Assembly (NCBI GenBank): GCA_020846005.1
Contig: JADLEQ010000070.1
Span: 1 to 64,000 of the forward strand
Source: Polyangiaceae bacterium
GTDB taxonomy: Bacteria; Myxococcota_A; Polyangia; Polyangiales; Polyangiaceae
Direction of reading: 5' to 3'
DNA: 64,000 nucleotides
Part shown: piece by piece, positions 1-64,000 of the stretch
Layout of the letters: each line of letters begins with the position of its first letter
Position numbering within the stretch: the first letter of the stretch is position 1
Made by a program: the position numbers and the translations under genes
Notes under the pieces: model-generated
Database searches by the model: none
What the model saw: only the letters and a program-made list of their open reading frames with translations
Told to the model about the DNA's origin: nothing

Positions 1-29
1 CCCTTGACCCTTGACCCCTGAACCCTTGA
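1..29. repeat. degenerate heptamer repeat CCCTTGA
   Basis: Four head-to-tail copies of a CCCTTGA-like unit open the window (CCCTTGA, CCCTTGA, CCCCTGA, ACCCTTGA). The array may continue upstream of the window edge. I see no coding function. Confidence 0.6.
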
Positions 30-327
30 ACAGCCGGCACGGGAGGCGTGGTGACGTCGGGTCTGCCTGACGGCGAGGGCCCGGGGCTCGAGCCGGGGTC
101 CGGGGGCGGAGCCCCCGGCGCGCCCGCCCCGCCGGCGCGGGCGCCCACCGCGGCAGCCGGGGCGGAGGCCGCCGCGCGACCCCGCGCGCGCCCGCCTCCC
201 GCGCGAGCACCGCTTCACCGTGGGCGACTGGCTGATCGAGGGGGCCCCCGCGCCCGCCCCCCGCCGCCCTCGCGGTCGGACGTTCCCGAACCGTCCGGCG
301 GCCACGGCGCCTTGCCCGGGGTGGTGG
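30..327. other. GC-rich stretch without a convincing gene
   Basis: No frame here gives a protein I recognise. The open frames are rich in Arg, Pro and Ala, as expected for non-coding DNA of this GC content. A short plus-strand stretch near 204-240 reads FTVGDWLIEGAP and could be a trace of coding sequence, but nothing around it supports a gene. The imuA regulatory site begins at 328. Confidence 0.4.
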
Positions 328-343
328 CTGATATTATGTTCAG
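328..343 (+). promoter_or_regulatory. LexA-like SOS box before imuA
   Basis: CTGATATTATGTTCAG is an imperfect palindrome with CTGA and TTCAG ends. It resembles the LexA box reported for Myxococcus xanthus, which ends in GTTCAG. A -10-like TATTAT (332-337) lies inside it, so a bound repressor would block the promoter. It ends 3 nt before the imuA ATG, leaving no room for a ribosome binding site. A matching box precedes dnaE2. Confidence 0.65.
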
Positions 344-346
344 TGC

Positions 347-1201
347 ATGGCCCTGCCGGCGCATCTCCTCGAGCAGCTACCTCGAGAAATCCTCAGTAAG
401 ATTCAGCAAGATACTGGTAGTTCTTCAAGTCGGGTCGAGGTGCTGCCGCTCGGGGTCTCGGGGCTCGAGGCGGTGCTCGAGGGGGGCGGGCTGCCGCGGG
501 GAGGGGTCGTCGAGCTCGCGGTGCAGAGCGAGGGCTCGCTCGGGGTGAGCCTCGGGCTCGCGGCTTGTCGGAGCGCCCAGCGGGAGTCGCTCGCGCGGGG
601 GGCGCGGGAGGCCGCGTGGTGTGCGTTCGTGGATGGGGAGGGTACGCTGCACGCGCCGGGGGTCGCGGCGGCCGGGGTGGCGCTGGAGCGGCTGCTCGTC
701 GTCCGGGCGGGGGGGGCCGGGGCGCAGGCGGTGGCGCGGGCGGCCGTGCGCCTGGTCGAGTCGCGCGCCTTCGCGGTGGTCGTCGTCGATACGCTGGCGC
801 ACGGGGGAGGGGGGCCCGTCTCGCTCGCGGCCTGGCCGCGCGTGGTGCGCCGGCTCGCGGCGAGCGCCGCCGAGAGCCACACGTGCGTCGTGCTCGTCAC
901 GGATGCGGCGTCCCACCGCCCGCTGCCGCTGCCCGTCGCGCAGCGGATCGAGCTGGCGCGTAGCGCGCCCGAGCGGCTCGTGGTCCGCGTGGCGAAAGAT
1001 CGGCGGGGGCGCGTCTCGGCGCCGCACGCCGTGCCCTGGGCCGCGGGAGCCCTCGCCGCGCCCTCGGTGGCGGCGCGGCCCTCGCTCGCGCCCGTGCGCC
1101 GGGCGTCGTCGCGCGGGGGGCGGGCGGCGGCTGGGCGCGCGGGGGAGCCGCGGCCCGCGGCGTGGTCCGGGGCGGGCGCGCGCTCCACGGCGGGAGGGTG
1201 A
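347..1201 (+). CDS. imuA: ImuA, mutasome RecA/SulA-like protein
   Basis: This 284-residue protein belongs to the ImuA family, the RecA-like accessory factor of the ImuA-ImuB-DnaE2 translesion synthesis mutasome. The N-terminal region reads LPLGVSGLEAVLEGGGLPRGGVVEL, split here as LPLGVSGLEAVL and GGLPRGGVVEL, the position where RecA relatives start their ATPase core. A clear Walker A lysine is missing, as is common in ImuA. A hydrophobic strand FAVVVVDTLA follows near residue 143. The last 40 residues are a low-complexity Arg/Ala/Gly tail. The ATG at 347 is the only early ATG; it lies 3 nt past a LexA-like box, so the mRNA is probably leaderless. The stop overlaps the imuB start (GTGA). Identification rests on the protein and on the imuB-dnaE2 context. 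Confidence 0.8.
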   Translation: MALPAHLLEQLPREILSKIQQDTGSSSSRVEVLPLGVSGLEAVLEGGGLPRGGVVELAVQSEGSLGVSLGLAACRSAQRESLARGAREAAWCAFVDGEGTLHAPGVAAAGVALERLLVVRAGGAGAQAVARAAVRLVESRAFAVVVVDTLAHGGGGPVSLAAWPRVVRRLAASAAESHTCVVLVTDAASHRPLPLPVAQRIELARSAPERLVVRVAKDRRGRVSAPHAVPWAAGALAAPSVAARPSLAPVRRASSRGGRAAAGRAGEPRPAAWSGAGARSTAGG

Positions 1202-2964
1202 GCGCCGTGCTCACCTCGCCTCCGCGGCGGGTCGTCGCCGTCGTGCTGCCGGAGCTCCCCTGCGAGCTCGAGCTGCTCAGGCTGCGGATCGGCGCGTCGG
1301 TCGCGCGCGAGCCGGCGTCTCGGGTGGCGTGGGGGGAGCTGCCGCTCGCCGTCACGCTGCCCGGGGCGGGCGTCCTCTGCGCCGTGAGCGAGGCGGCGCG
1401 CGGCTACGGGGTGCGCGAGGGGCAGGCGGTCGCCGAGGCCCGCGCCCTCGTCTCACGGCTGGTCGTGCGCGAGCTCCCGCTCGAGCAGCTCGAGCAGGCG
1501 CTCGGTCGTGTGGCGGAGTCGGCGCTGTCCTTCGGCCCCCTCGTCGCGCTCGAGCTGCCGGATACCGTGTGGGTCGAGGTGACGGGCGCCGCCCACCTCG
1601 CGGGGGGCGAGGCCGCGCTCGTGGAGGAGCTGGCGGCCCGGGCGCGCGGGCTCGGGCACGTGGCGCGGGTCGTGCTCGCGTCGGGGCCTCGCCTGGCGCA
1701 GGCGCTGGCGCGCTGGTCGCCGGAGGTCGCGCGCCAGCGCGGGGCGCTCGTCGTGGCGCCCTCGCGCGAGGCGGAGCTCGTCGCCGCGCTGCCCGTGGTC
1801 GCGCTCGGGCCGCCGAGCGGCGTCTTCCTCCCCGAGCCGCGCGCCCTGTTGAGCGCCGAGCGCCTCGAGCACCTGGCCCGGCTCGGGCTCGGCACGCTGG
1901 GCGCGCTCGCGCGGCTCCCGCGCGAGGCCGCGGCGCCCCGCCTCGGGCCGCACGCGAGCGCGGTGCTCGATCTCTGCGCCGGGCGGGATGAGGCTCCCCT
2001 CGTCCCCTATCGCCCCCCGTCCGTGCTGGTCGAGTCCGCGGAGTGGGAGCCGGCGGCGGGCAGCAGGGAGCCGCTGCTGTTCGTGCTCCGCGGGCTCACG
2101 GCCCGGCTCGCGTCGCGGCTCGCGGGGCGCGGGCTGGCGGTGAGCGCGCTCGAGCTCACCCTCGTGCACGATGCGGGCATGGCGCGGCTCGCGGGCGCCC
2201 CGCCGGTCGAGCGGCTGGCCCTGGAGCTCTCGGCGCCGCTCCGGCGCGAGGAGGAGCTGTGGCGCGTGCTCGCCGCCCGGCTCGAGCGGCTCGCTCTCGC
2301 GGCGCCCGTGGTCGGAGTGCGGCTCGCCGCGCCGGGGCTCGCCCGCACGCAGCCGGTGCAGCTCGAGCTGGCGCGGGTGCAGGGTGGCGTCACCGCGCAG
2401 TCGGGCGTCGAGCGGCTGCCCGCGCTCCTGGCGGAGCTCACGGCCGATCTCGGGCGAGAGAACGTCGGCGTGCTGCGGCGGGTGGATGCCCTGCGCCCGG
2501 AGGCGCAGAGCCGCCTCGTGCGGCCCCCGCGCGCGGGCGCGGAGGCCGGCGTGCGCCGGCGCGGGGGGCGCTCGGCGGCTGGCGCTCCCTCGGCGGAGCA
2601 GGTCGCGCCCGCGCCGGTGGGCCCGTTCCCACCGCCCGCGAGCCTGCTGCGCCGCCCCATGCCGCTCGGCGTCCAGCTCGAGCCGGGCGCGATGGTGACG
2701 CTCGGGCGCCGCCTGTACGTGATCGAGCGGGTCCTGTTCGAGCACCGGCTCGAGGCCGTGGAGTGGTGGACGGGCCGGTCCACCTCGCGGGACTACTTCC
2801 GGCTCTGGCTGTCGGGCGGGAGCGGCCCGAGCCCCGCCACCGAGCCCGGCCGCCCCACGCCGGGCCGGCCGGAGCCCACGGCCGCGCCTCCCGCAGGTCT
2901 GGAGGCGCTCGCCTTCGTAGACAGAGAGACGGGCAAGCGCTGGCTGCAGGGGTGGGTGAGCTGA
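1198..2964 (+). CDS. imuB: ImuB, Y-family polymerase-like mutasome protein
   Basis: This 588-residue protein is ImuB, a catalytically inactive Y-family DNA polymerase that links ImuA, DnaE2 and the beta clamp during damage-induced mutagenesis. It opens with RRVVAVVLPELPCELELLRL, where active Y polymerases carry their first catalytic aspartate. Here that position lies in a D-less VVLPELP, as expected for ImuB. Palm/finger sequence with YGVREGQAVAEARAL follows, then a helix-hairpin-helix stretch near LGTLGALARLP, then a little-finger-like region. The C-terminus contains EWWTGRSTSRDYFRLWLSGG and ends LQGWVS, typical of this family. I chose the GTG at 1198 because it overlaps the imuA stop by 4 nt. 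Transcription should be SOS-controlled with imuA. Confidence 0.85.
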   Translation: MSAVLTSPPRRVVAVVLPELPCELELLRLRIGASVAREPASRVAWGELPLAVTLPGAGVLCAVSEAARGYGVREGQAVAEARALVSRLVVRELPLEQLEQALGRVAESALSFGPLVALELPDTVWVEVTGAAHLAGGEAALVEELAARARGLGHVARVVLASGPRLAQALARWSPEVARQRGALVVAPSREAELVAALPVVALGPPSGVFLPEPRALLSAERLEHLARLGLGTLGALARLPREAAAPRLGPHASAVLDLCAGRDEAPLVPYRPPSVLVESAEWEPAAGSREPLLFVLRGLTARLASRLAGRGLAVSALELTLVHDAGMARLAGAPPVERLALELSAPLRREEELWRVLAARLERLALAAPVVGVRLAAPGLARTQPVQLELARVQGGVTAQSGVERLPALLAELTADLGRENVGVLRRVDALRPEAQSRLVRPPRAGAEAGVRRRGGRSAAGAPSAEQVAPAPVGPFPPPASLLRRPMPLGVQLEPGAMVTLGRRLYVIERVLFEHRLEAVEWWTGRSTSRDYFRLWLSGGSGPSPATEPGRPTPGRPEPTAAPPAGLEALAFVDRETGKRWLQGWVS

Positions 2965-3040
2965 CCCAGGCGGAGCCAGCAGACCCAGGCGGAGCCAGCA
3001 GACCCAGGCGGAGCCAGGCAGACCCAGGCGAGCCGAGGCG
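2963..3040 (+). repeat. 19-bp direct repeats between imuB and dnaE2
   Basis: The unit GACCCAGGCGGAGCCAGCA occurs exactly at 2963-2981 and 2982-3000, with a one-base insertion at 3001-3020, and as a decayed fourth copy from 3021. The array starts on the last bases of imuB and fills most of the gap before dnaE2. No stem-loop with a T run is visible. Confidence 0.85.
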
Positions 3041-3070
3041 CGGCGGCGCCGGGCTTCCCCTCACCTGACA

Positions 3071-3086
3071 CTGCGCATATGTTCAG
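3071..3086 (+). promoter_or_regulatory. LexA-like SOS box before dnaE2
   Basis: CTGCGCATATGTTCAG is a palindrome (CTG-N2-CATATG-N2-CAG) closely matching the box in front of imuA. It ends 6 nt before the dnaE2 GTG. Its central CATATG may double as a -10 element. dnaE2 therefore appears to have its own SOS promoter rather than depending only on readthrough from imuAB. Confidence 0.7.
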
Positions 3087-3092
3087 CTGTCC

Positions 3093-6000
3093 GTGTTCGC
3101 GGAGCTGCTCGCTCGGTCGTGTTTTTCGTTGCTGCGGGGCGCCTCGCAGCCCGAGGAGCTGGTGGAGCGCGCGGGGGAGCTCGGGCTCGCGGCGCTCGCC
3201 GTCGCGGATCGCGATGGCCTGTACGGTGCGGTGCGCGCGTGGGTGGCGGCGCGCGAGCGTGGCCTGCCGTTCGTCGTCGCGGCGGAGCTCTCGCTCGTGC
3301 CCCCGGGCGTCTCGCGCGATCGGCTCGCGAGAGACGCGGCGCGGGGCGCGGGGCGGCGCGCCGGGGGAGGCGTCGAGCCGCCGGTCGTCGTGCTCGCGTG
3401 CGCGGCCCACGCCGGCTACACGAACCTCTGCCACCTGCTCACGCGCGCCCACGCGGGGCTGCCGAAGGGCACGAGCGCGCTCGAGCCCGCGTGGCTCGCC
3501 GAGCGGGCCGAGGGGCTCGTCGCGCTCGTCCCCGCGCCGGACGTGCCGGGCGGCCCCGCCGAGCCGCCGGAGGAGCTGCTCGCGGTGCTGGCGGAGTCGT
3601 TCGGCGCCGAGCGGGCGTTCGTCGCCGTCCATCGCCACCTGACGGAGCACGACGCGCGCCGCGTGGCGGACGCCGAGGCGCGCGCGCGCCGCCACGGCCT
3701 CGAGCTCGTGGCGAGCGCGCGGCCGCTCCTGCACGTGCGCGCTCGCAAGCCCCTCGCCGACGTGCTCACCTGTCTGCGGGAGGGCATCACGCTCGACGAG
3801 GCCGGCACCCGCCTGGCCGCCAACGCCGAGGCGTGCCTGCGCGGCGAGCGCGAGCTCCGCCGGCTGTTCCCTGGCCGGAGCGCCTGGATCGAGCGCACGG
3901 CCGAGGTGGCGTCCGGGCTCCGCTTCCACCTGGGCGAGCTCCGGTATCACTTCCCGTGCTCGCTCGCCGAGGGGGAGACGGCGGACGCGAAGCTCGCTCG
4001 CCTGGTCGCCGAGGGGGGGCTCCGCAGGTACCCGGGAGGGGTGCCAGCGGCGGTCGGCGCGCAGCTCGAGCGCGAGCTCGCGCTCATCGCGACGCTCGGG
4101 GTGGCGCCGTACTTCGTCTCCACGTGGGAGATCGTCGAGATCGCCCGCGCGAAGCAGATCCTCTGCCAGGGGCGGGGGAGCGCGGCGAACAGCGCCGTGT
4201 GCTTCGTGCTCGGGATCACGGCCGTCGATCCGGCGCGATCCAGCCTGCTGTTCGAGCGCTTCATGAGCGCGGAGCGCCACGAGCCGCCGGACATCGACGT
4301 GGACTTCGAGCACGAGCGGCGGGAGGAGGTGATCCAGGCGATCTACGAGCGCTGGGGCCGCGATCGGGCGGCGATGGTGTGCGAGGTGATCCGCTGGCGC
4401 GCCCGCAGCGCGCTGCGCGAGGTCGGCAAGGCGCTCGGGCTGTCCCTGGAGCAGGGTGAGCGGCTGAGCCACGCCGTCGTCGGGTGGGAGCACGTCGAGG
4501 CCTGCGAGCCCCGGCTCGCCGAGCACGGCTTCGACGTGACGGACACCCGGGTGCGAGAGGTGGTGGCGCTCGCGCGTGAGCTGGAGGGCATGCCGCGGCA
4601 CCTCTCGATCCACGTCGGGGGCTTCGTGTTGTCGGCGAGCCCGCTCGCCGAGGTGGCGCCGGTGGAGCCGGCGCGGATGCCCGGGCGCACCGTGATGCCC
4701 TGGGACAAGGACGACATCGACGCGCTCGGCTTCTTCAAGGTCGACGTGCTCGGCCTCGGCATGCTGACGGCGATCCGCAAGGCGCTCGCCTTGCGCCACG
4801 CCGAGCTCACACCGGAGGAGCCGTTCGACCCGCTGGAGGCGCTCGCGTCGCTGCCGGCGGAGGATCCGCGCGTCTACGCGCTCTGCTCGCGCGCCGACAC
4901 CGTCGGGATCTTCCAGATCGAGAGCCGGGCGCAGCAGGCGATGCTCCCGCGGCTCCGGCCGGCGTGCTTCTACGATTTGGTCGTCGAGGTGGCGCTCGTG
5001 CGCCCCGGCCCCATCCAGGGCGGCATGGTGCACCCCTACCTCCGCCGGAGGAACGGCGAGGAGCCGGCCGTCGCGCCGCACCCTTGCCTGGAGCCGATCC
5101 TCGCGCGCACGCTCGGCGTGCCGCTGTTCCAGGAGCAGGTGATGCAGATCGCCATCGTGGGCGCCGGCTACACCGGCGGCGAGGCGGACCGGCTGCGGCG
5201 CGACATGGCCGCGTGGCGTCGCACGGGCCGGCTCCTCCAGCACCGGCAGCGGCTGCTCGATGGCTTCGCGGTGCGCGGGATCCGGCCGGAGTTCGGGGAG
5301 GCGCTGTTCGAGCAGATCAAGGGCTTCGGGGAGTATGGATTCCCCGAGTCCCACGCGGCGTCGTTCGCCCTGCTCGTCTACGCCTCCGCGTGGCTGAAGG
5401 CGTGGTACCCGGCGGAGTTCGTCTGTGCGCTGCTGGCGTCGCAGCCCATGGGCTTCTACTCGCCGTCCAGCCTGGTGCGCGACGCGCGCGAGCACGGCGT
5501 GGTCGTGCGCGAGCCCTGCGTGCTCCGGAGCGAGTGGGACGCCCGGCTCGAGCGCGATCCGGCGCCGGCCGGGGAGGGGAGGGCGGCCCGCGCGCCCGCG
5601 CTGCGGCTCGGCCTGCGCCTCGTGCGCGGGATCGGCGAGGCGACCGCGCTGCGCGTCGTCGCGGCGCGCGAGCCGCGCCCGCCGGCGACGATCGGCGAGC
5701 TCGAGCGCCGGGCGGCGCTCCGGCGGGACGAGCTCGAGGCGCTCGCCGAGGCGGGGGCGCTCGCCGCGCTCGAGCCGGATCGGCGTCAGGCGCTCTGGCA
5801 GGCGCGCGCGCCCCGGGCCCCCGGGCTCTTCGCCGAGCACGAGCCAGCGGAGCCGCGCCCCGCGCTGCCGGCGCTGCGGGCGGCCGAGCGGCTCGCCCTC
5901 GACTACGAGCGCAAGGGGCTCTGCCTCGACGATCACCCGCTGCGGCTGCTGCGCGCGGGGCTCGGCGCGCGGCGGGACGTAGCGCCCGTCGCCACCTGCG

Positions 6001-6359
6001 CGCGCTTCGCCACGCTCCCGCGCGGCGCCGCGGCGAGCGTCGCGGGCCTCGTCCTCGGCCGGCAGCGCCCGGCGACGGCGAGCGGCGTCGTGTTCGTCAC
6101 GCTGGAGGACGAGACGGGCGTCGTGAACGTGATCGTGCGCCCCGCGGTGTGGGAGCGCGATCGGCTCGCGGGGCGGTTCGCCACCGTGTTGCTCGTGGAG
6201 GGCACCGTCGAGCGGCAGGCGATCGCACCGCGCCGCGACGAGAGCGCCATCGCGCGCGCGAACGGCCCGACCCCGGTGGTGCACCTGCTCGCGAGCCGGC
6301 TCGTGCGGCTCGACGTGCCGGGCCAGGCGGTCGCGGCGCGCTCGCGCGACTTTCGCTGA
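3093..6359 (+). CDS. dnaE2: error-prone DNA polymerase DnaE2 (ImuC)
   Basis: This 1088-residue protein is the catalytic polymerase of the mutasome, a C-family alpha subunit that extends DNA past lesions with ImuB. The N-terminal PHP domain begins FAELLARSCFSLLRGASQPE, the standard DnaE2 opening (FxELxxxSxFSFLxGAS). The polymerase aspartates lie in PDIDVDF (residues 399-405), and the third conserved region is KVDVLGLGMLT. A helix-hairpin-helix region and a C-terminal OB fold (FVTLEDETGVVNVIV) complete the family layout. The length is normal. The start is GTG at 3093, forced by the conserved N-terminus; an ATG at 3079 is out of frame and lies in the LexA-like box. The gene ends 7 nt before the convergent PP2C gene. 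Confidence 0.92.
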   Translation: MFAELLARSCFSLLRGASQPEELVERAGELGLAALAVADRDGLYGAVRAWVAARERGLPFVVAAELSLVPPGVSRDRLARDAARGAGRRAGGGVEPPVVVLACAAHAGYTNLCHLLTRAHAGLPKGTSALEPAWLAERAEGLVALVPAPDVPGGPAEPPEELLAVLAESFGAERAFVAVHRHLTEHDARRVADAEARARRHGLELVASARPLLHVRARKPLADVLTCLREGITLDEAGTRLAANAEACLRGERELRRLFPGRSAWIERTAEVASGLRFHLGELRYHFPCSLAEGETADAKLARLVAEGGLRRYPGGVPAAVGAQLERELALIATLGVAPYFVSTWEIVEIARAKQILCQGRGSAANSAVCFVLGITAVDPARSSLLFERFMSAERHEPPDIDVDFEHERREEVIQAIYERWGRDRAAMVCEVIRWRARSALREVGKALGLSLEQGERLSHAVVGWEHVEACEPRLAEHGFDVTDTRVREVVALARELEGMPRHLSIHVGGFVLSASPLAEVAPVEPARMPGRTVMPWDKDDIDALGFFKVDVLGLGMLTAIRKALALRHAELTPEEPFDPLEALASLPAEDPRVYALCSRADTVGIFQIESRAQQAMLPRLRPACFYDLVVEVALVRPGPIQGGMVHPYLRRRNGEEPAVAPHPCLEPILARTLGVPLFQEQVMQIAIVGAGYTGGEADRLRRDMAAWRRTGRLLQHRQRLLDGFAVRGIRPEFGEALFEQIKGFGEYGFPESHAASFALLVYASAWLKAWYPAEFVCALLASQPMGFYSPSSLVRDAREHGVVVREPCVLRSEWDARLERDPAPAGEGRAARAPALRLGLRLVRGIGEATALRVVAAREPRPPATIGELERRAALRRDELEALAEAGALAALEPDRRQALWQARAPRAPGLFAEHEPAEPRPALPALRAAERLALDYERKGLCLDDHPLRLLRAGLGARRDVAPVATCARFATLPRGAAASVAGLVLGRQRPATASGVVFVTLEDETGVVNVIVRPAVWERDRLAGRFATVLLVEGTVERQAIAPRRDESAIARANGPTPVVHLLASRLVRLDVPGQAVAARSRDFR

Positions 6360-6366
6360 CGGGCGC

Positions 6367-7662
6367 TCAGCGCCGGAACGGCGCCGGCATGGCGCCGAGC
6401 GGGAGCGTGGCCGGGCCGTTCGCCTCGACGGCGGCCGGCGACGCCGGCTGCGCGAGCAGCTCGCTCGCGTCGTCGAGGCGCAGGCTCTGCACCTGCGCGA
6501 GGCGCCAGAGGAACTTCACGCCGATGAGCGGGTGCGTCGCGAGCAGCTTGCCGAACGCCTCGCGGCCGAGCACGAGCAGCCGGCACGGCTCGAGCGCGCG
6601 CACGCTGGCGGAGCGCCCGCGCTGGGTGAGGAGCGCCATCTCGCCGAAATGGCTCCCCGCGTGCAGCTCCGCGATCTTCTGCCCCTTGCGCAGCACCTCC
6701 GCGCGGCCCGAGGCGAGCACGTACATCGCCTCGCTCGCCGTGCGCTCCTCCACCAGCAGGTCGCCCGCCTGGCGGGTCTCCGTCTTCAGGAGCTCGAGGA
6801 GGGCGAGCAGCTCCGGGTGGCTGAGGTCGGAGAAGAGCACGATGTGGCGGACGGCGTCGAACGCCTCCTGCACCTCGCTCGCGCGCCGCGCGAGCTCGGA
6901 GCTCGCCTGGCGCGGCGGCGCGATCCGGATCGCCACCGCCGTCACGTTGTCCTTGCCGCCGCGCTCGTTGGCGACGGCGATGAGGCGCTCCGCGGTGCCG
7001 GGGAGGGCCCCGATCAGGTGCTGGTGCAGCTCGCGCGGATCCTCGAAGTAGCCGTGGAGGCCGTCGCTGCAGAGCAGGAGCACGTCGCCCGGCAGCACAT
7101 CGAACACGAGGGTGTCCACCTCGACCTTCGCCTGCGTGCCGACCGCCTTGATCAGCACGCTGCCGTGCGGGTGATCTTTGGCGTCCTCGGGCCGGATCAT
7201 CCCGCGGCGGAGCCCCTCGGCGACGAAGGTGTGGTCGTGCGAGACCTGGTTGATGCGATCGCGGCGCGCGAGATAGAGGCGCGAGTCGCCCACGTGCGCG
7301 AGGGCGGCGAGGCCGTCGCGCAGGAGCAGCGCGGTGCAGGTCGTCCCGGCGCCGCGACGCGCGTGCGACTCGCGGCCGAGCGCGTGCACCGCGCGGTTCG
7401 CCTCGTCCACGGCCCGCCGCATGAGCGACGCCATCGCGTCTCGCGCGGCCTCGATCGGCGCGGAGGGGACGGCGCCGAGCCCGGCGGCCACGATGGCCCG
7501 CACCGCCTCGATGGCGCGCGCCGAGGCGACCTCGCCCGCCGCGTGCCCGCCCATGCCGTCGCACACGACGAACAGTCCGAGCGCCCGATCCTCGAGCATC
7601 GAGTCCTCGTTGCGCTCCCGCTTGCGACCCACGTCCGTGGCCGCGCTGACTTCGAGGTCCAT
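6367..7662 (-). CDS. PP2C-type Ser/Thr phosphatase with C-terminal cNMP-binding domain
   Basis: This 431-residue fusion carries a PPM/PP2C protein phosphatase in residues 1 to about 245. Metal-binding motifs are visible: RERNEDS near 15-21, DGMGGHAAGE near 35-44, a DGLHGY motif, and KDNVTAVAIRI near the end of the domain. After a helical linker, residues of roughly 275-400 form a cyclic-nucleotide/CRP-type domain, with GRAEVLRKGQKIAELHAGSHFGEMAL, read here as two parts: the barrel and the phosphate-binding cassette GSHFGEMALL. The classical Arg of a cAMP-binding cassette is replaced within RGRSASVRAL, which does retain RSASV. The protein likely counteracts Ser/Thr kinases, with activity gated by a nucleotide or by protein contact. 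Start: ATG at 7662, because MDLEVSAATDVG is the usual PP2C opening; ATG at 7671 is an alternative. No signal peptide is present. Confidence 0.85.
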   Translation of the reverse strand: MDLEVSAATDVGRKRERNEDSMLEDRALGLFVVCDGMGGHAAGEVASARAIEAVRAIVAAGLGAVPSAPIEAARDAMASLMRRAVDEANRAVHALGRESHARRGAGTTCTALLLRDGLAALAHVGDSRLYLARRDRINQVSHDHTFVAEGLRRGMIRPEDAKDHPHGSVLIKAVGTQAKVEVDTLVFDVLPGDVLLLCSDGLHGYFEDPRELHQHLIGALPGTAERLIAVANERGGKDNVTAVAIRIAPPRQASSELARRASEVQEAFDAVRHIVLFSDLSHPELLALLELLKTETRQAGDLLVEERTASEAMYVLASGRAEVLRKGQKIAELHAGSHFGEMALLTQRGRSASVRALEPCRLLVLGREAFGKLLATHPLIGVKFLWRLAQVQSLRLDDASELLAQPASPAAVEANGPATLPLGAMPAPFRR

Positions 7663-7825
7663 GGCGCGCATCGTACCCGCCGATCCGCCGCCCTGGCGAT
7701 GCCTCCCCCCCCGCCGCGCTCGGCCCGGCGTGCAGCCCGGCGCGCTCCACCCGGCGCGCTCCACCCGGCGCGCCCACCCGGCCCCGCCGCGTGCGGCCCG
7801 CCGTTCGACGGGCTAGCGTGGACGG

Positions 7826-8311
7826 GTGCGCCCGGGCGACGACCCCGAGTTCTTCCGGCTGCCGGCCCCCGAGGGCCGCTCGCGCGAGAGCACGCTGCGC
7901 CTGGACGGCGAGGGGCGGTTCTTCCACGAGGGGGCGCTCATCGAGCGGCCGGCCATGGCGCGGGCGTTCGCGTCGTGGATCGCTCGCCACCCCGACGACG
8001 GCCGCTACATCCTCACCAACGGCTACGACTGGACGTACCTCACCGTCGACGACGTGCCGTTCTTCGTCGAGCGGGCGCGCGCCGACGGCGGCCGGCTCCT
8101 GCTCGGGCTGTCGGACGGCACGGAGGAGCCGCTCGACCCGGCCACGCTCCGCGTAGGGCGCGGCGAGGCCGTCTACTGCACGGTCAAGCGCGGCGCGTTC
8201 GAGGCCCGCTTCACCCGGGCGGCGCAGGCGTCGCTCGCGCCGGTGCTGGCCGAGGCCGCCGATGGCCGCCCCGCGCTCGCGCTCGGCGGGGAGCTCTGGC
8301 CGATCGAGTGA
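7826..8311 (+). CDS. DUF1285-like small protein
   Basis: This 161-residue cytosolic protein resembles the DUF1285 family. It has an N-terminal GEGRFFHEGALIERPAMARAF, split as GEGRFFHEGALI and ERPAMARAF, followed by DDGRYILTNGYDWTYLTVDD and VPFFVERARADGG, matching the family pattern of a WFHEG-type strand then a VEDVPFFV-type strand. The biochemical role of this family is not established, so no function is assigned. The start is GTG at 7826, with a -10-like TAGCGT (7814-7819) only 6 nt upstream. It is followed by a 50-nt gap and then the dehydrogenase gene on the same strand. Confidence 0.6.
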   Translation: MRPGDDPEFFRLPAPEGRSRESTLRLDGEGRFFHEGALIERPAMARAFASWIARHPDDGRYILTNGYDWTYLTVDDVPFFVERARADGGRLLLGLSDGTEEPLDPATLRVGRGEAVYCTVKRGAFEARFTRAAQASLAPVLAEAADGRPALALGGELWPIE

Positions 8312-8361
8312 GCGGCGGCCGGGACGCGGTCGCTCCGCCGTGGTAAGCTTTCGCCCCCGCC

Positions 8362-9585
8362 ATGCGAGTCCTCGTCGCCGACCGCCTCCCCGAGCCGAGC
8401 CTCGACGAGATCCGCGCCCTCGGGGTGGATCTCGTGTACGAGCCGGAGCTCTCGCCCGATCTGCTCCGCCACGCGCTCGAGGGCGTCGGCGTGCTCATCG
8501 TCCGGGGGACGCCCGTCCCCGAGGAGGCCATCGAGGCCGCGCGGGCGCTCGCGCTCATCGTCCGCGCCGGGGCCGGCGCCGCGAACATCGATGTCGCGGC
8601 CGCGAGCCGGCGCGGGATCTACGTGGCGACGTGCCCGGGGAAGAACGCGAGCGCCGTGGCGGAGCTCGCCTTCTTGCTCATCGCCAGCCTCGACCGCCGC
8701 GTGCCGGACGCGGTCGCCAGCCTGCGGGCCGGCCGGTGGGAGAAGGACGAGTACGCGCAGGCGGTCGGGCTCAAGGGCCGCACGCTCGGCATCGCGGGCG
8801 TGGGGCACGTGGGGCGCGCCATGATCCGCTTCGCCCAGGCGCTGGAGATGAACGTCGTCGGGTGGAGCCGGTCGCTCGGGATCGCGCGCGCGGCCGAGCT
8901 CGGGATCGCGCGCGTCGATCGGCTGGAGCAGCTCGCGGAGCGGAGCGACGTGCTCAGCCTCCACCTCGAGCTCAACGATCGGACGCGCGCCTGCGTGGGG
9001 CGGCGCGTGCTCGAGGCGCTCCCGCCGGGCGCGTCTCTGGTGAACACGGCGCGCGCCGAGCTCATCGACTGGGACGCCCTGGCCGAGGTCGCGCCGCGCC
9101 GGCACCTGCGCCTGGGCTTCGACGTGCTCCCCGGCGAGCCCGCGGCGCGGAGCGGCGAGTACTCGCATCCGGCGCTGGCGCAGCTGTCCGAGGGCACCGT
9201 CGTCTACGCGACGCCGCACATCGGCGCGTCGACCGACACCGCGCAGCTCGACATCGCGACCGAGTGCGTGCGCATCCTCCGGAGCTTCATGGTGTCCGGC
9301 GAGGTGCCGAACGTCGTCAACATCGCCGTCGCGTCCCGCGCGCGCTACCAGCTCGTGGTCCGCTTCCGCGACAAGGTCGGCGCGCTCGCGAACGTCCTCG
9401 GCGTGCTGAAGCGCCACGGCCTCAACGTGCAGGAGCTCGACAACACGGTGTTCGAGGGTGGGCGCGCGGGCTGCGCGAAGATCCGCCTCGACACCCGCCC
9501 GGCCGAGGCCTGCCTGCAGGAGATCATGGCGTTCTCGGACGAGGTGATCCACGTCCAGCTGGTCCAGCTCCCGAACCTCGCCTGA
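8362..9585 (+). CDS. serA: D-3-phosphoglycerate dehydrogenase-type 2-hydroxyacid dehydrogenase with ACT domain
   Basis: This 407-residue protein has the fold of SerA, which oxidises 3-phosphoglycerate with NAD in the first step of serine synthesis. The substrate domain is followed by the nucleotide-binding motif GVGHVGRAM, the catalytic Arg within NTARAELID, an acidic residue between the two, and the catalytic His in TPHIGAST. The last 85 residues, after NVVNIAVASRARY, form an ACT-type regulatory domain (VVRFRDKVGALANVLGVLK). The length fits the short SerA class (about 400 residues). Related hydroxyacid dehydrogenases cannot be excluded, because the usual NTSRG motif is NTARA. A -10-like TAAGCT lies 12 nt before the ATG, suggesting a very short leader. 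Confidence 0.75.
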   Translation: MRVLVADRLPEPSLDEIRALGVDLVYEPELSPDLLRHALEGVGVLIVRGTPVPEEAIEAARALALIVRAGAGAANIDVAAASRRGIYVATCPGKNASAVAELAFLLIASLDRRVPDAVASLRAGRWEKDEYAQAVGLKGRTLGIAGVGHVGRAMIRFAQALEMNVVGWSRSLGIARAAELGIARVDRLEQLAERSDVLSLHLELNDRTRACVGRRVLEALPPGASLVNTARAELIDWDALAEVAPRRHLRLGFDVLPGEPAARSGEYSHPALAQLSEGTVVYATPHIGASTDTAQLDIATECVRILRSFMVSGEVPNVVNIAVASRARYQLVVRFRDKVGALANVLGVLKRHGLNVQELDNTVFEGGRAGCAKIRLDTRPAEACLQEIMAFSDEVIHVQLVQLPNLA

Positions 9586-9667
9586 CCGGCGCCGCGGCCG
9601 CCGCGGCGCCTGCCCCGATCCCGGGATCCCGGTCAAAACGCCGTGATTGCGGGCACTTGGGCTCCCC

Positions 9668-9696
9668 TTGCGCGTGGGGGTGCCGTCGGCTAGCTT
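9668..9696 (+). promoter_or_regulatory. candidate sigma70 promoter of the rimP-nusA-infB operon
   Basis: TTGCGC (9668-9673) and TAGCTT (9691-9696) are separated by exactly 17 bp. The predicted start near 9703 lies upstream of the terminator-like hairpin at 9726-9755, so the leader would contain that hairpin. This comes from inspection only. Confidence 0.4.
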
Positions 9697-9725
9697 TCGC
9701 GCCGACAGCTCGGAGGACCCGCCCG

Positions 9726-9755
9726 CGGACCCCGATGAAGGGTCCGTTTTTTTTT
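9726..9755 (+). terminator. intrinsic terminator or leader attenuator before rimP
   Basis: A perfect 7-bp stem CGGACCC/GGGTCCG with a 7-nt loop is followed directly by nine T residues, the best rho-independent terminator in the window. It could end the serA transcript from 9585. However, a promoter-like pair lies between serA and this hairpin, which would place it inside the rimP operon leader as an attenuator. NusA, encoded downstream, is known to act on such hairpins and to autoregulate its operon in other bacteria. Confidence 0.75.
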
Positions 9756-9801
9756 GCCTCGAGTCCCTCCGAGCCGCGCCTCTGCCCCGCCTCCCACCTG
9801 C

Positions 9802-10455
9802 ATGCCCTTCGCGCACGAACGCCTGCCCGGACTCCCTCGCGAGCGCTTGCTCGAGATCCTCGAGCCGGTGCTGCGCGCGCACGGCGTAGAGGGGGTCGAG
9901 CTCGTCTGGCGCACCGACGCCGCCGGCCGCGTCCTCGAGCTCACGCTGGAGCGGCCCGGCACTCGCATCCCCGGCGCGGGGATCACGGTGGAGCTCTGCA
10001 GCGACGTGTCGCGCGATCTGTCGCACGCGCTCGACGTGGCGGACCTCATCCCCCAGGCGTACCGGCTCGAGGTGGGCTCGCCCGGGCTCGATCGCGCGCT
10101 CTACGGCGCGAGCGACTACGAGCGCTTCGCCGGCCAGCTCGCGCGGGTGAAGCTCCGCCAGCCGCGGGGCGGCCAGCGCGTGCTCCGCGGCCTGCTGCAG
10201 GGCCGCGACGAGTCCGGCGCGGTCCTGCTCTCCGCTGGGCAGGAGAGCCACGCGCTCCCGCTCGAGGACATCGAGTCCGCCCGTCTCGAGATCGACTGGG
10301 GCCCGACGCCCCGCGCCGCGGCCCGCGGCAGCGGCGGCGCGCGCCCGCGCGCCGCGCTGGGCGGCGCGTCCGCACCGCGCTCCGCGCCTCGGCGCGCCGC
10401 GCGCTCACGATCCAGGGGGCGGCGCGCCGCCGCTCCTCGTACGCGACACAGGTGA
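9802..10455 (+). CDS. rimP: ribosome maturation factor RimP
   Basis: RimP assists assembly of the 30S subunit. This 217-residue protein shows the family core: an N-terminal ferredoxin-like domain with GVELVWRTDAAGRVLELTLE, then CSDVSRDLSHALDVADLI, and the signature YRLEVGSPGLDRAL. The C-terminal Sm-like domain ends ALPLEDIESARLEIDW. After that come about 55 residues rich in Arg, Ala, Ser and Gly, so the protein is longer than the usual 150 residues. The basic tail may bind rRNA. The ATG at 9802 fits the conserved start better than a TTG at 9754, which lies in the T run of the terminator. It is the first gene of the rimP-nusA-infB operon, 10 nt before nusA. Confidence 0.9.
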   Translation: MPFAHERLPGLPRERLLEILEPVLRAHGVEGVELVWRTDAAGRVLELTLERPGTRIPGAGITVELCSDVSRDLSHALDVADLIPQAYRLEVGSPGLDRALYGASDYERFAGQLARVKLRQPRGGQRVLRGLLQGRDESGAVLLSAGQESHALPLEDIESARLEIDWGPTPRAAARGSGGARPRAALGGASAPRSAPRRAARSRSRGRRAAAPRTRHR

Positions 10456-10465
10456 GAGAGAAGTC

Positions 10466-12117
<1,652 letters not shown>

Positions 12118-12121
<4 letters not shown>

Positions 12122-12822
12122 GCCGAAGGCGGAGCACCGGCATGCACGCGCAGACCGACTCGCCCTCGCCGCGCCGCGCGGCGGCCCGCACGGAGCCGAC
12201 GCGCACCTGCGCCGGCTGCCGCGTGGTCGCGCCACAGCGCGAGCTCGTGCGGGTCGTCCTCGACGACGAGGGCGAGGTGCACCCGGAGCTCGCGTCCAAG
12301 CGGTTCGGCCGGGGCGCGTGGGTCCACCCCGCGGCCGCCTGCGTCCTGCGCGCGGCCCCGCACGGCTTCGCGAAGAGCTTCCGCGCCGAGGTCCGCACCG
12401 ACGCCGCCCGCTTTGGCGTCCGCCTGGCGGAGGCCGCTGAGCGGCGTGTCGGCGGCCTGATCGTCGCGGGGGTCGGGGCGCGCAAGGTCGCGCTCGGGCG
12501 GTCGGCCGTCGAGGACGCGCAGGAGCGCGGGCCCGTGGCCCTGCTGGTCGCGGCGACGGACGCCGCGGCCGCGCTCGACGGTACCCACACCCGCCAGGCG
12601 CTCGCCGCGGGCCGTGGCCTGGCGTTCGGCACCACGGCGTCGCTCGGCGCGTGGGTCGGCCGCGAGGCGGTCGGCATCGTCGCCGTGCTCGACGACGGCC
12701 TCGCCGCCGCGATCCGTCATGCGCTCGGGGTCGCCGCGCTCGGCGCCGACCTCGCGCGCGCGTCCCACTTGCCCTCCCGCCGGCGACCGACCGGTGGGGC
12801 GGGTCGTCCGGAGGATCGATGA
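12118..12822 (+). CDS. ylxR: YlxR/DUF448 protein fused to an L7Ae-like domain
   Basis: This 234-residue protein begins with a YlxR domain: TRTCAGCRVVAPQRELVRVV, then GRGAWVHPAAACVLRA. In Bacillus-type operons YlxR (DUF448) and the L7Ae-like YlxQ are separate adjacent genes. Here the second half, VGGLIVAGVGARKVALGRSA to IVAVLDDGLAAAIRHAL, looks like the L7Ae/L30e fold, so both are in one chain. YlxR proteins bind RNA or nucleoids and influence transcription in some species; the role here is unknown. The start is GTG at 12118, overlapping nusA by 4 nt, with ATG 12142 as an alternative. The stop overlaps infB (ATGA). Confidence 0.85.
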
Positions 12823-15521
12823 GCAAGCAGAAGGTATATGAGGTCGCGCGCGATCTCGGCGTCGACCACAAGCAGATGGTGGCGCTCTTTCACACCGTGG
12901 GCATCACGGACGTGAAGAACCACATGAGCGCGGTCTCCGCCGAGCAGGTCGATCGAGTCCGCCGGCACCTCGAGCGACAGACGGCCGTCCCCGTCGTCGA
13001 GGAGCAGATCCGGAGCGGGGTCATCAAGCGACGCCGGCCCGGCGAGCCCGCCGCGCCGTCCCAGCGCTCCTCGCCCGTCGCGGCGCCCCCGCCCGCGGCG
13101 CGGCCTGCAGCGCCTCCGCCTCCGCCCGCGCCTCCGCCCGCGCCTCCGCCCCCGCCCGTCGCCGTCGAGCCGCCCCCGGCCGAGCCGCGCGCGCCGGAGC
13201 CGCCGCCCGTCGCGACCGGGGCCGCGCCCCCGGTCAAGTCGTCGCCTCGCGCCGCCCCGATCCCGGAGCGCCCCGCGCCCGAGCCGCCGAGCGCTCCGCG
13301 CGCCGTCGAGCCGCCGCCGGCCCCGGTCGCCCCCGCCCCCGCTCCCGCCGCGGTCGCGCCGCCGGCGCCCGAACCGCCTGCGGAGCTGCCGGTCGAGCCG
13401 CCGCCCGCGCCGGCCCCCGCGCCTCCCGCGGCGCCCGCGGCCGCCGCGCCCGCGCGGCCCGCTCCCGCCCTCCCCCCGCCCCGCCCCTCTACCCCCCCGA
13501 AGACGGGCATCGACGTCTGGGAGGGGCGCCCCGGCGTGCCCATGCCGCCCCCCGCGAGCCGGGCGCCGGCGCCGCGCCGCGTGCAGTACGACGCCAAGGC
13601 GCCGACGAGCGCCGCCCCCCGGCGTGGCGGGCCGGGCGCCTTCATGGGCGCGCGCGGCGGCATGCAGCAGCGCGGGAAGAAGCAGGTCGGCCTGAGCTCG
13701 CTGTCCCAGCGTAAGACGGGCCAGGTCGTCACTCAGGAGCGCAGCGCCCACAAGAAGGTCATCAAGATCGAGGAGTCCGTCGGGCTGCAGACGCTCGCGG
13801 CGAAGATGGGCGTCAAGGCCACCGAGGTCCTGATGAAGCTCGTCCGGCTGGGCATGACGGGCGTGAACATCAATTCGAACCTCGACGCCGAGACGGCGAA
13901 GATCGTCACCAGCGACTTCGGCTGGGAGATCGAGGACGTCTCGGTGAGCGAGGAGGCGGCGCTCGAGGCCGCCCAGGGCATCAGCTCGACGGAGGAGGAC
14001 GGCGAGCGCGAGCCGCGCCCCCCGGTCGTCACGGTGATGGGCCACGTCGACCACGGCAAGACCTCCCTCCTCGACAAGCTCCGGCGCGCGAACGTCGCCG
14101 CGGGCGAGGCGGGCGGCATCACGCAGCACATCGGCGCGTATTCCGTCGACACCAGCCGCGGCCGCGTCACCTTCCTCGACACCCCCGGTCACGAGGCGTT
14201 CACCGCGATGCGTGCCCGCGGCGCGCAGACGACCGACGTGGTGGTGCTCGTCGTCGCAGCGGACGACGGCGCCATGCCGCAGACCCGCGAGGCCGTGAGC
14301 CACGCGAAGGCGGCGAAGGTGCCGGTCGTGGTCGCCGTGAACAAGTGCGACAAGCCCGAGGCGCAGCCCGACCGCGTACGGCGCGAGCTCAGCGAGCTCG
14401 GGCTGGTGCCCGAGGAGTGGGGTGGCGACACGCTCTACGCGGACGTGTCGGCCATGACGGGCAAGGGGCTCGACGACCTGCTCGAGAAGATCGCGCTCCA
14501 AGCCGAGATGCTCGATCTGCGGGCGTCGCCCGGCAAGCCGGCGACCGGCGTCGTCGTCGAGGCGGAGCTCGATCGCGGCAAGGGGCCGGTGGCGACCGTC
14601 CTCGTGCTGGACGGCACGCTCCAGCGCGGCGACGTGCTGCTCGTCGGCGACGCGTACGGGAAGGTGCGCGCGATGTTGGACGACAAGGGCCGGAACGTGG
14701 CCGCGGCGCCGCCCGCGATGCCCGTCTCGATCATCGGGTTGTCCGACGTGCCGAGCGCAGGCGAGCCGGTGCACGTCGTCAAGGATCTCAAGATCGCGCA
14801 GGAGATCGCCGAGGGGCGCAAGTCGAAGGAGCGGCGGAGCCTGATGCCCAGCAAGGGCCCGCGCATGAGCATCGACGACATCGCCACGCTGATGGCGACG
14901 AGCGAGCAGCTCGAGGTGAAGCTCATCATCAAGGCGGACGTGCAGGGCTCGGTGGAGGCGGTGGCCGAGGCCCTCACGCGCCTCTCCACGCCCAAGGTGA
15001 AGGTGAGCGTCGTGCACTCGGGCGTGGGCGCGATCACCGAGGGGGACGTGAACCTCGCCGTGGCCGCCGGCGCGATCATCATCGGCTTCAACGCCCGCCC
15101 CGCCGGCAAGGCGGGAGCGCTGGCGCAGAAGGAGAAGGTCGAGATCCGCCAGTATGGCGTCATCTACACCGTGGTCGACGAGGTCCGCGCCGCCATGGAG
15201 GGCAAGCTCGCGCCGACCTATGTCGAGAAGCAGATCGGCACGGCCGAGGTCCGGCAGGTGTTCAAGCTGAGCAAGGCGGGCGTCATCGCCGGCTCGATGG
15301 TCACCAGCGGCTCGGTGAAGCGCGGGGCGACGGGGCGCCTCGTCCGTGAGGGCGAGCAGGTCTGGGAGGGCAAGATCTCGGGACTCAAGCGCTTCAAGGA
15401 GGACGTGCGTGAGGTGAAGGAGGGTTTCGAGTGCGGCATCTCGCTCGAGGGGTACGACGACGTGCAGGTGGGCGACGTCATCACCGTCATCGAGCTCGAG
15501 CAGGTGAAGCAGACCCTGTAG
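12819..15521 (+). CDS. infB: translation initiation factor IF-2
   Basis: IF-2 is the GTPase that places initiator tRNA on the 30S subunit and promotes subunit joining. The 900-residue chain starts with an IF2_N helical domain ([20 protein letters not shown]). A very long Pro/Ala-rich linker follows (about residues 75-245), then a second IF2_N module ([20 protein letters not shown]). The G domain has GHVDHGKTS (408-416), DTPGHEAF (from 454) and NKCD (from 508). The C-terminal domains include [11 protein letters not shown] and the initiator-tRNA-binding fold ending [15 protein letters not shown]. The ATG at 12819 follows GGAGG closely and overlaps the previous stop. An upstream in-frame extension is just the shadow of the preceding gene. 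Confidence 0.97.
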
Positions 15522-15525
15522 GGCC

Positions 15526-15969
15526 ATGTTCGTCGGTGTCGCGCGCATCGTGCTCCAGCTCCCGGGCGCCCGGACGCTGAAGGATCGGCGCCAGGTGGTG
15601 CGCAGCTTCAAGGAGCGCGTGCGCGCGCGCGGCGCGGTGTCGATCGCGGAGGTCGGCGACCTCGAGCGCCCGGGCGCGGCGACGCTCGGCGTGGCGGCGG
15701 TGGCGGCCGACTCGGCCGCGGCGCACCGGCTGCTGGCGACGGTCGTCGAGCTGGCGCGCACCCTGCCGGACGCGGTGCTCGCCGACGTCGCGACGGAGGT
15801 GGCGTCGCGCGGCCAAGGCGGCGCGGGCCTCGCGTCCGACCTCGGTCGCGGGCGCGGGGGCTCGGCGCGCGGGGCTCCGGCTGCCCGCGACGAGGCCCCC
15901 CCGGCCGACGCCGAGTGGCCCCCGGCCGTCGAGTCGCGCGTGGCGACGCGCAGGAGCGCCGCCCGGTGA
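15526..15969 (+). CDS. ylxP: DUF503 (YlxP-like) protein
   Basis: This 147-residue protein matches the DUF503/YlxP family found between infB and rbfA in many bacteria. The core is MFVGVARIVLQLPGARTLKD, then RRQVVRSFKERVRARGAVSIAEVGDLE in shortened form (RRQVVRSFKERVRAR), followed by ATLGVAAVAADSAAAHRLL. The last 45 residues are a low-complexity Gly/Arg/Ala/Pro tail beyond the usual 95-residue domain. Members have been linked to ribosome or rRNA maturation, but the mechanism is unclear. It begins 4 nt after infB and overlaps rbfA by 4 nt (GTGA). Confidence 0.85.
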   Translation: MFVGVARIVLQLPGARTLKDRRQVVRSFKERVRARGAVSIAEVGDLERPGAATLGVAAVAADSAAAHRLLATVVELARTLPDAVLADVATEVASRGQGGAGLASDLGRGRGGSARGAPAARDEAPPADAEWPPAVESRVATRRSAAR

Positions 15970-16337
15970 CGGCGGACGGCCGCCGCCCGCGCCGGGTCGC
16001 GGACGCCATCGCGGCGGGGCTCGCGCCGAAGCTCCGCGCGCTCGGGGACGCTCGCCTCGCGTCGCTCGTCGTCACCTCGGTGGAGGTGAGCGGAGATCTC
16101 GGCGTGGCGGAGATCCGCGTCCGCGCGCTCGCGGGCGACGACGATCCGGCGAAGCGCAAGGCGCTCGTGAAGGCGGTCGCGCGCGTCGCGCCGCGGCTCC
16201 GGCGGGAGCTCGCGTCCGAGCTCGGGCTGCGGCGGGTCCCGGAGCTGCGCTTCCACCACGACGACGGCCACGACGCCCTGCGGCGGGTGGACGAGCTGCT
16301 CTCCGAGATCGCCGACGAGCCGAAGGCCTCCGACTGA
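15966..16337 (+). CDS. rbfA: 30S ribosome-binding factor RbfA
   Basis: RbfA binds the immature 30S subunit and helps process the 5' end of 16S rRNA, especially in the cold. This 123-residue protein has the single KH-like fold: RRPRRVADAIAAGLAPKLRA, then LASLVVTSVEVSGDLGVAEI, and the closing PELRFHHDDGHDALRRVDEL with the family-typical (V/L)RFxxD pattern and terminal helix. The conserved central region is somewhat diverged. The GTG at 15966 overlaps the previous stop; an upstream start at 15915 would lie inside ylxP coding sequence. It is the last visible gene of the operon (no truB follows) and ends 15 nt before a convergent gene. Confidence 0.88.
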   Translation: MTADGRRPRRVADAIAAGLAPKLRALGDARLASLVVTSVEVSGDLGVAEIRVRALAGDDDPAKRKALVKAVARVAPRLRRELASELGLRRVPELRFHHDDGHDALRRVDELLSEIADEPKASD

Positions 16338-16352
16338 CGGTGGGGCGCGCGC

Positions 16353-17297
16353 TCACGCCTTCGCGGGGTCGCCCTCGATCGCCTCGCGCACGAACACGTC
16401 CTCCAGCGTCTCGTGGCGCGGCGTCACCTCGACCACGCGGCTCCCGGCGGCGAGCGCCGCCGCGAGCACCTCGCCGACCCGCTCGTCGCCCTCGATCTCG
16501 ACGATCCGCCGACCCCCGGCGGACCGCACGGCGTGCCCGGCGCCCTCGAGCTCGGCCTCGAGCGCGGGGCTCACCGCGTCCAGCGTCACGTCGGTGCGCT
16601 TCACCTCGCGGCGCAGCAGATCACGCAGCACCCCGGAGACGACCACCTCGCCTCGGCGGAGGATCGTGACCCGGTCGCAGAGGGTCTCCACGTCGCTCAG
16701 GATGTGCGTGCTGAAGAAGATGGTGCGCCCGGCGGCGCGCTCGGCGAAGATCAGATCTCGGACATCCTTGCGCCCGACCGGATCGAGCCCGCTCATGGGC
16801 TCGTCGAGCACGAGGAGCTCGGGGTCGCCGACCAGCGCGGCGGCGAGGCCCGTCCGTTGGAGCATGCCCTTGGAGAGCCGCCGCACCTGACGATCGGAGG
16901 CGTAGGCGATGCCCACCTGGTCGAGCACCTGCCGGGTACGGGCCCGCGCCGAGGCCGCCGTCAGCCCGCACAGCCGCCCGCACATCTCGACGAACTCCGT
17001 CGGCGTGAGGAAGGGGTACACGTACGGGTTCTCCGGCATGAAGCCGAGCCGGCCGAGCGCCCGGGTGCTCGGCACCGGGTGCCCGAAGATGGTGGCCGTG
17101 CCCCCGGTCGGGGCGATCAGGCCGGTCAGCATCTTGATGGTCGTCGTCTTCCCGGCGCCGTTCGGGCCGAGGAAGCCGAAGATATCGCCGCGCTCGACGG
17201 TGAACGACACGCCGCGGACGGCCTCGACCCGCCGCATCCAGAACCCCTGGCGGAAGGTCTTGGCGAGGCGGTCGGCGGCGATGAGGGTCTCACCCAC
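16353..17297 (-). CDS. ABC transporter ATP-binding protein, permease not adjacent
   Basis: This 314-residue ATPase has Walker A GPNGAGKTTT, signature LSKGMLQRTGLA, Walker B ELLVLDEP, and the H-loop in FFSTHILSD. It belongs to the CcmA/NatA-like exporter class that pairs with membrane subunits in trans. About 90 residues after the ATPase core form the typical C-terminal extension of this class. No permease lies beside it, so the substrate is unknown. The start is GTG at 17297; the upstream minus-strand sequence carries a -10-like TATGCT only 8 nt away, fitting a leaderless mRNA. A longer reading from 17327 is possible but starts within that promoter. It converges on rbfA. Confidence 0.82.
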   Translation of the reverse strand: MGETLIAADRLAKTFRQGFWMRRVEAVRGVSFTVERGDIFGFLGPNGAGKTTTIKMLTGLIAPTGGTATIFGHPVPSTRALGRLGFMPENPYVYPFLTPTEFVEMCGRLCGLTAASARARTRQVLDQVGIAYASDRQVRRLSKGMLQRTGLAAALVGDPELLVLDEPMSGLDPVGRKDVRDLIFAERAAGRTIFFSTHILSDVETLCDRVTILRRGEVVVSGVLRDLLRREVKRTDVTLDAVSPALEAELEGAGHAVRSAGGRRIVEIEGDERVGEVLAAALAAGSRVVEVTPRHETLEDVFVREAIEGDPAKA

Positions 17298-17423
17298 GGC
17301 CCCGGAGCATAGCCGCAGGATCCCCACCGACCAGGGCTCCGGGCTCCGGCCCCCGGATGTTCGTCCTCCGCCGAAACGATGCTAGAAGCGCCCGGGCGGC
17401 GTGGGAGCCGCGACGGTGAGCGC

Positions 17424-19985
17424 ATGAACAGAACGATCTTCACGTCCCTCTCGCTCCTCGGTGGGCTGGCGCTGGCCGGCGCCGCCCTCGCTCAGCCGGC
17501 GCCGCCCGCTCCGGCTCCGCCGCCGCCGGGCACGCCGCCCGCGCCCGCGCCGCCTCCCGCGGCGACGCCGCCGGCAGGCGAGGCGCCTCCGCCCGTGGCG
17601 CCTCCCGCCGCGGGGCCGCCCGCGCCCGCAGCGCCGCCGGCCGCGGCCGCCGGTGGCGGGTTCTCCTACGGCACCGACTTCGGTGGCGACGGCAGCGCGG
17701 AGGGCGACGCCGAGGGCGCGCCCGAGGAGCCGACGGGCGCCGAGGAGAACGAGTGGCGCCGGTATACGCTCGGCACGCACAACTCGCTCAGCGGCTCGAC
17801 CGGCCTGCTGCGCGTCTCGTCCGCCGGATCGGGGGCGCCCGGCACGTTCCGGGTCGCGTTCCTCGCGAGCTACTTCGGCGGCACCGGCTTCCTGTGCGGG
17901 AAGGACTGCCCGAGCCCGGTGGGCGGGGCGCCCGCTGCGGAGGACGACGTGAGCCGCGTGGGCGCCTCGTTCAACGTGTCGGCCACGCTGTTCCCGTTCC
18001 TCGAGGCGTACGTGGGGATGCACTCCCACGCGACCAGCAACGACCAAGGGCGGCCGCAGCTCCTTCAGGTGCTCGGGGACACGGACCTCGGCGTCAAAGG
18101 CTTCATGCCGCACCGTGACGATCGGATCTTCGGCTTCGGTGGGGAGGCGCAGCTCTGGCTCCTCAACGGCACCGGCGGCGTCGGCGTCGACGGCGCGGGG
18201 ACGAGCTTCGCGGTCCGCGCGCTCGGCACCCTCGATCTCCACAACCGCACCGACCCGAACGCGCGGATCCCGCTCCAGCTCCACCTGAACCTCGGCTACT
18301 ACGCCGACAATTCCGGCAAGCTGGTGTCGGACGTGGAGCGCCGGCGGGGCGGGAGGATCACGCGGATCGAGCGCTTCGGGCTCGACGTGAACCGCATCGA
18401 CGCGTTCCAGGTGGGGCTCGGCGCGGAGGCCATCTTCCCCGTCGTGCGCCCGTTCCTCGAGTGGACGATCGACGTGCCGAACAACCGCCAGAGCTACACC
18501 TGCAACGTGAGCCGGGTGTACGCGGGAGACGGCTGCCTCGGCAACGACGGCGGGTTCGCGACCACGCCTTCGCGCCTCACGGTCGGCGCGCGGCTCTTCC
18601 CGGTGTGGGACGGCATCGCCGTCGTCGCGGCGGCCGACATCGGCACCGGGGCCACCAGCGAGTTCATCGAGGAGGTCTCGCCGGAGCTCCCGTGGAACCT
18701 GTGGCTCGGCGTGAGCTGGGCCGCAGACACCCAGAAGCCGAAGCCGGTCATCGAGCGCGTCGAGGTCGAGAAGGCCGCGCCGCCGCCGCCGCCCCCGCTC
18801 CCCCCGGAGCGGTACGTCTCCGGCCAGGTCATCGAGAAGGGGACGACGACCGCGGTTGCGGACGCCGTGATCCGGTACGAGGGGCGCCCCCTCACGGGCA
18901 TGGTGGCGGACGCCGAGGGGCGCTTCACGACCGGCAACCTCGATCCCGGGATCTACACGTTCGCCGTGACCGCGAGTGGGTACCGGGACGGCCAGTGCTC
19001 GGCGACGGTGCCGGACTCCGCGCCAGCGGCCGCCGCGCCTCCCGCGGCCGCGCCGCCGGGATACGTGGCGCCCGGCGCCGCGCCGCCCGGCGCAGCCCCT
19101 CCGGGGTACGTGGCGCCCGGCTACGCCCCTCCCGGCGCCGTGCCGCCCGGCGCCGTGCCGCCCGGCGCCGTGCCGCCCGGCTCCGTGCCGCCCGGCTCCG
19201 TGCCGCCGGGCGCGGCGCCGCCCGGCGCTCCCCCAGCCCCCGGGGCGGCGCCCCCCGGCGCGCCGACCCCCGAGGCCCCCTCGGGCGAGGCCGCGCCCGG
19301 TGGCCAGGGCGGCATGGTCATGATCAACATCACCTGCGAGCTCGAGGCGCTGCCGCGCGTCGGCAACGTGGTCGGAGGCCTGCTCGACGGCGAGACGAAC
19401 GGCCCCGTCCGCGGCGGGAAGGTGAAGATCACGGACAAGCTCAACCGCGAGCTGGAGCTGGACGCCGACGAGTACGGCGCGTTCCGCTTCGAGCGGGTGC
19501 CGCCCGGCCCGGTGAAGATCACCGTGACCGCCCCCGGCTACCTCACGAGCGTGACGGAGATCGACGTGCGCGCCCGCGAGGACGTGCGCGCGTCCATCAC
19601 GCTCAACAAGAAGCCGAAGCAGCCGAACGTCGTCGTCACGGCGAACGAGCTCAAGCTGAAGAAGCCCGTGCACTTCGAGCACGACTCAGCGAAGATCCTG
19701 CCCGACTCGATGGGCCTCGTCGAGGAGATCGCCGACGTGCTCACGCAGAAGGGCACGCTCCGCGTCGAGATCCAGGGTCACACGGACGACACGGGGACGC
19801 CGGGCTACAACACGCGCCTGTCCCAGGAACGGGCCGACGCCGTGCGCGACGCCCTGGTGCGGCTCGGCATCGACCCGACCCGCCTCGAGGCGAAGGGGTA
19901 CGGCAAGGACAAGCCCCTCGTCCCGAACGTGAGCGACGCGAACCGGGCCCGCAATCGCAGGGTCCAGATCGTCATCCTGAAGTAG
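17424..19985 (+). CDS. large OmpA-family outer membrane protein with Pro-rich repeats
   Basis: This 853-residue envelope protein has a signal peptide (NRTIFTSLSLLGGLALAGAA, cleavage near ALAQ) and a Pro/Ala-rich segment to about residue 75. A long region of alternating hydrophobic strands (about 100-430) probably forms a beta barrel. Two carboxypeptidase-regulatory-like beta-sandwich modules follow (near SGQVIEKGTTTAVADAVI and VGGLLDGETNGPVRGGKV). Between them lies a low-complexity array of PPGAVPP/PPGSVPP units (about 530-600). The final 115 residues are an OmpA peptidoglycan-binding domain (FEHDSAKILPD, GHTDDTGTPGYNTRLSQERA, RNRRVQIVIL). It probably anchors the outer membrane to the wall. 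The start is ATG at 17424, and a TGCTAGAA -10-like element lies near 17376. The 3' end overlaps the convergent flippase gene by 14 nt. Confidence 0.85.
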   Translation: MNRTIFTSLSLLGGLALAGAALAQPAPPAPAPPPPGTPPAPAPPPAATPPAGEAPPPVAPPAAGPPAPAAPPAAAAGGGFSYGTDFGGDGSAEGDAEGAPEEPTGAEENEWRRYTLGTHNSLSGSTGLLRVSSAGSGAPGTFRVAFLASYFGGTGFLCGKDCPSPVGGAPAAEDDVSRVGASFNVSATLFPFLEAYVGMHSHATSNDQGRPQLLQVLGDTDLGVKGFMPHRDDRIFGFGGEAQLWLLNGTGGVGVDGAGTSFAVRALGTLDLHNRTDPNARIPLQLHLNLGYYADNSGKLVSDVERRRGGRITRIERFGLDVNRIDAFQVGLGAEAIFPVVRPFLEWTIDVPNNRQSYTCNVSRVYAGDGCLGNDGGFATTPSRLTVGARLFPVWDGIAVVAAADIGTGATSEFIEEVSPELPWNLWLGVSWAADTQKPKPVIERVEVEKAAPPPPPPLPPERYVSGQVIEKGTTTAVADAVIRYEGRPLTGMVADAEGRFTTGNLDPGIYTFAVTASGYRDGQCSATVPDSAPAAAAPPAAAPPGYVAPGAAPPGAAPPGYVAPGYAPPGAVPPGAVPPGAVPPGSVPPGSVPPGAAPPGAPPAPGAAPPGAPTPEAPSGEAAPGGQGGMVMINITCELEALPRVGNVVGGLLDGETNGPVRGGKVKITDKLNRELELDADEYGAFRFERVPPGPVKITVTAPGYLTSVTEIDVRAREDVRASITLNKKPKQPNVVVTANELKLKKPVHFEHDSAKILPDSMGLVEEIADVLTQKGTLRVEIQGHTDDTGTPGYNTRLSQERADAVRDALVRLGIDPTRLEAKGYGKDKPLVPNVSDANRARNRRVQIVILK

Positions 19986-21603
19986 GCGCGCCGGCGCGCC
20001 GGCGCACGAGCGCGGTGAGCGCGGCGAGATCGCCGCGGCCGAGCTCCCGCGTCACCACCAGGATCGCCAGGAACAGGCCGCCGAGCGCCGCCGCGGAGGC
20101 CAGCGTCGCGACCGCGCCGCGCGGATCGAGCGCGCGCCCGGCGGCGACGCACGCCGCGATCCCGGCGACGACGCGGATCGCCGTCTTCGGGGCGACGACG
20201 GCGCCGGCCGCTCGCTGGACGAGGACGGCCGCGAGCGTCGTCGCCGCGAGCAGCCCCGCGCTCGTCGCCAGCGCCATGCGGACGAGGAGCTCCGTCCCGA
20301 GCTCGGTCCCGCGGACGCGGGCGAACCCGAGCGCCGCGACCAGCGCCACGGCGGCGGCCGTCGCCGCGACGCTCTGGCGCTCGCGCCCGAGCGCGTTCAG
20401 CACGCTCGTCAGGATCCCGAACACCGCGAACGCGCCGAACCCGAGCGTGAGGATGCGCATCGCGGGCGCCCCGAGCTCGATCGCCTCCGGCACGCGCGGG
20501 AACACCAGCCGCAGCAGCGCCGGCGCGAGCCCCGAGGTGACCGACACCATCAAGCCGGCGACGAGCAGGGCGACGCGCACGCCGCCGCGCACCAGGCGCG
20601 CGACCTGCTCCCGATCGCCGTTCGCGGCCGCCGCGGCCAGCATCGGGAACAGCACGAAGGTCACCGAGATGAGGAGCTGATAAGGCAAGAACGAGAAGAG
20701 CTGCGTCATCCGGTAAGCGCCGACGAACGGGTCGGCGGCCGCAGGGAGAAGGCCGGCGTGCCGCGCGGCCTCGGCGCCGAACGCGCGCAGCAGGTTCACG
20801 TCCGCCTGGAGCAGGAGGTTCAGCAGCACCTGGCCGGCCAGCAGCGGTGCGGCGAAGGCGAGGTGGGCGCCGGCCGTCGCGCCGCCGCTCCCGGCGCGGC
20901 CGAGCCCCGCGAGGCGCGCCGCGGCGAGGAGCGGGACCACGGTGACGACCGCGAAGCCCAGGATGGCGCCCTCCATCGGCGTGAGCGCGGCCGGCGCGAG
21001 GCCGCCGGGCTCGGCCGTGGCCCGGACGACCCACCACGCGCCCGCCACCAGCCCGACCGTGCGGAGCGTGCCGGCGACGGCGTCGAGGCCGGCCTGCGCG
21101 AGCCAGCGGCGCTCGCCGTTCAGCACGCCGACGAGCGGCGCGTACAGGCCGTAGACGAACATCACCGCCGCGAGCAGCCTCACGCCGCGCACGACGTGCG
21201 GGGCGCCGAGGACGCTCCCGACGAGCCACGGCGCGATCGCCCAGAACCCTGCCGCGAGCGCGAGCGCGAAGGCGGCGTGCACGCCGAGCAGCCGCCGCAC
21301 GACCGCCTCGCGGGTCGCGGCGGGCGAGGTCGCGACCGCGCGGCTCACGCCCTGGATCGAGGTCGTGACCACTGGGTTGTACGTGATGCTCGCGACGCTC
21401 GACGCGGTGGTGTACGCGCCGTACCCCGCCGCGCCGAGCAGCGGCGGCAAGAGGAGCTGCTGCACGAGACCGAGGACGATGAAGTACGCCTTCGCCGCCG
21501 TGATCGCGAGACCGCCGCGGCCGGCCGCGCGCGCGGGCTCGTCCTCGGCCTGGAGCCCCGCATCGGGAGCGCCGGTCTCGGGCGCGGGGGGGCTCAGTCG
21601 CAC
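19972..21603 (-). CDS. polysaccharide/lipid flippase-type membrane protein (MATE/MOP family)
   Basis: This 543-residue protein has about 14 hydrophobic segments and the layout of the oligosaccharide flippases of the MOP superfamily (Wzx/MurJ-like). The N-terminal helix reads ITAAKAYFIVLGLVQQLLLP, followed by LLGAAGYGAYTTASSVASI, the usual first-repeat LG..yG.y pattern. It probably moves a lipid-linked glycan across the inner membrane. No glycosyltransferases are next to it. The GTG at 21603 overlaps the preceding lipoprotein gene by 10 nt, so the two should be co-translated. Its stop lies inside the convergent OmpA gene. The substrate cannot be deduced. Confidence 0.75.
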   Translation of the reverse strand: MRLSPPAPETGAPDAGLQAEDEPARAAGRGGLAITAAKAYFIVLGLVQQLLLPPLLGAAGYGAYTTASSVASITYNPVVTTSIQGVSRAVATSPAATREAVVRRLLGVHAAFALALAAGFWAIAPWLVGSVLGAPHVVRGVRLLAAVMFVYGLYAPLVGVLNGERRWLAQAGLDAVAGTLRTVGLVAGAWWVVRATAEPGGLAPAALTPMEGAILGFAVVTVVPLLAAARLAGLGRAGSGGATAGAHLAFAAPLLAGQVLLNLLLQADVNLLRAFGAEAARHAGLLPAAADPFVGAYRMTQLFSFLPYQLLISVTFVLFPMLAAAAANGDREQVARLVRGGVRVALLVAGLMVSVTSGLAPALLRLVFPRVPEAIELGAPAMRILTLGFGAFAVFGILTSVLNALGRERQSVAATAAAVALVAALGFARVRGTELGTELLVRMALATSAGLLAATTLAAVLVQRAAGAVVAPKTAIRVVAGIAACVAAGRALDPRGAVATLASAAALGGLFLAILVVTRELGRGDLAALTALVRRRAGAPTSG

Positions 21604-23540
21604 AGGTTGGATCCGAAGAGGCGTCGCATCATCCGATCCCCCTCGGACCACACCACGGCGTACTGGGACTCGCCGGTCGTGAGCGTCGGCGCCGCCACCT
21701 GGCGAGAGTCGACCGTCGCGCCGATGTAGGGCGCCGTGCCGACGACGACCGCGTCGGCGACCGCGCACGTGGCGTCCACGCGGTGGAGCACGAGATCGTA
21801 GTCGGTCGCCGCCGGGAGCTCGTCGTAGACGAGCGTCGCGAAGTGCTGCGGGGTCGCGGTCGCCGCGGCGGCGACGAACGGCCGCGAGGCGCCGCTGGTC
21901 GCCAGGTCGATCGGGCCGCAGAGCCGCGCGCCGTCGGGCGCGTGCGCCGAGAAGCGCCACACCGACGGGGGGCCTACGAGCGCCCACACGTTGCCGATCG
22001 CGGTGTCCGTGGCGGCGATCGCGCCGAGCCCGTGGTCGACCGTCGCCGTCGGGTCGAGGTCCGTCTCGGCGATCTCGCTCGCGAGGGAGGCCCCCACGCC
22101 GAGGAACCCAGCCCGGTCCGGCGTGCCCGGGGTGGCGAGGTGCGCGTACACGTGAGCCCCAGCGCCCGCCCAGCCGAACGCCGCGGACGTGGAGATGGCC
22201 TGCGTGGCGGTCGTGACGGCCCCGGTCGCGGGATCGAGCGTGAGCGCCGAGGTGCCTACGCTCGAGACCCAGCCGACCGCCAGCACGGGGCCGGGGAGCG
22301 CGTAGAGGCCGGCGTACTGGCCCGACGTGGCGCTGAGGGCCTGCTCGGGGCCGAGCGGCTGCCCCGTCATCGCGTCGAGCTGCCGGAGCACCACGCCGCT
22401 CGGCGCCGTCAGCCTCGACCACACGACGGCGAAGCGCGAGCCGAACGCGGCGATGCGCGCGAGCCCGCGCGAGGCCACGCCGTCGCTCAGCCGGATCGGG
22501 GCGTCCACCAGCGCGCCGCTCGAGTTCATGGCGGCGAAGTACACCTGGTAGTTGGAGTCGCCTGCGCGGCCGTCCGTCCACACGACGCCGTAGCGCCGCG
22601 CCGCGCTCGACCACGCGATGTGGGGGTACCAGGCCGCGTGCGGCGAGGTGAACAGGATGTCCACGGTCCCGCCCAGCGTGAAACCATCGGCGAGGTCCCG
22701 CAGCCCGTCGCAGTCGTTGTCGACGCCGTCGCAGCTCTCGGGCGCGCCGGGGTACGCGGAGGCGAGGGTGTCGTCGCAGTCGTCGCCCGGCGCCGCGGCG
22801 CACGCAGCGTCCCCGTGGAGATCGGCGTCGGTGTCCGCCGCCGTGACCGTGCACTCGTGCCCCGTCGCGCCCTCGACGCACGCCCCGACGCAGTGCGCGG
22901 GGTCCGCGGGGGTGCAGTCGGGCGCGGTGCCCGCCACACACCCGACCGGGGTACAGGACTCGACGCCCGTGCAGGCCAGCGCGTCGTCGCACGGCTCGCG
23001 CGCCTCGCCGCACGCGCCGTCGCCCTGGCAGAGCAGGCGGACCAGCGTCGTGCCGTCGCAGCTCGGCGTGGCGCAGGTCGTCTCGGCGCCCGGGTAGGCG
23101 CAGGCGCCTGCGCCGTCGCAGAGCCCGGAGCAGGCGGCGACGGCGCCCGCGCAGTCGCCGCCGGGATCCGTGCCGGCGGCCGCCGGGGCGCACGAGCCGG
23201 CCGCGAGGCCCGGCGCGCTGCACGACTCGCAGGCGCCGTCGCACGCGGTGTCGCAGCACACGCCGTCGACGCAGTGGCCGCTCGAGCACGCCGTCGCGGC
23301 GCTGCACGCGGCGCCGTCGGGCAGCGGCCCCGCGTCGGTGCCCGCGGCGCCGCTCACGCCGGCCGTGCCGCCCGTGCCCGCCGCGCCCCCCGTGCCGGCG
23401 GCGCCGCTCGCGCACGTGCGGCGCTCCTCGCACGTCGCCTCACCGCAGCCGGCGAGCCCAGCCGCCGCGCCGACCACCGCCGCGAGCCGCGCGGCGCGCC
23501 GAGCGCGAGCCGCGGCGCGGCGAGCGCACGCGCGCCTCAC
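21594..23540 (-). CDS. Cys-rich lipoprotein with MopE-type metal-binding motif
   Basis: This 648-residue secreted protein starts with a basic signal sequence and lipobox (AAVVGAAAGLAGC, Cys near 32). A Gly/Ala/Thr linker follows, then a disulfide-rich segment of about 200 residues with many CxxxxC pairs (SSGHCVDGVCCDTACDGACE). It contains a MopE-like unit near DTDADLHGD, GDDCDDTLASAYPGAPESCD and GVDNDCDG, a motif that binds copper or calcium in relatives. The C-terminal 380 residues look like a beta-propeller of repeated units (YGVVWTDGRAGDSNYQVYFA, FAVVWSRL, YAVVWSEGDRMM). It is likely outer-membrane anchored and surface exposed. The GTG overlaps the stop of the upstream Gly-rich lipoprotein gene (GTGA), and the 3' end overlaps the flippase gene. 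Function unknown. Confidence 0.8.
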   Translation of the reverse strand: MRRACARRAAARARRAARLAAVVGAAAGLAGCGEATCEERRTCASGAAGTGGAAGTGGTAGVSGAAGTDAGPLPDGAACSAATACSSGHCVDGVCCDTACDGACESCSAPGLAAGSCAPAAAGTDPGGDCAGAVAACSGLCDGAGACAYPGAETTCATPSCDGTTLVRLLCQGDGACGEAREPCDDALACTGVESCTPVGCVAGTAPDCTPADPAHCVGACVEGATGHECTVTAADTDADLHGDAACAAAPGDDCDDTLASAYPGAPESCDGVDNDCDGLRDLADGFTLGGTVDILFTSPHAAWYPHIAWSSAARRYGVVWTDGRAGDSNYQVYFAAMNSSGALVDAPIRLSDGVASRGLARIAAFGSRFAVVWSRLTAPSGVVLRQLDAMTGQPLGPEQALSATSGQYAGLYALPGPVLAVGWVSSVGTSALTLDPATGAVTTATQAISTSAAFGWAGAGAHVYAHLATPGTPDRAGFLGVGASLASEIAETDLDPTATVDHGLGAIAATDTAIGNVWALVGPPSVWRFSAHAPDGARLCGPIDLATSGASRPFVAAAATATPQHFATLVYDELPAATDYDLVLHRVDATCAVADAVVVGTAPYIGATVDSRQVAAPTLTTGESQYAVVWSEGDRMMRRLFGSNLCD

Positions 23541-25384
23541 AGGGCGCCCTCCTCGGCCACGACCCCCGCCGCGCCCGCGCCGGGCCCGGTGGACGCGCCC
23601 GCGCCGTCCGTGCCCCCCGCCGCGCCGAGCGCCGGGAGCGAGAACGTGACGTTCGTGCGCGTGGGCGAGGTGCCCGCGAGCACGGCGATCCCGAGCGCCG
23701 GGCCGCCCTGGCCGCCCCCGCCGGGGCCGCCCGTGCCCCCGTCCCCACCATCCCCGCCCCGGCAGGCGTTCTTCGAGCCGTTCACGGCGCCGCCGCCGTT
23801 CGCGCCCTGCCCGCCGGTCCCGCCGAGCTGGCCCGGCGCGCCGGCGCCGCCCGCGCCGCCCCCCGCCACCACGAGCTCGACCTCGTCGAGCGTGACGGTC
23901 GAGTTGCGGACCACCAGCGCGAGGCTCGGGCCGCCGCTCTGCCCGCCGCCGCCCCCGAGCCCCCCGCAGCCGCCGCCGCCCCCGCTGCCGCCGCTCGCGC
24001 CCGTGAGCGACGAGCTGCCCGGGCAGGAGAGGGGAGCCTTCGCGCCGCCGCCGCCGCCGCCGCCCTGACCCACCTCCCCGGCGTGGCCGCCGCTCGCGAC
24101 CGACGCGCCCCAGACGAGCCCGGTGAATGACCCGGGCCCGACCGCCGCCAGCCCCGCCCCGCCGGCCGCGCCCGCCGCGCCGAGCTCGCCGCCGCCGCCG
24201 ACGCCGCCGACGGAGCAAGTCCACGTGTTGCCGACCTGACCGTACCCCGGTGCCCCCTGCGTGCCCGCTGGCGCGCCGGGATCTCCGTTGCCGCCGCTGC
24301 TCGCGCCGACTCCGCCGTCTCCGCCCCGGCCGCCGGCGGACGACTCCGCGGCGCCGCACGCGCTCGTCGCGGCGGCGCCGCCGGGCACGGTCGCGGTGCA
24401 CGCCTGGGTCCCCGGGTTCCCTGGAGCGCCCGTGGCCGCCGGCGTCGCCGGGGCTGCCGCGCCCGCCGCGCCGGGCGCCCCGAGGCCGGCCTCGAGCTTG
24501 ACCCGGTGGAACGTGACCGCGGCGCCCGAGGTCGCCGACGCGGCCAGGCTCGCCGCACCCGGCGACGCGGACGGCGCGTCGAGCGCCCGGACGTGGAGAT
24601 CCTCGACGAGCACGTCGGTCGCGCCGTCGACCCGCAGCGCGGGGCCCTCGCTCGAGCGCAGCACCGCCTTCACGCCGTTCGGGCTCCAGTCGTCGCAGGA
24701 GAACCCGCCGTGGAGGCGCAGGCCCGACGCGTCCGCCTCCAGCCTGAGCGCCGCCGTGAACGCGCCGGAGGTCGAGCAGGCGTAGACGCGCTTGCCCGCC
24801 GCGATCGCGGCCGTCGCGGCGGCGCCGAGCGTCTCGAACGGCGCGGCGCGCGAGCCGTCGCCGGTCACGTCGCTGCCCGCCGGAGAGGCGAACACCCCGT
24901 ACGCCTCGCCGACGAGGCAGCTCTCGACCGACGGCGAGCCGGCCTCGGCGCAGCCCGCGTCGCCGTCGCCGCCGCCGGCGCCCCCGCCGCCGTCCGCCCC
25001 GCCCGCGCCCCCGGCGCCCGCGCCGCCGTCCGTCCCCGCGGCGCCGCCGCCGCCGGAGCCCGCGCCGCCGCCGGAGCCCGCGCCGCCCGCGCCGCTCGCG
25101 CCGCCGCCGGCACCCCCGGCGCCCCCTCCGGCTGCGCCGCTCGTGGCGGCGCCGCCGCCGGTGCCGCTCACCCCGCCGCCGCCGGTGCCGCTCACCCCGC
25201 CGCCGCTGCCGCGCGCGCCGCCGCTGCCGCTCGCGCCGCCGCTGCCGCTCGCGCCGCTCGCGCCCCCGGCCCCCGCCTCGGCCCCCGCGTCCCGCCCCGC
25301 CTTGAACGCGCCGTCGTCCGAGCCGCAGGCGACGACCCCCGCCACCAAGACGAACGCTGCCTGCCGGGTGAGTTGCTCCTTCAT
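23537..25384 (-). CDS. Gly-rich lipoprotein with DUF1565/PGRS-like architecture
   Basis: This 615-residue protein has a signal sequence and lipobox (MKEQLTRQAAFVLVAGVVAC, Cys20). A Gly/Ala/Ser-rich linker runs to about residue 140 with repeated GSGGASGSGG and VSGTGGGG units. Next comes a module (VFASPAGSDVTGDGSRAAPFETLGAA) that resembles the opening of right-handed parallel beta-helix proteins (ASPxGSDxxDGSxxxPFxT). Strand-like segments alternate with long Gly-rich loops to the end, reminiscent of PE-PGRS sequences. I expect a surface protein. It is the first gene of an apparent three-gene operon with the Cys-rich lipoprotein and the flippase. The start is ATG at 25384; the minus-strand upstream has AGGACCT-like purines only. 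Function unknown. Confidence 0.75.
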   Translation of the reverse strand: MKEQLTRQAAFVLVAGVVACGSDDGAFKAGRDAGAEAGAGGASGASGSGGASGSGGARGSGGGVSGTGGGGVSGTGGGAATSGAAGGGAGGAGGGASGAGGAGSGGGAGSGGGGAAGTDGGAGAGGAGGADGGGGAGGGDGDAGCAEAGSPSVESCLVGEAYGVFASPAGSDVTGDGSRAAPFETLGAAATAAIAAGKRVYACSTSGAFTAALRLEADASGLRLHGGFSCDDWSPNGVKAVLRSSEGPALRVDGATDVLVEDLHVRALDAPSASPGAASLAASATSGAAVTFHRVKLEAGLGAPGAAGAAAPATPAATGAPGNPGTQACTATVPGGAAATSACGAAESSAGGRGGDGGVGASSGGNGDPGAPAGTQGAPGYGQVGNTWTCSVGGVGGGGELGAAGAAGGAGLAAVGPGSFTGLVWGASVASGGHAGEVGQGGGGGGGAKAPLSCPGSSSLTGASGGSGGGGGCGGLGGGGGQSGGPSLALVVRNSTVTLDEVELVVAGGGAGGAGAPGQLGGTGGQGANGGGAVNGSKNACRGGDGGDGGTGGPGGGGQGGPALGIAVLAGTSPTRTNVTFSLPALGAAGGTDGAGASTGPGAGAAGVVAEEGAL

Positions 25385-25792
25385 CGCTGCCAGGTCCTCC
25401 AGGGCGCTCCCCGCGCCCCCGCCAGCCTAGACGACCCGCCCCCGATTCCAACCCCTAGCCCCCCGAGCCCGAGCCCGTGCGCCCGCCCCTCGCCCTCCGC
25501 CCTCCGCCCTCCCTCTCGCCCCCGCCCTCCCTCACGCCCTCCGCCCTCCCTCACGCCCTCCGCCCTCCCTCACGCCCTCCGCCCTCCCTCTCGCCCGCGC
25601 CCACGCCCTCCCTCTCGCCCTCCGCCCTCCCTCTCGCCCGCGCCCCCGCCCCCGCCCTCCCTCTCGCCCTCCGCCCTCGCTCTCCCCCTCGCTCTCCCCC
25701 TCGCCCTCGCTCTCCCTCTCGCCCTCGCTCTCCCTCTCGCCCTCCACCCCCCGCTCATTGCCTCCCGCCGCCTCCCGCGCTTCGCTCCCCCC
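25385..25792. other. intergenic region dominated by a low-complexity C-rich array
   Basis: This 408-bp gap separates the divergent Gly-rich lipoprotein and acyl-CoA dehydrogenase genes. It should hold both promoters, but most of it (25483-25752) is the pyrimidine-rich repeat described separately. No clear -35/-10 pair was found. The last 40 bases before the ATG at 25793 are also C-rich and carry no Shine-Dalgarno sequence. Confidence 0.6.
25483..25752 (+). repeat. pyrimidine-rich tandem array with CCCTCCCTCACG core
   Basis: The plus strand is almost entirely C and T, built from CCCTCCG, CCCTCCCTCACG and CTCTCGCCCTCG variants. CCCTCCCTCACGCCCTCCG (19 bp) repeats three times near 25525-25580. 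The minus strand is G-rich with closely spaced GGG runs and could form G-quadruplexes. The same 12-bp core occurs on the opposite strand at 30907-31215. Confidence 0.85.
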
Positions 25793-27043
25793 ATGATCGA
25801 GTGGTCCGAAACTCACCTCGCCATCCGCGAAATGACTCGCCGCTTCGTCGAGGCCGAGATCGTCCCGAAGCTGGACGACCTCGAGCACGGCGACCTGCCG
25901 CCCTACGACATCCTCCGCAAGATGCTCGCGACCTTCGGCATGCGCGACATGGCGCAGGTCCGCCTGGGCAAGGCGCTCGCGAAGGTGAAGGCGCGCGAGG
26001 AGGCGATCGCGCGGGGCGAGACGCCGCCCGCGACGGTCGAACGCGAGGCCTCGGGGGAGGAGGTCGCGATGCAGATGATCCCGATCATCGAGCTGTCGCG
26101 CCACTGCCCTGGCATGGTGACGGCGCTCGGCGTGAGCGTGGGCCTCACCGCGGGCACCATCACGAGCCGCGGCACCTCCCGGCAGATCGAGCGATGGGCG
26201 CTCGACCTGCTCACGCTGGACAAGGTCGGCGCCTGGGCGATCACCGAGCCTGGCTCCGGCTCCGACGCCTTCGGGTCGATGAAGGCCTCCGCGCGCCGCG
26301 TCGACGGGGGCTACGTCCTGAACGGCAACAAGACGTTCATCACGAACGGCCCCTACGCCGACACCCTCGTCGTCATCTGCAAGCTCGACGATCCGGGCTC
26401 CCCGCGCGGCAACGAGCCGAAGGATCGGCAGGTCCTCTCCTTCGTCCTGGACCGCGGCACGAAGGGGCTCACGCAGAGCAAGCCGCTCCGCAAGATGGGG
26501 ATGCACTCGTCGCCGACGGGAGAGCTGTTCCTGGAGGACGTGTTCGTCGAGAAGGATCGCCTCCTCGGCGAGACGGAGACGGTCAGCTACCGCACGGGCG
26601 TGAAGGACACCTTCACCTCGGAGCGCACCGGGGTCGCGGCGATGGCGCTCGGCATCGTCGAGGAGTGCCTCCGGCTGTCGCTCGAGTACGCGCGGACGCG
26701 CGTGCAGTTCGGCAAGCCGATCGGGGAGTTTCAGCTCATCCAGCTCAAGATCGCGAAGATGGAGGTGGCGCGCATGAACATCCAGAACCTCGTGTTCCGG
26801 ATGATCGAGCTCGGGCGCGCCGGCAAGGGGCTGAGCCTCGCCGAGGCGAGCGCGTGCAAGCTCTACTGCGCGCAGGCGGCCATGGAGGTCGCGCTCGAGG
26901 CCGTGCAGCTCTTCGGCGGCAACGGGTACATGGCCGAGTACCGCGTCGAGCAGCTCTGCCGCGACGCCAAGGTGCTCCAGATCTACGGCGGGACGGACGA
27001 GATCCAGACGAGCCAGATCGCCCGCAGCCTGCTCGCCGGCTGA
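25793..27043 (+). CDS. acyl-CoA dehydrogenase
   Basis: This 416-residue flavoprotein would oxidise an acyl-CoA to the 2,3-enoyl-CoA, passing electrons to ETF. Visible signatures are WAITEPGSGSDAFG (FAD/substrate motif), GNKTFITNGPYAD, ERTGVAAMALGIVEECL, YARTRVQFGKPIGEFQLIQ, and the C-terminal QLFGGNGYMAEYRVEQLCRD followed by YGGTDEIQTSQIARSLL. The catalytic Glu position in the YGGT/EI region fits the common acyl-CoA dehydrogenases, but the chain-length preference cannot be read. A roughly 25-residue charged insertion (KVKAREEAIARGETPPA) near residues 65-85 is unusual. The ATG at 25793 has no clear ribosome binding site and follows the C-rich array. No beta-oxidation partners are next to it. 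Confidence 0.88.
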   Translation: MIEWSETHLAIREMTRRFVEAEIVPKLDDLEHGDLPPYDILRKMLATFGMRDMAQVRLGKALAKVKAREEAIARGETPPATVEREASGEEVAMQMIPIIELSRHCPGMVTALGVSVGLTAGTITSRGTSRQIERWALDLLTLDKVGAWAITEPGSGSDAFGSMKASARRVDGGYVLNGNKTFITNGPYADTLVVICKLDDPGSPRGNEPKDRQVLSFVLDRGTKGLTQSKPLRKMGMHSSPTGELFLEDVFVEKDRLLGETETVSYRTGVKDTFTSERTGVAAMALGIVEECLRLSLEYARTRVQFGKPIGEFQLIQLKIAKMEVARMNIQNLVFRMIELGRAGKGLSLAEASACKLYCAQAAMEVALEAVQLFGGNGYMAEYRVEQLCRDAKVLQIYGGTDEIQTSQIARSLLAG

Positions 27044-27127
27044 GGCCGCGCCGGCCGCCGGGCCTCGCCGGGCGTGCCTCGCGCGGCTCGGGCCTTCCTG
27101 GGCGGGGCGGTGTACCCTTTGGGGGTG

Positions 27128-28975
27128 ATGCGAGCACGACGCCTCCTCTCTGGTATGATCACCGCCGGCGCCGCCCTCGGGGCGGCGTTCGCCTGCTCGG
27201 GTGACCCCGAGGTCCAGCGCAAGGGCGGCCTCGCCGGAGGGGGCGGCGTGGGCGCGACCGACGGCGGAGGGAGCGGCGGCTTCGGCGCAGACGGCGGCCT
27301 GTGCCTCGACGGGCAGGTCGTCTGCGAGGGCAAGATCGCGCGCACCTGCAACGCGACCGGAGGTTTCCGTGACGAGGTCGACTGCGGCGCGCGGGACTGC
27401 CGCCCAGGCGTCGGCTGCGTCGTCTGCACCCCGGGGGAGGCGACGTGCGCCGCGGGGCGCGCCACCGCCTGCTCCGAGGACGGCTCCCGCCTGTGGGAGT
27501 TCGACTGCGACGCCAACCAGGGGATGACCTGCGAGGCCGGACGCTGCGAGGGCGCGTGCACGCCGCCGTCGCTCGCCAACGGCTACCTCGGCTGCGATTA
27601 CTGGCCCACCGTCACGCCGAACCCGGTGTGGGAGGGCTTCGACTTCGCGGTCGCGGTCGCGAACGCGGGCGACCAGCCGGCGGAGGTGCTCGTGACCCGT
27701 GGCTCGAGCGTCGTCCGCACGGAGACGGTGCCCGCGGCGGGGGTGAGCGTCCTCACGCTCCCGTGGGTCCCGGAGCTCAAGGGCGGCGACGTGGACGCGT
27801 GTCAGCTCCCGCCCGAGCCCGGCGCGACGCGGGTCGTCTCCGGCGGCGCGTACCGCCTGCGCACCGACGCCCCCGTCACGGTGTATCAGCTGAGCCCGCT
27901 CACGTACTCCCTGAGCCCCACGCCCGCCGGCTGCCCGCTCGGCAAGGACTGCCCCGGGGGGTTCGGGGACACCTGCCTCTCTTTCTCCAACGACGCGACG
28001 CTCCTCTTGCCGTCGACGGCGTTCACCGGCAACTACGTCGCCGTGAGCTGGCCCGCGGCGAGCCAGCGCGCGGGGTTCGTCGTGGTGACCGCGGTCGAGG
28101 ACGACACCGAGGTGGAGCTGCTCGGGCGCGGGGAGTTCGCGGCCGGGGCGGGCATCGACGCCGCGGGGAACGGCAAGGTGACGCTCGCGCGCGGCGACGT
28201 CCTCGCCGCGCTCTCGACGACCCCGACCGCGGGCGGCGCGTACGGCTCGGACGTGTCCGGCACGCGCGTCCGCGCCACGAAGCCCGTGCAGGTGATCGCG
28301 GGCCACTCGTGCGCCAACGTGCCGACCGCCAGCACGGACGCCTGCGACCACCTCGAGCACGCGATGCTCCCCGTGGAGACGCTCGGCAGCGACTACTTCG
28401 TCACGTACCCCGCCGCGCTCGCCAGCCAGAGCCCCCACGTCGTGCGCCTGCAGGCGCTCACCCCCGGGACACGGCTCACGTTCGACCCGCCGAGCGTCTC
28501 GGCCCCGGTCACGTTGTCGCCGGCAGACGGCCCGCTCGAGCTCTCCGGCGTCGAGGCGGACTTCCGCGTCGTCGGCGACCACGCGTTCGCGATCACGCAG
28601 TACCTCCAGGGGCAGGCGTCCGTGCCGAGCGGCTCGGGCGATCCGTCGATGGGGATCGCGGTGCCCGCCGCGCAGTACCGGCGGGACTACGTGTTCGTCG
28701 CGTCGGAGACGTACGACGTGAGCTTCGTCAACGTGACGGCGCCGGTCGGCGCCACGGTGACGCTCGACGGCGCGGCCGTCCCCGCGACGGAGTTCTCCGT
28801 GATCGGGAGCTCCGGGTGGGCGGTCGCGCGCGTGCAGCTCGGCGCGGGCGAGGTGCACCGGGTCGAGAGCGACGAGGCGTTCGGCATCGTCGTCTACGGG
28901 TACGGGCTCTACACGAGCTACCTGTACGCGGGGGGGCTCGATCTGGAGAGGATCACGCCGCCGCCGGTGTACTGA
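27128..28975 (+). CDS. IgGFc-binding-like lipoprotein
   Basis: This 615-residue protein has a signal sequence and lipobox (LSGMITAGAALGAAFAC), a short Gly-rich linker, and a Cys-rich region of about 100 residues. A large domain follows that resembles the IgGFc-binding protein N-terminal domain: VWEGFDFAVAVANAGDQPAE, TAFTGNYVAVSWPAA, FVVVTAVEDDTEVELL, then VIAGHSCANVP and LGSDYFVTYPA. In animals this domain occurs in FCGBP; bacterial versions are secreted or surface proteins of unknown partner, so actual IgG binding should not be assumed. The ATG at 27128 follows GGGGGTG directly, and a -10-like TACCCT is 9 nt upstream. Downstream lies a 42-bp GC-rich duplication. Confidence 0.75.
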   Translation: MRARRLLSGMITAGAALGAAFACSGDPEVQRKGGLAGGGGVGATDGGGSGGFGADGGLCLDGQVVCEGKIARTCNATGGFRDEVDCGARDCRPGVGCVVCTPGEATCAAGRATACSEDGSRLWEFDCDANQGMTCEAGRCEGACTPPSLANGYLGCDYWPTVTPNPVWEGFDFAVAVANAGDQPAEVLVTRGSSVVRTETVPAAGVSVLTLPWVPELKGGDVDACQLPPEPGATRVVSGGAYRLRTDAPVTVYQLSPLTYSLSPTPAGCPLGKDCPGGFGDTCLSFSNDATLLLPSTAFTGNYVAVSWPAASQRAGFVVVTAVEDDTEVELLGRGEFAAGAGIDAAGNGKVTLARGDVLAALSTTPTAGGAYGSDVSGTRVRATKPVQVIAGHSCANVPTASTDACDHLEHAMLPVETLGSDYFVTYPAALASQSPHVVRLQALTPGTRLTFDPPSVSAPVTLSPADGPLELSGVEADFRVVGDHAFAITQYLQGQASVPSGSGDPSMGIAVPAAQYRRDYVFVASETYDVSFVNVTAPVGATVTLDGAAVPATEFSVIGSSGWAVARVQLGAGEVHRVESDEAFGIVVYGYGLYTSYLYAGGLDLERITPPPVY

Positions 28976-28980
28976 GGGGG

Positions 28981-29060
28981 GCGGGGGCGAGCGCGGGCGC
29001 GAGGGCGGGCGCGGGGGCGGGCGCGGGGGCGAGCGCGGGCGCGAGGGCGGGCGCGGGGGC
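28981..29060 (+). repeat. two copies of a 42-bp G-rich unit
   Basis: A unit starting GCGGGGGCGAGCGCGGGCGC at 28981 is repeated from 29023 with a 42-bp period; the second copy is cut at about 29060. It lies between the convergent IgGFc-like and 29081-30502 lipoprotein genes, directly after the former's stop. It contains many GGG runs. Confidence 0.8.
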
Positions 29061-29080
29061 TTGGGTCTGCGGGACGGGGC

Positions 29081-30502
29081 TCACGGGGTGGCGGGTTGCC
29101 AGGGGAGGGAGGTATGGTCCAGGCGGACGACGCGGACGGCGCGGCCGCCGTCCCAGACGCGGACGACGATCTCCTCCTCGTCGAGCCAGCGGAGGCCGAA
29201 GTAGGGGCCGAGCTCCCAATCGTCGCCGTCCGCGGCCCACGGGGGCAGGTCGCGGTAGGCGCCGTCGGAGAGGCGGCGGATGCGGGAGGTGCCGAGCGCG
29301 ACCAGGCCGGGACCCATGCGGGAGCCGGGGTTGTGGTGGCTGTAGGCCTCGGGTACGGTGGCGACGCGACGCGGCGCGGTGGGGAGGAGCGAGGCGTCGA
29401 ACGGCGAGGTCCAGAGCTTCACGTCGAGGGCACCGTAGTAGTCCGGGCTGGGGACCACCGCCTCCAGCCACGCCAGGGTCGAGCCCGCGCACATGGGAGT
29501 GCCTGTGCCGTCGGGCGGCGGGTGATCATGCACTACCGTGCCCTCCCCGCTCTCCCTACGGCCCAGGATGAAGGAGTCCGCGGTCACCGAGCCGGTGGCG
29601 AACACGTTGCGCCCGCAGGTGTACGGATCCACCAGCACGACGCCGCTGCCGGCCTCGAAGGGCTGGATCGCGCGGCTGGCGCCGGGGCGCAGATCGACGA
29701 GGCCGGCGCCGGGGCCGAAGTACACGGTGAGCCAGTCGCCCTCGAGGTCGATGGACTGGATGTAGGACCAGCCGGCTTCTCCGGTGCGCGCGGTGAAGCG
29801 TGGCGTCGAATAGGTCGACGGGTCGTGTACCGAGCCGACATAGAAGTCGAAGACGCCGCCGCTTGAAGGGGATTCCGTCTGGATCGAGTAGGCGGCGATC
29901 TGGTCGCCGTCGATTGAGAACGCCCCCATGCAGGTGCCCTCGAGGCTGCCCCACGCCCCAAGCGGCTCGCCCGTGTCGGCGTCGAACACGCCGAGGATGG
30001 ACCTGGTGTCGTCTGCCGGGCGGCCGGGCAGGGGCGGCAGCGGGGAGCGGATGAAGCCGACGTACGCTCGCGAGGCGGACTTGCCGAAGCTCCACGGTTT
30101 GGAGAGCAGCTCGCGTGGGCTCATTCGGCAGGCGGCGGGCAGCCCCGGGCACGGCTCCCAGCGGAGCGGCTCCACCTCGCGGGCGAGGTCGTCGGGGGCG
30201 TAGATCGGACAGCTCCCGCTCGTCACCACGTGCCAGCCGGGCCAGCGCGAGCTCCCGCCGCCGGTGCCGCCCGCCCCGCCAGTGCCGCCCGCCCCGCCAG
30301 TGCCGCCCGCCCCGCCGGTGCCGGCGGCGCCGCCCGAGCTGCCGCCGCCGGAGGCGTAGGTGTCGGGCGCGGCGTCCCTCGCCCCGTCGGGCGGCGCCTC
30401 GCGCGGTGCCACGTCGCGGCCGCACGCGGTGGTGACGAGCGTGAAGGCGAGCGCCGCGAGGCGCGGAAGGCGCTCGCGCCTCCGGGCGGGCGCAGCGGGC
30501 AT
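29081..30502 (-). CDS. lipoprotein with Gly-rich linker and beta-propeller-like domain
   Basis: This 473-residue protein begins with an Arg-rich signal sequence and lipobox (LAALAFTLVTTAC, Cys27). A linker of repeated GTGGAGGTGG units follows (about residues 50-85), then about 380 residues with recurring W and G-D strand patterns (LGVFDADTGEPLGAWGSLEG, WLTVYFGPGAGLVDLRPG, VALGTSRIRRLSDGAYRDLP), consistent with a WD40/propeller-like fold. I do not recognise the family. Its ATG overlaps the stop of a small upstream reading frame (TGATG), so translation is probably coupled. It was likely transcribed from a TTGACA promoter near 30832. Confidence 0.7.
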   Translation of the reverse strand: MPAAPARRRERLPRLAALAFTLVTTACGRDVAPREAPPDGARDAAPDTYASGGGSSGGAAGTGGAGGTGGAGGTGGAGGTGGGSSRWPGWHVVTSGSCPIYAPDDLAREVEPLRWEPCPGLPAACRMSPRELLSKPWSFGKSASRAYVGFIRSPLPPLPGRPADDTRSILGVFDADTGEPLGAWGSLEGTCMGAFSIDGDQIAAYSIQTESPSSGGVFDFYVGSVHDPSTYSTPRFTARTGEAGWSYIQSIDLEGDWLTVYFGPGAGLVDLRPGASRAIQPFEAGSGVVLVDPYTCGRNVFATGSVTADSFILGRRESGEGTVVHDHPPPDGTGTPMCAGSTLAWLEAVVPSPDYYGALDVKLWTSPFDASLLPTAPRRVATVPEAYSHHNPGSRMGPGLVALGTSRIRRLSDGAYRDLPPWAADGDDWELGPYFGLRWLDEEEIVVRVWDGGRAVRVVRLDHTSLPWQPATP

Positions 30503-30769
30503 CACCACCAACCCGCGCAGCCGGAGAGTGAGGACAGCGGCGCGAGCTCGGTGCGGGGAGCCTCGACGATGCGCGAGCCCGTGCCGCCCGCGACGTAGGC
30601 CGTGAGCCACTCGCTCGACAGAAGCGGATCGGCGTGGAGCGTCCCTCGCCTGGTCCGGGTGGTGGTCCGCGGGGCAGTGGTCGTGGACGGTCAGGTCGTC
30701 GCCGTCGGCGTCTCGGGGGCCCACGGGTGCCACGTCGTCGTCTCCGACGTGCGTGCGTGCGTGCGTCAC
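30502..30769 (-). pseudogene. small coding sequence with a +1 frameshift, coupled to the next lipoprotein gene
   Basis: On the minus strand, GGAGG followed 6 nt later by GTG at 30769 starts a frame (THARTHVGDDDVAPVGPRDA, then DGDDLTVHDHCPADHHPDQA) with G or C at most third codon positions. Near 30640, at GCG-AGG-GAC, coding character moves to the next frame (GTLHADPLLSSEWLTAYVAG, then GTGSRIVEAPRTEL, ending CAGWW). That frame ends in TGA fused to the next gene's ATG as TGATG. The span is 268 nt, i.e. 89 codons plus one extra base. This could be an inactivating insertion in the GGG run, a sequence error, or programmed frameshifting. I do not recognise the family. Confidence 0.55.
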
Positions 30770-30802
30770 TCCGATCCTCCTCCGCGTGGTGGCGTTGCCA
30801 GG

Positions 30803-30832
30803 ACGCTCGCGCGGGCGGGGGCGGGGTGTCAA
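30803..30832 (-). promoter_or_regulatory. candidate promoter with consensus TTGACA
   Basis: On the minus strand TTGACA (30832-30827) is followed after 18 bp by a weak -10-like GAGCGT (30808-30803). It would drive the small frameshifted gene and the 29081-30502 lipoprotein gene, with a leader of about 25-30 nt that includes the GGAGG. Confidence 0.35.
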
Positions 30833-30906
30833 GCGGCGGCCCGCAGGGAAAGGCGCCGGCGCGCAGAGGGGACGCGGGGTGCCCGTATCGGAGCCGGGGG
30901 GCGCGG

Positions 30907-31215
30907 GCGTGAGGGAGGGCGTGAGGGAGGGCGTGAGCGAGGGCGTGGGCGTGGGAGAGCGCGGGCGCGAGGGCGTGAGCGTGGGCGTGAGGGAGGGCGT
31001 GAGGGAGGGCGTGAGGGAGGGCGTGAGGGAGGGCGTGAGGGAGGGCGTGAGGGAGGGCGTGAGGGAGGGCGTGAGCGCGGGGGAGGGCGTGGGAGAGCGC
31101 GGGCGCGAGGGCGTGAGGGAGGGCGTGAGGGAGGGCGTGAGGGAGGGCGTGGGCGAGGGCGTGAGGGAGGGCGAGGGCGTGAGGGAGGGCGGGCGCGGGG
31201 CGGCGGGCGTGAGGG
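30907..31215 (+). repeat. 12-bp tandem array GTGAGGGAGGGC
   Basis: Seven perfect consecutive copies of GTGAGGGAGGGC fill 30987-31070, flanked by interrupted copies from about 30907 to 31215. The period is a multiple of three, so the array stays open in all frames, giving meaningless SLTP or VREG peptides. GGG runs every 4-8 nt make G-quadruplexes plausible. The core is the reverse complement of that at 25483-25752. It occupies most of the 558-bp gap between the small gene (30769) and the OmpA gene (31329), in which I see no other gene. Confidence 0.9.
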
Positions 31216-31328
31216 GGCTTGGGGGCGGGGGCTCGGGTCTGGGGGGCACGGGGGAGGGCTGGCACTGGGGTTGCACTCTCCGCCGGCGGCTGATGCGGTC
31301 TTGCGCTAGTCTTCGTAGTTCCGGCGAG

Positions 31329-32876
31329 ATGGGCACCCGAATTCGTGACAGTGGGCGTCAGGGCGCTGGCGGTCTCCGGCGGGCGGTCGCGGTGGGCGCG
31401 GGGATCTGCGCGCTGATCGCGGCGCGGCCGGCGGGGGCGCAGGCGCTTCGCTGGCACGGGACGGGGGCCGGGGCGAAGGCCGTCGACGTCTACCAGTCGC
31501 GGGAGCAGGGGTTCGGAGGCGCGCTGCTCGGCGCGGCGGAGCTGCGGCTCGGGGAGCGGTTCGGGCTCGCGCTCGAGCTCGGCAACCTGCTCCTGCTCTC
31601 GGGCGAGGCGCCGCGGGATCCCTCGTTCGAGCGGCGCGGCGTGGCGACGGCGATCACGGGCGGCTTCGGGCCCCGCGTGTACCCCTTCGCGCCGGGGACG
31701 GCGCTCGGGGGCGTGTGGCTCGCGGGGGTCGTCGGCGGGACGGTGACGGGCGGGCTCGGGCGGCCGCTCTTCGACGCGCACGTCGGGTACGACTTCTTCT
31801 CCGCCGACGGCACGCTCGGCGTGGGGCCGACGCTCGGGTACGTCCACGTCTTCCAGGGCGATCGGGAGCTCCGGCCGGAGGACGCCAACGTGCTCCTCGC
31901 CGGCGTCCACCTCGTCTACGGCGCGGCGTCCGCCGAGGCGGTGCGCGACGGGGACCGTGACTCGGATGGGCTCCGGGACTCCGTCGATCGGTGCCCGGAC
32001 GATCCGGAGGACTACGACAGCTTCCAGGACGAAGACGGCTGCCCGGATCTCGACGACGACGCCGACGGCGTGCCCGACGTGCGCGACGAGTGCCGCCGCA
32101 TCCCGGAGGACCGCGACGGCTTCCAGGACGAGGACGGCTGCCCCGAGGTCGACAACGACCTCGACGGCATCGTCGACAGCAAGGACTCCTGCCCGAACGA
32201 GCCCGAGGACCTCGACGAGTTCCAGGACGAGGACGGCTGCCCGGACCCGGACAACGATCAGGACGGCATCCTCGACAAAGAAGATCTCTGCCCGCTCGAG
32301 CCGGAGACGAAGAACGACTACGCCGACGAGGACGGCTGCCCCGACGAGCTGCAGGTGCGTGTCCTCGGCGACAAGATCGTGCTGGACGACCGCGTCCACT
32401 TCCAGGTGAACAGCCACATCATCCGCACCGTGAGCTACCCGCTCCTCGAGCGCCTGGCGAAGCTCATCGTCGAACACCCCGAGTACGTCCAGATCGAGGT
32501 CGAGGGGCACGCGGACGAGCGGGGCCCCGAGTGGTACAACAAGAAGCTGTCCGAGGACCGCGCGCGCAGCGTCATGGAATTCCTGATCACTCGGGGCGTC
32601 GAGCGGGCTCGGCTCTCCGCCGTCGGCTACGGCACGTCGCGCCCCCTCGTCGAGAAGAGCTCCGAGCACGCCTGGTACATGAACCGCCGCGTCGAGCTCC
32701 GGGTCACCCGCCAGACGAAGACGACCACCGTCCGTGACGCGCGCCCCAAGGGCGCCGAGTCCGGGGCGGCGAGCGCCCCCCCGGCAGGCGCGCCGCCCGC
32801 CGCCCCCTCGGCCCCCCCGCCCGCCGCGGGATCCGCCCCGCCTCCGCCCCCGCCCGCGAAGGGAGGCGACCGATGA
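31329..32876 (+). CDS. OmpA-family protein with thrombospondin type 3 repeats
   Basis: This 515-residue outer membrane protein has a signal sequence (AVAVGAGICALIAARPAGA), a barrel-like region of about 190 residues, and four Asp-rich calcium-binding TSP3-type repeats (DSDGLRDSVDRCPDDPEDYD, DDADGVPDVRDECRRIPEDR, DNDLDGIVDSKDSCPNEPED, DNDQDGILDKEDLCPLEPE). An OmpA C-terminal domain follows (VHFQVNSHIIRTVSYPLLER, VEGHADERGPEWYNKKLSED, MNRRVELRV). The last 55 residues are Pro/Ala-rich. This layout is common in Myxococcota, and the OmpA domain should grip peptidoglycan. The ATG at 31329 follows GGCGAG. The stop overlaps the next gene (ATGA). Confidence 0.88.
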   Translation: MGTRIRDSGRQGAGGLRRAVAVGAGICALIAARPAGAQALRWHGTGAGAKAVDVYQSREQGFGGALLGAAELRLGERFGLALELGNLLLLSGEAPRDPSFERRGVATAITGGFGPRVYPFAPGTALGGVWLAGVVGGTVTGGLGRPLFDAHVGYDFFSADGTLGVGPTLGYVHVFQGDRELRPEDANVLLAGVHLVYGAASAEAVRDGDRDSDGLRDSVDRCPDDPEDYDSFQDEDGCPDLDDDADGVPDVRDECRRIPEDRDGFQDEDGCPEVDNDLDGIVDSKDSCPNEPEDLDEFQDEDGCPDPDNDQDGILDKEDLCPLEPETKNDYADEDGCPDELQVRVLGDKIVLDDRVHFQVNSHIIRTVSYPLLERLAKLIVEHPEYVQIEVEGHADERGPEWYNKKLSEDRARSVMEFLITRGVERARLSAVGYGTSRPLVEKSSEHAWYMNRRVELRVTRQTKTTTVRDARPKGAESGAASAPPAGAPPAAPSAPPPAAGSAPPPPPPAKGGDR

Positions 32877-34345
32877 GCTTCGCGCGGCGGGCGCGCCTCG
32901 TCCGGCTCGGCCTCGCGCTGGCGCTCGCGCTGGCGGCGCCCGGCGCCTGCACCGAGACGGGGCTCGTGGGCGGCGAGTGCCGGGCCGGTTTCGCCCTCTG
33001 CGGCGAGCGCTGCATCGACGTGGCGTCGGACCCGCGCAACTGCGGCGCGTGCGGGCGCGAGTGCTCGCCCAGCGCGTCCTGCGTCGGCAGCTTCTGCGTC
33101 GCACAGCCGGAGGACGCCGGGCTCGACGCCTCCCAGGAGGGGGGCGGTGGGGTAGGGGGAATGGGAGGCAGCGCGGGGGCCGCCGGTGCCGGCGGCGCGT
33201 CGGGCAGCGGGGGCGGCGGCGCGTCGGGCAGCGGGGGCGGCGGCGCGTCGGGGGCGGGCGGCGGCGGCGCGGGCGCGGGCGGCACCTCCGGCGCGGGCGC
33301 GGGCGGCACCTCCGGCGCGGGCGCGGGCGGCGGTGGCGCCGGCGGGGGGCTCGGCGGGCTCGGCGGCGCGTCCGGCACCGGCGGGCTCGACGGCGGGCCC
33401 GACGCCTCGGCGGACGCCGCCGTGGACGCGCCGGACGCGACCGACGCATGCTCCCCTCCCTATGACACCGCCGCGCAGTGCGGCGACTGCTGGACGCAGT
33501 GCTTCGGCGCGACCCCGCTCTGCTCCCCGGCGGACGGCGCGTACGCCTGCGTCCCGCTCTGCGCGCCCCCGCTGACGGCCTGCTCCGGGCAATGCGTCGA
33601 CACCCAGATCGATCCCGAGAACTGCGGCACCTGCGGGAACGTCTGCCCGACGGGCCTGTGCCAGGGCGGGCAGTGCGTGGGCGCGACGGCGGGCCACATC
33701 GTCGTGCACTGCACCAGCCACGAGGGCACGACGACGGCGTCCCCCCAGGCCACGCTGCTCGGAAACGCCGCCTTCCTCCGGCCGAGCAACCCGGTGAAGA
33801 TCCTCGAGTTCGACCAGCACGCGGCCGCCCAGGCCCGCGCCCGGGTGGAGAACCTCCTCGCGGCCCAGGCGCTCGCGCGCGGGCGCACGCACACGCTCGA
33901 GCGCGTGAGCGCGCCCGCCGACGTGGCGACGCGCCTCAACGTCCTCGACTTCGACGTGCTGCTCGTGCTCGACCAGTCCCAGGCGCCGACCGGCGCGCTG
34001 GCGACGGTCGGGGCGTCGTGGGCCGCGACGCTCGACGCGTTCGCGCGAGCCGGGGGCGTGATCGTGGTGCTCTCGAGCGCGACGGGGACCGCCGAGATGC
34101 CGGCGCTGCTCTCCAGCGCGGGGCTGCTCACCGTCGCTGCCGAGCAGCCCTCGGTCGCGCTGCAGGCGAACGTCGCCCCGTTCGACGCGGTCGGCGTGAA
34201 CGTGCCGTCGCCCTTCGTCGCGCTCCCGCGGAGCTGCGCGATGACGCTCGGCGGGCCCGCGGATCCGTTCGTCGTGACCGTGGTGCGCGAGCTCGTGGAT
34301 GGCGGCGGCGAGCCGGTGCTCGTGCACCGGATCCGCGTGCCGTGA
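32873..34345 (+). CDS. Cys-rich lipoprotein with Gly-rich linker
   Basis: This 490-residue protein has a signal sequence and lipobox (LALALALAAPGAC). Two stigma-like Cys clusters occur, CGERCIDVASDPRNCGACGR and CVDTQIDPENCGTCGNVC, a C-x-D-x5-NCG-x-CG pattern frequent in secreted Myxococcota proteins. A linker of GGGGASGSGG repeats separates them (about residues 85-185). The C-terminal 220 residues start with HIVVHCTSHEGTTTASPQAT and form an alpha/beta-like domain with LDFDVLLVLDQSQAP and GGVIVVLSSATG, possibly related to class I amidotransferase-like or ThuA-like folds; this is weak. It overlaps the OmpA gene upstream, so the two are probably co-expressed at the cell surface. Confidence 0.72.
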   Translation: MSFARRARLVRLGLALALALAAPGACTETGLVGGECRAGFALCGERCIDVASDPRNCGACGRECSPSASCVGSFCVAQPEDAGLDASQEGGGGVGGMGGSAGAAGAGGASGSGGGGASGSGGGGASGAGGGGAGAGGTSGAGAGGTSGAGAGGGGAGGGLGGLGGASGTGGLDGGPDASADAAVDAPDATDACSPPYDTAAQCGDCWTQCFGATPLCSPADGAYACVPLCAPPLTACSGQCVDTQIDPENCGTCGNVCPTGLCQGGQCVGATAGHIVVHCTSHEGTTTASPQATLLGNAAFLRPSNPVKILEFDQHAAAQARARVENLLAAQALARGRTHTLERVSAPADVATRLNVLDFDVLLVLDQSQAPTGALATVGASWAATLDAFARAGGVIVVLSSATGTAEMPALLSSAGLLTVAAEQPSVALQANVAPFDAVGVNVPSPFVALPRSCAMTLGGPADPFVVTVVRELVDGGGEPVLVHRIRVP

Positions 34346-34360
34346 GCTCGCTGCGAGCGC

Positions 34361-35827
34361 TCAGGCGAGGAGGACCGGCGCGGCGGACGGGCGGGGCGGG
34401 CGCCGCGAGCGAGAGGCCTCGCGCGCGCGGTCCCTCCGCTGCTCGATGATCTGCAGCGCGGCGATGCGGTAGGCCTCCGCGCGCGTGGGGAAGTTCATGG
34501 CGTTCTCGACGAACGTGTCCACGCCCAGGCCCCCGAGCATCGCGAGCTGGGCGAGGTGCACGAGCTCGGTCGCGCCCTCGCCGATGGCGTGCGCGCCGAG
34601 GAGCTGGGTGCCGCTCTCGTCGGCGACCAGCTTGAGCAGCCCCTCGGTGTCGTCGTCGATGTGGGCACGCGCGAGCTCGGCGTGCTCCGCGCGCCCGACG
34701 AGCACGGCGCCCCGGCGTTCGCGCGCCTCCTGCTCGGTGAGCCCGACGCTGGCCATCTCCGGGATGGTGTAGATCCCGACCGGGACGGTGGCCGAGCCGG
34801 CGCCCGCGGGGAGGCCGAGCGCGTGGCACATCGCGCGGCGGCCCTGTTCCATCGACGTGGCGGCCAGCGCGGGCGGCCCGACCACGTCCCCGGCGGCGTA
34901 CACGTGCGGGACGGCCGTGCGCCCGTGCGCGTCCACGGGCAGGTGACCGCGAGGTCCCGGCGCGAGCCCGAGGGAGTCGAGGCCGAGCCCGTCGAGGCTC
35001 GCCACGCGCCCGAGCGCCACGAGGACCTTGTCCGCTTCGAGCAGCTCGCCGTTCGAGAGCTCCACGCGCGCGCCCGAGAGCGGCTCGACGGTCACGCCGC
35101 GCGCGGTGGCGCCCGCGACGAACGCGCCGCCCGCTCTGGAGAACGACGCGAGGAAGCGATCGGTGAGCTCCGGGTCCATGAAGCCGAGCGGCCGCTGCCC
35201 GCGATCGACGAGCGTCACCTGGCTGCCGAGCGCGGCGAAGATGGACGCGAACTCCGACGCGATGACGCCGCCGCCGAGGACGACCAGGGATCTGGGCAAG
35301 AATGGGAGCCGAAGGATCGAGTCGCTGTCGAGGACGTACTCGTGATCGATCGGTGTCTCGCGCGGCTCGCGCGGGCGCGAGCCCGTGGCGATGAGGGCGT
35401 GGTCGAAGCGGACGCGCCCGGACTCGCCCCCGGGCGCCCGGATCTCGAGCTCGTGGGGCCCGAGGAAGCGGGCGCGTCCCTGTCTCCGCACGACGCCGCC
35501 CTGCTCGAGCTGCCTCGCGAGGAAGTCGTGGTGGGCGGCGAGGACGCCGTCGAGGCGAGCCGTCACCCGCGAGACATCGATCTCCGCGGTCGCCGTGGTG
35601 CCCGCGAGCGCGGGGAGGCGGCGGCCGAGGCGCCCGAGGTACACCGCTGTCTCGCGGAGCGTCTTGCTCGGGATCGTGCCCCGGTAGACGCACTCGCCCC
35701 CGGCGCGGCGCTCGCGATCCACCAGGAGGACGCGGCGCCCGGCGCGCCCTGCCTGCAGCGCGCCGTGCATCCCCGCGGGGCCGCCCCCGATCACGACCAC
35801 GTCCCACCGCTCCTCTCGGTCTGCCAT
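34361..35827 (-). CDS. sthA: soluble pyridine nucleotide transhydrogenase-like flavoprotein
   Basis: This 488-residue protein belongs to the pyridine nucleotide-disulfide oxidoreductase family. FAD binding is seen in VVVIGGGPAGMHGALQAGR (residues 10-28), the NAD(P) site in SLVVLGGGVIASEFASIFAA, and the second FAD motif in VYAAGDVVGPPALA. The redox disulfide of lipoamide dehydrogenase is absent: the segment reads GGECVYRGTIPSKTLRE, with Thr in place of the second Cys, exactly as in SthA. It would interconvert NADPH and NADH in the cytosol. The C-terminus carries about 20 extra basic residues. The ATG at 35827 is supported by the conserved N-terminus; an upstream extension belongs to the neighbouring gene. 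Confidence 0.85.
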   Translation of the reverse strand: MADREERWDVVVIGGGPAGMHGALQAGRAGRRVLLVDRERRAGGECVYRGTIPSKTLRETAVYLGRLGRRLPALAGTTATAEIDVSRVTARLDGVLAAHHDFLARQLEQGGVVRRQGRARFLGPHELEIRAPGGESGRVRFDHALIATGSRPREPRETPIDHEYVLDSDSILRLPFLPRSLVVLGGGVIASEFASIFAALGSQVTLVDRGQRPLGFMDPELTDRFLASFSRAGGAFVAGATARGVTVEPLSGARVELSNGELLEADKVLVALGRVASLDGLGLDSLGLAPGPRGHLPVDAHGRTAVPHVYAAGDVVGPPALAATSMEQGRRAMCHALGLPAGAGSATVPVGIYTIPEMASVGLTEQEARERRGAVLVGRAEHAELARAHIDDDTEGLLKLVADESGTQLLGAHAIGEGATELVHLAQLAMLGGLGVDTFVENAMNFPTRAEAYRIAALQIIEQRRDRAREASRSRRPPRPSAAPVLLA

Positions 35828-35837
35828 GTGACTCAGC

Positions 35838-36737
35838 TCAGGTGAAGGAGCGCGCGATCTGCGCGACGCGGGCGCGCGCGCCGAGCAGGCGCTCGAAGTC
35901 GTCGTCGTACAGGCCGAGCGCGGCGAGCTCGACGGGATCGGCGTCGAGCGGCGGGGCCGCGTCCGTGTCATGTCGCGGATCGAGCGCCCAGCCCGTGAGC
36001 CGATCGGCGAGGTGGACGGTCCACGCGAGCTCGGCGTCGTCGTCGCTCGCGAGGGCCGGGGCGTGGTGGTGCAGCGCGGCCTGCGCGACCCCCTCAGGGA
36101 GCTTCCACTCGCGGACGAGGCGGGCGCCGACCTCGCCGTGGAGCTCGTGCATCGCGTGCTCCACGCTGTCTCGCGTGGCGGACGGACCGCCGACCGCCGC
36201 CGCGGCCCTGAGGACCACCGGCATCCCGACGTCGTGGAGCAGCCCCGCGAGCGCCACGCTCTCCGCGTTGCGACGCCGCACCCGGGCGATCTCCTTCGCG
36301 TAGGCGCTCGCCGCCGCGGCCCGGCCCCAGAGGCCAGCGGCCAGGGGCTCGAAGCCCTTCGGCGGCCGCACCGAGCGGGCCAGCGACGCGGTGAGCGCCA
36401 GGTCGCACACCGTCCCGAGCCCCAGCCGCCCGACCGCCTGCTGCAGCGAGGTGATCGCCGCCGCCGCGGCGTAGCCCGCCGAGTTCGCGACGCGCAGGAC
36501 GTGGGCGGCGAGCGCCTGGTCTCGCTCCACCAGGCCGGTGACGGTGCGAGCGTCGCTCTGCTCGCTGTGGCACGCCGCCAGGACCTGGGACGCCACCGCC
36601 GGCAGCACCGGGATCTCGAGCGCGCCCTCGCGGAGCCGAGCCTCGACGAGCGCGGTCAGCAGCGCGCCGGCCGGGGGCGGGGCGAGGGATGGGCGCCGCG
36701 GCGCGGCGAGAGAGGGCGCGGCCACCGCTTGGGACAT
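35838..36737 (-). CDS. HDOD domain protein
   Basis: This 299-residue cytosolic protein is nearly all HDOD domain, a degenerate HD fold used in signalling and often linked to motility and c-di-GMP networks. The pattern is EIPVLPAVASQVLAACHSEQ, VERDQALAAHVLRVANSAGY, ITSLQQAVGRLGLGTVCDLA, then LAGLLHDVGMPVVL and HELHGEVGARLVREWKLPEG. One HD pair (LLHDVG) is retained. It is followed by a second HDOD gene of the same orientation 44 nt upstream, and both lie beside the flagellar operon. The ATG at 36737 abuts AGGAG with no spacer, so GTG at 36725 may be the true start. Confidence 0.8.
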   Translation of the reverse strand: MSQAVAAPSLAAPRRPSLAPPPAGALLTALVEARLREGALEIPVLPAVASQVLAACHSEQSDARTVTGLVERDQALAAHVLRVANSAGYAAAAAITSLQQAVGRLGLGTVCDLALTASLARSVRPPKGFEPLAAGLWGRAAAASAYAKEIARVRRRNAESVALAGLLHDVGMPVVLRAAAAVGGPSATRDSVEHAMHELHGEVGARLVREWKLPEGVAQAALHHHAPALASDDDAELAWTVHLADRLTGWALDPRHDTDAAPPLDADPVELAALGLYDDDFERLLGARARVAQIARSFT

Positions 36738-36781
36738 CTCCTGGGGGAACGGCTCGCAGGCGCCAGAGTTGAGCCCCGGCC

Positions 36782-37984
36782 TCACGCTCCCTTCGGCGCG
36801 GGCGGCCGGGCGCTCACCGTGGGGGCCGCCGGTGTGGGCGTCGGCGTGCGCCGGGCGCGCTCGGCCGGCCGGCGGCGCGCCACCAGGATCGCGGTGGCGA
36901 GCGCGAGGATCACGCCGGCCATCGCGAGCTCCCGCCGGCCGATCGCGATCATCGTCAGCGTGAGCCCCGCCACGAACGCGACCGCGGCCGTCGCCGCGAC
37001 GCTCCGCCACACGGACGGCGGCGCGTAAGAGGCCTCGCGCCGCGGCGGGCTGGCGAGGCTGTCGCGCGGAGGCATCGACGGGTGGACGAGCGCCGCCTCG
37101 GCGTCCTCGATGGGCGCGGCCTCGGTGCCCTGGGGCCGGCGGGCGCAGCGCACGACGGTGCGGAGCTCCGGCCACGCCACCTCGAGCTGCCGGCGGCCGA
37201 TCTCGAGGCGCTGGGCCTCGACCATCGCCACGATCTCGTCACGCGCGTCGGCGGAGTCCTTCCGCTCCACGGAGCGGACCAGCGCCGACGCGACGCGGAG
37301 GATGTCGAGCGCCGTCTGGGTGTCCGGGTCGTCGGCGCGGGCGTCGGCGTCGTGGTGCAGCCGGACCACCTCGCACAGGCGCTCCGGCAGCCCCCAGGCG
37401 GCGAACGCCTGGGCGGCGAGCGCGCCGTGATCGACGCCGAACTGCTGGCGCTCGGCGCGCGCGAGCTCGTCGCCCGAGTCGTGGACGCGCTTCAGCAGCT
37501 CGCGGTACTCGCGCTGGCGGTGCTCGAGCAGCATCTGCCGCCCGCTGTCGTGCAGGTGGCCGATGCTCACCAGCTCCTCGGGCGGCAGGCCGTACCAGAC
37601 GGCGAGGTAGCGGCAGAGCGCCGCGACGGCGGCAGCGTGCTCGACGATGGCGACCGCGCGCGGATCCCGGGCCCGGTAGAGGTTCAGCGCGAACGCGGTC
37701 GTCACCAGCTGGCGAAGCCCCACCCGCCCGACGAGGTTGACCGCGTGCTCGAGCGACCAGTGCTCGCCCCGCAGCCCGGTGGCCGCGCTCCCCACGAGCC
37801 CGAGCAGGCGCGCGGCCAGGATCGGGTCGTCGCGCAGCGCCAGCGCCGCCGCCTCCGGATCGTACGGCTCACCGTTGGTGATGCGCAGCACCCGCTCGAC
37901 GCTCCCGGGCACCCGGCGCGCGTCGGTGACCTCACGCACGAGCGCGGTCGGGTCGGGCGGAGGCGCGCCGGAGGTGCTCCCCAT
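36782..37984 (-). CDS. HDOD domain protein with C-terminal membrane anchor
   Basis: This 400-residue protein has an N-terminal HDOD domain (RVPGSVERVLRITNGEPYDP, LRDDPILAARLLGLVGSAAT, LEHAVNLVGRVGLRQLVTTA, then SIGHLHDSGRQMLLEHRQRE). Two hydrophobic segments follow near residues 330-375 (VAATAAVAFVAGLTLTMIAI and ELAMAGVILALATAILVA), then a Pro/Thr-rich tail. It is therefore probably tethered to the inner membrane with the HDOD domain in the cytoplasm. Its position between the flagellar genes and another HDOD gene suggests a role in motility signalling; that is inference. Confidence 0.78.
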   Translation of the reverse strand: MGSTSGAPPPDPTALVREVTDARRVPGSVERVLRITNGEPYDPEAAALALRDDPILAARLLGLVGSAATGLRGEHWSLEHAVNLVGRVGLRQLVTTAFALNLYRARDPRAVAIVEHAAAVAALCRYLAVWYGLPPEELVSIGHLHDSGRQMLLEHRQREYRELLKRVHDSGDELARAERQQFGVDHGALAAQAFAAWGLPERLCEVVRLHHDADARADDPDTQTALDILRVASALVRSVERKDSADARDEIVAMVEAQRLEIGRRQLEVAWPELRTVVRCARRPQGTEAAPIEDAEAALVHPSMPPRDSLASPPRREASYAPPSVWRSVAATAAVAFVAGLTLTMIAIGRRELAMAGVILALATAILVARRRPAERARRTPTPTPAAPTVSARPPAPKGA

Positions 37985-38004
37985 CGTCGAGCCCCCCGTC
38001 GCCG

Positions 38005-38505
38005 TCAGGCGCCGACCGCCAGGGCGGGCTCGGCCTGGGGAGGCGCGACGTTCCCGGCGGCCGACTCGGGCGCGTCGAGGGGCGCCAGCGCGAACAGCTC
38101 CCGCGCCCGGTACCGGCTGTCGCGGAGGAAGATCTGCGCCGCGGCTCGAGTCGTCACGTTGACGACGATCGGGGCCAGCAGGTTGACGGTCGCCGGGGCG
38201 CCCGGCGCCGCCGCGAGGACCACCAGGATGGCGAGCTCACCCGCGCCGCCGGCGATCCCCGCCTCCTCGACCGAGGGGCTCGGATCCACGTCCGGGTAGT
38301 CGTGCCCGAGCGCGTGCGCCGAGACGACGGGGAAGGCGAGCTCGGGCGAGGTCGTCGACTGCAGCCACGCGAGCGGCGAGTCGTCCGAGCGGCGGAGCAG
38401 CACGAAGCTCCGCTCGTTGGGGAAGCCGACCGGCCCATTCGGGAACCGGATCATGGCCTCCGGGTCGATGTCGATGCTGCCGAAGCGGGTGGAGTCGATC
38501 TTCAT
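38005..38505 (-). CDS. fliW: flagellar assembly factor FliW
   Basis: FliW binds flagellin and, in many bacteria, antagonises CsrA to couple flagellin translation to secretion. This 166-residue protein shows the family pattern: MKIDSTRFGSIDIDPEAMIR, FPNGPVGFPNERSFVLLR, PLAWLQSTTSPELAFPVVSA, then NLLAPIVVNVTTRAAAQIFL and a closing SRYRARELFAL. The ATG at 38505 is preceded by GAGGAG with good spacing; an upstream start at 38562 would overlap a sigma54-like promoter. No csrA is adjacent, although the two genes often are neighbours. It is 90 nt downstream of the histidine kinase gene and may have its own promoter. Confidence 0.9.
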   Translation of the reverse strand: MKIDSTRFGSIDIDPEAMIRFPNGPVGFPNERSFVLLRRSDDSPLAWLQSTTSPELAFPVVSAHALGHDYPDVDPSPSVEEAGIAGGAGELAILVVLAAAPGAPATVNLLAPIVVNVTTRAAAQIFLRDSRYRARELFALAPLDAPESAAGNVAPPQAEPALAVGA

Positions 38506-38561
38506 CTTACGCTCCTCAGGCGCCCTGCTCGGGTCGCCGACGTGAGTTCCTGTCGATGACA

Positions 38562-38577
38562 AGCACGAGGCGTTCCA
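38562..38577 (-). promoter_or_regulatory. candidate sigma54 promoter for fliW
   Basis: On the minus strand TGGAACGCCTCGTGCT has the -24 GG and -12 GC separated by 10 bp and differs from TGGCACG-N4-TTGCT at two positions. The predicted start is near 38551, about 46 nt before the fliW ATG, so this transcript would have a normal leader. Confidence 0.4.
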
Positions 38578-38595
38578 TGTTCACCGCGGGCCTCC

Positions 38596-39426
38596 TCACG
38601 CCCGCGGCCACAGGACCTCGTTGGCGCCGTCGGGGGGCAGCACGATGCGGATCACCGTCCCGCTCGGCTCGACGCGCTCGACCTGGAGCTCCCCCTCGTG
38701 CGCCTCGGCCACCAGCCGACAGAACGACAGGCCGAGCCCGGTGCGCGCGGTGCGCGCGATCCCGGGGCCGTCGTCGGTCACGGACACCACCAGCGCCCTG
38801 GCGTCGCGCCGCGCCTGGACGATGACCCGCACCCCCGGCGTGCTCGCGCGGAGCGCGTTGTCGACGAGGTTCTCGAGCGCGCGGAGCAGGAGATCGGGGT
38901 CGACGTTGGCCGCGAGCCCCGGGGGCACGCGACCCGAGAGCGTCACGCCGACCGACGCAGCCTGGCGCACGTGGCCGCGGACCAGATCGCCGACCAGCTC
39001 GGCGATCACCGTCGGACGGGGCCGCCCGCGCAGGAATGCGTGGCGGGCGCGCGCCGTGGTCACCGAGTCCCGCGTGATGCGCAGGAGCCGGGCGCAGCTG
39101 TCCCGCGCCTCGTCCACCACGCGGCGGCAGTCCTCCAGCGGCTCGACGCCGAGCTGCTGCGACAGCCACTCCAGATCCGCCAGCACGGCGGCGGCCGCGT
39201 TGCGCGCGTCGTGGAGCGCCTGGACGACGTCGTCCTCCGGGCGACGCTCTGCGATCCAGTTCCCGCTCTCGCGCTCCTCCTCCTGGCGGGGGCGCGGCGC
39301 GGGAACGAGGCTCGGGAGTCCCATCGGATCGAGACGGTGAGCGGCTCGTTCCGGGGGGACTTGAGGCGCCCCGGATCGAAAGTTCTCGCCCCGGCGGCGA
39401 GGGGCGGTCCAGACGCGTCGCGTCAC
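38596..39426 (-). CDS. minimal sensor histidine kinase in the flagellar operon
   Basis: This protein of up to 276 residues has no visible sensor or membrane segment. A dimerisation/phosphoacceptor helix contains VVQALHDARNAAAAVLADLE with the likely phosphorylated His72. The HATPase domain has LLLRALENLVDNALRAS (N box), DDGPGIARTARTGLGLSFCR (G boxes) and ends in GTVIRIVLP. In several polar flagellates a cytosolic kinase such as FlrB/FleS phosphorylates the sigma54 activator FlrC/FleR. Here the only activator in the window lacks a receiver, so the partner is unknown. GTG at 39426 overlaps the flgF stop (GTGA); ATG at 39324 is an alternative with a sigma28-like site just upstream. Confidence 0.75.
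   Translation of the reverse strand: MTRRVWTAPRRRGENFRSGAPQVPPERAAHRLDPMGLPSLVPAPRPRQEEERESGNWIAERRPEDDVVQALHDARNAAAAVLADLEWLSQQLGVEPLEDCRRVVDEARDSCARLLRITRDSVTTARARHAFLRGRPRPTVIAELVGDLVRGHVRQAASVGVTLSGRVPPGLAANVDPDLLLRALENLVDNALRASTPGVRVIVQARRDARALVVSVTDDGPGIARTARTGLGLSFCRLVAEAHEGELQVERVEPSGTVIRIVLPPDGANEVLWPRA
39338..39364 (-). promoter_or_regulatory. weak sigma28-like promoter within or before the kinase gene
   Basis: On the minus strand TCAAGTCC and GCCGCTCA are separated by 11 bp, the FliA spacing (consensus TAAAGTTT-N11-GCCGATAA), with several mismatches. It would start a transcript just before the kinase ATG at 39324. Low confidence. Confidence 0.2.
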
Positions 39427-40157
39427 GTGCCCATGATCCCGCTGGCCGCGCGCTGCTCCGCCTCACGGAACGCCTCGATCACTCGCTGCAGGGCGTCCAG
39501 GCTGCGGCTCGCGGTGATGATGTCCGTCATTCCGCGGACCACCGAGACGTTGGAGCCCTCGAGCGCGCCCGTCGTGAGCAGCGCGGCCTGCGCGCGGAGC
39601 GGCGCCTGGTTCGGCGCCAGGGCGAGGAGCGCGCCGCCCTCCTTGACGAGCCCGCCCGGAGGCGGCTCCTCGACCGTCAGCAGCTGCGCCACCTCCTGGC
39701 CGTCGGCCATCACCCGGCCGTCGGCCGCGACCTCGACGGACGCGGCGTCCCGCGGGATCGAGATCGCGCGCCGGTTCGTGCCGAGGTACGGGTGGCCCTC
39801 GGGAGTGGTGAGCTCGCCCGTCGGGGAGACACGGAGCGCGCCGCTGCGCGTGTAGCGATCGCCGGCCGGCGTTCGGACGACGAACAGCCCGCGGCCGTCG
39901 AACGCTACGTCCAGGCCGCGGCCCGTCGAGACCACCCCGCCGGGCGCGAGGTCCGCCGTCGTGGTGCGCAACGTCGCGTACCGCCGGTAGCCGGCGGCAC
40001 CCCCCGCGCGCTGGACGCTCGCCAGCGTCTGGCGGAACGCGCTGCGTTCGCCGCGAAAGCCCACCGTGCCGGCGTTGGCGAGGTTGTTCGCCGTGACCTC
40101 GAGATCGGCGATCTCGGCGACGGCGCCCGAGGCGGCGGCCCAGATCCCGAGGCTCAC
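39423..40157 (-). CDS. flgF: flagellar rod protein FlgF
   Basis: FlgF is a proximal rod subunit of the basal body, exported by the flagellar type III system. This 244-residue protein has the rod-family N-terminus (ADLEVTANNLANAGTVGFRG), the central DVAFDGRGLFVVRTPAGDRY and TRSGALRVSPTGELTTPEGH, and the C-terminal LEGSNVSVVRGMTDIITASR pattern. The start is GTG at 40157, overlapping the fliA stop. FlgG is encoded separately at 60758, so this copy is assigned FlgF, also on length and position; a diverged FlgG paralogue cannot be fully excluded. It is separated from the other rod genes flgB and flgC by most of the locus. Confidence 0.85.
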   Translation of the reverse strand: MSLGIWAAASGAVAEIADLEVTANNLANAGTVGFRGERSAFRQTLASVQRAGGAAGYRRYATLRTTTADLAPGGVVSTGRGLDVAFDGRGLFVVRTPAGDRYTRSGALRVSPTGELTTPEGHPYLGTNRRAISIPRDAASVEVAADGRVMADGQEVAQLLTVEEPPPGGLVKEGGALLALAPNQAPLRAQAALLTTGALEGSNVSVVRGMTDIITASRSLDALQRVIEAFREAEQRAASGIMGT

Positions 40158-40876
40158 GCGGGGCGCCCTCCGCCGCGGCGGGGAGCGGCCACGTCGAGCG
40201 CGGCCCGCAGCCGGTGCACGGCCTCGGTGTGGATCTGGCACACGCGGGACTCCGTGACGCCCAGGATGTGCCCGATCTCCTTCAGGGTGCACTCATCCTG
40301 GTAGTAGAGGCCGAGCACCGTCTGCTGGCGCTCGGGGAGCCCGCGGATCGCGTTGGCGAGCGCTCCCGCCAGCTCCTGGCGCGACGCCTCGCCCTCGGGC
40401 GACAGATCCACCCCGGAGCTCACGTCGAGATCGGAGATCTCGAGCCGTGCGCAGTTGGCGTCCCCGATGTCGCCGAGGAGCTGGTGATACGCCTCCAGGT
40501 CGAGGCCCAGCTCGGCGGCGACCTCCTCCGACTCGGGCTGGCGGCCGAGGCGGATCGACAGGCGCGCGATGGCGTCGCTCACCCGGCGCGAGGCGCCTCG
40601 CAGCTTGCGCGTCATCGGATCGAGCATGCGGAGGTAGTCGAGGATGGCGCCGCGGATCCGGTGGGACGCGTACGCCTCGAACTGCTCCTCGCTCATGCCG
40701 TCCGAGCGGCGCCGCAGCGCCTCCGACATCCCGACCCAGCCTGCGGAGAGCACGTCGTCCACGGTGACCGAGGACGGCAGCGTGCGGACGACGCGCATCG
40801 CAAGTCGGCGGACGACCGGCGAGTACCGCTCGTAGACCGTGCGGTCGTGGCCGGAACGGACAGGCTCCGTCATCAT
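40154..40876 (-). CDS. fliA: flagellar sigma factor FliA (sigma28)
   Basis: FliA directs RNA polymerase to late flagellar promoters. This 240-residue protein has region 2 (YSPVVRRLAMRVVRTLPSSV, DDVLSAGWVGMSEALRR, RIRGAILDYLRMLDPM), region 3 (ARLSIRLGRQPESEEVAAEL) and region 4 with the helix-turn-helix TLKEIGHILGVTESRVCQIH. The length is typical. ATG at 40876 overlaps the flhF stop and follows GGGGGAGAGG at good spacing; a second ATG at 40873 adjoins. No flgM anti-sigma gene is seen in the window. Confidence 0.93.
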   Translation of the reverse strand: MMTEPVRSGHDRTVYERYSPVVRRLAMRVVRTLPSSVTVDDVLSAGWVGMSEALRRRSDGMSEEQFEAYASHRIRGAILDYLRMLDPMTRKLRGASRRVSDAIARLSIRLGRQPESEEVAAELGLDLEAYHQLLGDIGDANCARLEISDLDVSSGVDLSPEGEASRQELAGALANAIRGLPERQQTVLGLYYQDECTLKEIGHILGVTESRVCQIHTEAVHRLRAALDVAAPRRGGGRPA

Positions 40877-41916
40877 GCCCTCTCCCCCTGTGCCAAGAGC
40901 GCGTCGAGGACCCGCTCGAGGCTCGCGGGCGCGACATCCTCGGGCACACGCGGGCCGTCGCACAGGTACGCGACACGCAGGCCCGCGAGCGCCAAGCCCA
41001 ACACCCCGCCAGCGGAGAGCGCCTCGTCCAGCTTGGTGACGACGAGGCCGTCGGCGCCCAGGCGCGCGTACTGCGCGCGGGCGTGCTCGGCCTCCTCCGC
41101 GCCGAGGAACGCGGGCAGGACGAGGAGCGTGTGCAGCGGCGAGTCGACCACGCGCCCGAGCGCGCGCGCGGCCGTGGCGAACGTCTCGTCGCCCGGGGCG
41201 CCCCCGGCGGTGTCCACCAGGACGAGGTCGGCGCCCGGCTGCGCCAGGGCGCGCGCCACGGCGAGCTCGTCCCGCGAGGTCTCGAGCTGGAGGCCCAGCA
41301 GGTGCGCGTACCGGCGCCACTGCTCGACGGCGCCGACCCGGTAGGCGTCGAAGGACACGACCGTCACCCGCCGCCCCTGATCCAGGCGCGCGCGGGCGGC
41401 GAGCTTCGCCAGCGTGGTCGTCTTGCCGGCGCCCGTGGGCCCGACGGCCGCGACGACCCGCGGCCCGCTCCGCTCGGCGACGCCAGCGTCGAGCGAGATC
41501 CGCGCGCCGAGCTCGCGCCGCAGCCACCGCGCGACGCCCTCGTCCGAGGCGCGCTTCGGTGAGCCGACGGCGAGATCGGCCGCGAGGCGCTCGCCGACCC
41601 CGGAGGCGAGGAGCGCGGCGGTGGCGCGGTCGCGCGTCCGACGGCGCGCGGCGAGCGCCCGGACCTCGGCGCGCAGGCGGTCGATCTCGCGCTCGAGGTG
41701 CTCGACCTGGGACACCGGCTGCGGGCGCGGGCGCACCCCGGAGCGGTGCGGCGAGGGCGGCGCGAGCGCGGCGCGCACCTCCACGGCGCGGCGCGCCGTG
41801 CCGTCGTCGAGCGGGATCTCGCGCGTGCTCCCGATGATCACGTCGGGGCCCAGGGCGGCGCGCACGGCGCCGCGCGCGCTGCGCAGGTCCGGTCCACGGA
41901 ACGTCTGGTAGTCCAT
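40873..41916 (-). CDS. flhF: flagellar SRP-like GTPase FlhF
   Basis: FlhF sets the site and number of polar flagella and recruits early basal-body parts. This 347-residue protein has the variable basic N-terminus starting MDYQTFRGPDLRSA, a charged helical middle (VEHLEREIDRLRAEVRALAA), and the SRP-type NG domain with P-loop GPTGAGKTTT (159-168), SFDAYRVGAVEQWRRYAHLL, LVLVDTAGGAPGDE and TKLDEALSAGGVL. Its presence suggests polar flagella. In many genomes flhG follows; here fliA follows directly and flhG is absent from this locus. It begins directly after the flhA stop codon. Confidence 0.92.
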   Translation of the reverse strand: MDYQTFRGPDLRSARGAVRAALGPDVIIGSTREIPLDDGTARRAVEVRAALAPPSPHRSGVRPRPQPVSQVEHLEREIDRLRAEVRALAARRRTRDRATAALLASGVGERLAADLAVGSPKRASDEGVARWLRRELGARISLDAGVAERSGPRVVAAVGPTGAGKTTTLAKLAARARLDQGRRVTVVSFDAYRVGAVEQWRRYAHLLGLQLETSRDELAVARALAQPGADLVLVDTAGGAPGDETFATAARALGRVVDSPLHTLLVLPAFLGAEEAEHARAQYARLGADGLVVTKLDEALSAGGVLGLALAGLRVAYLCDGPRVPEDVAPASLERVLDALLAQGERA

Positions 41917-44013
41917 TTAGCCTCCCACCTCCGCTCGTCCGCGCGGCGGGGTGGCGCCGACGGTCTCGAACGGAATGATCGTCACGTTGGGGTCGAGCTC
42001 ACGGAACGAGAGGACCGCGAGCTCCGGGCACCGCCGCTCGGCGAACGCGCGGACGTACCGGCGGAGATCCGGCGCGGTCACCAGCGCCGGCTTGCGCCCG
42101 GCGCTGCCCATCCGCCCCACGGCGGCGTCGAGCGCCTGGCCGAGCGACCGCGCCAGCTCCGGATCGAGCGCGCCGCCGGTGCCCTGCGCGATCTCGCGCA
42201 GCGAGCGCCGGAACATCTCCTCGATCGACGGCTCCAGCACCAGCGCCGCGATGGCGCCGTCGGCGCCCTTCATTTGGGAGGTGATCTGTCGCGCGAGGCG
42301 CTGGCGGAGCAGCTCGGTCACCTGCTCGGTGTCTCGCGTGGCCGGCGCGATCTCGATGAGCGCCTCGAGGATGCTCCGGAGATCTCGGACGGACACCCCC
42401 TCGCGGAGCAGGTTGCGGAGCACGGTGAGCACCTCCGACATCCCCAGCAAGTTCGGGACCAGATCCTCCACCAGCTTCGGCGTGGCGCGCGAGAACACCT
42501 CGAACAGGTGCGCGAGCTCGGCCCGACCCAGGATCTGATGGGCGCTCCTCCGCGCGATCTCGGCGAGGTGCGTGGCGACGATCGTCGGGTGGTCGATGAC
42601 CGCGTAGCCGAGCGCCTCGGCGAGCTCCCGATCCCGCTCCAGGATCCAGCGGGCTGGCGTGCCGAACGCCGGATCCTTGGCAGCCTCGCCCTCGATGGCG
42701 GGCGCGCTGCCGGACGAGTCGAGGGCGAGCAGGCGCCCGGTGCGCAGCGTGCCGCGCGCGACCTCGGTGCCGAGCAGGAGGAAGCGATACGCCGAGGGCT
42801 CGAGCGCGAGGTTGTCTCGCACGTGGACGGGTGGCAGGACGACGCCCAGATCGAGCGCGATGTCGTGGCGGAGCGCGGCGATCCGCTCGACGACCGTGCC
42901 CCCGGAGTCCGGATCGACGACGGTCACGAGCTCGTAGCCCACCTCGAGCGCCAGGACGTCCAGCGGGAGGTTGGCCTCGATCTCCTCCGTCGTGTGGCGG
43001 CGCGTGGGGACCTCGGGCGCGGCCGCCGGGGTGGACGGCGCTTTCGGCTTCCACGCCAGCGCTCCCAGGCCGACGGCGAGCGCCAGGAACGGCAGCGCGG
43101 GCATCCCGGGCATCACGGCGACCACCGTCATCATCCCGGCGGTCGCCCCGACGGCCCGCCGGCTGCCGAGGATCTGGGTGCCCACCGCGCGCCCGAGCTG
43201 CTCTCCCGTGGCCGAGCGGGTGACCACGACGCCCGCCGCAGCCGAGACCAAGAGGGCCGGCAGCTGGGAGACGAGCGCGTCGCCGACCGACAGGATCGTG
43301 AACGTCTCGGCGGCGGTCGCCAGATCCTGCCCGGAGGTGAGCCCGATGGCGAGCCCGGCCACGAGGTTGACCGCCGTGATGAGGAGCCCGGCGATGGCGT
43401 CGCCCTTCACGAACTTCGATGAGCCATCCATGGCGCCGAAGAAGTCCGCCTCGCGCTCCAGGCGCCGGCGGCGCTCCCGGGCGACGTCCGCGCTGATCGA
43501 GCCGGCGTTCAGCTCGGCGTCGATGGCCATCTGCTTGCCCGGCATGCCATCGAGGGCGAACCGCGCCGCGACCTCGGCCACGCGGCCCGCGCCTTTGGTG
43601 ATGACGATGAAATTGATCACCACGAGGATCAGGAAGATCACGAGGCCGACGACCACGTTGCCGCCGACCACGATGCGGCCGAACGTCTCGACGACCTTGC
43701 CCGCGGCGTGCCCGCCGTCCGTCCCGTGCAGCAAGATGAGGCGGGTCGTCCCGACGTTCAGGCTGAGCCGGAGCAGCGTCGCGACGAGGATGACGGCGGG
43801 GAACGCGCTGAATTCCAGCGGATGCTCGATGAACATGCCGATCAGGAACACCCCGACCGCGATGGCCAGGCTGAGCGCCAGCAGGAAGTCCACCAGGAAC
43901 GGTGGGAGCGGCAGCACCATCATCGCGATGATGCCGGTCACCGCGATGGGGAGGACGAGGTCGCGCGCCTGCTGGCTCGGCGTGTCCGGCCTCGAGGTCG
44001 CGTCGGCGCTCAT
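41917..44013 (-). CDS. flhA: flagellar export gate protein FlhA
   Basis: FlhA is the largest part of the flagellar type III export gate and forms the cytosolic nonameric ring that docks chaperone-substrate complexes. The 698-residue chain has about eight N-terminal transmembrane helices, with FPAVILVATLLRLSLNVGTT RLIL (split by spacing), ARFALDGMPGKQMAIDAELN and GSSKFVKGDAIAGLLITAVN, all family signatures. The cytosolic half ends with QITSQMKGADGAIAALVLEP and VVTAPDLRRYVRAF-like sequence (ALVTAPDLRRYVRAF). ATG at 44013 is only 15 nt after the -12 element of a sigma54 promoter, with no Shine-Dalgarno, implying a leaderless transcript. The gene abuts flhF. Confidence 0.96.
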   Translation of the reverse strand: MSADATSRPDTPSQQARDLVLPIAVTGIIAMMVLPLPPFLVDFLLALSLAIAVGVFLIGMFIEHPLEFSAFPAVILVATLLRLSLNVGTTRLILLHGTDGGHAAGKVVETFGRIVVGGNVVVGLVIFLILVVINFIVITKGAGRVAEVAARFALDGMPGKQMAIDAELNAGSISADVARERRRRLEREADFFGAMDGSSKFVKGDAIAGLLITAVNLVAGLAIGLTSGQDLATAAETFTILSVGDALVSQLPALLVSAAAGVVVTRSATGEQLGRAVGTQILGSRRAVGATAGMMTVVAVMPGMPALPFLALAVGLGALAWKPKAPSTPAAAPEVPTRRHTTEEIEANLPLDVLALEVGYELVTVVDPDSGGTVVERIAALRHDIALDLGVVLPPVHVRDNLALEPSAYRFLLLGTEVARGTLRTGRLLALDSSGSAPAIEGEAAKDPAFGTPARWILERDRELAEALGYAVIDHPTIVATHLAEIARRSAHQILGRAELAHLFEVFSRATPKLVEDLVPNLLGMSEVLTVLRNLLREGVSVRDLRSILEALIEIAPATRDTEQVTELLRQRLARQITSQMKGADGAIAALVLEPSIEEMFRRSLREIAQGTGGALDPELARSLGQALDAAVGRMGSAGRKPALVTAPDLRRYVRAFAERRCPELAVLSFRELDPNVTIIPFETVGATPPRGRAEVGG

Positions 44014-44026
44014 CGGGCCCGGGTCA

Positions 44027-44042
44027 TGCGAACGCCGTGCCG
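44027..44042 (-). promoter_or_regulatory. sigma54 promoter before flhA
   Basis: On the minus strand CGGCACGGCGTTCGCA matches TGGCACG-N4-TTGCA closely, with GG and GC 10 bp apart. The predicted start falls about 1-4 nt before the flhA ATG at 44013. It lies in the 69-nt gap between flhB and flhA, one of the few real gaps in the operon. Confidence 0.65.
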
Positions 44043-44082
44043 GCGACGAGCGGCGACGCGGGGCGTCCGGCCAACCCCCGGG

Positions 44083-45144
44083 TCACGCGCGGCGCCCTCG
44101 CCGCTGCCGGTACACGAACGCCAGCACCCGCGCGACCGCGGCGTAGTGGACCGCCGGGATCGGGCGACCCACGCGGACTCCCTCGGCGAGCGCGCGCGCG
44201 AGGGGCACGTTCTCCACCGTCGGAACGCCGTGATCGCGGGCGAGCTTCTTGATGTGCTGGGCCACGTCGTCGTAGCCCTTGGCCGTGACGACGGGGGCGC
44301 CCTCCTGCGCGCGGTACCGCAGCGCCACGGCGACGTGGGTCGGGTTGGTGATCACCACGTCGGAGGCCTTCACCTCCTTGGCCAGCGCACGCCGCGCGAG
44401 CTCCTTGGCCCGCTGCCGCTGCTTGGCGCGGACCTGGGGGTTGCCCTCCTGCTGCTTGACCTCCTCCTTCATCTCCTCCGGCGACATCTTCAGGCTCTGC
44501 TCGAGGCGCCACCAGGACCACCCGAAGTCCAGCGCCGAGGCGACGAGCAGCGCGCCGGAGGTGTGCAGCATGAGCCGGAGCGCCACGTCGGCCGCGGCCA
44601 GCGCGCCGCCGACCAGCGAGGCGCGGGCGCCCTGGGCGAGCACCGGCAGGTTGGACGACAGCGACGCGTAGGCCACGGCGCCGACCAGCGCGACGCGCAC
44701 GAGCGAGAGGGAGACGTTGCCCAGGGCGGCCTTGGGTGAGAACAACTCGGGCAGCTTCGAGAAGACGTCGAGGCGCTCCCATTTGGGCGCCAGGAGGTCG
44801 AAGTTGGGCTGGAACCCCGCCTCGACGACCCCCACCAGCGTGGCGGCGGCGGCGGCGACGAACGCGGCGGGCAGCGCCAGCCGCGCGAGCTGCATCGCGG
44901 CCTGTCGCCCGACGCCGAGCGGGTTCTGGGCGAGCGCGTCCCCGGTGCTGGTGAAGCAGAGGCGCGCCCAGTCTGCGAGATCGAGGGCCAGCGTCCCCGC
45001 CGTGGCCACCAGGAGCCCGATCACCGCCACTTGCCCGAGCGTCGCGGCCGCGTCCCGGGCGCGGGCGAGCCTGCCCTCCTCGCGCGCCTTGCGCCGACGT
45101 TCTGGGGTGGGATCTAGCTCCTTGTCCTCGGCCTCGTCCGACAT
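44083..45144 (-). CDS. flhB: flagellar export switch protein FlhB
   Basis: FlhB is the membrane protein that switches export from rod/hook to filament substrates by self-cleavage. The 353-residue chain starts with the acidic/basic DEAEDKELDPTPERRRKARE motif, has four hydrophobic segments, FQPNFDLLAPKWERLDVFS, and then the cytosolic part with the autocleavage site NPTH at residues 267-270 (DVVITNPTHVAVALRY). The C-terminus VARVLAFVYRQR is typical. ATG at 45144 has GAGG 7 nt upstream and lies a few bases after the fliR stop. Confidence 0.96.
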   Translation of the reverse strand: MSDEAEDKELDPTPERRRKAREEGRLARARDAAATLGQVAVIGLLVATAGTLALDLADWARLCFTSTGDALAQNPLGVGRQAAMQLARLALPAAFVAAAAATLVGVVEAGFQPNFDLLAPKWERLDVFSKLPELFSPKAALGNVSLSLVRVALVGAVAYASLSSNLPVLAQGARASLVGGALAAADVALRLMLHTSGALLVASALDFGWSWWRLEQSLKMSPEEMKEEVKQQEGNPQVRAKQRQRAKELARRALAKEVKASDVVITNPTHVAVALRYRAQEGAPVVTAKGYDDVAQHIKKLARDHGVPTVENVPLARALAEGVRVGRPIPAVHYAAVARVLAFVYRQRRGRRA

Positions 45145-45148
45145 CGCG

Positions 45149-45928
45149 CTACCTCGGCAGGGGCGCGAGGACGCTCTCGAGGCGCTCGCCCGTCTGGCGG
45201 TAGACGGCCGAGGTCTCGTGGACGAGATCCGGCGACAGTACGAACAGCGAGCCCCACCCGATGGCCAGCGTCGCGGCGAACCCGATCGAGAAGAGCTGCA
45301 TCGCGGGCGCGGCGCGCGACACCATCCCGATGGCGAGTTGCACGGTCGTCAGGATCGCGAGCATGGGGAGCGCCAAGCGGACGCCGGTCGTCACGACCTC
45401 GGAGGTCAGATCGAGCAGGGGGAGCGCGACCAGTGGGAGCGACGCGACCTCGCCCGGGGGCACGACGCGAAAGCTCGAGACCAGCGCGCCTAGCACCACG
45501 TGGTGGAGCCCGACCGCCAGCGCCAGGAGGGTCGTCAGCAGGACCATGACGCGCGTCAGCACCGTCTCGCTGGTGTTGCGCGTCGGGTCGAAGACCTGCG
45601 CCACCGCGAGCCCCATCGACGGCGCCACGACCTCGGAGAAGATCTCGCCGATCGCCAGCACGAGCCGCACGACGAACCCCAGCGCCACCCCGAGGCCGAC
45701 CTCGCCGACGACCCCGAGCCCGAGCGCGAGCATCGAGCTGGAGGTGGCGGCGTCGACGCCCGCCTGGCCGTGGCAGAGGACGGCGAGCGCGATCACCACG
45801 CCGGCGCGCGCGCGGACCGGCGCGTGGCTCCAAGGGAGCGGCGACGCCGCGACGAGCCCCGCGACCCTCGCCGTCTCCAGCACGAAGGCAGCGACCTCCG
45901 CGGAGAGGAGCCGCGAGAGGGTGTCCAC
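45149..45928 (-). CDS. fliR: flagellar export protein FliR
   Basis: FliR is a core membrane component of the export gate, forming a helical channel with FliP and FliQ. The 259-residue protein has at least six hydrophobic segments, with FVVRLVLAIGEIFSEVVAPS, MGLAVAQVFDPTRNTSETVL and QLFSIGFAATLAIGWGSLF at family positions. The GTG at 45928 shares one base with the fliQ stop (TAGTG); a longer reading is only fliQ shadow. Confidence 0.92.
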   Translation of the reverse strand: MDTLSRLLSAEVAAFVLETARVAGLVAASPLPWSHAPVRARAGVVIALAVLCHGQAGVDAATSSSMLALGLGVVGEVGLGVALGFVVRLVLAIGEIFSEVVAPSMGLAVAQVFDPTRNTSETVLTRVMVLLTTLLALAVGLHHVVLGALVSSFRVVPPGEVASLPLVALPLLDLTSEVVTTGVRLALPMLAILTTVQLAIGMVSRAAPAMQLFSIGFAATLAIGWGSLFVLSPDLVHETSAVYRQTGERLESVLAPLPR

Positions 45929-46194
45929 TACCGCACCTCGGCGCTCGAGGAGATCGTGCGGCGCGTGTACTCCGTCATCGTCCGCAGGGTCCACGGTCCG
46001 AGCGCGATGACCGTCACCGACACCGCGATCAGCTTCACCACGAAGCTGATGCTGGCCTCGTTGATCTGGGTCGCGGCCTGGAGCACGCCGACCAGGAGCC
46101 CGACGCCGAGCGCGATGAGCAACACCGGGCCGCCGGCGCGCGCGCAGGCGAGGATCACCCCCTGCAGGAGATCGAGGACCGCCTCCGGCGTCAC
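45928..46194 (-). CDS. fliQ: flagellar export protein FliQ
   Basis: FliQ is a small two-helix membrane protein of the export gate. The 88-residue chain (TPEAVLDLLQGVILACARAG, VGVLQAATQINEASISFVVK, then LGPWTLRTMTEYTRR) matches the family in length and in the conserved QAxTQIxExxLSFVPK-like motif. ATG at 46194 overlaps the fliP stop, and it is joined to fliR at its end. Confidence 0.95.
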   Translation of the reverse strand: MTPEAVLDLLQGVILACARAGGPVLLIALGVGLLVGVLQAATQINEASISFVVKLIAVSVTVIALGPWTLRTMTEYTRRTISSSAEVR

Positions 46195-46853
46195 GAGAAG
46201 CTCCGCAGGATCGTCCCGGCGACGAGGTTCCAGCCGTCGCAGAGCACGAACAGCAGCAGCTTGAGCGGCAAGCTCATCGTGGTCGGCGGGACCATCATCA
46301 TGCCCATGCTCATCAGCAGCGTCGCCACCACGAGGTCGACGACGAGGAACGGCAGGAGGAGCGTCGCGCCCATCTGGAACGCCGTGGTGAGTTCGGAGAC
46401 CGCGAACGCGGGGAGCGCGATGGAGAGCGGGACCTCGTCGGGCGTAGCCGGGAGCGCGCGGTGGGTGGCGTCGTAGAAGAGCTCGAGATCCGCCTCGCGC
46501 GTCTCGCGCAGCATGAAGCGCTTCAGCGGGACCGACGCCCGCTCGAACGCCTGCACGTCGGTGATCTCCCCGCGCTGGAAGGGCTCGTAGGCTTGCACCC
46601 GCATCTCGTCCAGGACGGGAGACATGGTGAACAGGGTGAGGAACAGCGCGAGCCCGACGATCACCTGGTTCGGCGGCGTCTGGGGGGTCCCCACGCCCTG
46701 GCGCACGAAGGACAGCACGACGATCGTGCGCAGGAACGAGGTCGCCGTGGTGACGATCGCAGGCAGCAGCGAGAGGAGCGCCAGACCGAGCAGCACGCGC
46801 ACGCCGGGCGCGAGCGGCTGCTCGCCGAGGAGCTTCAGTAGGTCGTCGCTCAC
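46191..46853 (-). CDS. fliP: flagellar export protein FliP
   Basis: FliP forms a homopentamer at the heart of the export gate. The 220-residue protein shows LLGLALLSLLPAIVTTATSF, LRTIVVLSFVRQGVGTPQTP, VGLALFLTLFTMSPVLDEMR, ISELTTAFQMG-like AVSELTTAFQMGATLLLPF and VATLLMSMGMMMVPPTTMSL, all strongly conserved in FliP. It is slightly shorter than E. coli FliP (245) because it lacks a cleavable signal peptide. GTG at 46853 overlaps the fliO stop. Confidence 0.96.
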   Translation of the reverse strand: MSDDLLKLLGEQPLAPGVRVLLGLALLSLLPAIVTTATSFLRTIVVLSFVRQGVGTPQTPPNQVIVGLALFLTLFTMSPVLDEMRVQAYEPFQRGEITDVQAFERASVPLKRFMLRETREADLELFYDATHRALPATPDEVPLSIALPAFAVSELTTAFQMGATLLLPFLVVDLVVATLLMSMGMMMVPPTTMSLPLKLLLFVLCDGWNLVAGTILRSFS

Positions 46854-47698
46854 GCTCGCCTCTGGGCGAGGCGAGCGGCGAGCCCGGCGATCTGGCCCTC
46901 GACCGCGGCCTCGGCCACGGCCTCCGGCGCCTCGCGGCGGCCGACGTACTCGTCGCGGATGGTGCGCGCGATCTCGGCGGCGGCGCCGTCCTCGTTCGCG
47001 GGGCGCCGTGCGGCGCGCGAGCCGACGCCGAGCTCCGCCAGCATCCGATTGAAGGCCGACGCGGACTCCGTGCTCGCGGGCGTCCGCTCGGAGCTCGCGG
47101 CCGCGGGGGCCGGCGCCTGCGCCGCGCGGGGCAGGCGGGCGAGGACGCTGACGCCCGCGTCGGTGACGCCGAGCAGGAGCGGGCGGCCGCCGGCGTCGAT
47201 CACGACCGCGTGGGCGCGCGGACCGACCCGCGTCGAGGCGAGCACGGCGAGGCGGTGGCCGCCCAGCGCCCGGTCGGCCGCGGACCGCCGCCGGAGCGCC
47301 AGCCAGAGCGCGACGGCGCCGAGCGCGATCGACGGGACGAAGAGCCACCCGAGGCTGGTCGAGCCGGACGGCGCGTCGTCGGTGGCGCCGCCGCGGCGCG
47401 CGGGCGCGCGGAGCCACGACGGCGCGGCGGCCGTCGAGGCGTCGGGCGCGTCGGCGGGCGCGTGCGGGGCGCCCTCCGCAGGCGGGGTCGCCTCGCCCGT
47501 CGCGGCCGTCGGCGCCGCGACGCCCCCCGCGGGCTCCGTGGCGCCGCTCGGCGCGACCTCGGCGGGGCCCGGCGCGGCGGGCTCCTCCACCGCGTGCGCG
47601 GGCGGCGCGCCAGCGGTGAGCGCGCAGAGCGCCAGCGTCGTGACGGCGCGCCGCCACCGGCGCGTCGCCTGCGTCCCCGGCGCACGGTGCGCGATCAC
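46850..47698 (-). CDS. fliO: FliO-like flagellar assembly protein
   Basis: FliO is a single-pass membrane protein that stabilises FliP assembly. This 282-residue protein has an N-terminal signal-like segment (AVTTLALCALTAGAPPAHA), a long Pro/Ala/Thr-rich periplasmic stretch, one membrane helix (SLGWLFVPSIALGAVALWLA) and a small cytosolic domain (HRLAVLASTRVGPRAHAVVI, then PLLLGVTDAGVSVLARLP) matching FliO/FliZ. Identification is supported by its place between fliN and fliP. The GTG overlaps the fliN stop. It is longer than typical FliO because of the periplasmic linker. Confidence 0.85.
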   Translation of the reverse strand: MIAHRAPGTQATRRWRRAVTTLALCALTAGAPPAHAVEEPAAPGPAEVAPSGATEPAGGVAAPTAATGEATPPAEGAPHAPADAPDASTAAAPSWLRAPARRGGATDDAPSGSTSLGWLFVPSIALGAVALWLALRRRSAADRALGGHRLAVLASTRVGPRAHAVVIDAGGRPLLLGVTDAGVSVLARLPRAAQAPAPAAASSERTPASTESASAFNRMLAELGVGSRAARRPANEDGAAAEIARTIRDEYVGRREAPEAVAEAAVEGQIAGLAARLAQRRA

Positions 47699-48039
47699 GA
47701 GCCGCTCCCGCGGTGGGGGTCGTCGCCGACCAGGACCTCCGTCAGCCGGACCCCGTACCGCTCGCCCACGACCACCGCCTCGCCACGGGCGATCAGGCGG
47801 TCGTTTACGTACACGTCGAGGGGCTCGCCGCTCGTCTTGTCGAGCTCGAGCACGCTTCCGGAGCCCAGGCGGAGCAGCTCGGCGATCCGCATCGTGCGGC
47901 GCCCGATCTCGACGGTGACCTCCACCGGGACGTCCATCACGAACTCGATCCCCTCGGGGACGCTCGCGCGCGCGGGATCGCGCGCCGGCGGGCGCGGGGC
48001 GGGCTCGGGCTCGTGGGCGGGGGCGGGGGCGGAGTCCAT
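47695..48039 (-). CDS. fliN: flagellar switch protein FliN
   Basis: FliN forms the lower C-ring with FliM and helps dock FliH for export. The 114-residue protein has a Pro-rich N-terminus and a SpoA domain: VPVEVTVEIGRRTMRIAELL, LGSGSVLELDKTSGEPLDVY, VNDRLIARGEAVVVGERYGV, then RLTEVL. All hallmarks are present. It lies 29 nt after fliM. Since FliM lacks its CheY-binding peptide here, FliN may carry more of the switching function (inference). Confidence 0.95.
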   Translation of the reverse strand: MDSAPAPAHEPEPAPRPPARDPARASVPEGIEFVMDVPVEVTVEIGRRTMRIAELLRLGSGSVLELDKTSGEPLDVYVNDRLIARGEAVVVGERYGVRLTEVLVGDDPHRGSGS

Positions 48040-48068
48040 GCGCTCCGCTATTCACGACTCGTGCCGAG

Positions 48069-48938
48069 TCAGTCGGAGATGCGCCCGCGGATCCGGACGG
48101 CGAGCTGGCCGCGCGAGAGCACGGGGACGCCGGTCAGGCGAGGGAGGGAGCCGACGCGCACCCGGATGCTGTCGTCGACCGCGGTGCCGAGCCGGAGGAC
48201 CTCGCCGGGCCGGAGCGACAGCACGCGCGAGAGCGGGAGCTTCACCCGGCCGAGCTCCGCCGTGACCTCGACGGGCACCTCGCGGACGGCGTCCGCCATG
48301 CGGGGGTCGCCGTGCTGGGGCGGGGGCTCGTCGGCCGGCGCCTCGCCGAGCGCCTCGAGCAGCTCGCTGCCGAACGCGATCGTCAGCCCGCCGCGCGCGC
48401 CCGCGCCCTCGAAGCGGGTCGCCACGTAGATGCCGTCGAGCGGGATCGCGCCCTCGTCGTCCGGGCGGAGCGCCTGGAGCGAGGTTGCGGTGACCTGCAC
48501 CCCCTCGGCGCCGAGCGCCCGCGCGAGCTCGTCCGCGAGCGCGCGCGTGATCCGCCCGAGGAGCGCGCGCTCGGCGAGGCTGAGCTCCCTCGCGCCCCCG
48601 CTGGTCGCGCTGCCGTCGCCGCCCAGCGTGCCGGCGGTGAGCGTCGCGATGGCGCCGCCGTCGAGCACGAGCGCGACGCGCGCGCGTCCCTGATCGCCCT
48701 CGAGCAGCGCCGCGAAGAGCGGGCGCTCCAGCCCGGCGAGCGGGCCATGGACGGCGGCGAGCCCGGGCGACTCCGGGACCAGGTCGATCCGGTCGCGGGC
48801 CAGGAACGGAAGCGCGCGACGCGCCCCACGCGCCAGGGCGGCGGCGACCCGCGCAGTGAGCGCGAGCGCGCCCTTGAGTCTGCGGTCGGTGCCGGAGAGG
48901 TCGAGCGGGCGGACCGGGGCGTGGACGCGCGCGCTCAT
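48069..48938 (-). CDS. fliM: diverged flagellar switch protein FliM
   Basis: FliM forms the C-ring wall between FliG and FliN and normally binds phosphorylated CheY. This 289-residue protein has a middle domain (RRLKGALALTARVAAALARG, LSLAERALLGRITRALADEL) and a C-terminal SpoA domain (EVPVEVTAELGRVKLPLSRV, LSLRPGEVLRLGTAVDDSIR, VPVLSRGQLAVRIRGRI). The N-terminal LSQxEIDALL peptide that captures CheY-P is missing: the sequence opens SARVHAPVRPLDLSGTDRRL. The usual GGxG and HDP-like motif of the middle domain is also not evident. The protein is shorter than the usual 320-340 residues. Position between fliN and fliL supports the name. Confidence 0.85.
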   Translation of the reverse strand: MSARVHAPVRPLDLSGTDRRLKGALALTARVAAALARGARRALPFLARDRIDLVPESPGLAAVHGPLAGLERPLFAALLEGDQGRARVALVLDGGAIATLTAGTLGGDGSATSGGARELSLAERALLGRITRALADELARALGAEGVQVTATSLQALRPDDEGAIPLDGIYVATRFEGAGARGGLTIAFGSELLEALGEAPADEPPPQHGDPRMADAVREVPVEVTAELGRVKLPLSRVLSLRPGEVLRLGTAVDDSIRVRVGSLPRLTGVPVLSRGQLAVRIRGRISD

Positions 48939-48945
48939 GGTCGGC

Positions 48946-49497
48946 TCACTGCGTCACGAAGTCGGTGACGAGGACGCGGGACACCCGCTGCTTGCCGGCA
49001 GCCTTGAGGACGGCCTTGGAGATCTCCTGCCGGATCTCGGCGTACTTCGCCCGATCGACGACCTGCTCGAAGGTGAGCGAGCGCAAGTACGCGGTGACGG
49101 CCTCCCGGGTGCGGGGGACGAACCGCGCGAACTCCTCGGGCTTGGTGTGTCCGCGGAGCTCGACCGTGACGTGCACCTTCAGGTGGTGGACCTCGCCGTC
49201 CGCCGCGAGCACGTCGACCACGATCGGCTCGAGCGCGGGACTCCCGGGGCCGTGCCCGTCTCCGCCCGGCGGATCACCGGCGGCGGGGGAGGAGCCCTCC
49301 TCCTCGCCCTCGTCGTGCTCGGCCGCCGGCTCCGCGGCCTCCTCCCCGTGCGCGGCCGCTGCGCCGCCGCCGAGGAGCTTGGGCCCGAAGACCGCCGCCG
49401 CGCCGCCGCCGCCTGCGAGCAGGACGACGGCGAGCACGAGCGGTAGCTTGGACTTGCCCTTGGGCGGGGCCTCGAGAGCGGTAGCGGCTTCGGACAT
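48946..49497 (-). CDS. fliL: flagellar basal body protein FliL
   Basis: FliL surrounds the motor and supports stator function. The 183-residue protein has a short cytosolic start, one membrane helix (LPLVLAVVLLAGGGGAAAVF), an acidic Ala/Glu/Gly linker, and the periplasmic SPFH-like domain (VHHLKVHVTVELRGHTKPEE, RTREAVTAYLRSLTFEQV, RQEISKAVLKAAGKQRVSRV) ending in LVTDFVTQ, close to the family's terminal xxFxxQ. It lies between flgE and fliM, separated by 13 and 7 nt. Confidence 0.93.
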   Translation of the reverse strand: MSEAATALEAPPKGKSKLPLVLAVVLLAGGGGAAAVFGPKLLGGGAAAAHGEEAAEPAAEHDEGEEEGSSPAAGDPPGGDGHGPGSPALEPIVVDVLAADGEVHHLKVHVTVELRGHTKPEEFARFVPRTREAVTAYLRSLTFEQVVDRAKYAEIRQEISKAVLKAAGKQRVSRVLVTDFVTQ

Positions 49498-49510
49498 GGT
49501 TCACGCGGGC

Positions 49511-50803
49511 TCAGCGCTTGATGTTGATCAGCTCCTGGAGCATCTCGTCGGCGGTCGTGATGGTCTTCGAGTTCGCGGAGAACGACCGCTGGTGCCGGAT
49601 CATCTCGACGAACTGCTCGGCCAGGTCGACGTTGGAGCTCTCGAGCGCGCCGCCGGAGACGGCGCCGCGGCCGCCGCTGCCGGCGGTCCCCATGGCGGCG
49701 TTGCCGCTGTCTCGCGTCTCGATCCAGAGGTTGCCGCCCGCGCGGCCGAGGCCCTCGTTGGACTGGAACTTGGCGATCGTGAGCTGCGCGATCGCGAGCT
49801 TCTGGCCGTTGGTGTAGAGCCCCATGACGACGCCCTGGCCGTCCACCGCGAGGCCGGTGAAGTCGCCGGAGGCGTAGCCGTCCTGGCCCTGGCTCGAGAC
49901 GTTGGAGGGCGACGCGAACTGGGTGATCCCGTCGAGCCCGGTGCCGCCGGCGCCCGTCGAGGTGCCGAAGTCGAGCGTGATGGCCTGTCCCGCGGTGGCG
50001 CCGGCGAAGTCGACGGTTGCGGTCGTGCCGGTCGTGGCGGTGAGCACGCCCTCGGTGTCGAACGTCAGCGTCCCGGTGCCGACCTCGACGTTCTGACCGG
50101 GGACGGCCGGGTTCGTCTCGTCGCCAGACACCAGCGCGTGGAACTCCCAGGCGTTCGCCGCCGTCTTGCGGAAGTACACGTCCATGGTGTGCGACTGGCC
50201 GAGCGAGTCGTAGACGGTGATCGACGTGGAGAAGTTGCTCGTGGCCGTCGGGTCCTGGTCGTCCCAGGCCGCGGTGGGGACGGCCTCGGCGGCGTCCAGG
50301 TTCGCGACGACGCTCGCGTTCTCCGTGGCGTGCGGCTCGATCGACGAGGTCGGGACCTGGATCGACGTGGGGGCCGCGGCGTACGTGCCGTCGGGGAGCG
50401 CCTCGTAGCCCTGCACCTCGAGGCCGGCGGTGTTCACCAGCATGCCGTTGGCGTCGACCTTGAACTCACCGGCGCGGGTGTAGAAGTTGCCGGTGATGCC
50501 CTCGACGTTGCCCTGCACGACGAAGAAGCCGTCGCCGTTCAGGGCCATGTCGGTGGAGATGCCGGTCGCCGTGAGGGCGCCCTGCGTGAACATCTGCTGG
50601 ACATCGGCCACTCGCACGCCGGAGCCCGGCAGCGAGGAGGTCGTGCCCGCCAGGATCGAGTGGCCGAGCACGTCCGAGAACAGGACACGCTGACCCTTGA
50701 ATCCAGTGGTGTTGACGTTGGCGATGTTGTCGCCCACGACGCCCAGTGCCTCGCCCTCCGCACGGAGACCGGACACACCCGAGTACATTGCACGCAGAAC
50801 CAT
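49511..50803 (-). CDS. flgE: flagellar hook protein FlgE
   Basis: FlgE builds the hook. The 430-residue protein begins MVLRAMYSGVSGLRAEGEAL and GDNIANVNTTGFKGQRVLFS, the rod/hook signature, and ends SNVDLAEQFVEMIRHQRSFS followed by NSKTITTADEMLQELINIKR, the standard C-terminal D0 helix. The middle domains are Thr/Ala-rich (GQAITLDFGTSTGAGGTGLD). The length is normal. ATG at 50803 has GAGGAG upstream with proper spacing, unlike several sigma54-driven starts in this locus. No convincing promoter was found in the 55-nt gap to flgD. Confidence 0.95.
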   Translation of the reverse strand: MVLRAMYSGVSGLRAEGEALGVVGDNIANVNTTGFKGQRVLFSDVLGHSILAGTTSSLPGSGVRVADVQQMFTQGALTATGISTDMALNGDGFFVVQGNVEGITGNFYTRAGEFKVDANGMLVNTAGLEVQGYEALPDGTYAAAPTSIQVPTSSIEPHATENASVVANLDAAEAVPTAAWDDQDPTATSNFSTSITVYDSLGQSHTMDVYFRKTAANAWEFHALVSGDETNPAVPGQNVEVGTGTLTFDTEGVLTATTGTTATVDFAGATAGQAITLDFGTSTGAGGTGLDGITQFASPSNVSSQGQDGYASGDFTGLAVDGQGVVMGLYTNGQKLAIAQLTIAKFQSNEGLGRAGGNLWIETRDSGNAAMGTAGSGGRGAVSGGALESSNVDLAEQFVEMIRHQRSFSANSKTITTADEMLQELINIKR

Positions 50804-50858
50804 GACGTTTACTCCTCTCGATCCGGCCCAAAGCCGCTGAATTTGCTCTCTCGTTTGC

Positions 50859-51533
50859 CTACTGCTTCGGCTCCACCCGCAGCAGCTCGGACGCGGGGAC
50901 GGAGAGCCCGTTGTCCAGATGCAGCAGGGGGTAGCCCTTCTCGAACGACACGGCCTCGACGAGGCCGGACGACTCCTGCAGCACGCCGACCGCGCCGCCG
51001 CCCGAGGACTTCGCCTCGACGCTCACGCGGTACTGGCCAGCGGGGAGCAGCATGCCCTGGTCGTTGCGGCCGTCCCACGTCGCCTGGACGAGGCCCGCGG
51101 GGCGATCGCCGAGGTCCAGCGTGCGGACGACGCGACCCTCGGCGTCCACGATCTGGACGCGCGTGGACTCCGCGGCCCCCTGCAGCTCGAACGCGACCTG
51201 GACGGCGCCGGCGTTCCCGCTGGAGGTGACCATGGAGCCGCGGACGGTGACGCGCGAGCCGGCCAGCGCGGCGATCTGGGTGTTGGCCATCCCTTGGTTC
51301 TGGGTCGCCAGCAGGTCGAGCCGAGCGTTGATCCCGAGCGTCTGCTCGAGCGCCGAGAACTGCGCGAGCTCGGTGACGAACTGCGTGTCCTCGAGCGGCT
51401 TCAGCGGATCCTGGTGCTGGATCTGGGCGACCAGCAGCTTGAGGAACGCGTCCTTGCCGAGATCCGCGCCGCCCGTCGCGCCGGTGAGCGCGCCGGCGCC
51501 GAGGGCCGAGGGGGAGGAGACGTTCGAGATCAC
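50859..51533 (-). CDS. flgD: flagellar hook capping protein FlgD
   Basis: FlgD forms the scaffold cap on which the hook is built. The 224-residue protein has the N-terminal DLGKDAFLKLLVAQIQHQDP and LKPLEDTQFVTELAQFSALE (the LLxxQLxxQDPxxPxxxxExxxQLAQFS signature), then the tudor/FlgD_ig region (VQIVDAEGRVVRTLDLGDRP, ATWDGRNDQGMLLPAGQYRV). The start is GTG at 51533, with AAGGA about 9 nt upstream; the longer frame upstream overlaps fliK and is shadow. Confidence 0.95.
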   Translation of the reverse strand: MISNVSSPSALGAGALTGATGGADLGKDAFLKLLVAQIQHQDPLKPLEDTQFVTELAQFSALEQTLGINARLDLLATQNQGMANTQIAALAGSRVTVRGSMVTSSGNAGAVQVAFELQGAAESTRVQIVDAEGRVVRTLDLGDRPAGLVQATWDGRNDQGMLLPAGQYRVSVEAKSSGGGAVGVLQESSGLVEAVSFEKGYPLLHLDNGLSVPASELLRVEPKQ

Positions 51534-51540
51534 GTGGGGT

Positions 51541-52086
51541 TCATCCTTCGAGGCGCAGGGGGCGTCGGCGTGGGGAGCGAGCGCGGGGATCCTGGGGAGG
51601 CGAGCCGTCGGGTGCGCGGTGCGGACTCGACGAGCGTGGACGAGCAAGACCGGTGCCAGCGTCGGCGCGCGCCAGAAGGGCGACCGCGGTCACCGACGCG
51701 CCGGCGCCGCGCAGGCTCGCCAGCAGCGCGGGGAGCTCGCGCTCGAGGCCCCGCAGGACGTCCGGGCGGGCCTCGATCACCAGGCGATCCAAGCCGTCGC
51801 GCCGCACGAGCGAGATGGTGATCGTCCCGAGCTCGTCGAGCTCGAGGCGGGTCGAGGTCGCCTCGACCGTGGCGTCTCCGTCGGTCGGCGGAGGGGCGCT
51901 CGGGGCCGCCGCGGCTCGGAGCTCCGTCAGGTGGCCGACGCTCTCGTGCCAGCCCGCCGTCAGGCGCGCGGGGGCGGCGGGCAGCGCAAACCCCAGGCGC
52001 TCCGCGGCGTCGGCCAGCGCCTCGGACTCGGCGCGGCGGCGCTCGCCGTCGGGCGGGAGCGCTGGGCGCTCGCGGACGCTCGTCAC
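51541..52086 (-). CDS. fliK: FliK-like hook-length control protein, short
   Basis: FliK measures hook length and triggers the FlhB switch. This 181-residue protein keeps a FliK C-terminal-like segment: STRLELDELGTITISLVRRD, LDRLVIEARPDVLRGLEREL and PALLASLRGAGASVTAVALL. The N-terminal ruler (usually 200-300 residues) is reduced to about 80, so it is much shorter than typical FliK. Assignment depends mainly on position between fliJ and flgD. GTG at 52086 overlaps the fliJ stop. After the FliK-like core the tail is basic and Ser/Pro-rich. Confidence 0.65.
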   Translation of the reverse strand: MTSVRERPALPPDGERRRAESEALADAAERLGFALPAAPARLTAGWHESVGHLTELRAAAAPSAPPPTDGDATVEATSTRLELDELGTITISLVRRDGLDRLVIEARPDVLRGLERELPALLASLRGAGASVTAVALLARADAGTGLARPRSSSPHRAPDGSPPQDPRARSPRRRPLRLEG

Positions 52087-52517
52087 GGCCGCCTCCGACC
52101 GGAGAGGGGCGAGCGGTCGTCCTCCTCGCGGCGCGCCCGGCGTTCCTCGTCGCGGCGGGCCTCGGCTGCACGTCGCTCGCCGAGGAGCTCGAGGGCACGG
52201 AGCGACGCGCGCGCCTCGACGAGCTTCCCGTGAGCCTGACGGCTCGCCACGCGGGCGGCGTTCATGTGCGTGAGCGCGCGCTGGCTCTCTCGCGCGCGGT
52301 CTTGCGCCCACTCGTCGTGGTTCGAGTGGACGGCCACGGCCTCCGCCGGCAGCCCCCTCCGCGCCGCGGTCGCGCGGGCGGCGTCGAGCCGCGCGCGGGC
52401 CGCCGCGGCGCCGGCCTCGGCCTCGCGCTCCTTCGCGGAGGCGAGGTTGCGCGCGGCGGCGTCGAGCTGCCGCGCGCGGAGCTCCTGCACCCGCGCCAGG
52501 CGGTTCGGTCGCGTCAC
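52083..52517 (-). CDS. fliJ: flagellar export coiled-coil protein FliJ
   Basis: FliJ is the coiled-coil stalk linking the FliI ATPase ring to FlhA. The 144-residue protein is almost wholly helical and charged (LARVQELRARQLDAAARNLA, ASAKEREAEAGAAAARARLD, VEARASLRALELLGERRAAE, ending EERRARREEDDR). Sequence conservation in FliJ is low; length, coiled coil and location between fliI and fliK make the call. GTG at 52517 overlaps the fliI stop. Confidence 0.85.
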   Translation of the reverse strand: MTRPNRLARVQELRARQLDAAARNLASAKEREAEAGAAAARARLDAARATAARRGLPAEAVAVHSNHDEWAQDRARESQRALTHMNAARVASRQAHGKLVEARASLRALELLGERRAAEARRDEERRARREEDDRSPLSGRRRP

Positions 52518-53848
52518 CGCGCCCTCGGAGCGGCGGCGGCGAGGTGACCGAGCACCGTGAGCGTGTCGGCGAGGGGCGTGCTCTCCCCGATCGCCTGGCG
52601 GAGCAGCGCCTCGAGCTGGGGCATCAGCGCGCGGGCAGCGTCGACGCGCGGATCGCTGCCCGCGACGTACGCGCCGACCTGAATGAGGTCGAGCGCCTCC
52701 GCGTACGCCGCGAGGAGGCCACGGAGCTCCGACGCCGCGCGCCGGTGCCGCTCGTCGGTGATCTCGTGGAACAAGCGGGACACGCTCGCCAGCACGTCGA
52801 TCGCGGGGAAGTGTCCCTGATCCGCCAGCCGCCGTGACAGGACGACGTGGCCGTCGAGGATGCCGCGCACCGCGTCCGCGATCGGGTCGGACAGGTCGTC
52901 GCCCTCGACGAACACGGTGTAGAGCGCCGTGATCGAGCCCGTCCCGGCGTGGTTTCCCGCGCGCTCGAGCAGGCGCGGCAGGGCCGCGAAGACGGAGGGC
53001 GGGTAACCCTTGGTGGCGGGCGGCTCCCCGGCGGCGAGCGCGGCCTCGCGCAGCGCCATCGCGTACCGAGTGACCGAGTCCATGACGAGCAGCACGCGGC
53101 GCCCCCGGTCGCGGAAGTGCTCGGCGATCGCCGTCGCCGCCTCGGCGCCGCGCGCGCGGACGAGGGGCGGCTGGTCGCTCGTCGCGGTGACGACGACCGA
53201 TCGGCTCATGCCGTCCTCGCCGAGCGAGTTGCGTACGAACTCGTTCAGCTCGCGGCCTCGCTCGCCGACCAGGCCGACGACGTTCACGTCTGCGGACGAC
53301 GAACGGCAGATCATGCCGAGGAGCGTGCTCTTGCCCACGCCGGCGCCCGCGAAGATGCCGATCCGCTGCCCGACGCCGAGCGTGAGGAAGGCGTCGAACG
53401 CCCGCACGCCGGTCACGAGCGGCTCGGCGATGGGGCGGCGCTCGAACGGCGCGGGGGCGGGGCCGCGCACGGGCTGCGTCGCGAGCGTCCCGAGGTCGGG
53501 GCCGCCGTCGAGCGGCCGGCCGAAGGCGTCGAGGACCCGGCCGAGCAGCGCGTCGCCCACCGGCACGCTCATGCCGCGATCGGACAGCACGGCGCGTGCT
53601 CCCGGGCGGACGCCGTCGAGCGGGCCGAGCGGGGTGGTGAGCAGGCGCCCCGAGCGGAAGCCGATCACCTCCGCCTCGAGCACGCCGTCGGCCGCCTCGA
53701 CCTCCAGGCACGCGCCGACCGGCGCGCGGAGCCCGCCGACCTCCAGCGAGAGCCCGACGACGTCCAGCACGACGCCGGTCGCCTCGGCGGGCCGGAGGCG
53801 CAGGGTGCGCCCGAGGGCGGCCTCGAGCCGCGCTTCAACGCCCTGCAT
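52514..53848 (-). CDS. fliI: flagellum-specific ATPase FliI
   Basis: FliI is the hexameric ATPase of the flagellar export apparatus, related to F1 beta. The 444-residue protein has Walker A GAGVGKST (168-175), VGLVGERGRELNEFVRNSLG, Walker B RVLLVMDSVTRYAMALREAA, and YPPSVFAALPRLLERAGNHA followed by GSITALYTVFVEGDDLSDPI, with YPPS and DDLSDPI typical of FliI. The length is normal. It overlaps fliH by 14 nt and fliJ by 4 nt. Confidence 0.97.
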   Translation of the reverse strand: MQGVEARLEAALGRTLRLRPAEATGVVLDVVGLSLEVGGLRAPVGACLEVEAADGVLEAEVIGFRSGRLLTTPLGPLDGVRPGARAVLSDRGMSVPVGDALLGRVLDAFGRPLDGGPDLGTLATQPVRGPAPAPFERRPIAEPLVTGVRAFDAFLTLGVGQRIGIFAGAGVGKSTLLGMICRSSSADVNVVGLVGERGRELNEFVRNSLGEDGMSRSVVVTATSDQPPLVRARGAEAATAIAEHFRDRGRRVLLVMDSVTRYAMALREAALAAGEPPATKGYPPSVFAALPRLLERAGNHAGTGSITALYTVFVEGDDLSDPIADAVRGILDGHVVLSRRLADQGHFPAIDVLASVSRLFHEITDERHRRAASELRGLLAAYAEALDLIQVGAYVAGSDPRVDAARALMPQLEALLRQAIGESTPLADTLTVLGHLAAAAPRAR

Positions 53849-54629
53849 CGAGGCGCTCCACTCCGAGCCCTCCGAGCACCGCGTCGAGGCGCCGCTGGAG
53901 GGAGATGTCGATCCGGCCGAGATCCCCCTCGAGCACGCACTGGTACTCCGGCGCGTCCGGCTCGACGACGACCGTGCACGGTACGGTAGCGCCGGCCTCC
54001 GTCGCGGCGCGCAGACCCTCCGCAGCCTGGCGGAAGCCGGGCCCCACGCGCACGACGAGCCGGTCGCGTTCGGAGAGCGCCTCCAGGCCTTCGCGGACGA
54101 GCGCCTCGAGCACCGGTCGCGGCGTCTCGAGCTCGCGCCCGATCACCTTGGTGGCGATCGCCGCGGCCAGCGCGACCAGGCGCTCCTGGGCCTCGCTCGC
54201 GACCTGGAGCGCGCTCGCGTGCGCCTCCGCCAGCGCGCGGGCGAGCACGTCGCCCACGCCGGCCCGGAGCGCGGCGCGCTCGCGCTCCAGCTCGTCGCGC
54301 CGGGTGCGAGCCCACTCGGCGCGCTCCGCCTCGAGCGTCGCCCGGGCGGTCGCGAGCGCGGCGAGCTGCTCCTCCGCGCGCGGCTCGGGCGCGGCGGCTC
54401 GGGCGGCGCGGGCGATCGGCACCGTCGCGCTGCCGGCCTCCGGCGGCGAGCCCTCGACCGGCGCGTCCGCGGCCCCTGGGGGCGCCATCGAGCCGCCCGC
54501 GGGCGGCGGGTGGAGCGTGACGACGGGCGGGCCGCCGGACGCGGGGCGGAGCCACGGCGGCTCGCTCCGAGGGCGGCCCCCGACGCTGCGAAACTCGGCC
54601 GGCGCGGCGAGTCGGTCAGACGAGCGCAT
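53835..54629 (-). CDS. fliH: flagellar export regulator FliH
   Basis: FliH dimers anchor FliI to the C-ring and regulate its ATPase. The 264-residue protein has a Pro/Ala-rich N-terminus, a long coiled coil (ATARATLEAERAEWARTRRD, ELERERAALRAGVGDVLARA), and the C-terminal domain (AAAIATKVIGRELETPRPVL, LVVRVGPGFRQAAEG, VLEGDLGRIDISLQRRLDAV) like the V/F-ATPase E/delta subunits. It overlaps fliG by 14 nt and fliI by 14 nt. Confidence 0.9.
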   Translation of the reverse strand: MRSSDRLAAPAEFRSVGGRPRSEPPWLRPASGGPPVVTLHPPPAGGSMAPPGAADAPVEGSPPEAGSATVPIARAARAAAPEPRAEEQLAALATARATLEAERAEWARTRRDELERERAALRAGVGDVLARALAEAHASALQVASEAQERLVALAAAIATKVIGRELETPRPVLEALVREGLEALSERDRLVVRVGPGFRQAAEGLRAATEAGATVPCTVVVEPDAPEYQCVLEGDLGRIDISLQRRLDAVLGGLGVERLDAGR

Positions 54630-55596
54630 CTTCGTTGCCTCCGAGCGAGAGCACGCCCTCTGCCTGCAAGCGCAGTGCCGTCTCCACGATCTCTTGCTGG
54701 GCGGCCTCCACGTCGGCCAGGCGGACGCCGCCGAGCAGCGCGAGGTCGTCGCGGAGCACGTCGGCGGCTCGCTTCGACATGCTCGAGAACAGGTGCTCGC
54801 GGAGCTCCTCGCTCGCCGTCTTCAGCGCAAGAACGAGCCGATCGGCTGGCACCGCCTTGAGGAGCTCGCGCATCGCGCGCTTGTCGATCGCCTTGAGATC
54901 CTCGAAGGTGTACATCGCCCTGCGGATCTCGGCGGTGAGGTCGGCGTCCTCCTCCTCGAGGTTGGTGAGGAGTCGCTCGCAGGCGTCCTTGCCCAGGCGA
55001 CGGACGAGTCCGGCCGACAGCGACACCCCGTCGACCGAGACGCTGCCCTCCGGGCCGGGCTCGGGCAGCTCGGCGGTGAGCGCCGCGGCCATCTCCTCGA
55101 GCACCCCGGCCGGGACCTCGCGCATCCTCGCGAGGCGCGACAGCACCGTCGCCTGGAGCGCCTCGGGGAGGGCGTTCACCAGCGCGACGGCGCGTGCCGG
55201 GTCGAGCTGCGACAGCAGGACGGCGACGATCTGGGGGTGCTCGCGCTCCAGCACCGCGGCGAGCTGGCGCGGATCGCTGCTCGAGAGTCGCTCGAGCGGG
55301 GAGGGGGGGGCGTCGACGAAGATCTCCTGGCTCGTGTCGCCCCCGAGCGCGCGGGTGACGATCCGCTTCAGCGCGGGCAGGCCCCCGCGCGGCACGCCCG
55401 TCAGGGTGCTGCTGCGCTCCACGAACTCGCCGAACACCCGCTCGAGCTCCGAGGCGGGCACGTCGCGCATGACGCTCGCGACGTCCCGCAGCTTGCGCAG
55501 GCGATCCGGCCCGAGCTCTGTCACCACGTCGGCCGCGACCTGCTCATCCAGCGAGAGCAGGAAGAGGACGGCTTTCTCGGGACCGGTGAGCTCCAT
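54616..55596 (-). CDS. fliG: flagellar motor switch protein FliG
   Basis: FliG is the rotor protein that receives torque from the stator. The 326-residue protein has the N-terminal domain (TGPEKAVLFLLSLDEQVAAD), the EHPQ motif (AAVLEREHPQIVAVLLSQLD), and the C-terminal charged ridge (LKAIDKRAMRELLKAVPADR, LREHLFSSMSKRAADVLRDD) with the expected charged residues for stator interaction. Length is typical. It lies 12 nt after fliF. Confidence 0.96.
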   Translation of the reverse strand: MELTGPEKAVLFLLSLDEQVAADVVTELGPDRLRKLRDVASVMRDVPASELERVFGEFVERSSTLTGVPRGGLPALKRIVTRALGGDTSQEIFVDAPPSPLERLSSSDPRQLAAVLEREHPQIVAVLLSQLDPARAVALVNALPEALQATVLSRLARMREVPAGVLEEMAAALTAELPEPGPEGSVSVDGVSLSAGLVRRLGKDACERLLTNLEEEDADLTAEIRRAMYTFEDLKAIDKRAMRELLKAVPADRLVLALKTASEELREHLFSSMSKRAADVLRDDLALLGGVRLADVEAAQQEIVETALRLQAEGVLSLGGNEDALV

Positions 55597-55608
55597 GGGG
55601 TTCGGTGG

Positions 55609-57219
55609 TCAGGTGCGGGCGGGGCCGTTCACGGCGGGCGGAGCGTCGAGCCATCCGCGGAGCACCGCCGCGGCGGCGCCGGGGTCCTGCGACGCGAGGA
55701 GCAACGCGCGCTCGCGGAGCGCGGGGCTCGGGGGGGGCGTCTCGAACACCTCGGTGATCGTCGGGCGGGGCGCGGCGACGCCGGGCGACTGGTCGATCCC
55801 CGCGGGGGCCGGCGCCAGCGCCGTCGTCTTCCGCTTGCGGCGGCGCACCACGAGGGCGATCGCCGCGACCAGCGCGACCAGCGCGGCGAGCGCGGCGCCG
55901 GCCCACGGTGTGTAGCGCTGCCACGGCGGGGCGGCGGGCGCCGGCGGCTCCGGATCCCCCTCGACGAAACGCGCTGAGGACAGCTCCACGGAGTCGCCAC
56001 GCTGGGCGTCGAACCCGACCGCGTGCTTCACGAGCTCGGTCAGGCGGGCGAGCTCTTCTGGCTTGCGGTCGATCCACACGCGCTCGGCGCCCTGGAGCTC
56101 GTAGGCGCCGTTCACCAGCACCGCGACGCTCACGCGCCGGAGCTTGCCGGCTGGCGTCTGCGTCTTCTCGGTGACCTTGTCGACCTCCCAATTCCGGACG
56201 TGGGTGCGTCGGACCAGGCTCCCGGCCGGCTCGGCGCCGATCTCGTCGGGGGGGACGCCGTCGGGCAGGTTGGAGAGCGCGCCGGGGACGCCGGCGACGC
56301 CGGCCGCGGCCGCCGCCCCAGAGAGCTCCTCCGTCTGCTGCTCGCTCCGCACCGCCGTGCGGGTTGGCTCGTAGTGCTCCTCGGTGCGCTCGCGGGTGGC
56401 GCTGTCGAGGTCGAACGCGACGCGGACGGCGGCGTTGCCCGGCCCGACGGCGCGCTCGAGCAGGCTCGTCACCTGTCGCTCGAGGGCCAACGCCTCCTCG
56501 CGAGGGCCCCCCTCGCGCGCGCCGGCGCCTGAGGGATCCGCAGCGTCGTCGCGCGGGCTGTGCAGCGTCACGCCGTCCGTGCTGACGACCGACACCCGAT
56601 CGCGGCTGAGGCCCGGGACGGCGGACACCACCAGGTGCACGATGGCCGCCACCTCGGTCTTCCCGAGCGTGCGGCCAGCGATCGGCCGCACCACGACGGA
56701 GGCGCTCGCCTCCTCGCGAGCGGCCGCGAAGATCCGGCGCTCCGGGACGACCAGGTGGACGCGCGCCGAGCGGACGCCTTGCACGCTCCCGACCGTGCGC
56801 GACAGCTCGCCCTCGAGCGCGCGGCGCAGGTTGACGCGCTGTTCGAACTCCGTCGCCCCGAGGCGAGAGCGGTCGAAGATCTCGAACCCGACGCCGCCGC
56901 CCCGTGGGAGCCCCTCGGAGGCGAGCTGCAGGCGCAGGCGGTGCACCCGCTCCTCGGGGACGCGGATCGCGCCCGGCTCCGGGCCGGCCTCGTACGGGAC
57001 CTTGAGCTCGTCCAGCTTGCGTGAGATGGACGCGGCGTCTTCCAGCGAGAGGTCGGTGTAGAGGTAAGCGTGGCGCGGGACCTGACCGACGCCCGTGAGC
57101 AACAGCGTCGCCCCGAGCACGCCGAGCGTGCCGCCGACGAGGGCCACCCGCCGCCAGAGCGAGAGCCCGCCCCAGAACGCGGCGAGCTGCGACAGGATGG
57201 CCTTCAGGCGCTCGTTCAT
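55609..57219 (-). CDS. fliF: flagellar MS-ring protein FliF
   Basis: FliF forms the MS ring in the inner membrane that carries the rotor. The 536-residue protein has TM1 (WRRVALVGGTLGVLGATLLL, about 22-41), ring-building motif domains (DAASISRKLDELKVPYEAG, GVGFEIFDRSRLGATEFEQR, VNLRRALEGELSRTVGSVQG), the periplasmic linker rich in Ala/Gly, TM2 (WAGAALAALVALVAAIALVV, about 455-475), and a C-terminal helix for FliG binding. Total length is normal. It begins 10 nt after fliE. Confidence 0.96.
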   Translation of the reverse strand: MNERLKAILSQLAAFWGGLSLWRRVALVGGTLGVLGATLLLTGVGQVPRHAYLYTDLSLEDAASISRKLDELKVPYEAGPEPGAIRVPEERVHRLRLQLASEGLPRGGGVGFEIFDRSRLGATEFEQRVNLRRALEGELSRTVGSVQGVRSARVHLVVPERRIFAAAREEASASVVVRPIAGRTLGKTEVAAIVHLVVSAVPGLSRDRVSVVSTDGVTLHSPRDDAADPSGAGAREGGPREEALALERQVTSLLERAVGPGNAAVRVAFDLDSATRERTEEHYEPTRTAVRSEQQTEELSGAAAAAGVAGVPGALSNLPDGVPPDEIGAEPAGSLVRRTHVRNWEVDKVTEKTQTPAGKLRRVSVAVLVNGAYELQGAERVWIDRKPEELARLTELVKHAVGFDAQRGDSVELSSARFVEGDPEPPAPAAPPWQRYTPWAGAALAALVALVAAIALVVRRRKRKTTALAPAPAGIDQSPGVAAPRPTITEVFETPPPSPALRERALLLASQDPGAAAAVLRGWLDAPPAVNGPART

Positions 57220-57229
57220 TCGGTCCTCG

Positions 57230-57559
57230 TCAGATGCTCATCCGCCAGAGCTCGTAGAACGCGTCGACCACCTTGGTGCGGACGCTCCCGAGGAGGCGGA
57301 GCTCGATGTCGGCGCGAGAGACGGCGATCATGGTCCCGTGGATGTCGTCGCTCCGCCCCGCTGCGAATTCCGCGCCACGCAGCTCGGCCTCGTTGCCGGC
57401 GGCGCTCGCGCCGGCGACGAGCCGGCCGAGGAGCTCGCCGAAGGCGCTCGCGCCGTCGGCGGGCGCGGCGTCCTGCGGCGCGAGCGGCGCGCCCTCCGAC
57501 GCCGGTCGGAGCCCGTCCGGGGGTCGGAGCGGCAGCGTCGCGAGCGGGGCGTCGATCAC
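57230..57559 (-). CDS. fliE: flagellar hook-basal body protein FliE
   Basis: FliE joins the MS ring to the rod. The 109-residue protein has FGELLGRLVAGASAAGNEAE, SDDIHGTMIAVSRADIELRL and the closing VRTKVVDAFYELWRMSI, equivalent to the family's (L/V)RNKxxxAYxEIMxMxx end. The GTG at 57559 overlaps the flgC stop; the frame upstream of it is shadow. Confidence 0.92.
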   Translation of the reverse strand: MIDAPLATLPLRPPDGLRPASEGAPLAPQDAAPADGASAFGELLGRLVAGASAAGNEAELRGAEFAAGRSDDIHGTMIAVSRADIELRLLGSVRTKVVDAFYELWRMSI

Positions 57560-57987
57560 TTGGCGATCCCCAGCGCCGATCGAGCCATTCCCTTGACGGC
57601 CTCGATCGAGGTGACGCCCGCCTCGTAGGCGCGCGAGGCGGCGATCATGTTCACCATCTCTTCGACGACGTTCACGTTGGGATACTCGACGTAGCCGCGC
57701 GCGTCGGCGTCGGGGTGCGACGGGTCGTGCACGAGCTGGCCGGGCCGGTCGTCGGTCGCGATGCGCGCGACCCGGACCAGCGAAACGCGCGCGCCCGACG
57801 GGGTCGGATCGAGCACGCCGTTCAGCGACTGCGCTTCGAAGACGGGATCGATCCTGCGATAAGCCCCGCCCTCGTCCGTCCGCGTGGTGCGCGCGTTGGC
57901 GAGGTTCGACGCCGTGGTGTTCATGCGGATGCGCTCCGCGGCGAGGCCGGAGGCCGAGATCTCGAGGGCAGAGAAGACACCGAGCAT
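57556..57987 (-). CDS. flgC: flagellar rod protein FlgC
   Basis: FlgC is a proximal rod subunit. The 143-residue protein begins MLGVFSALEISASGLAAERI and contains MNTTASNLANARTTRTDEGG and a C-terminal YPNVNVVEEMVNMIAASRAY EAG motif (shown split), as expected. ATG at 57987 has GGAG 5 nt upstream and is preferred over an upstream TTG at 58002 that overlaps flgB. Confidence 0.95.
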   Translation of the reverse strand: MLGVFSALEISASGLAAERIRMNTTASNLANARTTRTDEGGAYRRIDPVFEAQSLNGVLDPTPSGARVSLVRVARIATDDRPGQLVHDPSHPDADARGYVEYPNVNVVEEMVNMIAASRAYEAGVTSIEAVKGMARSALGIAK

Positions 57988-57998
57988 GGGATCTCCGA

Positions 57999-58379
57999 TC
58001 AACGACCGTCGCCGGCCGCGTAGGTGAGCTGACGCAGCTCCGCCGAGACGACGGCCGACACCACGTCGAACCGAAGCTGGTTGGCGGCGAGCTTCGCCGC
58101 CTCACGATCCAGCGACACGAAGTTGCCGTCGAGCCCGCCGCCCGCGGCCGGATCCTCGAACACGCGCCCCGCCGTCAGCCCGGCGCCGACGCCGAAGTGC
58201 GCGGCGTGCGTGCGCTCCGGCGTGACCACGCTCGTCGCGGCCTCCGTGCGGGCGAGATCGACGGGCCGGTAGCCAGGTGTGTCGACGTGGGCGACGTTCG
58301 CGGCGAGGAGGTTGTGTCGTTCGATGTGGTAGTCGAGGGCCGCTCCGAGCCCGCTCACCGCAGCGAAGATTTCTGCCAC
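57999..58379 (-). CDS. flgB: flagellar rod protein FlgB
   Basis: FlgB is a proximal rod subunit and the first gene of the long minus-strand flagellar operon. The 126-residue protein shows LGAALDYHIERHNLLAANVA, HVDTPGYRPVDLART and the C-terminal FDVVSAVVSAELRQLTYAAG. The GTG at 58379 lies 13 nt downstream of the -12 element of a sigma54 promoter, so the transcript would be essentially leaderless. GTG at 58358 is an in-frame alternative giving a leader of about 22 nt, without a Shine-Dalgarno sequence. Confidence 0.92.
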   Translation of the reverse strand: MAEIFAAVSGLGAALDYHIERHNLLAANVAHVDTPGYRPVDLARTEAATSVVTPERTHAAHFGVGAGLTAGRVFEDPAAGGGLDGNFVSLDREAAKLAANQLRFDVVSAVVSAELRQLTYAAGDGR

Positions 58380-58390
58380 GGCCGGCCTAA

Positions 58391-58406
58391 AGCATTTGCC
58401 GTGCCG
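58391..58406 (-). promoter_or_regulatory. sigma54 promoter of the flgB operon
   Basis: On the minus strand CGGCACGGCAAATGCT gives GG (58405-58404) and GC (58393-58392) with a 10-bp spacer, close to TGGCACG-N4-TTGCT. The predicted start is about 58380, at the flgB GTG. Candidate activator sites lie 20-140 bp upstream at 58423-58532. Confidence 0.7.
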
Positions 58407-58422
58407 GCCGTTCATCCATCAG

Positions 58423-58442
58423 ACGGGTATCCATCAACCCGT
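58423..58442. promoter_or_regulatory. palindrome A, GGGT-N8-ACCC
   Basis: ACGGGT (58423-58428) and ACCCGT (58437-58442) form a perfect inverted repeat around an 8-nt spacer. It lies in the flgB/activator gap, about 20 bp upstream of the flgB promoter, and shares its core with palindromes B and C. Likely an activator binding site. Confidence 0.6.
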
Positions 58443-58459
58443 GGGTCAGGGGAAACCCA
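58442..58459. promoter_or_regulatory. palindrome B, GGGT-N8-ACCC
   Basis: TGGGT (58442-58446) and ACCCA (58455-58459) are inverted repeats with the same 8-nt spacer as A. Its centre is 18 bp from that of palindrome A, nearly two helical turns. Confidence 0.6.
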
Positions 58460-58514
58460 GGCGAGCAAACACTTCAGATTCAACCACAAACACCGGCGGG
58501 CCAAGTTCTTTTGA

Positions 58515-58532
58515 TGGGTCACTTTTGACCCA
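58515..58532. promoter_or_regulatory. palindrome C, TGGGTCA-N4-TGACCCA
   Basis: This is the strongest copy, with 7-bp perfect arms and the same GGGT-N8-ACCC core (58516-58531). It sits about 42 bp upstream of the activator's own sigma54 promoter. Three further TGGGTTT half sites follow at 58543, 58551 and 58562. Confidence 0.65.
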
Positions 58533-58573
58533 CGCTCTGAGCTGGGTTTCTGGGTTTGCGCTGGGTTTGTCGA

Positions 58574-58591
58574 TGGACCGCGGCTTGCTTA
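58574..58591 (+). promoter_or_regulatory. sigma54 promoter of the activator gene
   Basis: TGGACCGCGGCTTGCTTA has GG (58575-58576) and GC (58587-58588) with a 10-bp spacer, and a perfect TTGCTTA half. The predicted start near 58600 gives a 19-nt leader that contains GGAGGT before the ATG at 58619, unlike the leaderless structural operons. Confidence 0.7.
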
Positions 58592-58618
58592 CGTTGGGCG
58601 CCACGCTCGGAGGTGCCC

Positions 58619-59698
58619 ATGACCGACTTCGCCACCAACGCCGCTCTTCCGCTCTGTGACCTCACTCCGCCGGCCTCGGAGGACGACCGTCGCTCGAGTG
58701 GGGTATTTGCGACCCACCCCTCCCGGCCGGCCTGTATGGGGGCGGTCATCGGGTGCTCCGCGCGGCTGCTCGAGGTGTACGAGATCGTCGATCGGGTGGC
58801 GCGGAGCGAGTGCACGGCGCTGGTGACGGGCGAGAGCGGCACGGGCAAGGAGCTCGTCGCGAGGGCGATCCATGAGGCGAGCGACCGGGCGCGGGGCCCG
58901 TTCGTCGCGGTCAACTGCGGCGCGATCCCGGAGGCCCTGCTCGAGAGCGAGCTGTTCGGTCACGCGCGCGGCGCGTTCACGGGCGCGGTCGCGACCAAGC
59001 AGGGGCGGGTGGCGCAGGCGGCGGGTGGCACGCTGTTCCTCGACGAGGTCGGCGAGCTCCCGCTCGCGCTGCAGGTGAAGCTGCTGCGCGTGCTCCAGGC
59101 GCACGAGTTCTCGCCCATCGGCGACACGAAGGTCCTCCGCGCCGACTGCCGGGTGGTCGCGGCCACCAACGTGGACCTCGAGGCCGCGGTGGCGGAGGGT
59201 TCGTTCCGTGAGGATCTCTACTACCGGCTCGACGTGGTTCGCCTCGAGGTGCCGCCGCTCCGCGAGCGCGTCGAGGACATCCCGCTCCTGGTCGAGCACT
59301 TCCTCGATCGCGCGCGGTCGCGAGTGGGCCGACGCGACGTGGAGGGTATCTCGCCCGCCGCGCTGGACCTCCTGGTGGCGTACGGCTGGCCCGGCAACGT
59401 GCGTGAGCTCGAGAACACCATCGAGCGGGCGCTGCTCCTGGCGCGGGGCCCGCAGATCGAGCCGGGCGACCTCCCGGCACGGGTGAAGGGGCTCGGGTCC
59501 GAGCAGCGCTTCGACACCAAGCTCCCCGAGGTGGGCACGGACCTGCGCCGGGCGGTCGAGAGCTTCGAGAACGGTCTCATCCGGCAGGCGCTCGATCGGA
59601 CGGGCTGGAACAAGAACCGCGCGGCGCGCCTGCTCGGCCTGAACCGCACGACCTTGGTCGAGATGCTGAAGCGCAAGCGCCTGCTCCGCGCGAGCTGA
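58619..59698 (+). CDS. sigma54-dependent flagellar activator without receiver domain
   Basis: This 359-residue protein is a bacterial enhancer-binding protein. The AAA+ domain starts near residue 40 with Walker A GESGTGKE (71-78), the sigma54-contact loop GAFTGA (118-123), Walker B GGTLFLDE (136-143), the arginine-finger region FREDLYYRLDVVRLEVPPLR and the sensor II GWPGNVRELENTIERALLLA. The C-terminal helix-turn-helix is NKNRAARLLGLNRTTLVEML. The first 40 residues carry no receiver, GAF or PAS domain, so no phosphorylation site is visible. Its position divergent from flgB, and its own sigma54 promoter, mark it as the flagellar master or class II regulator (FlrA/FlrC/FleQ-like role). ATG at 58619 has a good GGAGGT. 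Confidence 0.9.
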   Translation: MTDFATNAALPLCDLTPPASEDDRRSSGVFATHPSRPACMGAVIGCSARLLEVYEIVDRVARSECTALVTGESGTGKELVARAIHEASDRARGPFVAVNCGAIPEALLESELFGHARGAFTGAVATKQGRVAQAAGGTLFLDEVGELPLALQVKLLRVLQAHEFSPIGDTKVLRADCRVVAATNVDLEAAVAEGSFREDLYYRLDVVRLEVPPLRERVEDIPLLVEHFLDRARSRVGRRDVEGISPAALDLLVAYGWPGNVRELENTIERALLLARGPQIEPGDLPARVKGLGSEQRFDTKLPEVGTDLRRAVESFENGLIRQALDRTGWNKNRAARLLGLNRTTLVEMLKRKRLLRAS

Positions 59699-59706
59699 CG
59701 CCGGGT

Positions 59707-59722
59707 TGGCCCGCCGCTTGCT
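59707..59722 (+). promoter_or_regulatory. sigma54 promoter before the 59735 gene
   Basis: TGGCCCGCCGCTTGCT has GG (59708-59709) and GC (59720-59721) 10 bp apart and only one mismatch to TGGCACG-N4-TTGCT. The predicted start is about 59733, 2 nt before the ATG at 59735. Confidence 0.65.
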
Positions 59723-59734
59723 CCACGGGCGACC

Positions 59735-60247
59735 ATGAGCTCCGGACGCTGGCGCCTCGGCCTCGCGGTCCTGACCGCGGCCCTGTTCGGTGCGCCGCCG
59801 GCGGCGGCGCAGGAGTGGATCACTCACGGCGAGGTGGGCGCCGGGACGGGTCTCGAGGGCGCCGATCGGGGGGAAGGCGGCGGGTTCCAGCGCGCGCGGA
59901 CGCGCATCTTCGCGGGCGTGGACCTCTCGGTGGACGAGACCCCGGACAGCGGGTTCGGGGTGCGGGGCTTCGTGGAGATCGAGCGCGAGACCGGCGTGGG
60001 CGGCTCGGCGCGTTACCTCCGGCACGTCTCTCGCTACGTGACGCTCAGCCTCGCGGGCACGGCGATCCTCGTGCCGGCCACGCTCTTCGGCGGGGGCGTC
60101 GGCGCGCAGCTCGCGCTGCCGCTCGGTGACGAAGTGGCGATCTTCGCCGAGCCCGGCGTCTCGGCGTTCCCGTTCGGTGGCGATCGGCCGGGCGACGGCG
60201 TCGTCACCTGGTTCTCGCTCGATCTGGGGCTCCGTGTGGGGCTCTAG
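59735..60247 (+). CDS. small exported barrel-like outer membrane protein
   Basis: This 170-residue protein has a signal peptide (RWRLGLAVLTAALFGAPPAA, cleavage near AAAQ). Alternating strands follow: WITHGEVGAGTGLEGADRGE, RARTRIFAGVDLSVDET, FGVRGFVEIERETGVGG, YVTLSLAGTAILVPATLFGG and a terminal VVTWFSLDLGLRVGL ending in a hydrophobic residue, as outer-membrane barrels do. I do not recognise the family. A sigma54 promoter abuts the ATG, and the gene sits between the flagellar activator and flgG, so a flagellar role at the outer membrane is a fair inference. It overlaps the next gene by 14 nt. Confidence 0.7.
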   Translation: MSSGRWRLGLAVLTAALFGAPPAAAQEWITHGEVGAGTGLEGADRGEGGGFQRARTRIFAGVDLSVDETPDSGFGVRGFVEIERETGVGGSARYLRHVSRYVTLSLAGTAILVPATLFGGGVGAQLALPLGDEVAIFAEPGVSAFPFGGDRPGDGVVTWFSLDLGLRVGL

Positions 60248-60728
60248 GCGCGCGCTCGCGCTCGCCGTCGGCGCCGGGCTCGCGGTGAGCGGCTGCGGTG
60301 GCCCGTGCTCCCGCGACACCGACTGCGGCCTCGACCAGCGCTGCCGTGAGGGAGCGTGCGTCCTGCGGCAAGCGCCGCCGCTCGAGGAGGGCGGCGCCGA
60401 CGCCGGCGTGGACGGGCGCCCGGTGGACGCGACCACCGAGGAGCGCCCAGACGCCCCCGCCGACGCGACGCCGGACGCGCCGACGCCGGACGCGCCGACG
60501 CTCGACGCCCTCGCCGACGCCCCCGCGGACGCCCTCGCCGACGCCCTCGCCGACGCCCCCGCCGACGCGCCCGCCGACGCCCTCGCCGACGCCCCCGCCG
60601 ACGCCCTCGCCGACGCCCCCGCGGACGCGCCCGCGGACGCGCCCGCCGACGCCCCCGCCGACGCCCTCGCCGACGTCCCCGCCGACGCTCTCGCGGAAGC
60701 GCCCTCGCCGGACGCTCCCGCCGACTAG
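60234..60728 (+). CDS. lipoprotein with Ala-Asp repeat tail
   Basis: This 164-residue protein starts at GTG 60234 with a signal sequence and lipobox (ALALAVGAGLAVSGC, Cys near 20). A small Cys cluster follows (CSRDTDCGLDQRCREGACVL). The last 100 residues are an acidic low-complexity array of DAPADALADA-type units (Asp every 2-4 residues with Ala, Pro and Leu), which gives a highly negative flexible tail. The array is encoded by GACGCC-type repeats. The N-terminal part resembles other Myxococcota lipoprotein stems. It overlaps the 59735 gene and precedes flgG by 29 nt. Function unknown; a link to the outer part of the flagellum is inferred only from context. Confidence 0.7.
   Translation: MWGSRRALALAVGAGLAVSGCGGPCSRDTDCGLDQRCREGACVLRQAPPLEEGGADAGVDGRPVDATTEERPDAPADATPDAPTPDAPTLDALADAPADALADALADAPADAPADALADAPADALADAPADAPADAPADAPADALADVPADALAEAPSPDAPAD
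60495..60725 (+). repeat. coding repeat of GCCGACGCC-like units
   Basis: A degenerate in-frame array built from GACGCCCTC, GACGCCCCC and GCCGACGC units encodes the acidic tail of the lipoprotein. Its irregular order (P and L units mixed) suggests past slippage or unequal crossover. Confidence 0.8.
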
Positions 60729-60730
60729 CG

Positions 60731-60746
60731 CGGCATCGCGCTTGCA
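60731..60746 (+). promoter_or_regulatory. sigma54 promoter before flgG
   Basis: CGGCATCGCGCTTGCA has GG (60732-60733) and GC (60744-60745) 10 bp apart and a perfect TTGCA half. The predicted start is about 60757, one base before the flgG ATG at 60758. Confidence 0.65.
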
Positions 60747-60757
60747 GTACCCGGGGC

Positions 60758-61543
60758 ATGTTCCGAGCCCTCCACGTCGCAGCGACCGGCATGTCCGCGC
60801 AGGAGACGCACCTCGAGGGCGTCTCCAACAACATCGCGAACGCGAACACGGTCGGCTTCAAGAAGCAGCGGGTCGAGTTCCAGGACCTCCTGTACCAGAC
60901 GGTCCGCGCGGCAGGCGCGCCGACGGGGCCGGGGATGCAGGCGCCGAGCGCGCTGCAGTTCGGCACCGGAGTCCGCGTCTCGGGCACGGCGCGATCGTTC
61001 ACGCAGGGGACGGTCCAGAACACCGGCAACGCGCTCGACGTCGCGATCGAAGGGCGCGGCTGGCTCGTCGTGTCTCGGCCGGATGGATCGCAGGCGTTCA
61101 CCCGGGCCGGGACGCTGCGCACCGACGGTGAGGGGCGCCTGGTGAACGACGAGGGCTACCCGCTCGACCCGCCGATCACGATCCCGCCGGACGCGACGGG
61201 AGTGTCAATCGGCCACGATGGCACCGTCAGCGTGACGACGCCAGCGGACCCGACGCCGGTCGAGGTCGGGAAGCTCTCAATCGCTGTGTTCGTGAACGAC
61301 GCCGGGCTGCAGGCGCTCGGGCACAACCTCTTCGCCGCGTCCGCCGCCAGCGGGGACCCGCAGATCGGCGACCCGGGCACCGACGGGCGAGGGACGCTGC
61401 TCGGCGGCGCCGTAGAGCAGTCGAACGTCGACGTGGTCGAGGAGATGATCGGTCTCATCGCCGCGCAGCGTGGCTACGAGATCAACTCCCGCGTGATCGC
61501 GGCCGCGGACGAGATGCTCCGCGCGGCAACTCAGCTCAGGTGA
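60758..61543 (+). CDS. flgG: flagellar distal rod protein FlgG
   Basis: FlgG forms the distal rod. The 261-residue protein begins FRALHVAATGMSAQETHLEG and SNNIANANTVGFKKQRVEFQ, has the central ALDVAIEGRGWLVVSRPDG and FTRAGTLRTDGEGRLVNDEG, and ends GAVEQSNVDVVEEMIGLIAA followed by QRGYEINSRVIAAADEML, a near-perfect FlgG C-terminus. The ATG at 60758 lies 13 nt downstream of the -12 element of a sigma54 promoter; no Shine-Dalgarno is available to a leaderless message. The stop overlaps flgA (GTGA). Confidence 0.97.
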   Translation: MFRALHVAATGMSAQETHLEGVSNNIANANTVGFKKQRVEFQDLLYQTVRAAGAPTGPGMQAPSALQFGTGVRVSGTARSFTQGTVQNTGNALDVAIEGRGWLVVSRPDGSQAFTRAGTLRTDGEGRLVNDEGYPLDPPITIPPDATGVSIGHDGTVSVTTPADPTPVEVGKLSIAVFVNDAGLQALGHNLFAASAASGDPQIGDPGTDGRGTLLGGAVEQSNVDVVEEMIGLIAAQRGYEINSRVIAAADEMLRAATQLR

Positions 61544-62349
61544 CGACCATGCACGCTCTCCTCTTGCCCCGGCTCCCGACCCCCCGGCCCGCGCCTCGCG
61601 CGCGGACGCGACTCGCCCGCGCGGCGCTCTTCGTCTCGTTGTTCGCCGCGCCGAGCGCGTCGGGCGCGGGGGCGCCGGCCGAGGTCGTGGTGGACTCCGC
61701 GCGGCTCGAGCTCGGGGCGATCCTGCCCGGGGTCGAGCCCGAGCTCGCGGCGATCGACCTCGGGCCGGCGCCGGGCGCGGGGCAGGCGCGGGTGGTCACG
61801 CGGGGCGAGGTCGCGACCAAGGTGCGGGAGCAGGCGCCGGAGGCGCGCGTCCCGGAGGTGCCCGCGCGCACGCGGGTCGTGGGCGCGTCGCGGCGCGTCG
61901 CCAGGGACGAGCTGGCGCGTTGGATCGCCGCCGCAGCGGGCCCGGCGCTGCCACGGGGGGTCTCGCTGGAGGCGGTCGAGGTGGAGCGGTCGGTCGTGGT
62001 GTCGCCTCGCGCGACCGTCGATGCCCTGCCCCGCATCCGCATCGTGAAGCGCGAGGGGGCGGCGCGCGTCTCGGTCGTGGCGGCGCTGGTCCGCGACGGA
62101 GCCGTCGTGGCGCGGATCCCGGCCTCGCTCCGGGTGCGCGTCAGCGAGGAGGCGACGCGGCCGCTCGTCCCGCAAGGGACGTCGGTGCGCGTCGAGGTGG
62201 CGAAGGGCGGGCTGCGCGTGTCCGCGGCTGGCGTGGCGCTCGTCGATCTCGACGACGGGGAGGTCGGGACCTTCCGCGTCAGCCGCACCGGGCGCGTCGT
62301 CCGCGCGCGGCTCACCTCGGCGGACACCGCCCTCGTGGTGGAGCGATGA
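61540..62349 (+). CDS. flgA: flagellar P-ring chaperone FlgA
   Basis: FlgA is a periplasmic chaperone for P-ring assembly by FlgI. The 269-residue protein has a signal-like N-terminus (LARAALFVSLFAAPSASG), a variable first domain, and a C-terminal SAF-like domain (ASRRVARDELARWIAAAA, LVRDGAVVARIPASLRVRV, LVPQGTSVRVEVAKGGLRVS, FRVSRTGRVVRARLT). FlgA sequences vary; position between flgG and flgH supports the name. GTG at 61540 overlaps flgG; ATG at 61549 is an alternative start. Confidence 0.83.
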   Translation: MTTMHALLLPRLPTPRPAPRARTRLARAALFVSLFAAPSASGAGAPAEVVVDSARLELGAILPGVEPELAAIDLGPAPGAGQARVVTRGEVATKVREQAPEARVPEVPARTRVVGASRRVARDELARWIAAAAGPALPRGVSLEAVEVERSVVVSPRATVDALPRIRIVKREGAARVSVVAALVRDGAVVARIPASLRVRVSEEATRPLVPQGTSVRVEVAKGGLRVSAAGVALVDLDDGEVGTFRVSRTGRVVRARLTSADTALVVER

Positions 62350-63041
62350 GGCGCCTCGCGGTGGCGGCGCTCCTCCTGGCCGCAGCGGCCAGCTGCGGGC
62401 CGAACCACATCCGGCCCTTTCGGCCGCGTGAGCGTGTCTACAAGGCAGGCGACTACGCCGCCGCGCGGGCGGAGCGCGACGCCGCCGAGGGCTCCCTCTA
62501 CAGCGACGGTCACGGCGGCTGGCTCGAGGATACGCGGGCGGTGCGGGTCGGCGACGTGGTCACCATCCGCATCTCCGAGCGCGCAGACGCGCGGGGCGGC
62601 GCGACGACCAAGCTGAGCAAGGGGGCGGGGCGGGAGGGCGGGGTCGACGCGCTGCTCGGGCTCGTCCCCGCGCTCCAGCGCGCCTACCCGGACATCGATC
62701 CGTCGGAGCTCATCTCGATGCTGGCGAGCTCCGAGTTCGCCGGCGACGGCCAGACACGGCGCGCCGGGCAGCTCACCGCGCGGATCGCGGTGCGCGTGAA
62801 GCGCGCGTTGCCGAACGGTGACCTCTTCATCGAGGGCACCAAGGTCGTGATGATCAACAACGAGGAGTACCACCTCTATGTCTCGGGCGTGATCCGGCCG
62901 TCGGACATCGACCCGGACAACGCCGTCGACTCGTCGCTCATCGCGGACGCCCAGGTCGAGTTCACCGGGCGCGGGGACATCGCCGACCAGGTCGAGCGCG
63001 GCTGGCTGGTGGAGCTGCTCGACTTCCTGAACCCATTCTGA
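62346..63041 (+). CDS. flgH: flagellar L-ring lipoprotein FlgH
   Basis: FlgH forms the outer-membrane L ring. The 231-residue lipoprotein has a signal and lipobox (LAVAALLLAAAASC), then SLYSDGHGGWLEDTRAVRVG, the conserved SLW/Y...D..A..VGD pattern, VVTIRISERADARGGATTKL, and the C-terminal VKRALPNGDLFIEGTKVVMI and NNEEYHLYVSGVIRPSDIDP, ending LVELLDFLNPF. All are family hallmarks. ATG at 62346 overlaps the flgA stop (ATGA). Confidence 0.95.
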   Translation: MRRLAVAALLLAAAASCGPNHIRPFRPRERVYKAGDYAAARAERDAAEGSLYSDGHGGWLEDTRAVRVGDVVTIRISERADARGGATTKLSKGAGREGGVDALLGLVPALQRAYPDIDPSELISMLASSEFAGDGQTRRAGQLTARIAVRVKRALPNGDLFIEGTKVVMINNEEYHLYVSGVIRPSDIDPDNAVDSSLIADAQVEFTGRGDIADQVERGWLVELLDFLNPF

Positions 63042-63044
63042 GCC

Positions 63045-64000
63045 ATGAAGCGACTCCTCCTCTCGGTGCTCCTCGCCCTCGGCCTGGCCCTCCCTGCGCC
63101 CGCGCGCGGCGAGCGGCTGCTCGACATGGTCGACGTCGTCGGCGCGCGGGACAACCAGCTCGTCGGCTACGGCATCGTGACCGGCCTCAACGGGACGGGG
63201 GACGACGCCTCCGCGCCCTACGCCGCGCAGTCGCTCCGCGCGCTGCTCCGGCGCCTCGGCGTGCAGGTCGACTCCAAGCAGGTGCGGCTGCGCAACGTCG
63301 CGGCGGTGGTCGTCACCGCGACCCTGCCCGCGTTCGCCCGATCGGGCTCGCGCCTCGACGTCACCGTATCGTCCATGGGGAACGCGAAGTCGCTCCGGGG
63401 CGGCGTGCTCCTGGCGGCGCCCCTGCGCGGCGGCAACCGGAAGGTCTACGCCGTCGCCCAGGGTCCGCTGGTCGTGGGCGGGTTCTCCGCGTCGGGGGCC
63501 TCGGGGAGCAGCGTCTCGGAGAACGTGACGACGACCGCGCGCATCCCCGGCGGCGGGCTCGTCGAGCGCTCCGTGCGTCCGCCGCTCGGCAAGGATGGCG
63601 TCCTGGAGCTCTCGCTCCGCTCGCCGAGCTTCGTCACTGCGCGGCGGGTCGCGGTCGCGCTCGACGGCGAGCTCGGCAAGGGTAGCGCGACGGCGACCGA
63701 CGCCGGGACGGTCCGGGTGAAGGTGCCTGAGGCCCAGCGTGGGGATCCGGTGGCGCTCGTCGCGCGCATCGCCGAGCTCGACGTGCAGCCGGAGGTGGCG
63801 GCTCGCGTCGTCATCAACGAGCGCACCGGGACCATCGTGGCGGGAGGCGACGTGCGCCTGTCGCCGGTCGCCATCGCGCAGGGCGGGATCACGATCCGGG
63901 TGACGGAGGAGAAGAAGGTCTCCCAACCGCCGCCGCTCACGCCGGGCGCCCGCACGGTCGTGGTCCCTGACAGCAAGGTCGACGCCGAGGAGCCCGCCCC
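63045..64000 (+). CDS. flgI: flagellar P-ring protein FlgI, 3' end cut by the window
   Basis: FlgI forms the periplasmic P ring around the rod. The 318 residues visible include a signal peptide (LLLSVLLALGLALPAPARG), the conserved DMVDVVGARDNQLVGYGIVT and GLNGTGDD, AVVVTATLPAFARSGSRLDV, SSMGNAKSLRGGVLLAAPLR, and VVINERTGTIVAGGDVRLSP. The reading frame is open to the window edge and about 40-50 residues are missing relative to the family length. ATG at 63045 lies 3 nt after flgH. Confidence 0.96.
   Translation, partial: MKRLLLSVLLALGLALPAPARGERLLDMVDVVGARDNQLVGYGIVTGLNGTGDDASAPYAAQSLRALLRRLGVQVDSKQVRLRNVAAVVVTATLPAFARSGSRLDVTVSSMGNAKSLRGGVLLAAPLRGGNRKVYAVAQGPLVVGGFSASGASGSSVSENVTTTARIPGGGLVERSVRPPLGKDGVLELSLRSPSFVTARRVAVALDGELGKGSATATDAGTVRVKVPEAQRGDPVALVARIAELDVQPEVAARVVINERTGTIVAGGDVRLSPVAIAQGGITIRVTEEKKVSQPPPLTPGARTVVVPDSKVDAEEPA

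Follow-up and report, generated by a model that had tools for sequence, protein, structure and literature searches.

The 239 bp gap between flgB and the neighbouring sigma54 activator gene carries a conserved, clustered and functional operator that did not arise by chance. It consists of three palindromes of the form GGGT-N8-ACCC, and it is marked by their conservation, copy number and geometry, and by their co-occurrence with the HTH of the activator and with sigma54 promoters. The palindromes most likely act as an autoregulatory enhancer of the adjacent, receiver-less activator, and would also drive the divergent flgB operon.

The flagellar cluster forms the final part of the 64-kb window (the whole stretch of DNA that was analysed, 64,000 nt), and some of its genes are named by sequence resemblance only. 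The gene flgB (57999-58379, minus strand) is the first of a long basal body/export operon; its match to TIGR01396 (53.5 bits) is under the cut-off of 59.05, and the operon context is as expected. Its likely GTG start at 58379 has a start-codon spacing that is conserved in relatives. The leftward set after flgB includes flgC, fliF, fliG, fliI, flgD, flgE, flhA, flhF, a FliA-type sigma factor gene, fliW and others. Adjoining fliW is the gene of a histidine-kinase-like protein (HATPase_c; 38596-39426, minus strand); the activator itself is without a receiver. Rightward from the activator gene are an outer-membrane protein (OMP) gene, flgG, flgA and flgH and, further on, flgK, flagellin and fliD. 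A second activator-type paralogue is present in or near the flagellar cluster in G048 (L161), G024 (L152-L153) and G011 (L154-L155).

Two divergent sigma54-type -24/-12 elements are located in the gap, and the palindromes lie between them, in agreement with the initial annotation. The promoter of the flgB operon (58391-58406, minus strand; CGGCACGGCAAATGCT) is conserved in relatives, and that of the activator gene (58574-58589, plus strand; TGGACCGCGGCTTGCT) in most of them. Since the flgB start codon is only 11-16 nt past the last -12 base in most relatives examined (11 nt in the window), the flgB transcript is predicted to start 0-5 nt before the start codon, giving a conserved leaderless or near-leaderless message. 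A further sigma54-type box (59707-59722, plus strand) is found just 3′ of the activator gene, upstream of the OMP and flgG genes, and boxes resembling it also follow the activator gene in relatives. Only 12 nt separate its end from the OMP start codon (ATG), suggesting that the message of the OMP gene is near-leaderless too.

Three perfect GGGT-N8-ACCC palindromes had been described in the gap, and their coordinates proved exact; they are the only copies in the window (58425, 58443 and 58516). Site 1 (58425-58440; GGGTATCCATCAACCC) is the flgB-proximal member of a tandem pair and site 2 (58443-58458; GGGTCAGGGGAAACCC) begins 18 bp after it, while site 3 (58516-58531) is the strongest and extends, as had also been described, to a TGGGTCA-N4-TGACCCA sequence, TGGGTCA-CTTT-TGACCCA (58515-58532). 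Three TGGGTTT half-site-like repeats (58543-58549, 58551-58557 and 58562-58568, plus strand) are likewise present. They are not conserved (2 copies in 26 relative intergenic regions, 0.98 expected), were rejected as conserved elements, and their role is doubtful. An N7-type version of the palindrome, GTGGGGTATTTGCGACCCAC (58697-58716), falls within the early part of the activator coding sequence.

Genome-wide statements are based on pattern searches, and the matrix scan described below covered the 119-kb contig. How often the motif occurs at random positions, a point raised by the initial annotation, depends on the form considered: a lone GGGT-N8-ACCC dyad is at background in the 5.70-Mb source genome, with 81 copies compared to 73 for a reversed control pattern, but the three-site cluster is not, as only about 9e-5 clusters of three copies in 107 bp are expected genome-wide. 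The bare dyad therefore shows no genome-wide enrichment and cannot be used to predict a regulon. A tandem pair of dyads (0-30 bp between copies) is found once in the genome, at the flgB/activator gap, and site 3 is the sole genomic match to TGGGTCA-N4-TGACCCA when up to one mismatch is allowed.

A search of 97 genomes gave relatives of the activator in 36, most of them members of the same family. The discovery set comprised 14 intergenic regions of the family, with the window excluded and with bounds set mostly by the two promoters. All 4-bp dyads with spacers of 0-20 (256 x 21) were counted, using dinucleotide shuffles as the null. GGGT-N8-ACCC ranked first, with 13 copies in 8 of the 14 regions (shuffles: mean 0.09, maximum 1), and the next-ranked dyads include its nested forms GGTC-N6, GTCA-N4 and TGGG-N10. 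Expectation-maximisation on the relatives' regions only, seeded with the dyad and with the window held out, gave a matrix with the core GGGTCA-N4-TGACCC, or TGGGTCA-N4-TGACCCA in its longer form, the outer GGs holding much of the information. On the 119-kb contig, the sites of the window rank first (site 3, score 19.9), second (site 2, 15.2) and fifth (site 1, 11.4) with this matrix. In a replication with 12 further intergenic regions of the family, 11 sites scored at least 11, compared to 0.10 in shuffles, and GGGT-N8-ACCC was again the top dyad. Conservation in relatives, which had been suggested as a check on the motif, is thus strong.

In the regions compared, the motif is typical of the clade of the activator and not universal, because an N8 site is not recognisable in six of the 26 (L020, L022, L023, L179, L183 and L189), where the activator helix is conserved, and none was found upstream of several more distant activators with the helix NRTTLVEM (L275, L276 and L288-L292). 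Some of the six regions without an N8 site contain an N7 variant, and in some relatives GGGT-N7-ACCC exceeds expectation (8 copies compared to 0.17). In Anaeromyxobacter (L125), one GGGTGAAGCATCACCC is present upstream of an activator gene.

The arrangement of the sites is also regular. Neighbouring sites in the family set show a preferred start-to-start distance of 16-22 bp, mostly 18-20 bp; 11 pairs at 16-22 bp were observed, compared to 2.7 expected by random placement, and none of 2000 placements reached 11. In the layout that recurs in relatives, two sites stand in tandem and a third lies closer to the activator. Steps in the window are 18 and 73 bp, followed by 58 bp to the -24/-12 box of the activator gene, and the corresponding values in genus g15 (see below) are 20, 78 and about 58 bp. 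Sites 1, 2 and 3 lie at -52, -70 and -143 relative to the predicted flgB start, and at -167, -149 and -76 relative to the predicted transcription start of the activator gene. The centre of site 1, about -52 from the predicted flgB start, is closer than typical enhancers, which counts against the enhancer reading.

The activator gene (58619-59698, plus strand) encodes a protein of 359 aa with an AAA+ domain that includes GAFTGA, and a Fis-type HTH (NRTTLVEMLKRKRL). The AAA+ sigma54-interaction domain matches PF00158 (E 1.1e-69), with the Walker motif GESGTGKE and GAFTGA both intact in sequence, and the C-terminal Fis-type HTH matches PF02954 (E 1.7e-12). A Pfam scan of the activator detected neither a receiver domain nor the FleQ N-terminal domain (PF06490). 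The stretch ahead of the AAA+ domain is just about 40 residues long and is not conserved, and the N-termini of the relatives are likewise short and unconserved. Among PDB structures, the HTH is matched best by FleQ; the recognition helix, NRTTLVEM, is nearly invariant across the family, and its equivalent in FleQ is RRTTLVEK. Repeated inverted-repeat sites are found upstream of the -24/-12 promoters, and by sequence criteria the activator is a sigma54 enhancer-binding protein (bEBP).

Strong matrix matches within the flagellar clusters of relatives concentrate in the flgB/activator intergenic region, and the motif also accompanies activator-type genes found elsewhere. In G031, such a gene follows fliS, not flgB, with the motif still upstream, and in L203 (G110) the motif stays upstream of an activator-type gene that is apart from flgB. 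In six genomes of genus g15 (L207-L211 and L274), a gene encoding the same HTH (NKNRASRLLGLNRTTLVEMIKRKR) is preceded by three sites and a sigma54 box. Flagellin was not found in these six genomes, and the AAA+ domain of the protein has no GAFTGA loop, so that the site goes with the DNA-binding domain rather than with the flagellar genes or with the activating domain. The g15 protein may be a repressor or a non-flagellar regulator, as a role as activator is unlikely without GAFTGA. The neighbouring activator is most likely the reader of the palindromes, and the enhancer sites envisaged by the initial annotation are supported by the conservation and by the way the motif follows the HTH into genomes without flagellin, with binding itself being predicted.

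Three sites and a sigma54 box face the gene of a FliA-like sigma factor in G124 (g23; L206/L240), where a pilM-like gene adjoins, and in G023 (g23; L237) three sites are found beside a pilM-like gene (motif only). The FliA-like sigma factor gene in G124 is likely to be a further target. On the contig of the window, other sigma54-type boxes near flagellar genes (e.g., near flgD at 51643, and that at 59707) have no strong site nearby, and would therefore need distant action or another activator. Other flagellar promoters of the contig were rejected as direct targets of the motif, since the matrix scan gave no strong sites there; a matrix match at 86880 has no clear context.

From these data we infer that the activator binds the sites, that it activates rather than represses, and that one cluster serves both promoters by looping of a hexamer. 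A dimer of the Fis/FleQ-like HTH would dock on each TGGGTCA-N4-TGACCCA, with two dimers about two helical turns apart on sites 1 and 2, and a third on site 3, nearer the activator promoter. The AAA+ hexamer, once assembled, would touch sigma54-RNA polymerase at both divergent promoters through its GAFTGA loop, and the flgB basal-body/export operon and the gene of the activator itself would thereby be switched on.

The activator could instead bind the sites mainly to repress, by negative autoregulation, with flgB being activated through other contacts. That g15 retains the HTH together with three sites and a sigma54 box, though the AAA+ domain has no GAFTGA, is consistent with this, and several dimers near a promoter can occlude it. 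However, both GAFTGA and the Walker motifs are intact in the activator of the window, transcription from a sigma54 promoter depends on an activator, and the sites are upstream of both promoters and not over either, making repression an unlikely main role. It is similarly improbable that some DNA-binding protein other than the neighbouring activator, be it a further activator or a global regulator, reads the palindromes, the link to the activator being one of genomic proximity only. The cluster includes the histidine kinase gene at 38596-39426, so a second regulator may exist, and some orthologues of the activator are without the motif. Against this, the motif stays with genes of NRTTLVEM-type activators that have parted from flgB, is kept with such genes in genomes without flagellin, and a reader of the FleQ type is indicated by the HTH as well as by the GTCA arms. 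That the palindromes are chance features of an intergenic region in a GC-rich genome, where single dyads are at background, has almost no probability given the conservation (13 copies compared to 0.09), the independent replication (11 compared to 0.10), the spacing and the cluster statistics.

An enhancer bound by the activator has parallels in known systems. The FleQ box of Pseudomonas aeruginosa is GTCAAT-N2-ATTGAC, i.e., GTCA-N6-TGAC (PMC10723142), the FlrA site of Vibrio cholerae is GTCA-N6-TGGC, and the motif of the FleQ/FlrA-like DVU2894 of Desulfovibrio, itself a prediction, is yGTCA-N6-TGACr (PMC4641369). The system described here resembles those of FleQ and FlrA in having an inverted repeat with GTCA/TGAC arms, in several copies in some promoter regions, and a flagellar sigma54 activator with a related Fis-type HTH that includes the RTTLVE helix. 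It differs in that the motif of the window is GTCA-N4-TGAC with strong outer GG/CC, compared to the N6 spacing of the others; GTCA-N6-TGAC occurs once in the 26 relative regions and not at all in the window, and GTCA-N4-TGAC has 9 copies. The initial annotation had not recognised the motif as a known FleQ, FlrA or FlrC site; the spacing is indeed different, but the GTCA...TGAC arms are shared with FleQ. With DVU2894 it shares a predicted autoregulated flagellar sigma54 activator and a conserved inverted repeat upstream of the activator's own gene, but the DVU2894 motif has N6 instead of N4 and no GGG extension.

The protein itself differs from FleQ in the absence of the N-terminal domain and of the LFRS segment, its PACMGAVIG aligning with PNLFRSLVG of FleQ. 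This segment, before the AAA+ domain in FleQ, binds c-di-GMP. Flagellar response regulators of the NtrC/FlrC/FlgR/FlbD type are also AAA+ sigma54 activators with a Fis-type HTH and enhancer sites near flagellar promoters, but they have a receiver domain, which the activator of the window does not. NtrC-like GCACC...GGTGC dyads are absent from the intergenic regions, and none of the FleQ, NorR (GTCA-N3-TGAC), NtrC or TGT-N10-ACA spacings is substantially enriched in them. PspF is similar in having no N-terminal regulatory domain, and in both cases a partner protein or abundance presumably sets the activity, but PspF has other targets and another regulon. Because the activator is without the FleQ N-terminal domain, the LFRS segment and a receiver, and because the spacing is N4, it is not classified as FleQ, FlrA or FlrC. 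This kind of system is known, and what is new is the motif, together with its likely reader and its distribution; no report of a TGGGTCA-N4-TGACCCA motif was found in the literature searched, which covered only a minority of subscription journals.

A broader reading, which is possible but decidedly tentative, would combine these features: a receiver-less flagellar master activator with one shared three-dimer enhancer for its own gene and flgB, forming a positive-feedback switch set by abundance; an HTH/site module that is kept, with GAFTGA lost, as a non-flagellar autoregulator in a flagellin-less genus; and a flgB message that is leaderless across the family. No earlier operator sequence for a flagellar sigma54 activator of this group appears in the literature searched, and the present one makes the flagellar regulon predictable throughout the family. 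The motif links the HTH variant NRTTLVEM to a half-site close to that of FleQ, with two bp less between the arms, a testable step of divergence. The flagellin-less genus g15, which has kept the helix and the sites but not GAFTGA, represents a natural experiment in domain separation.
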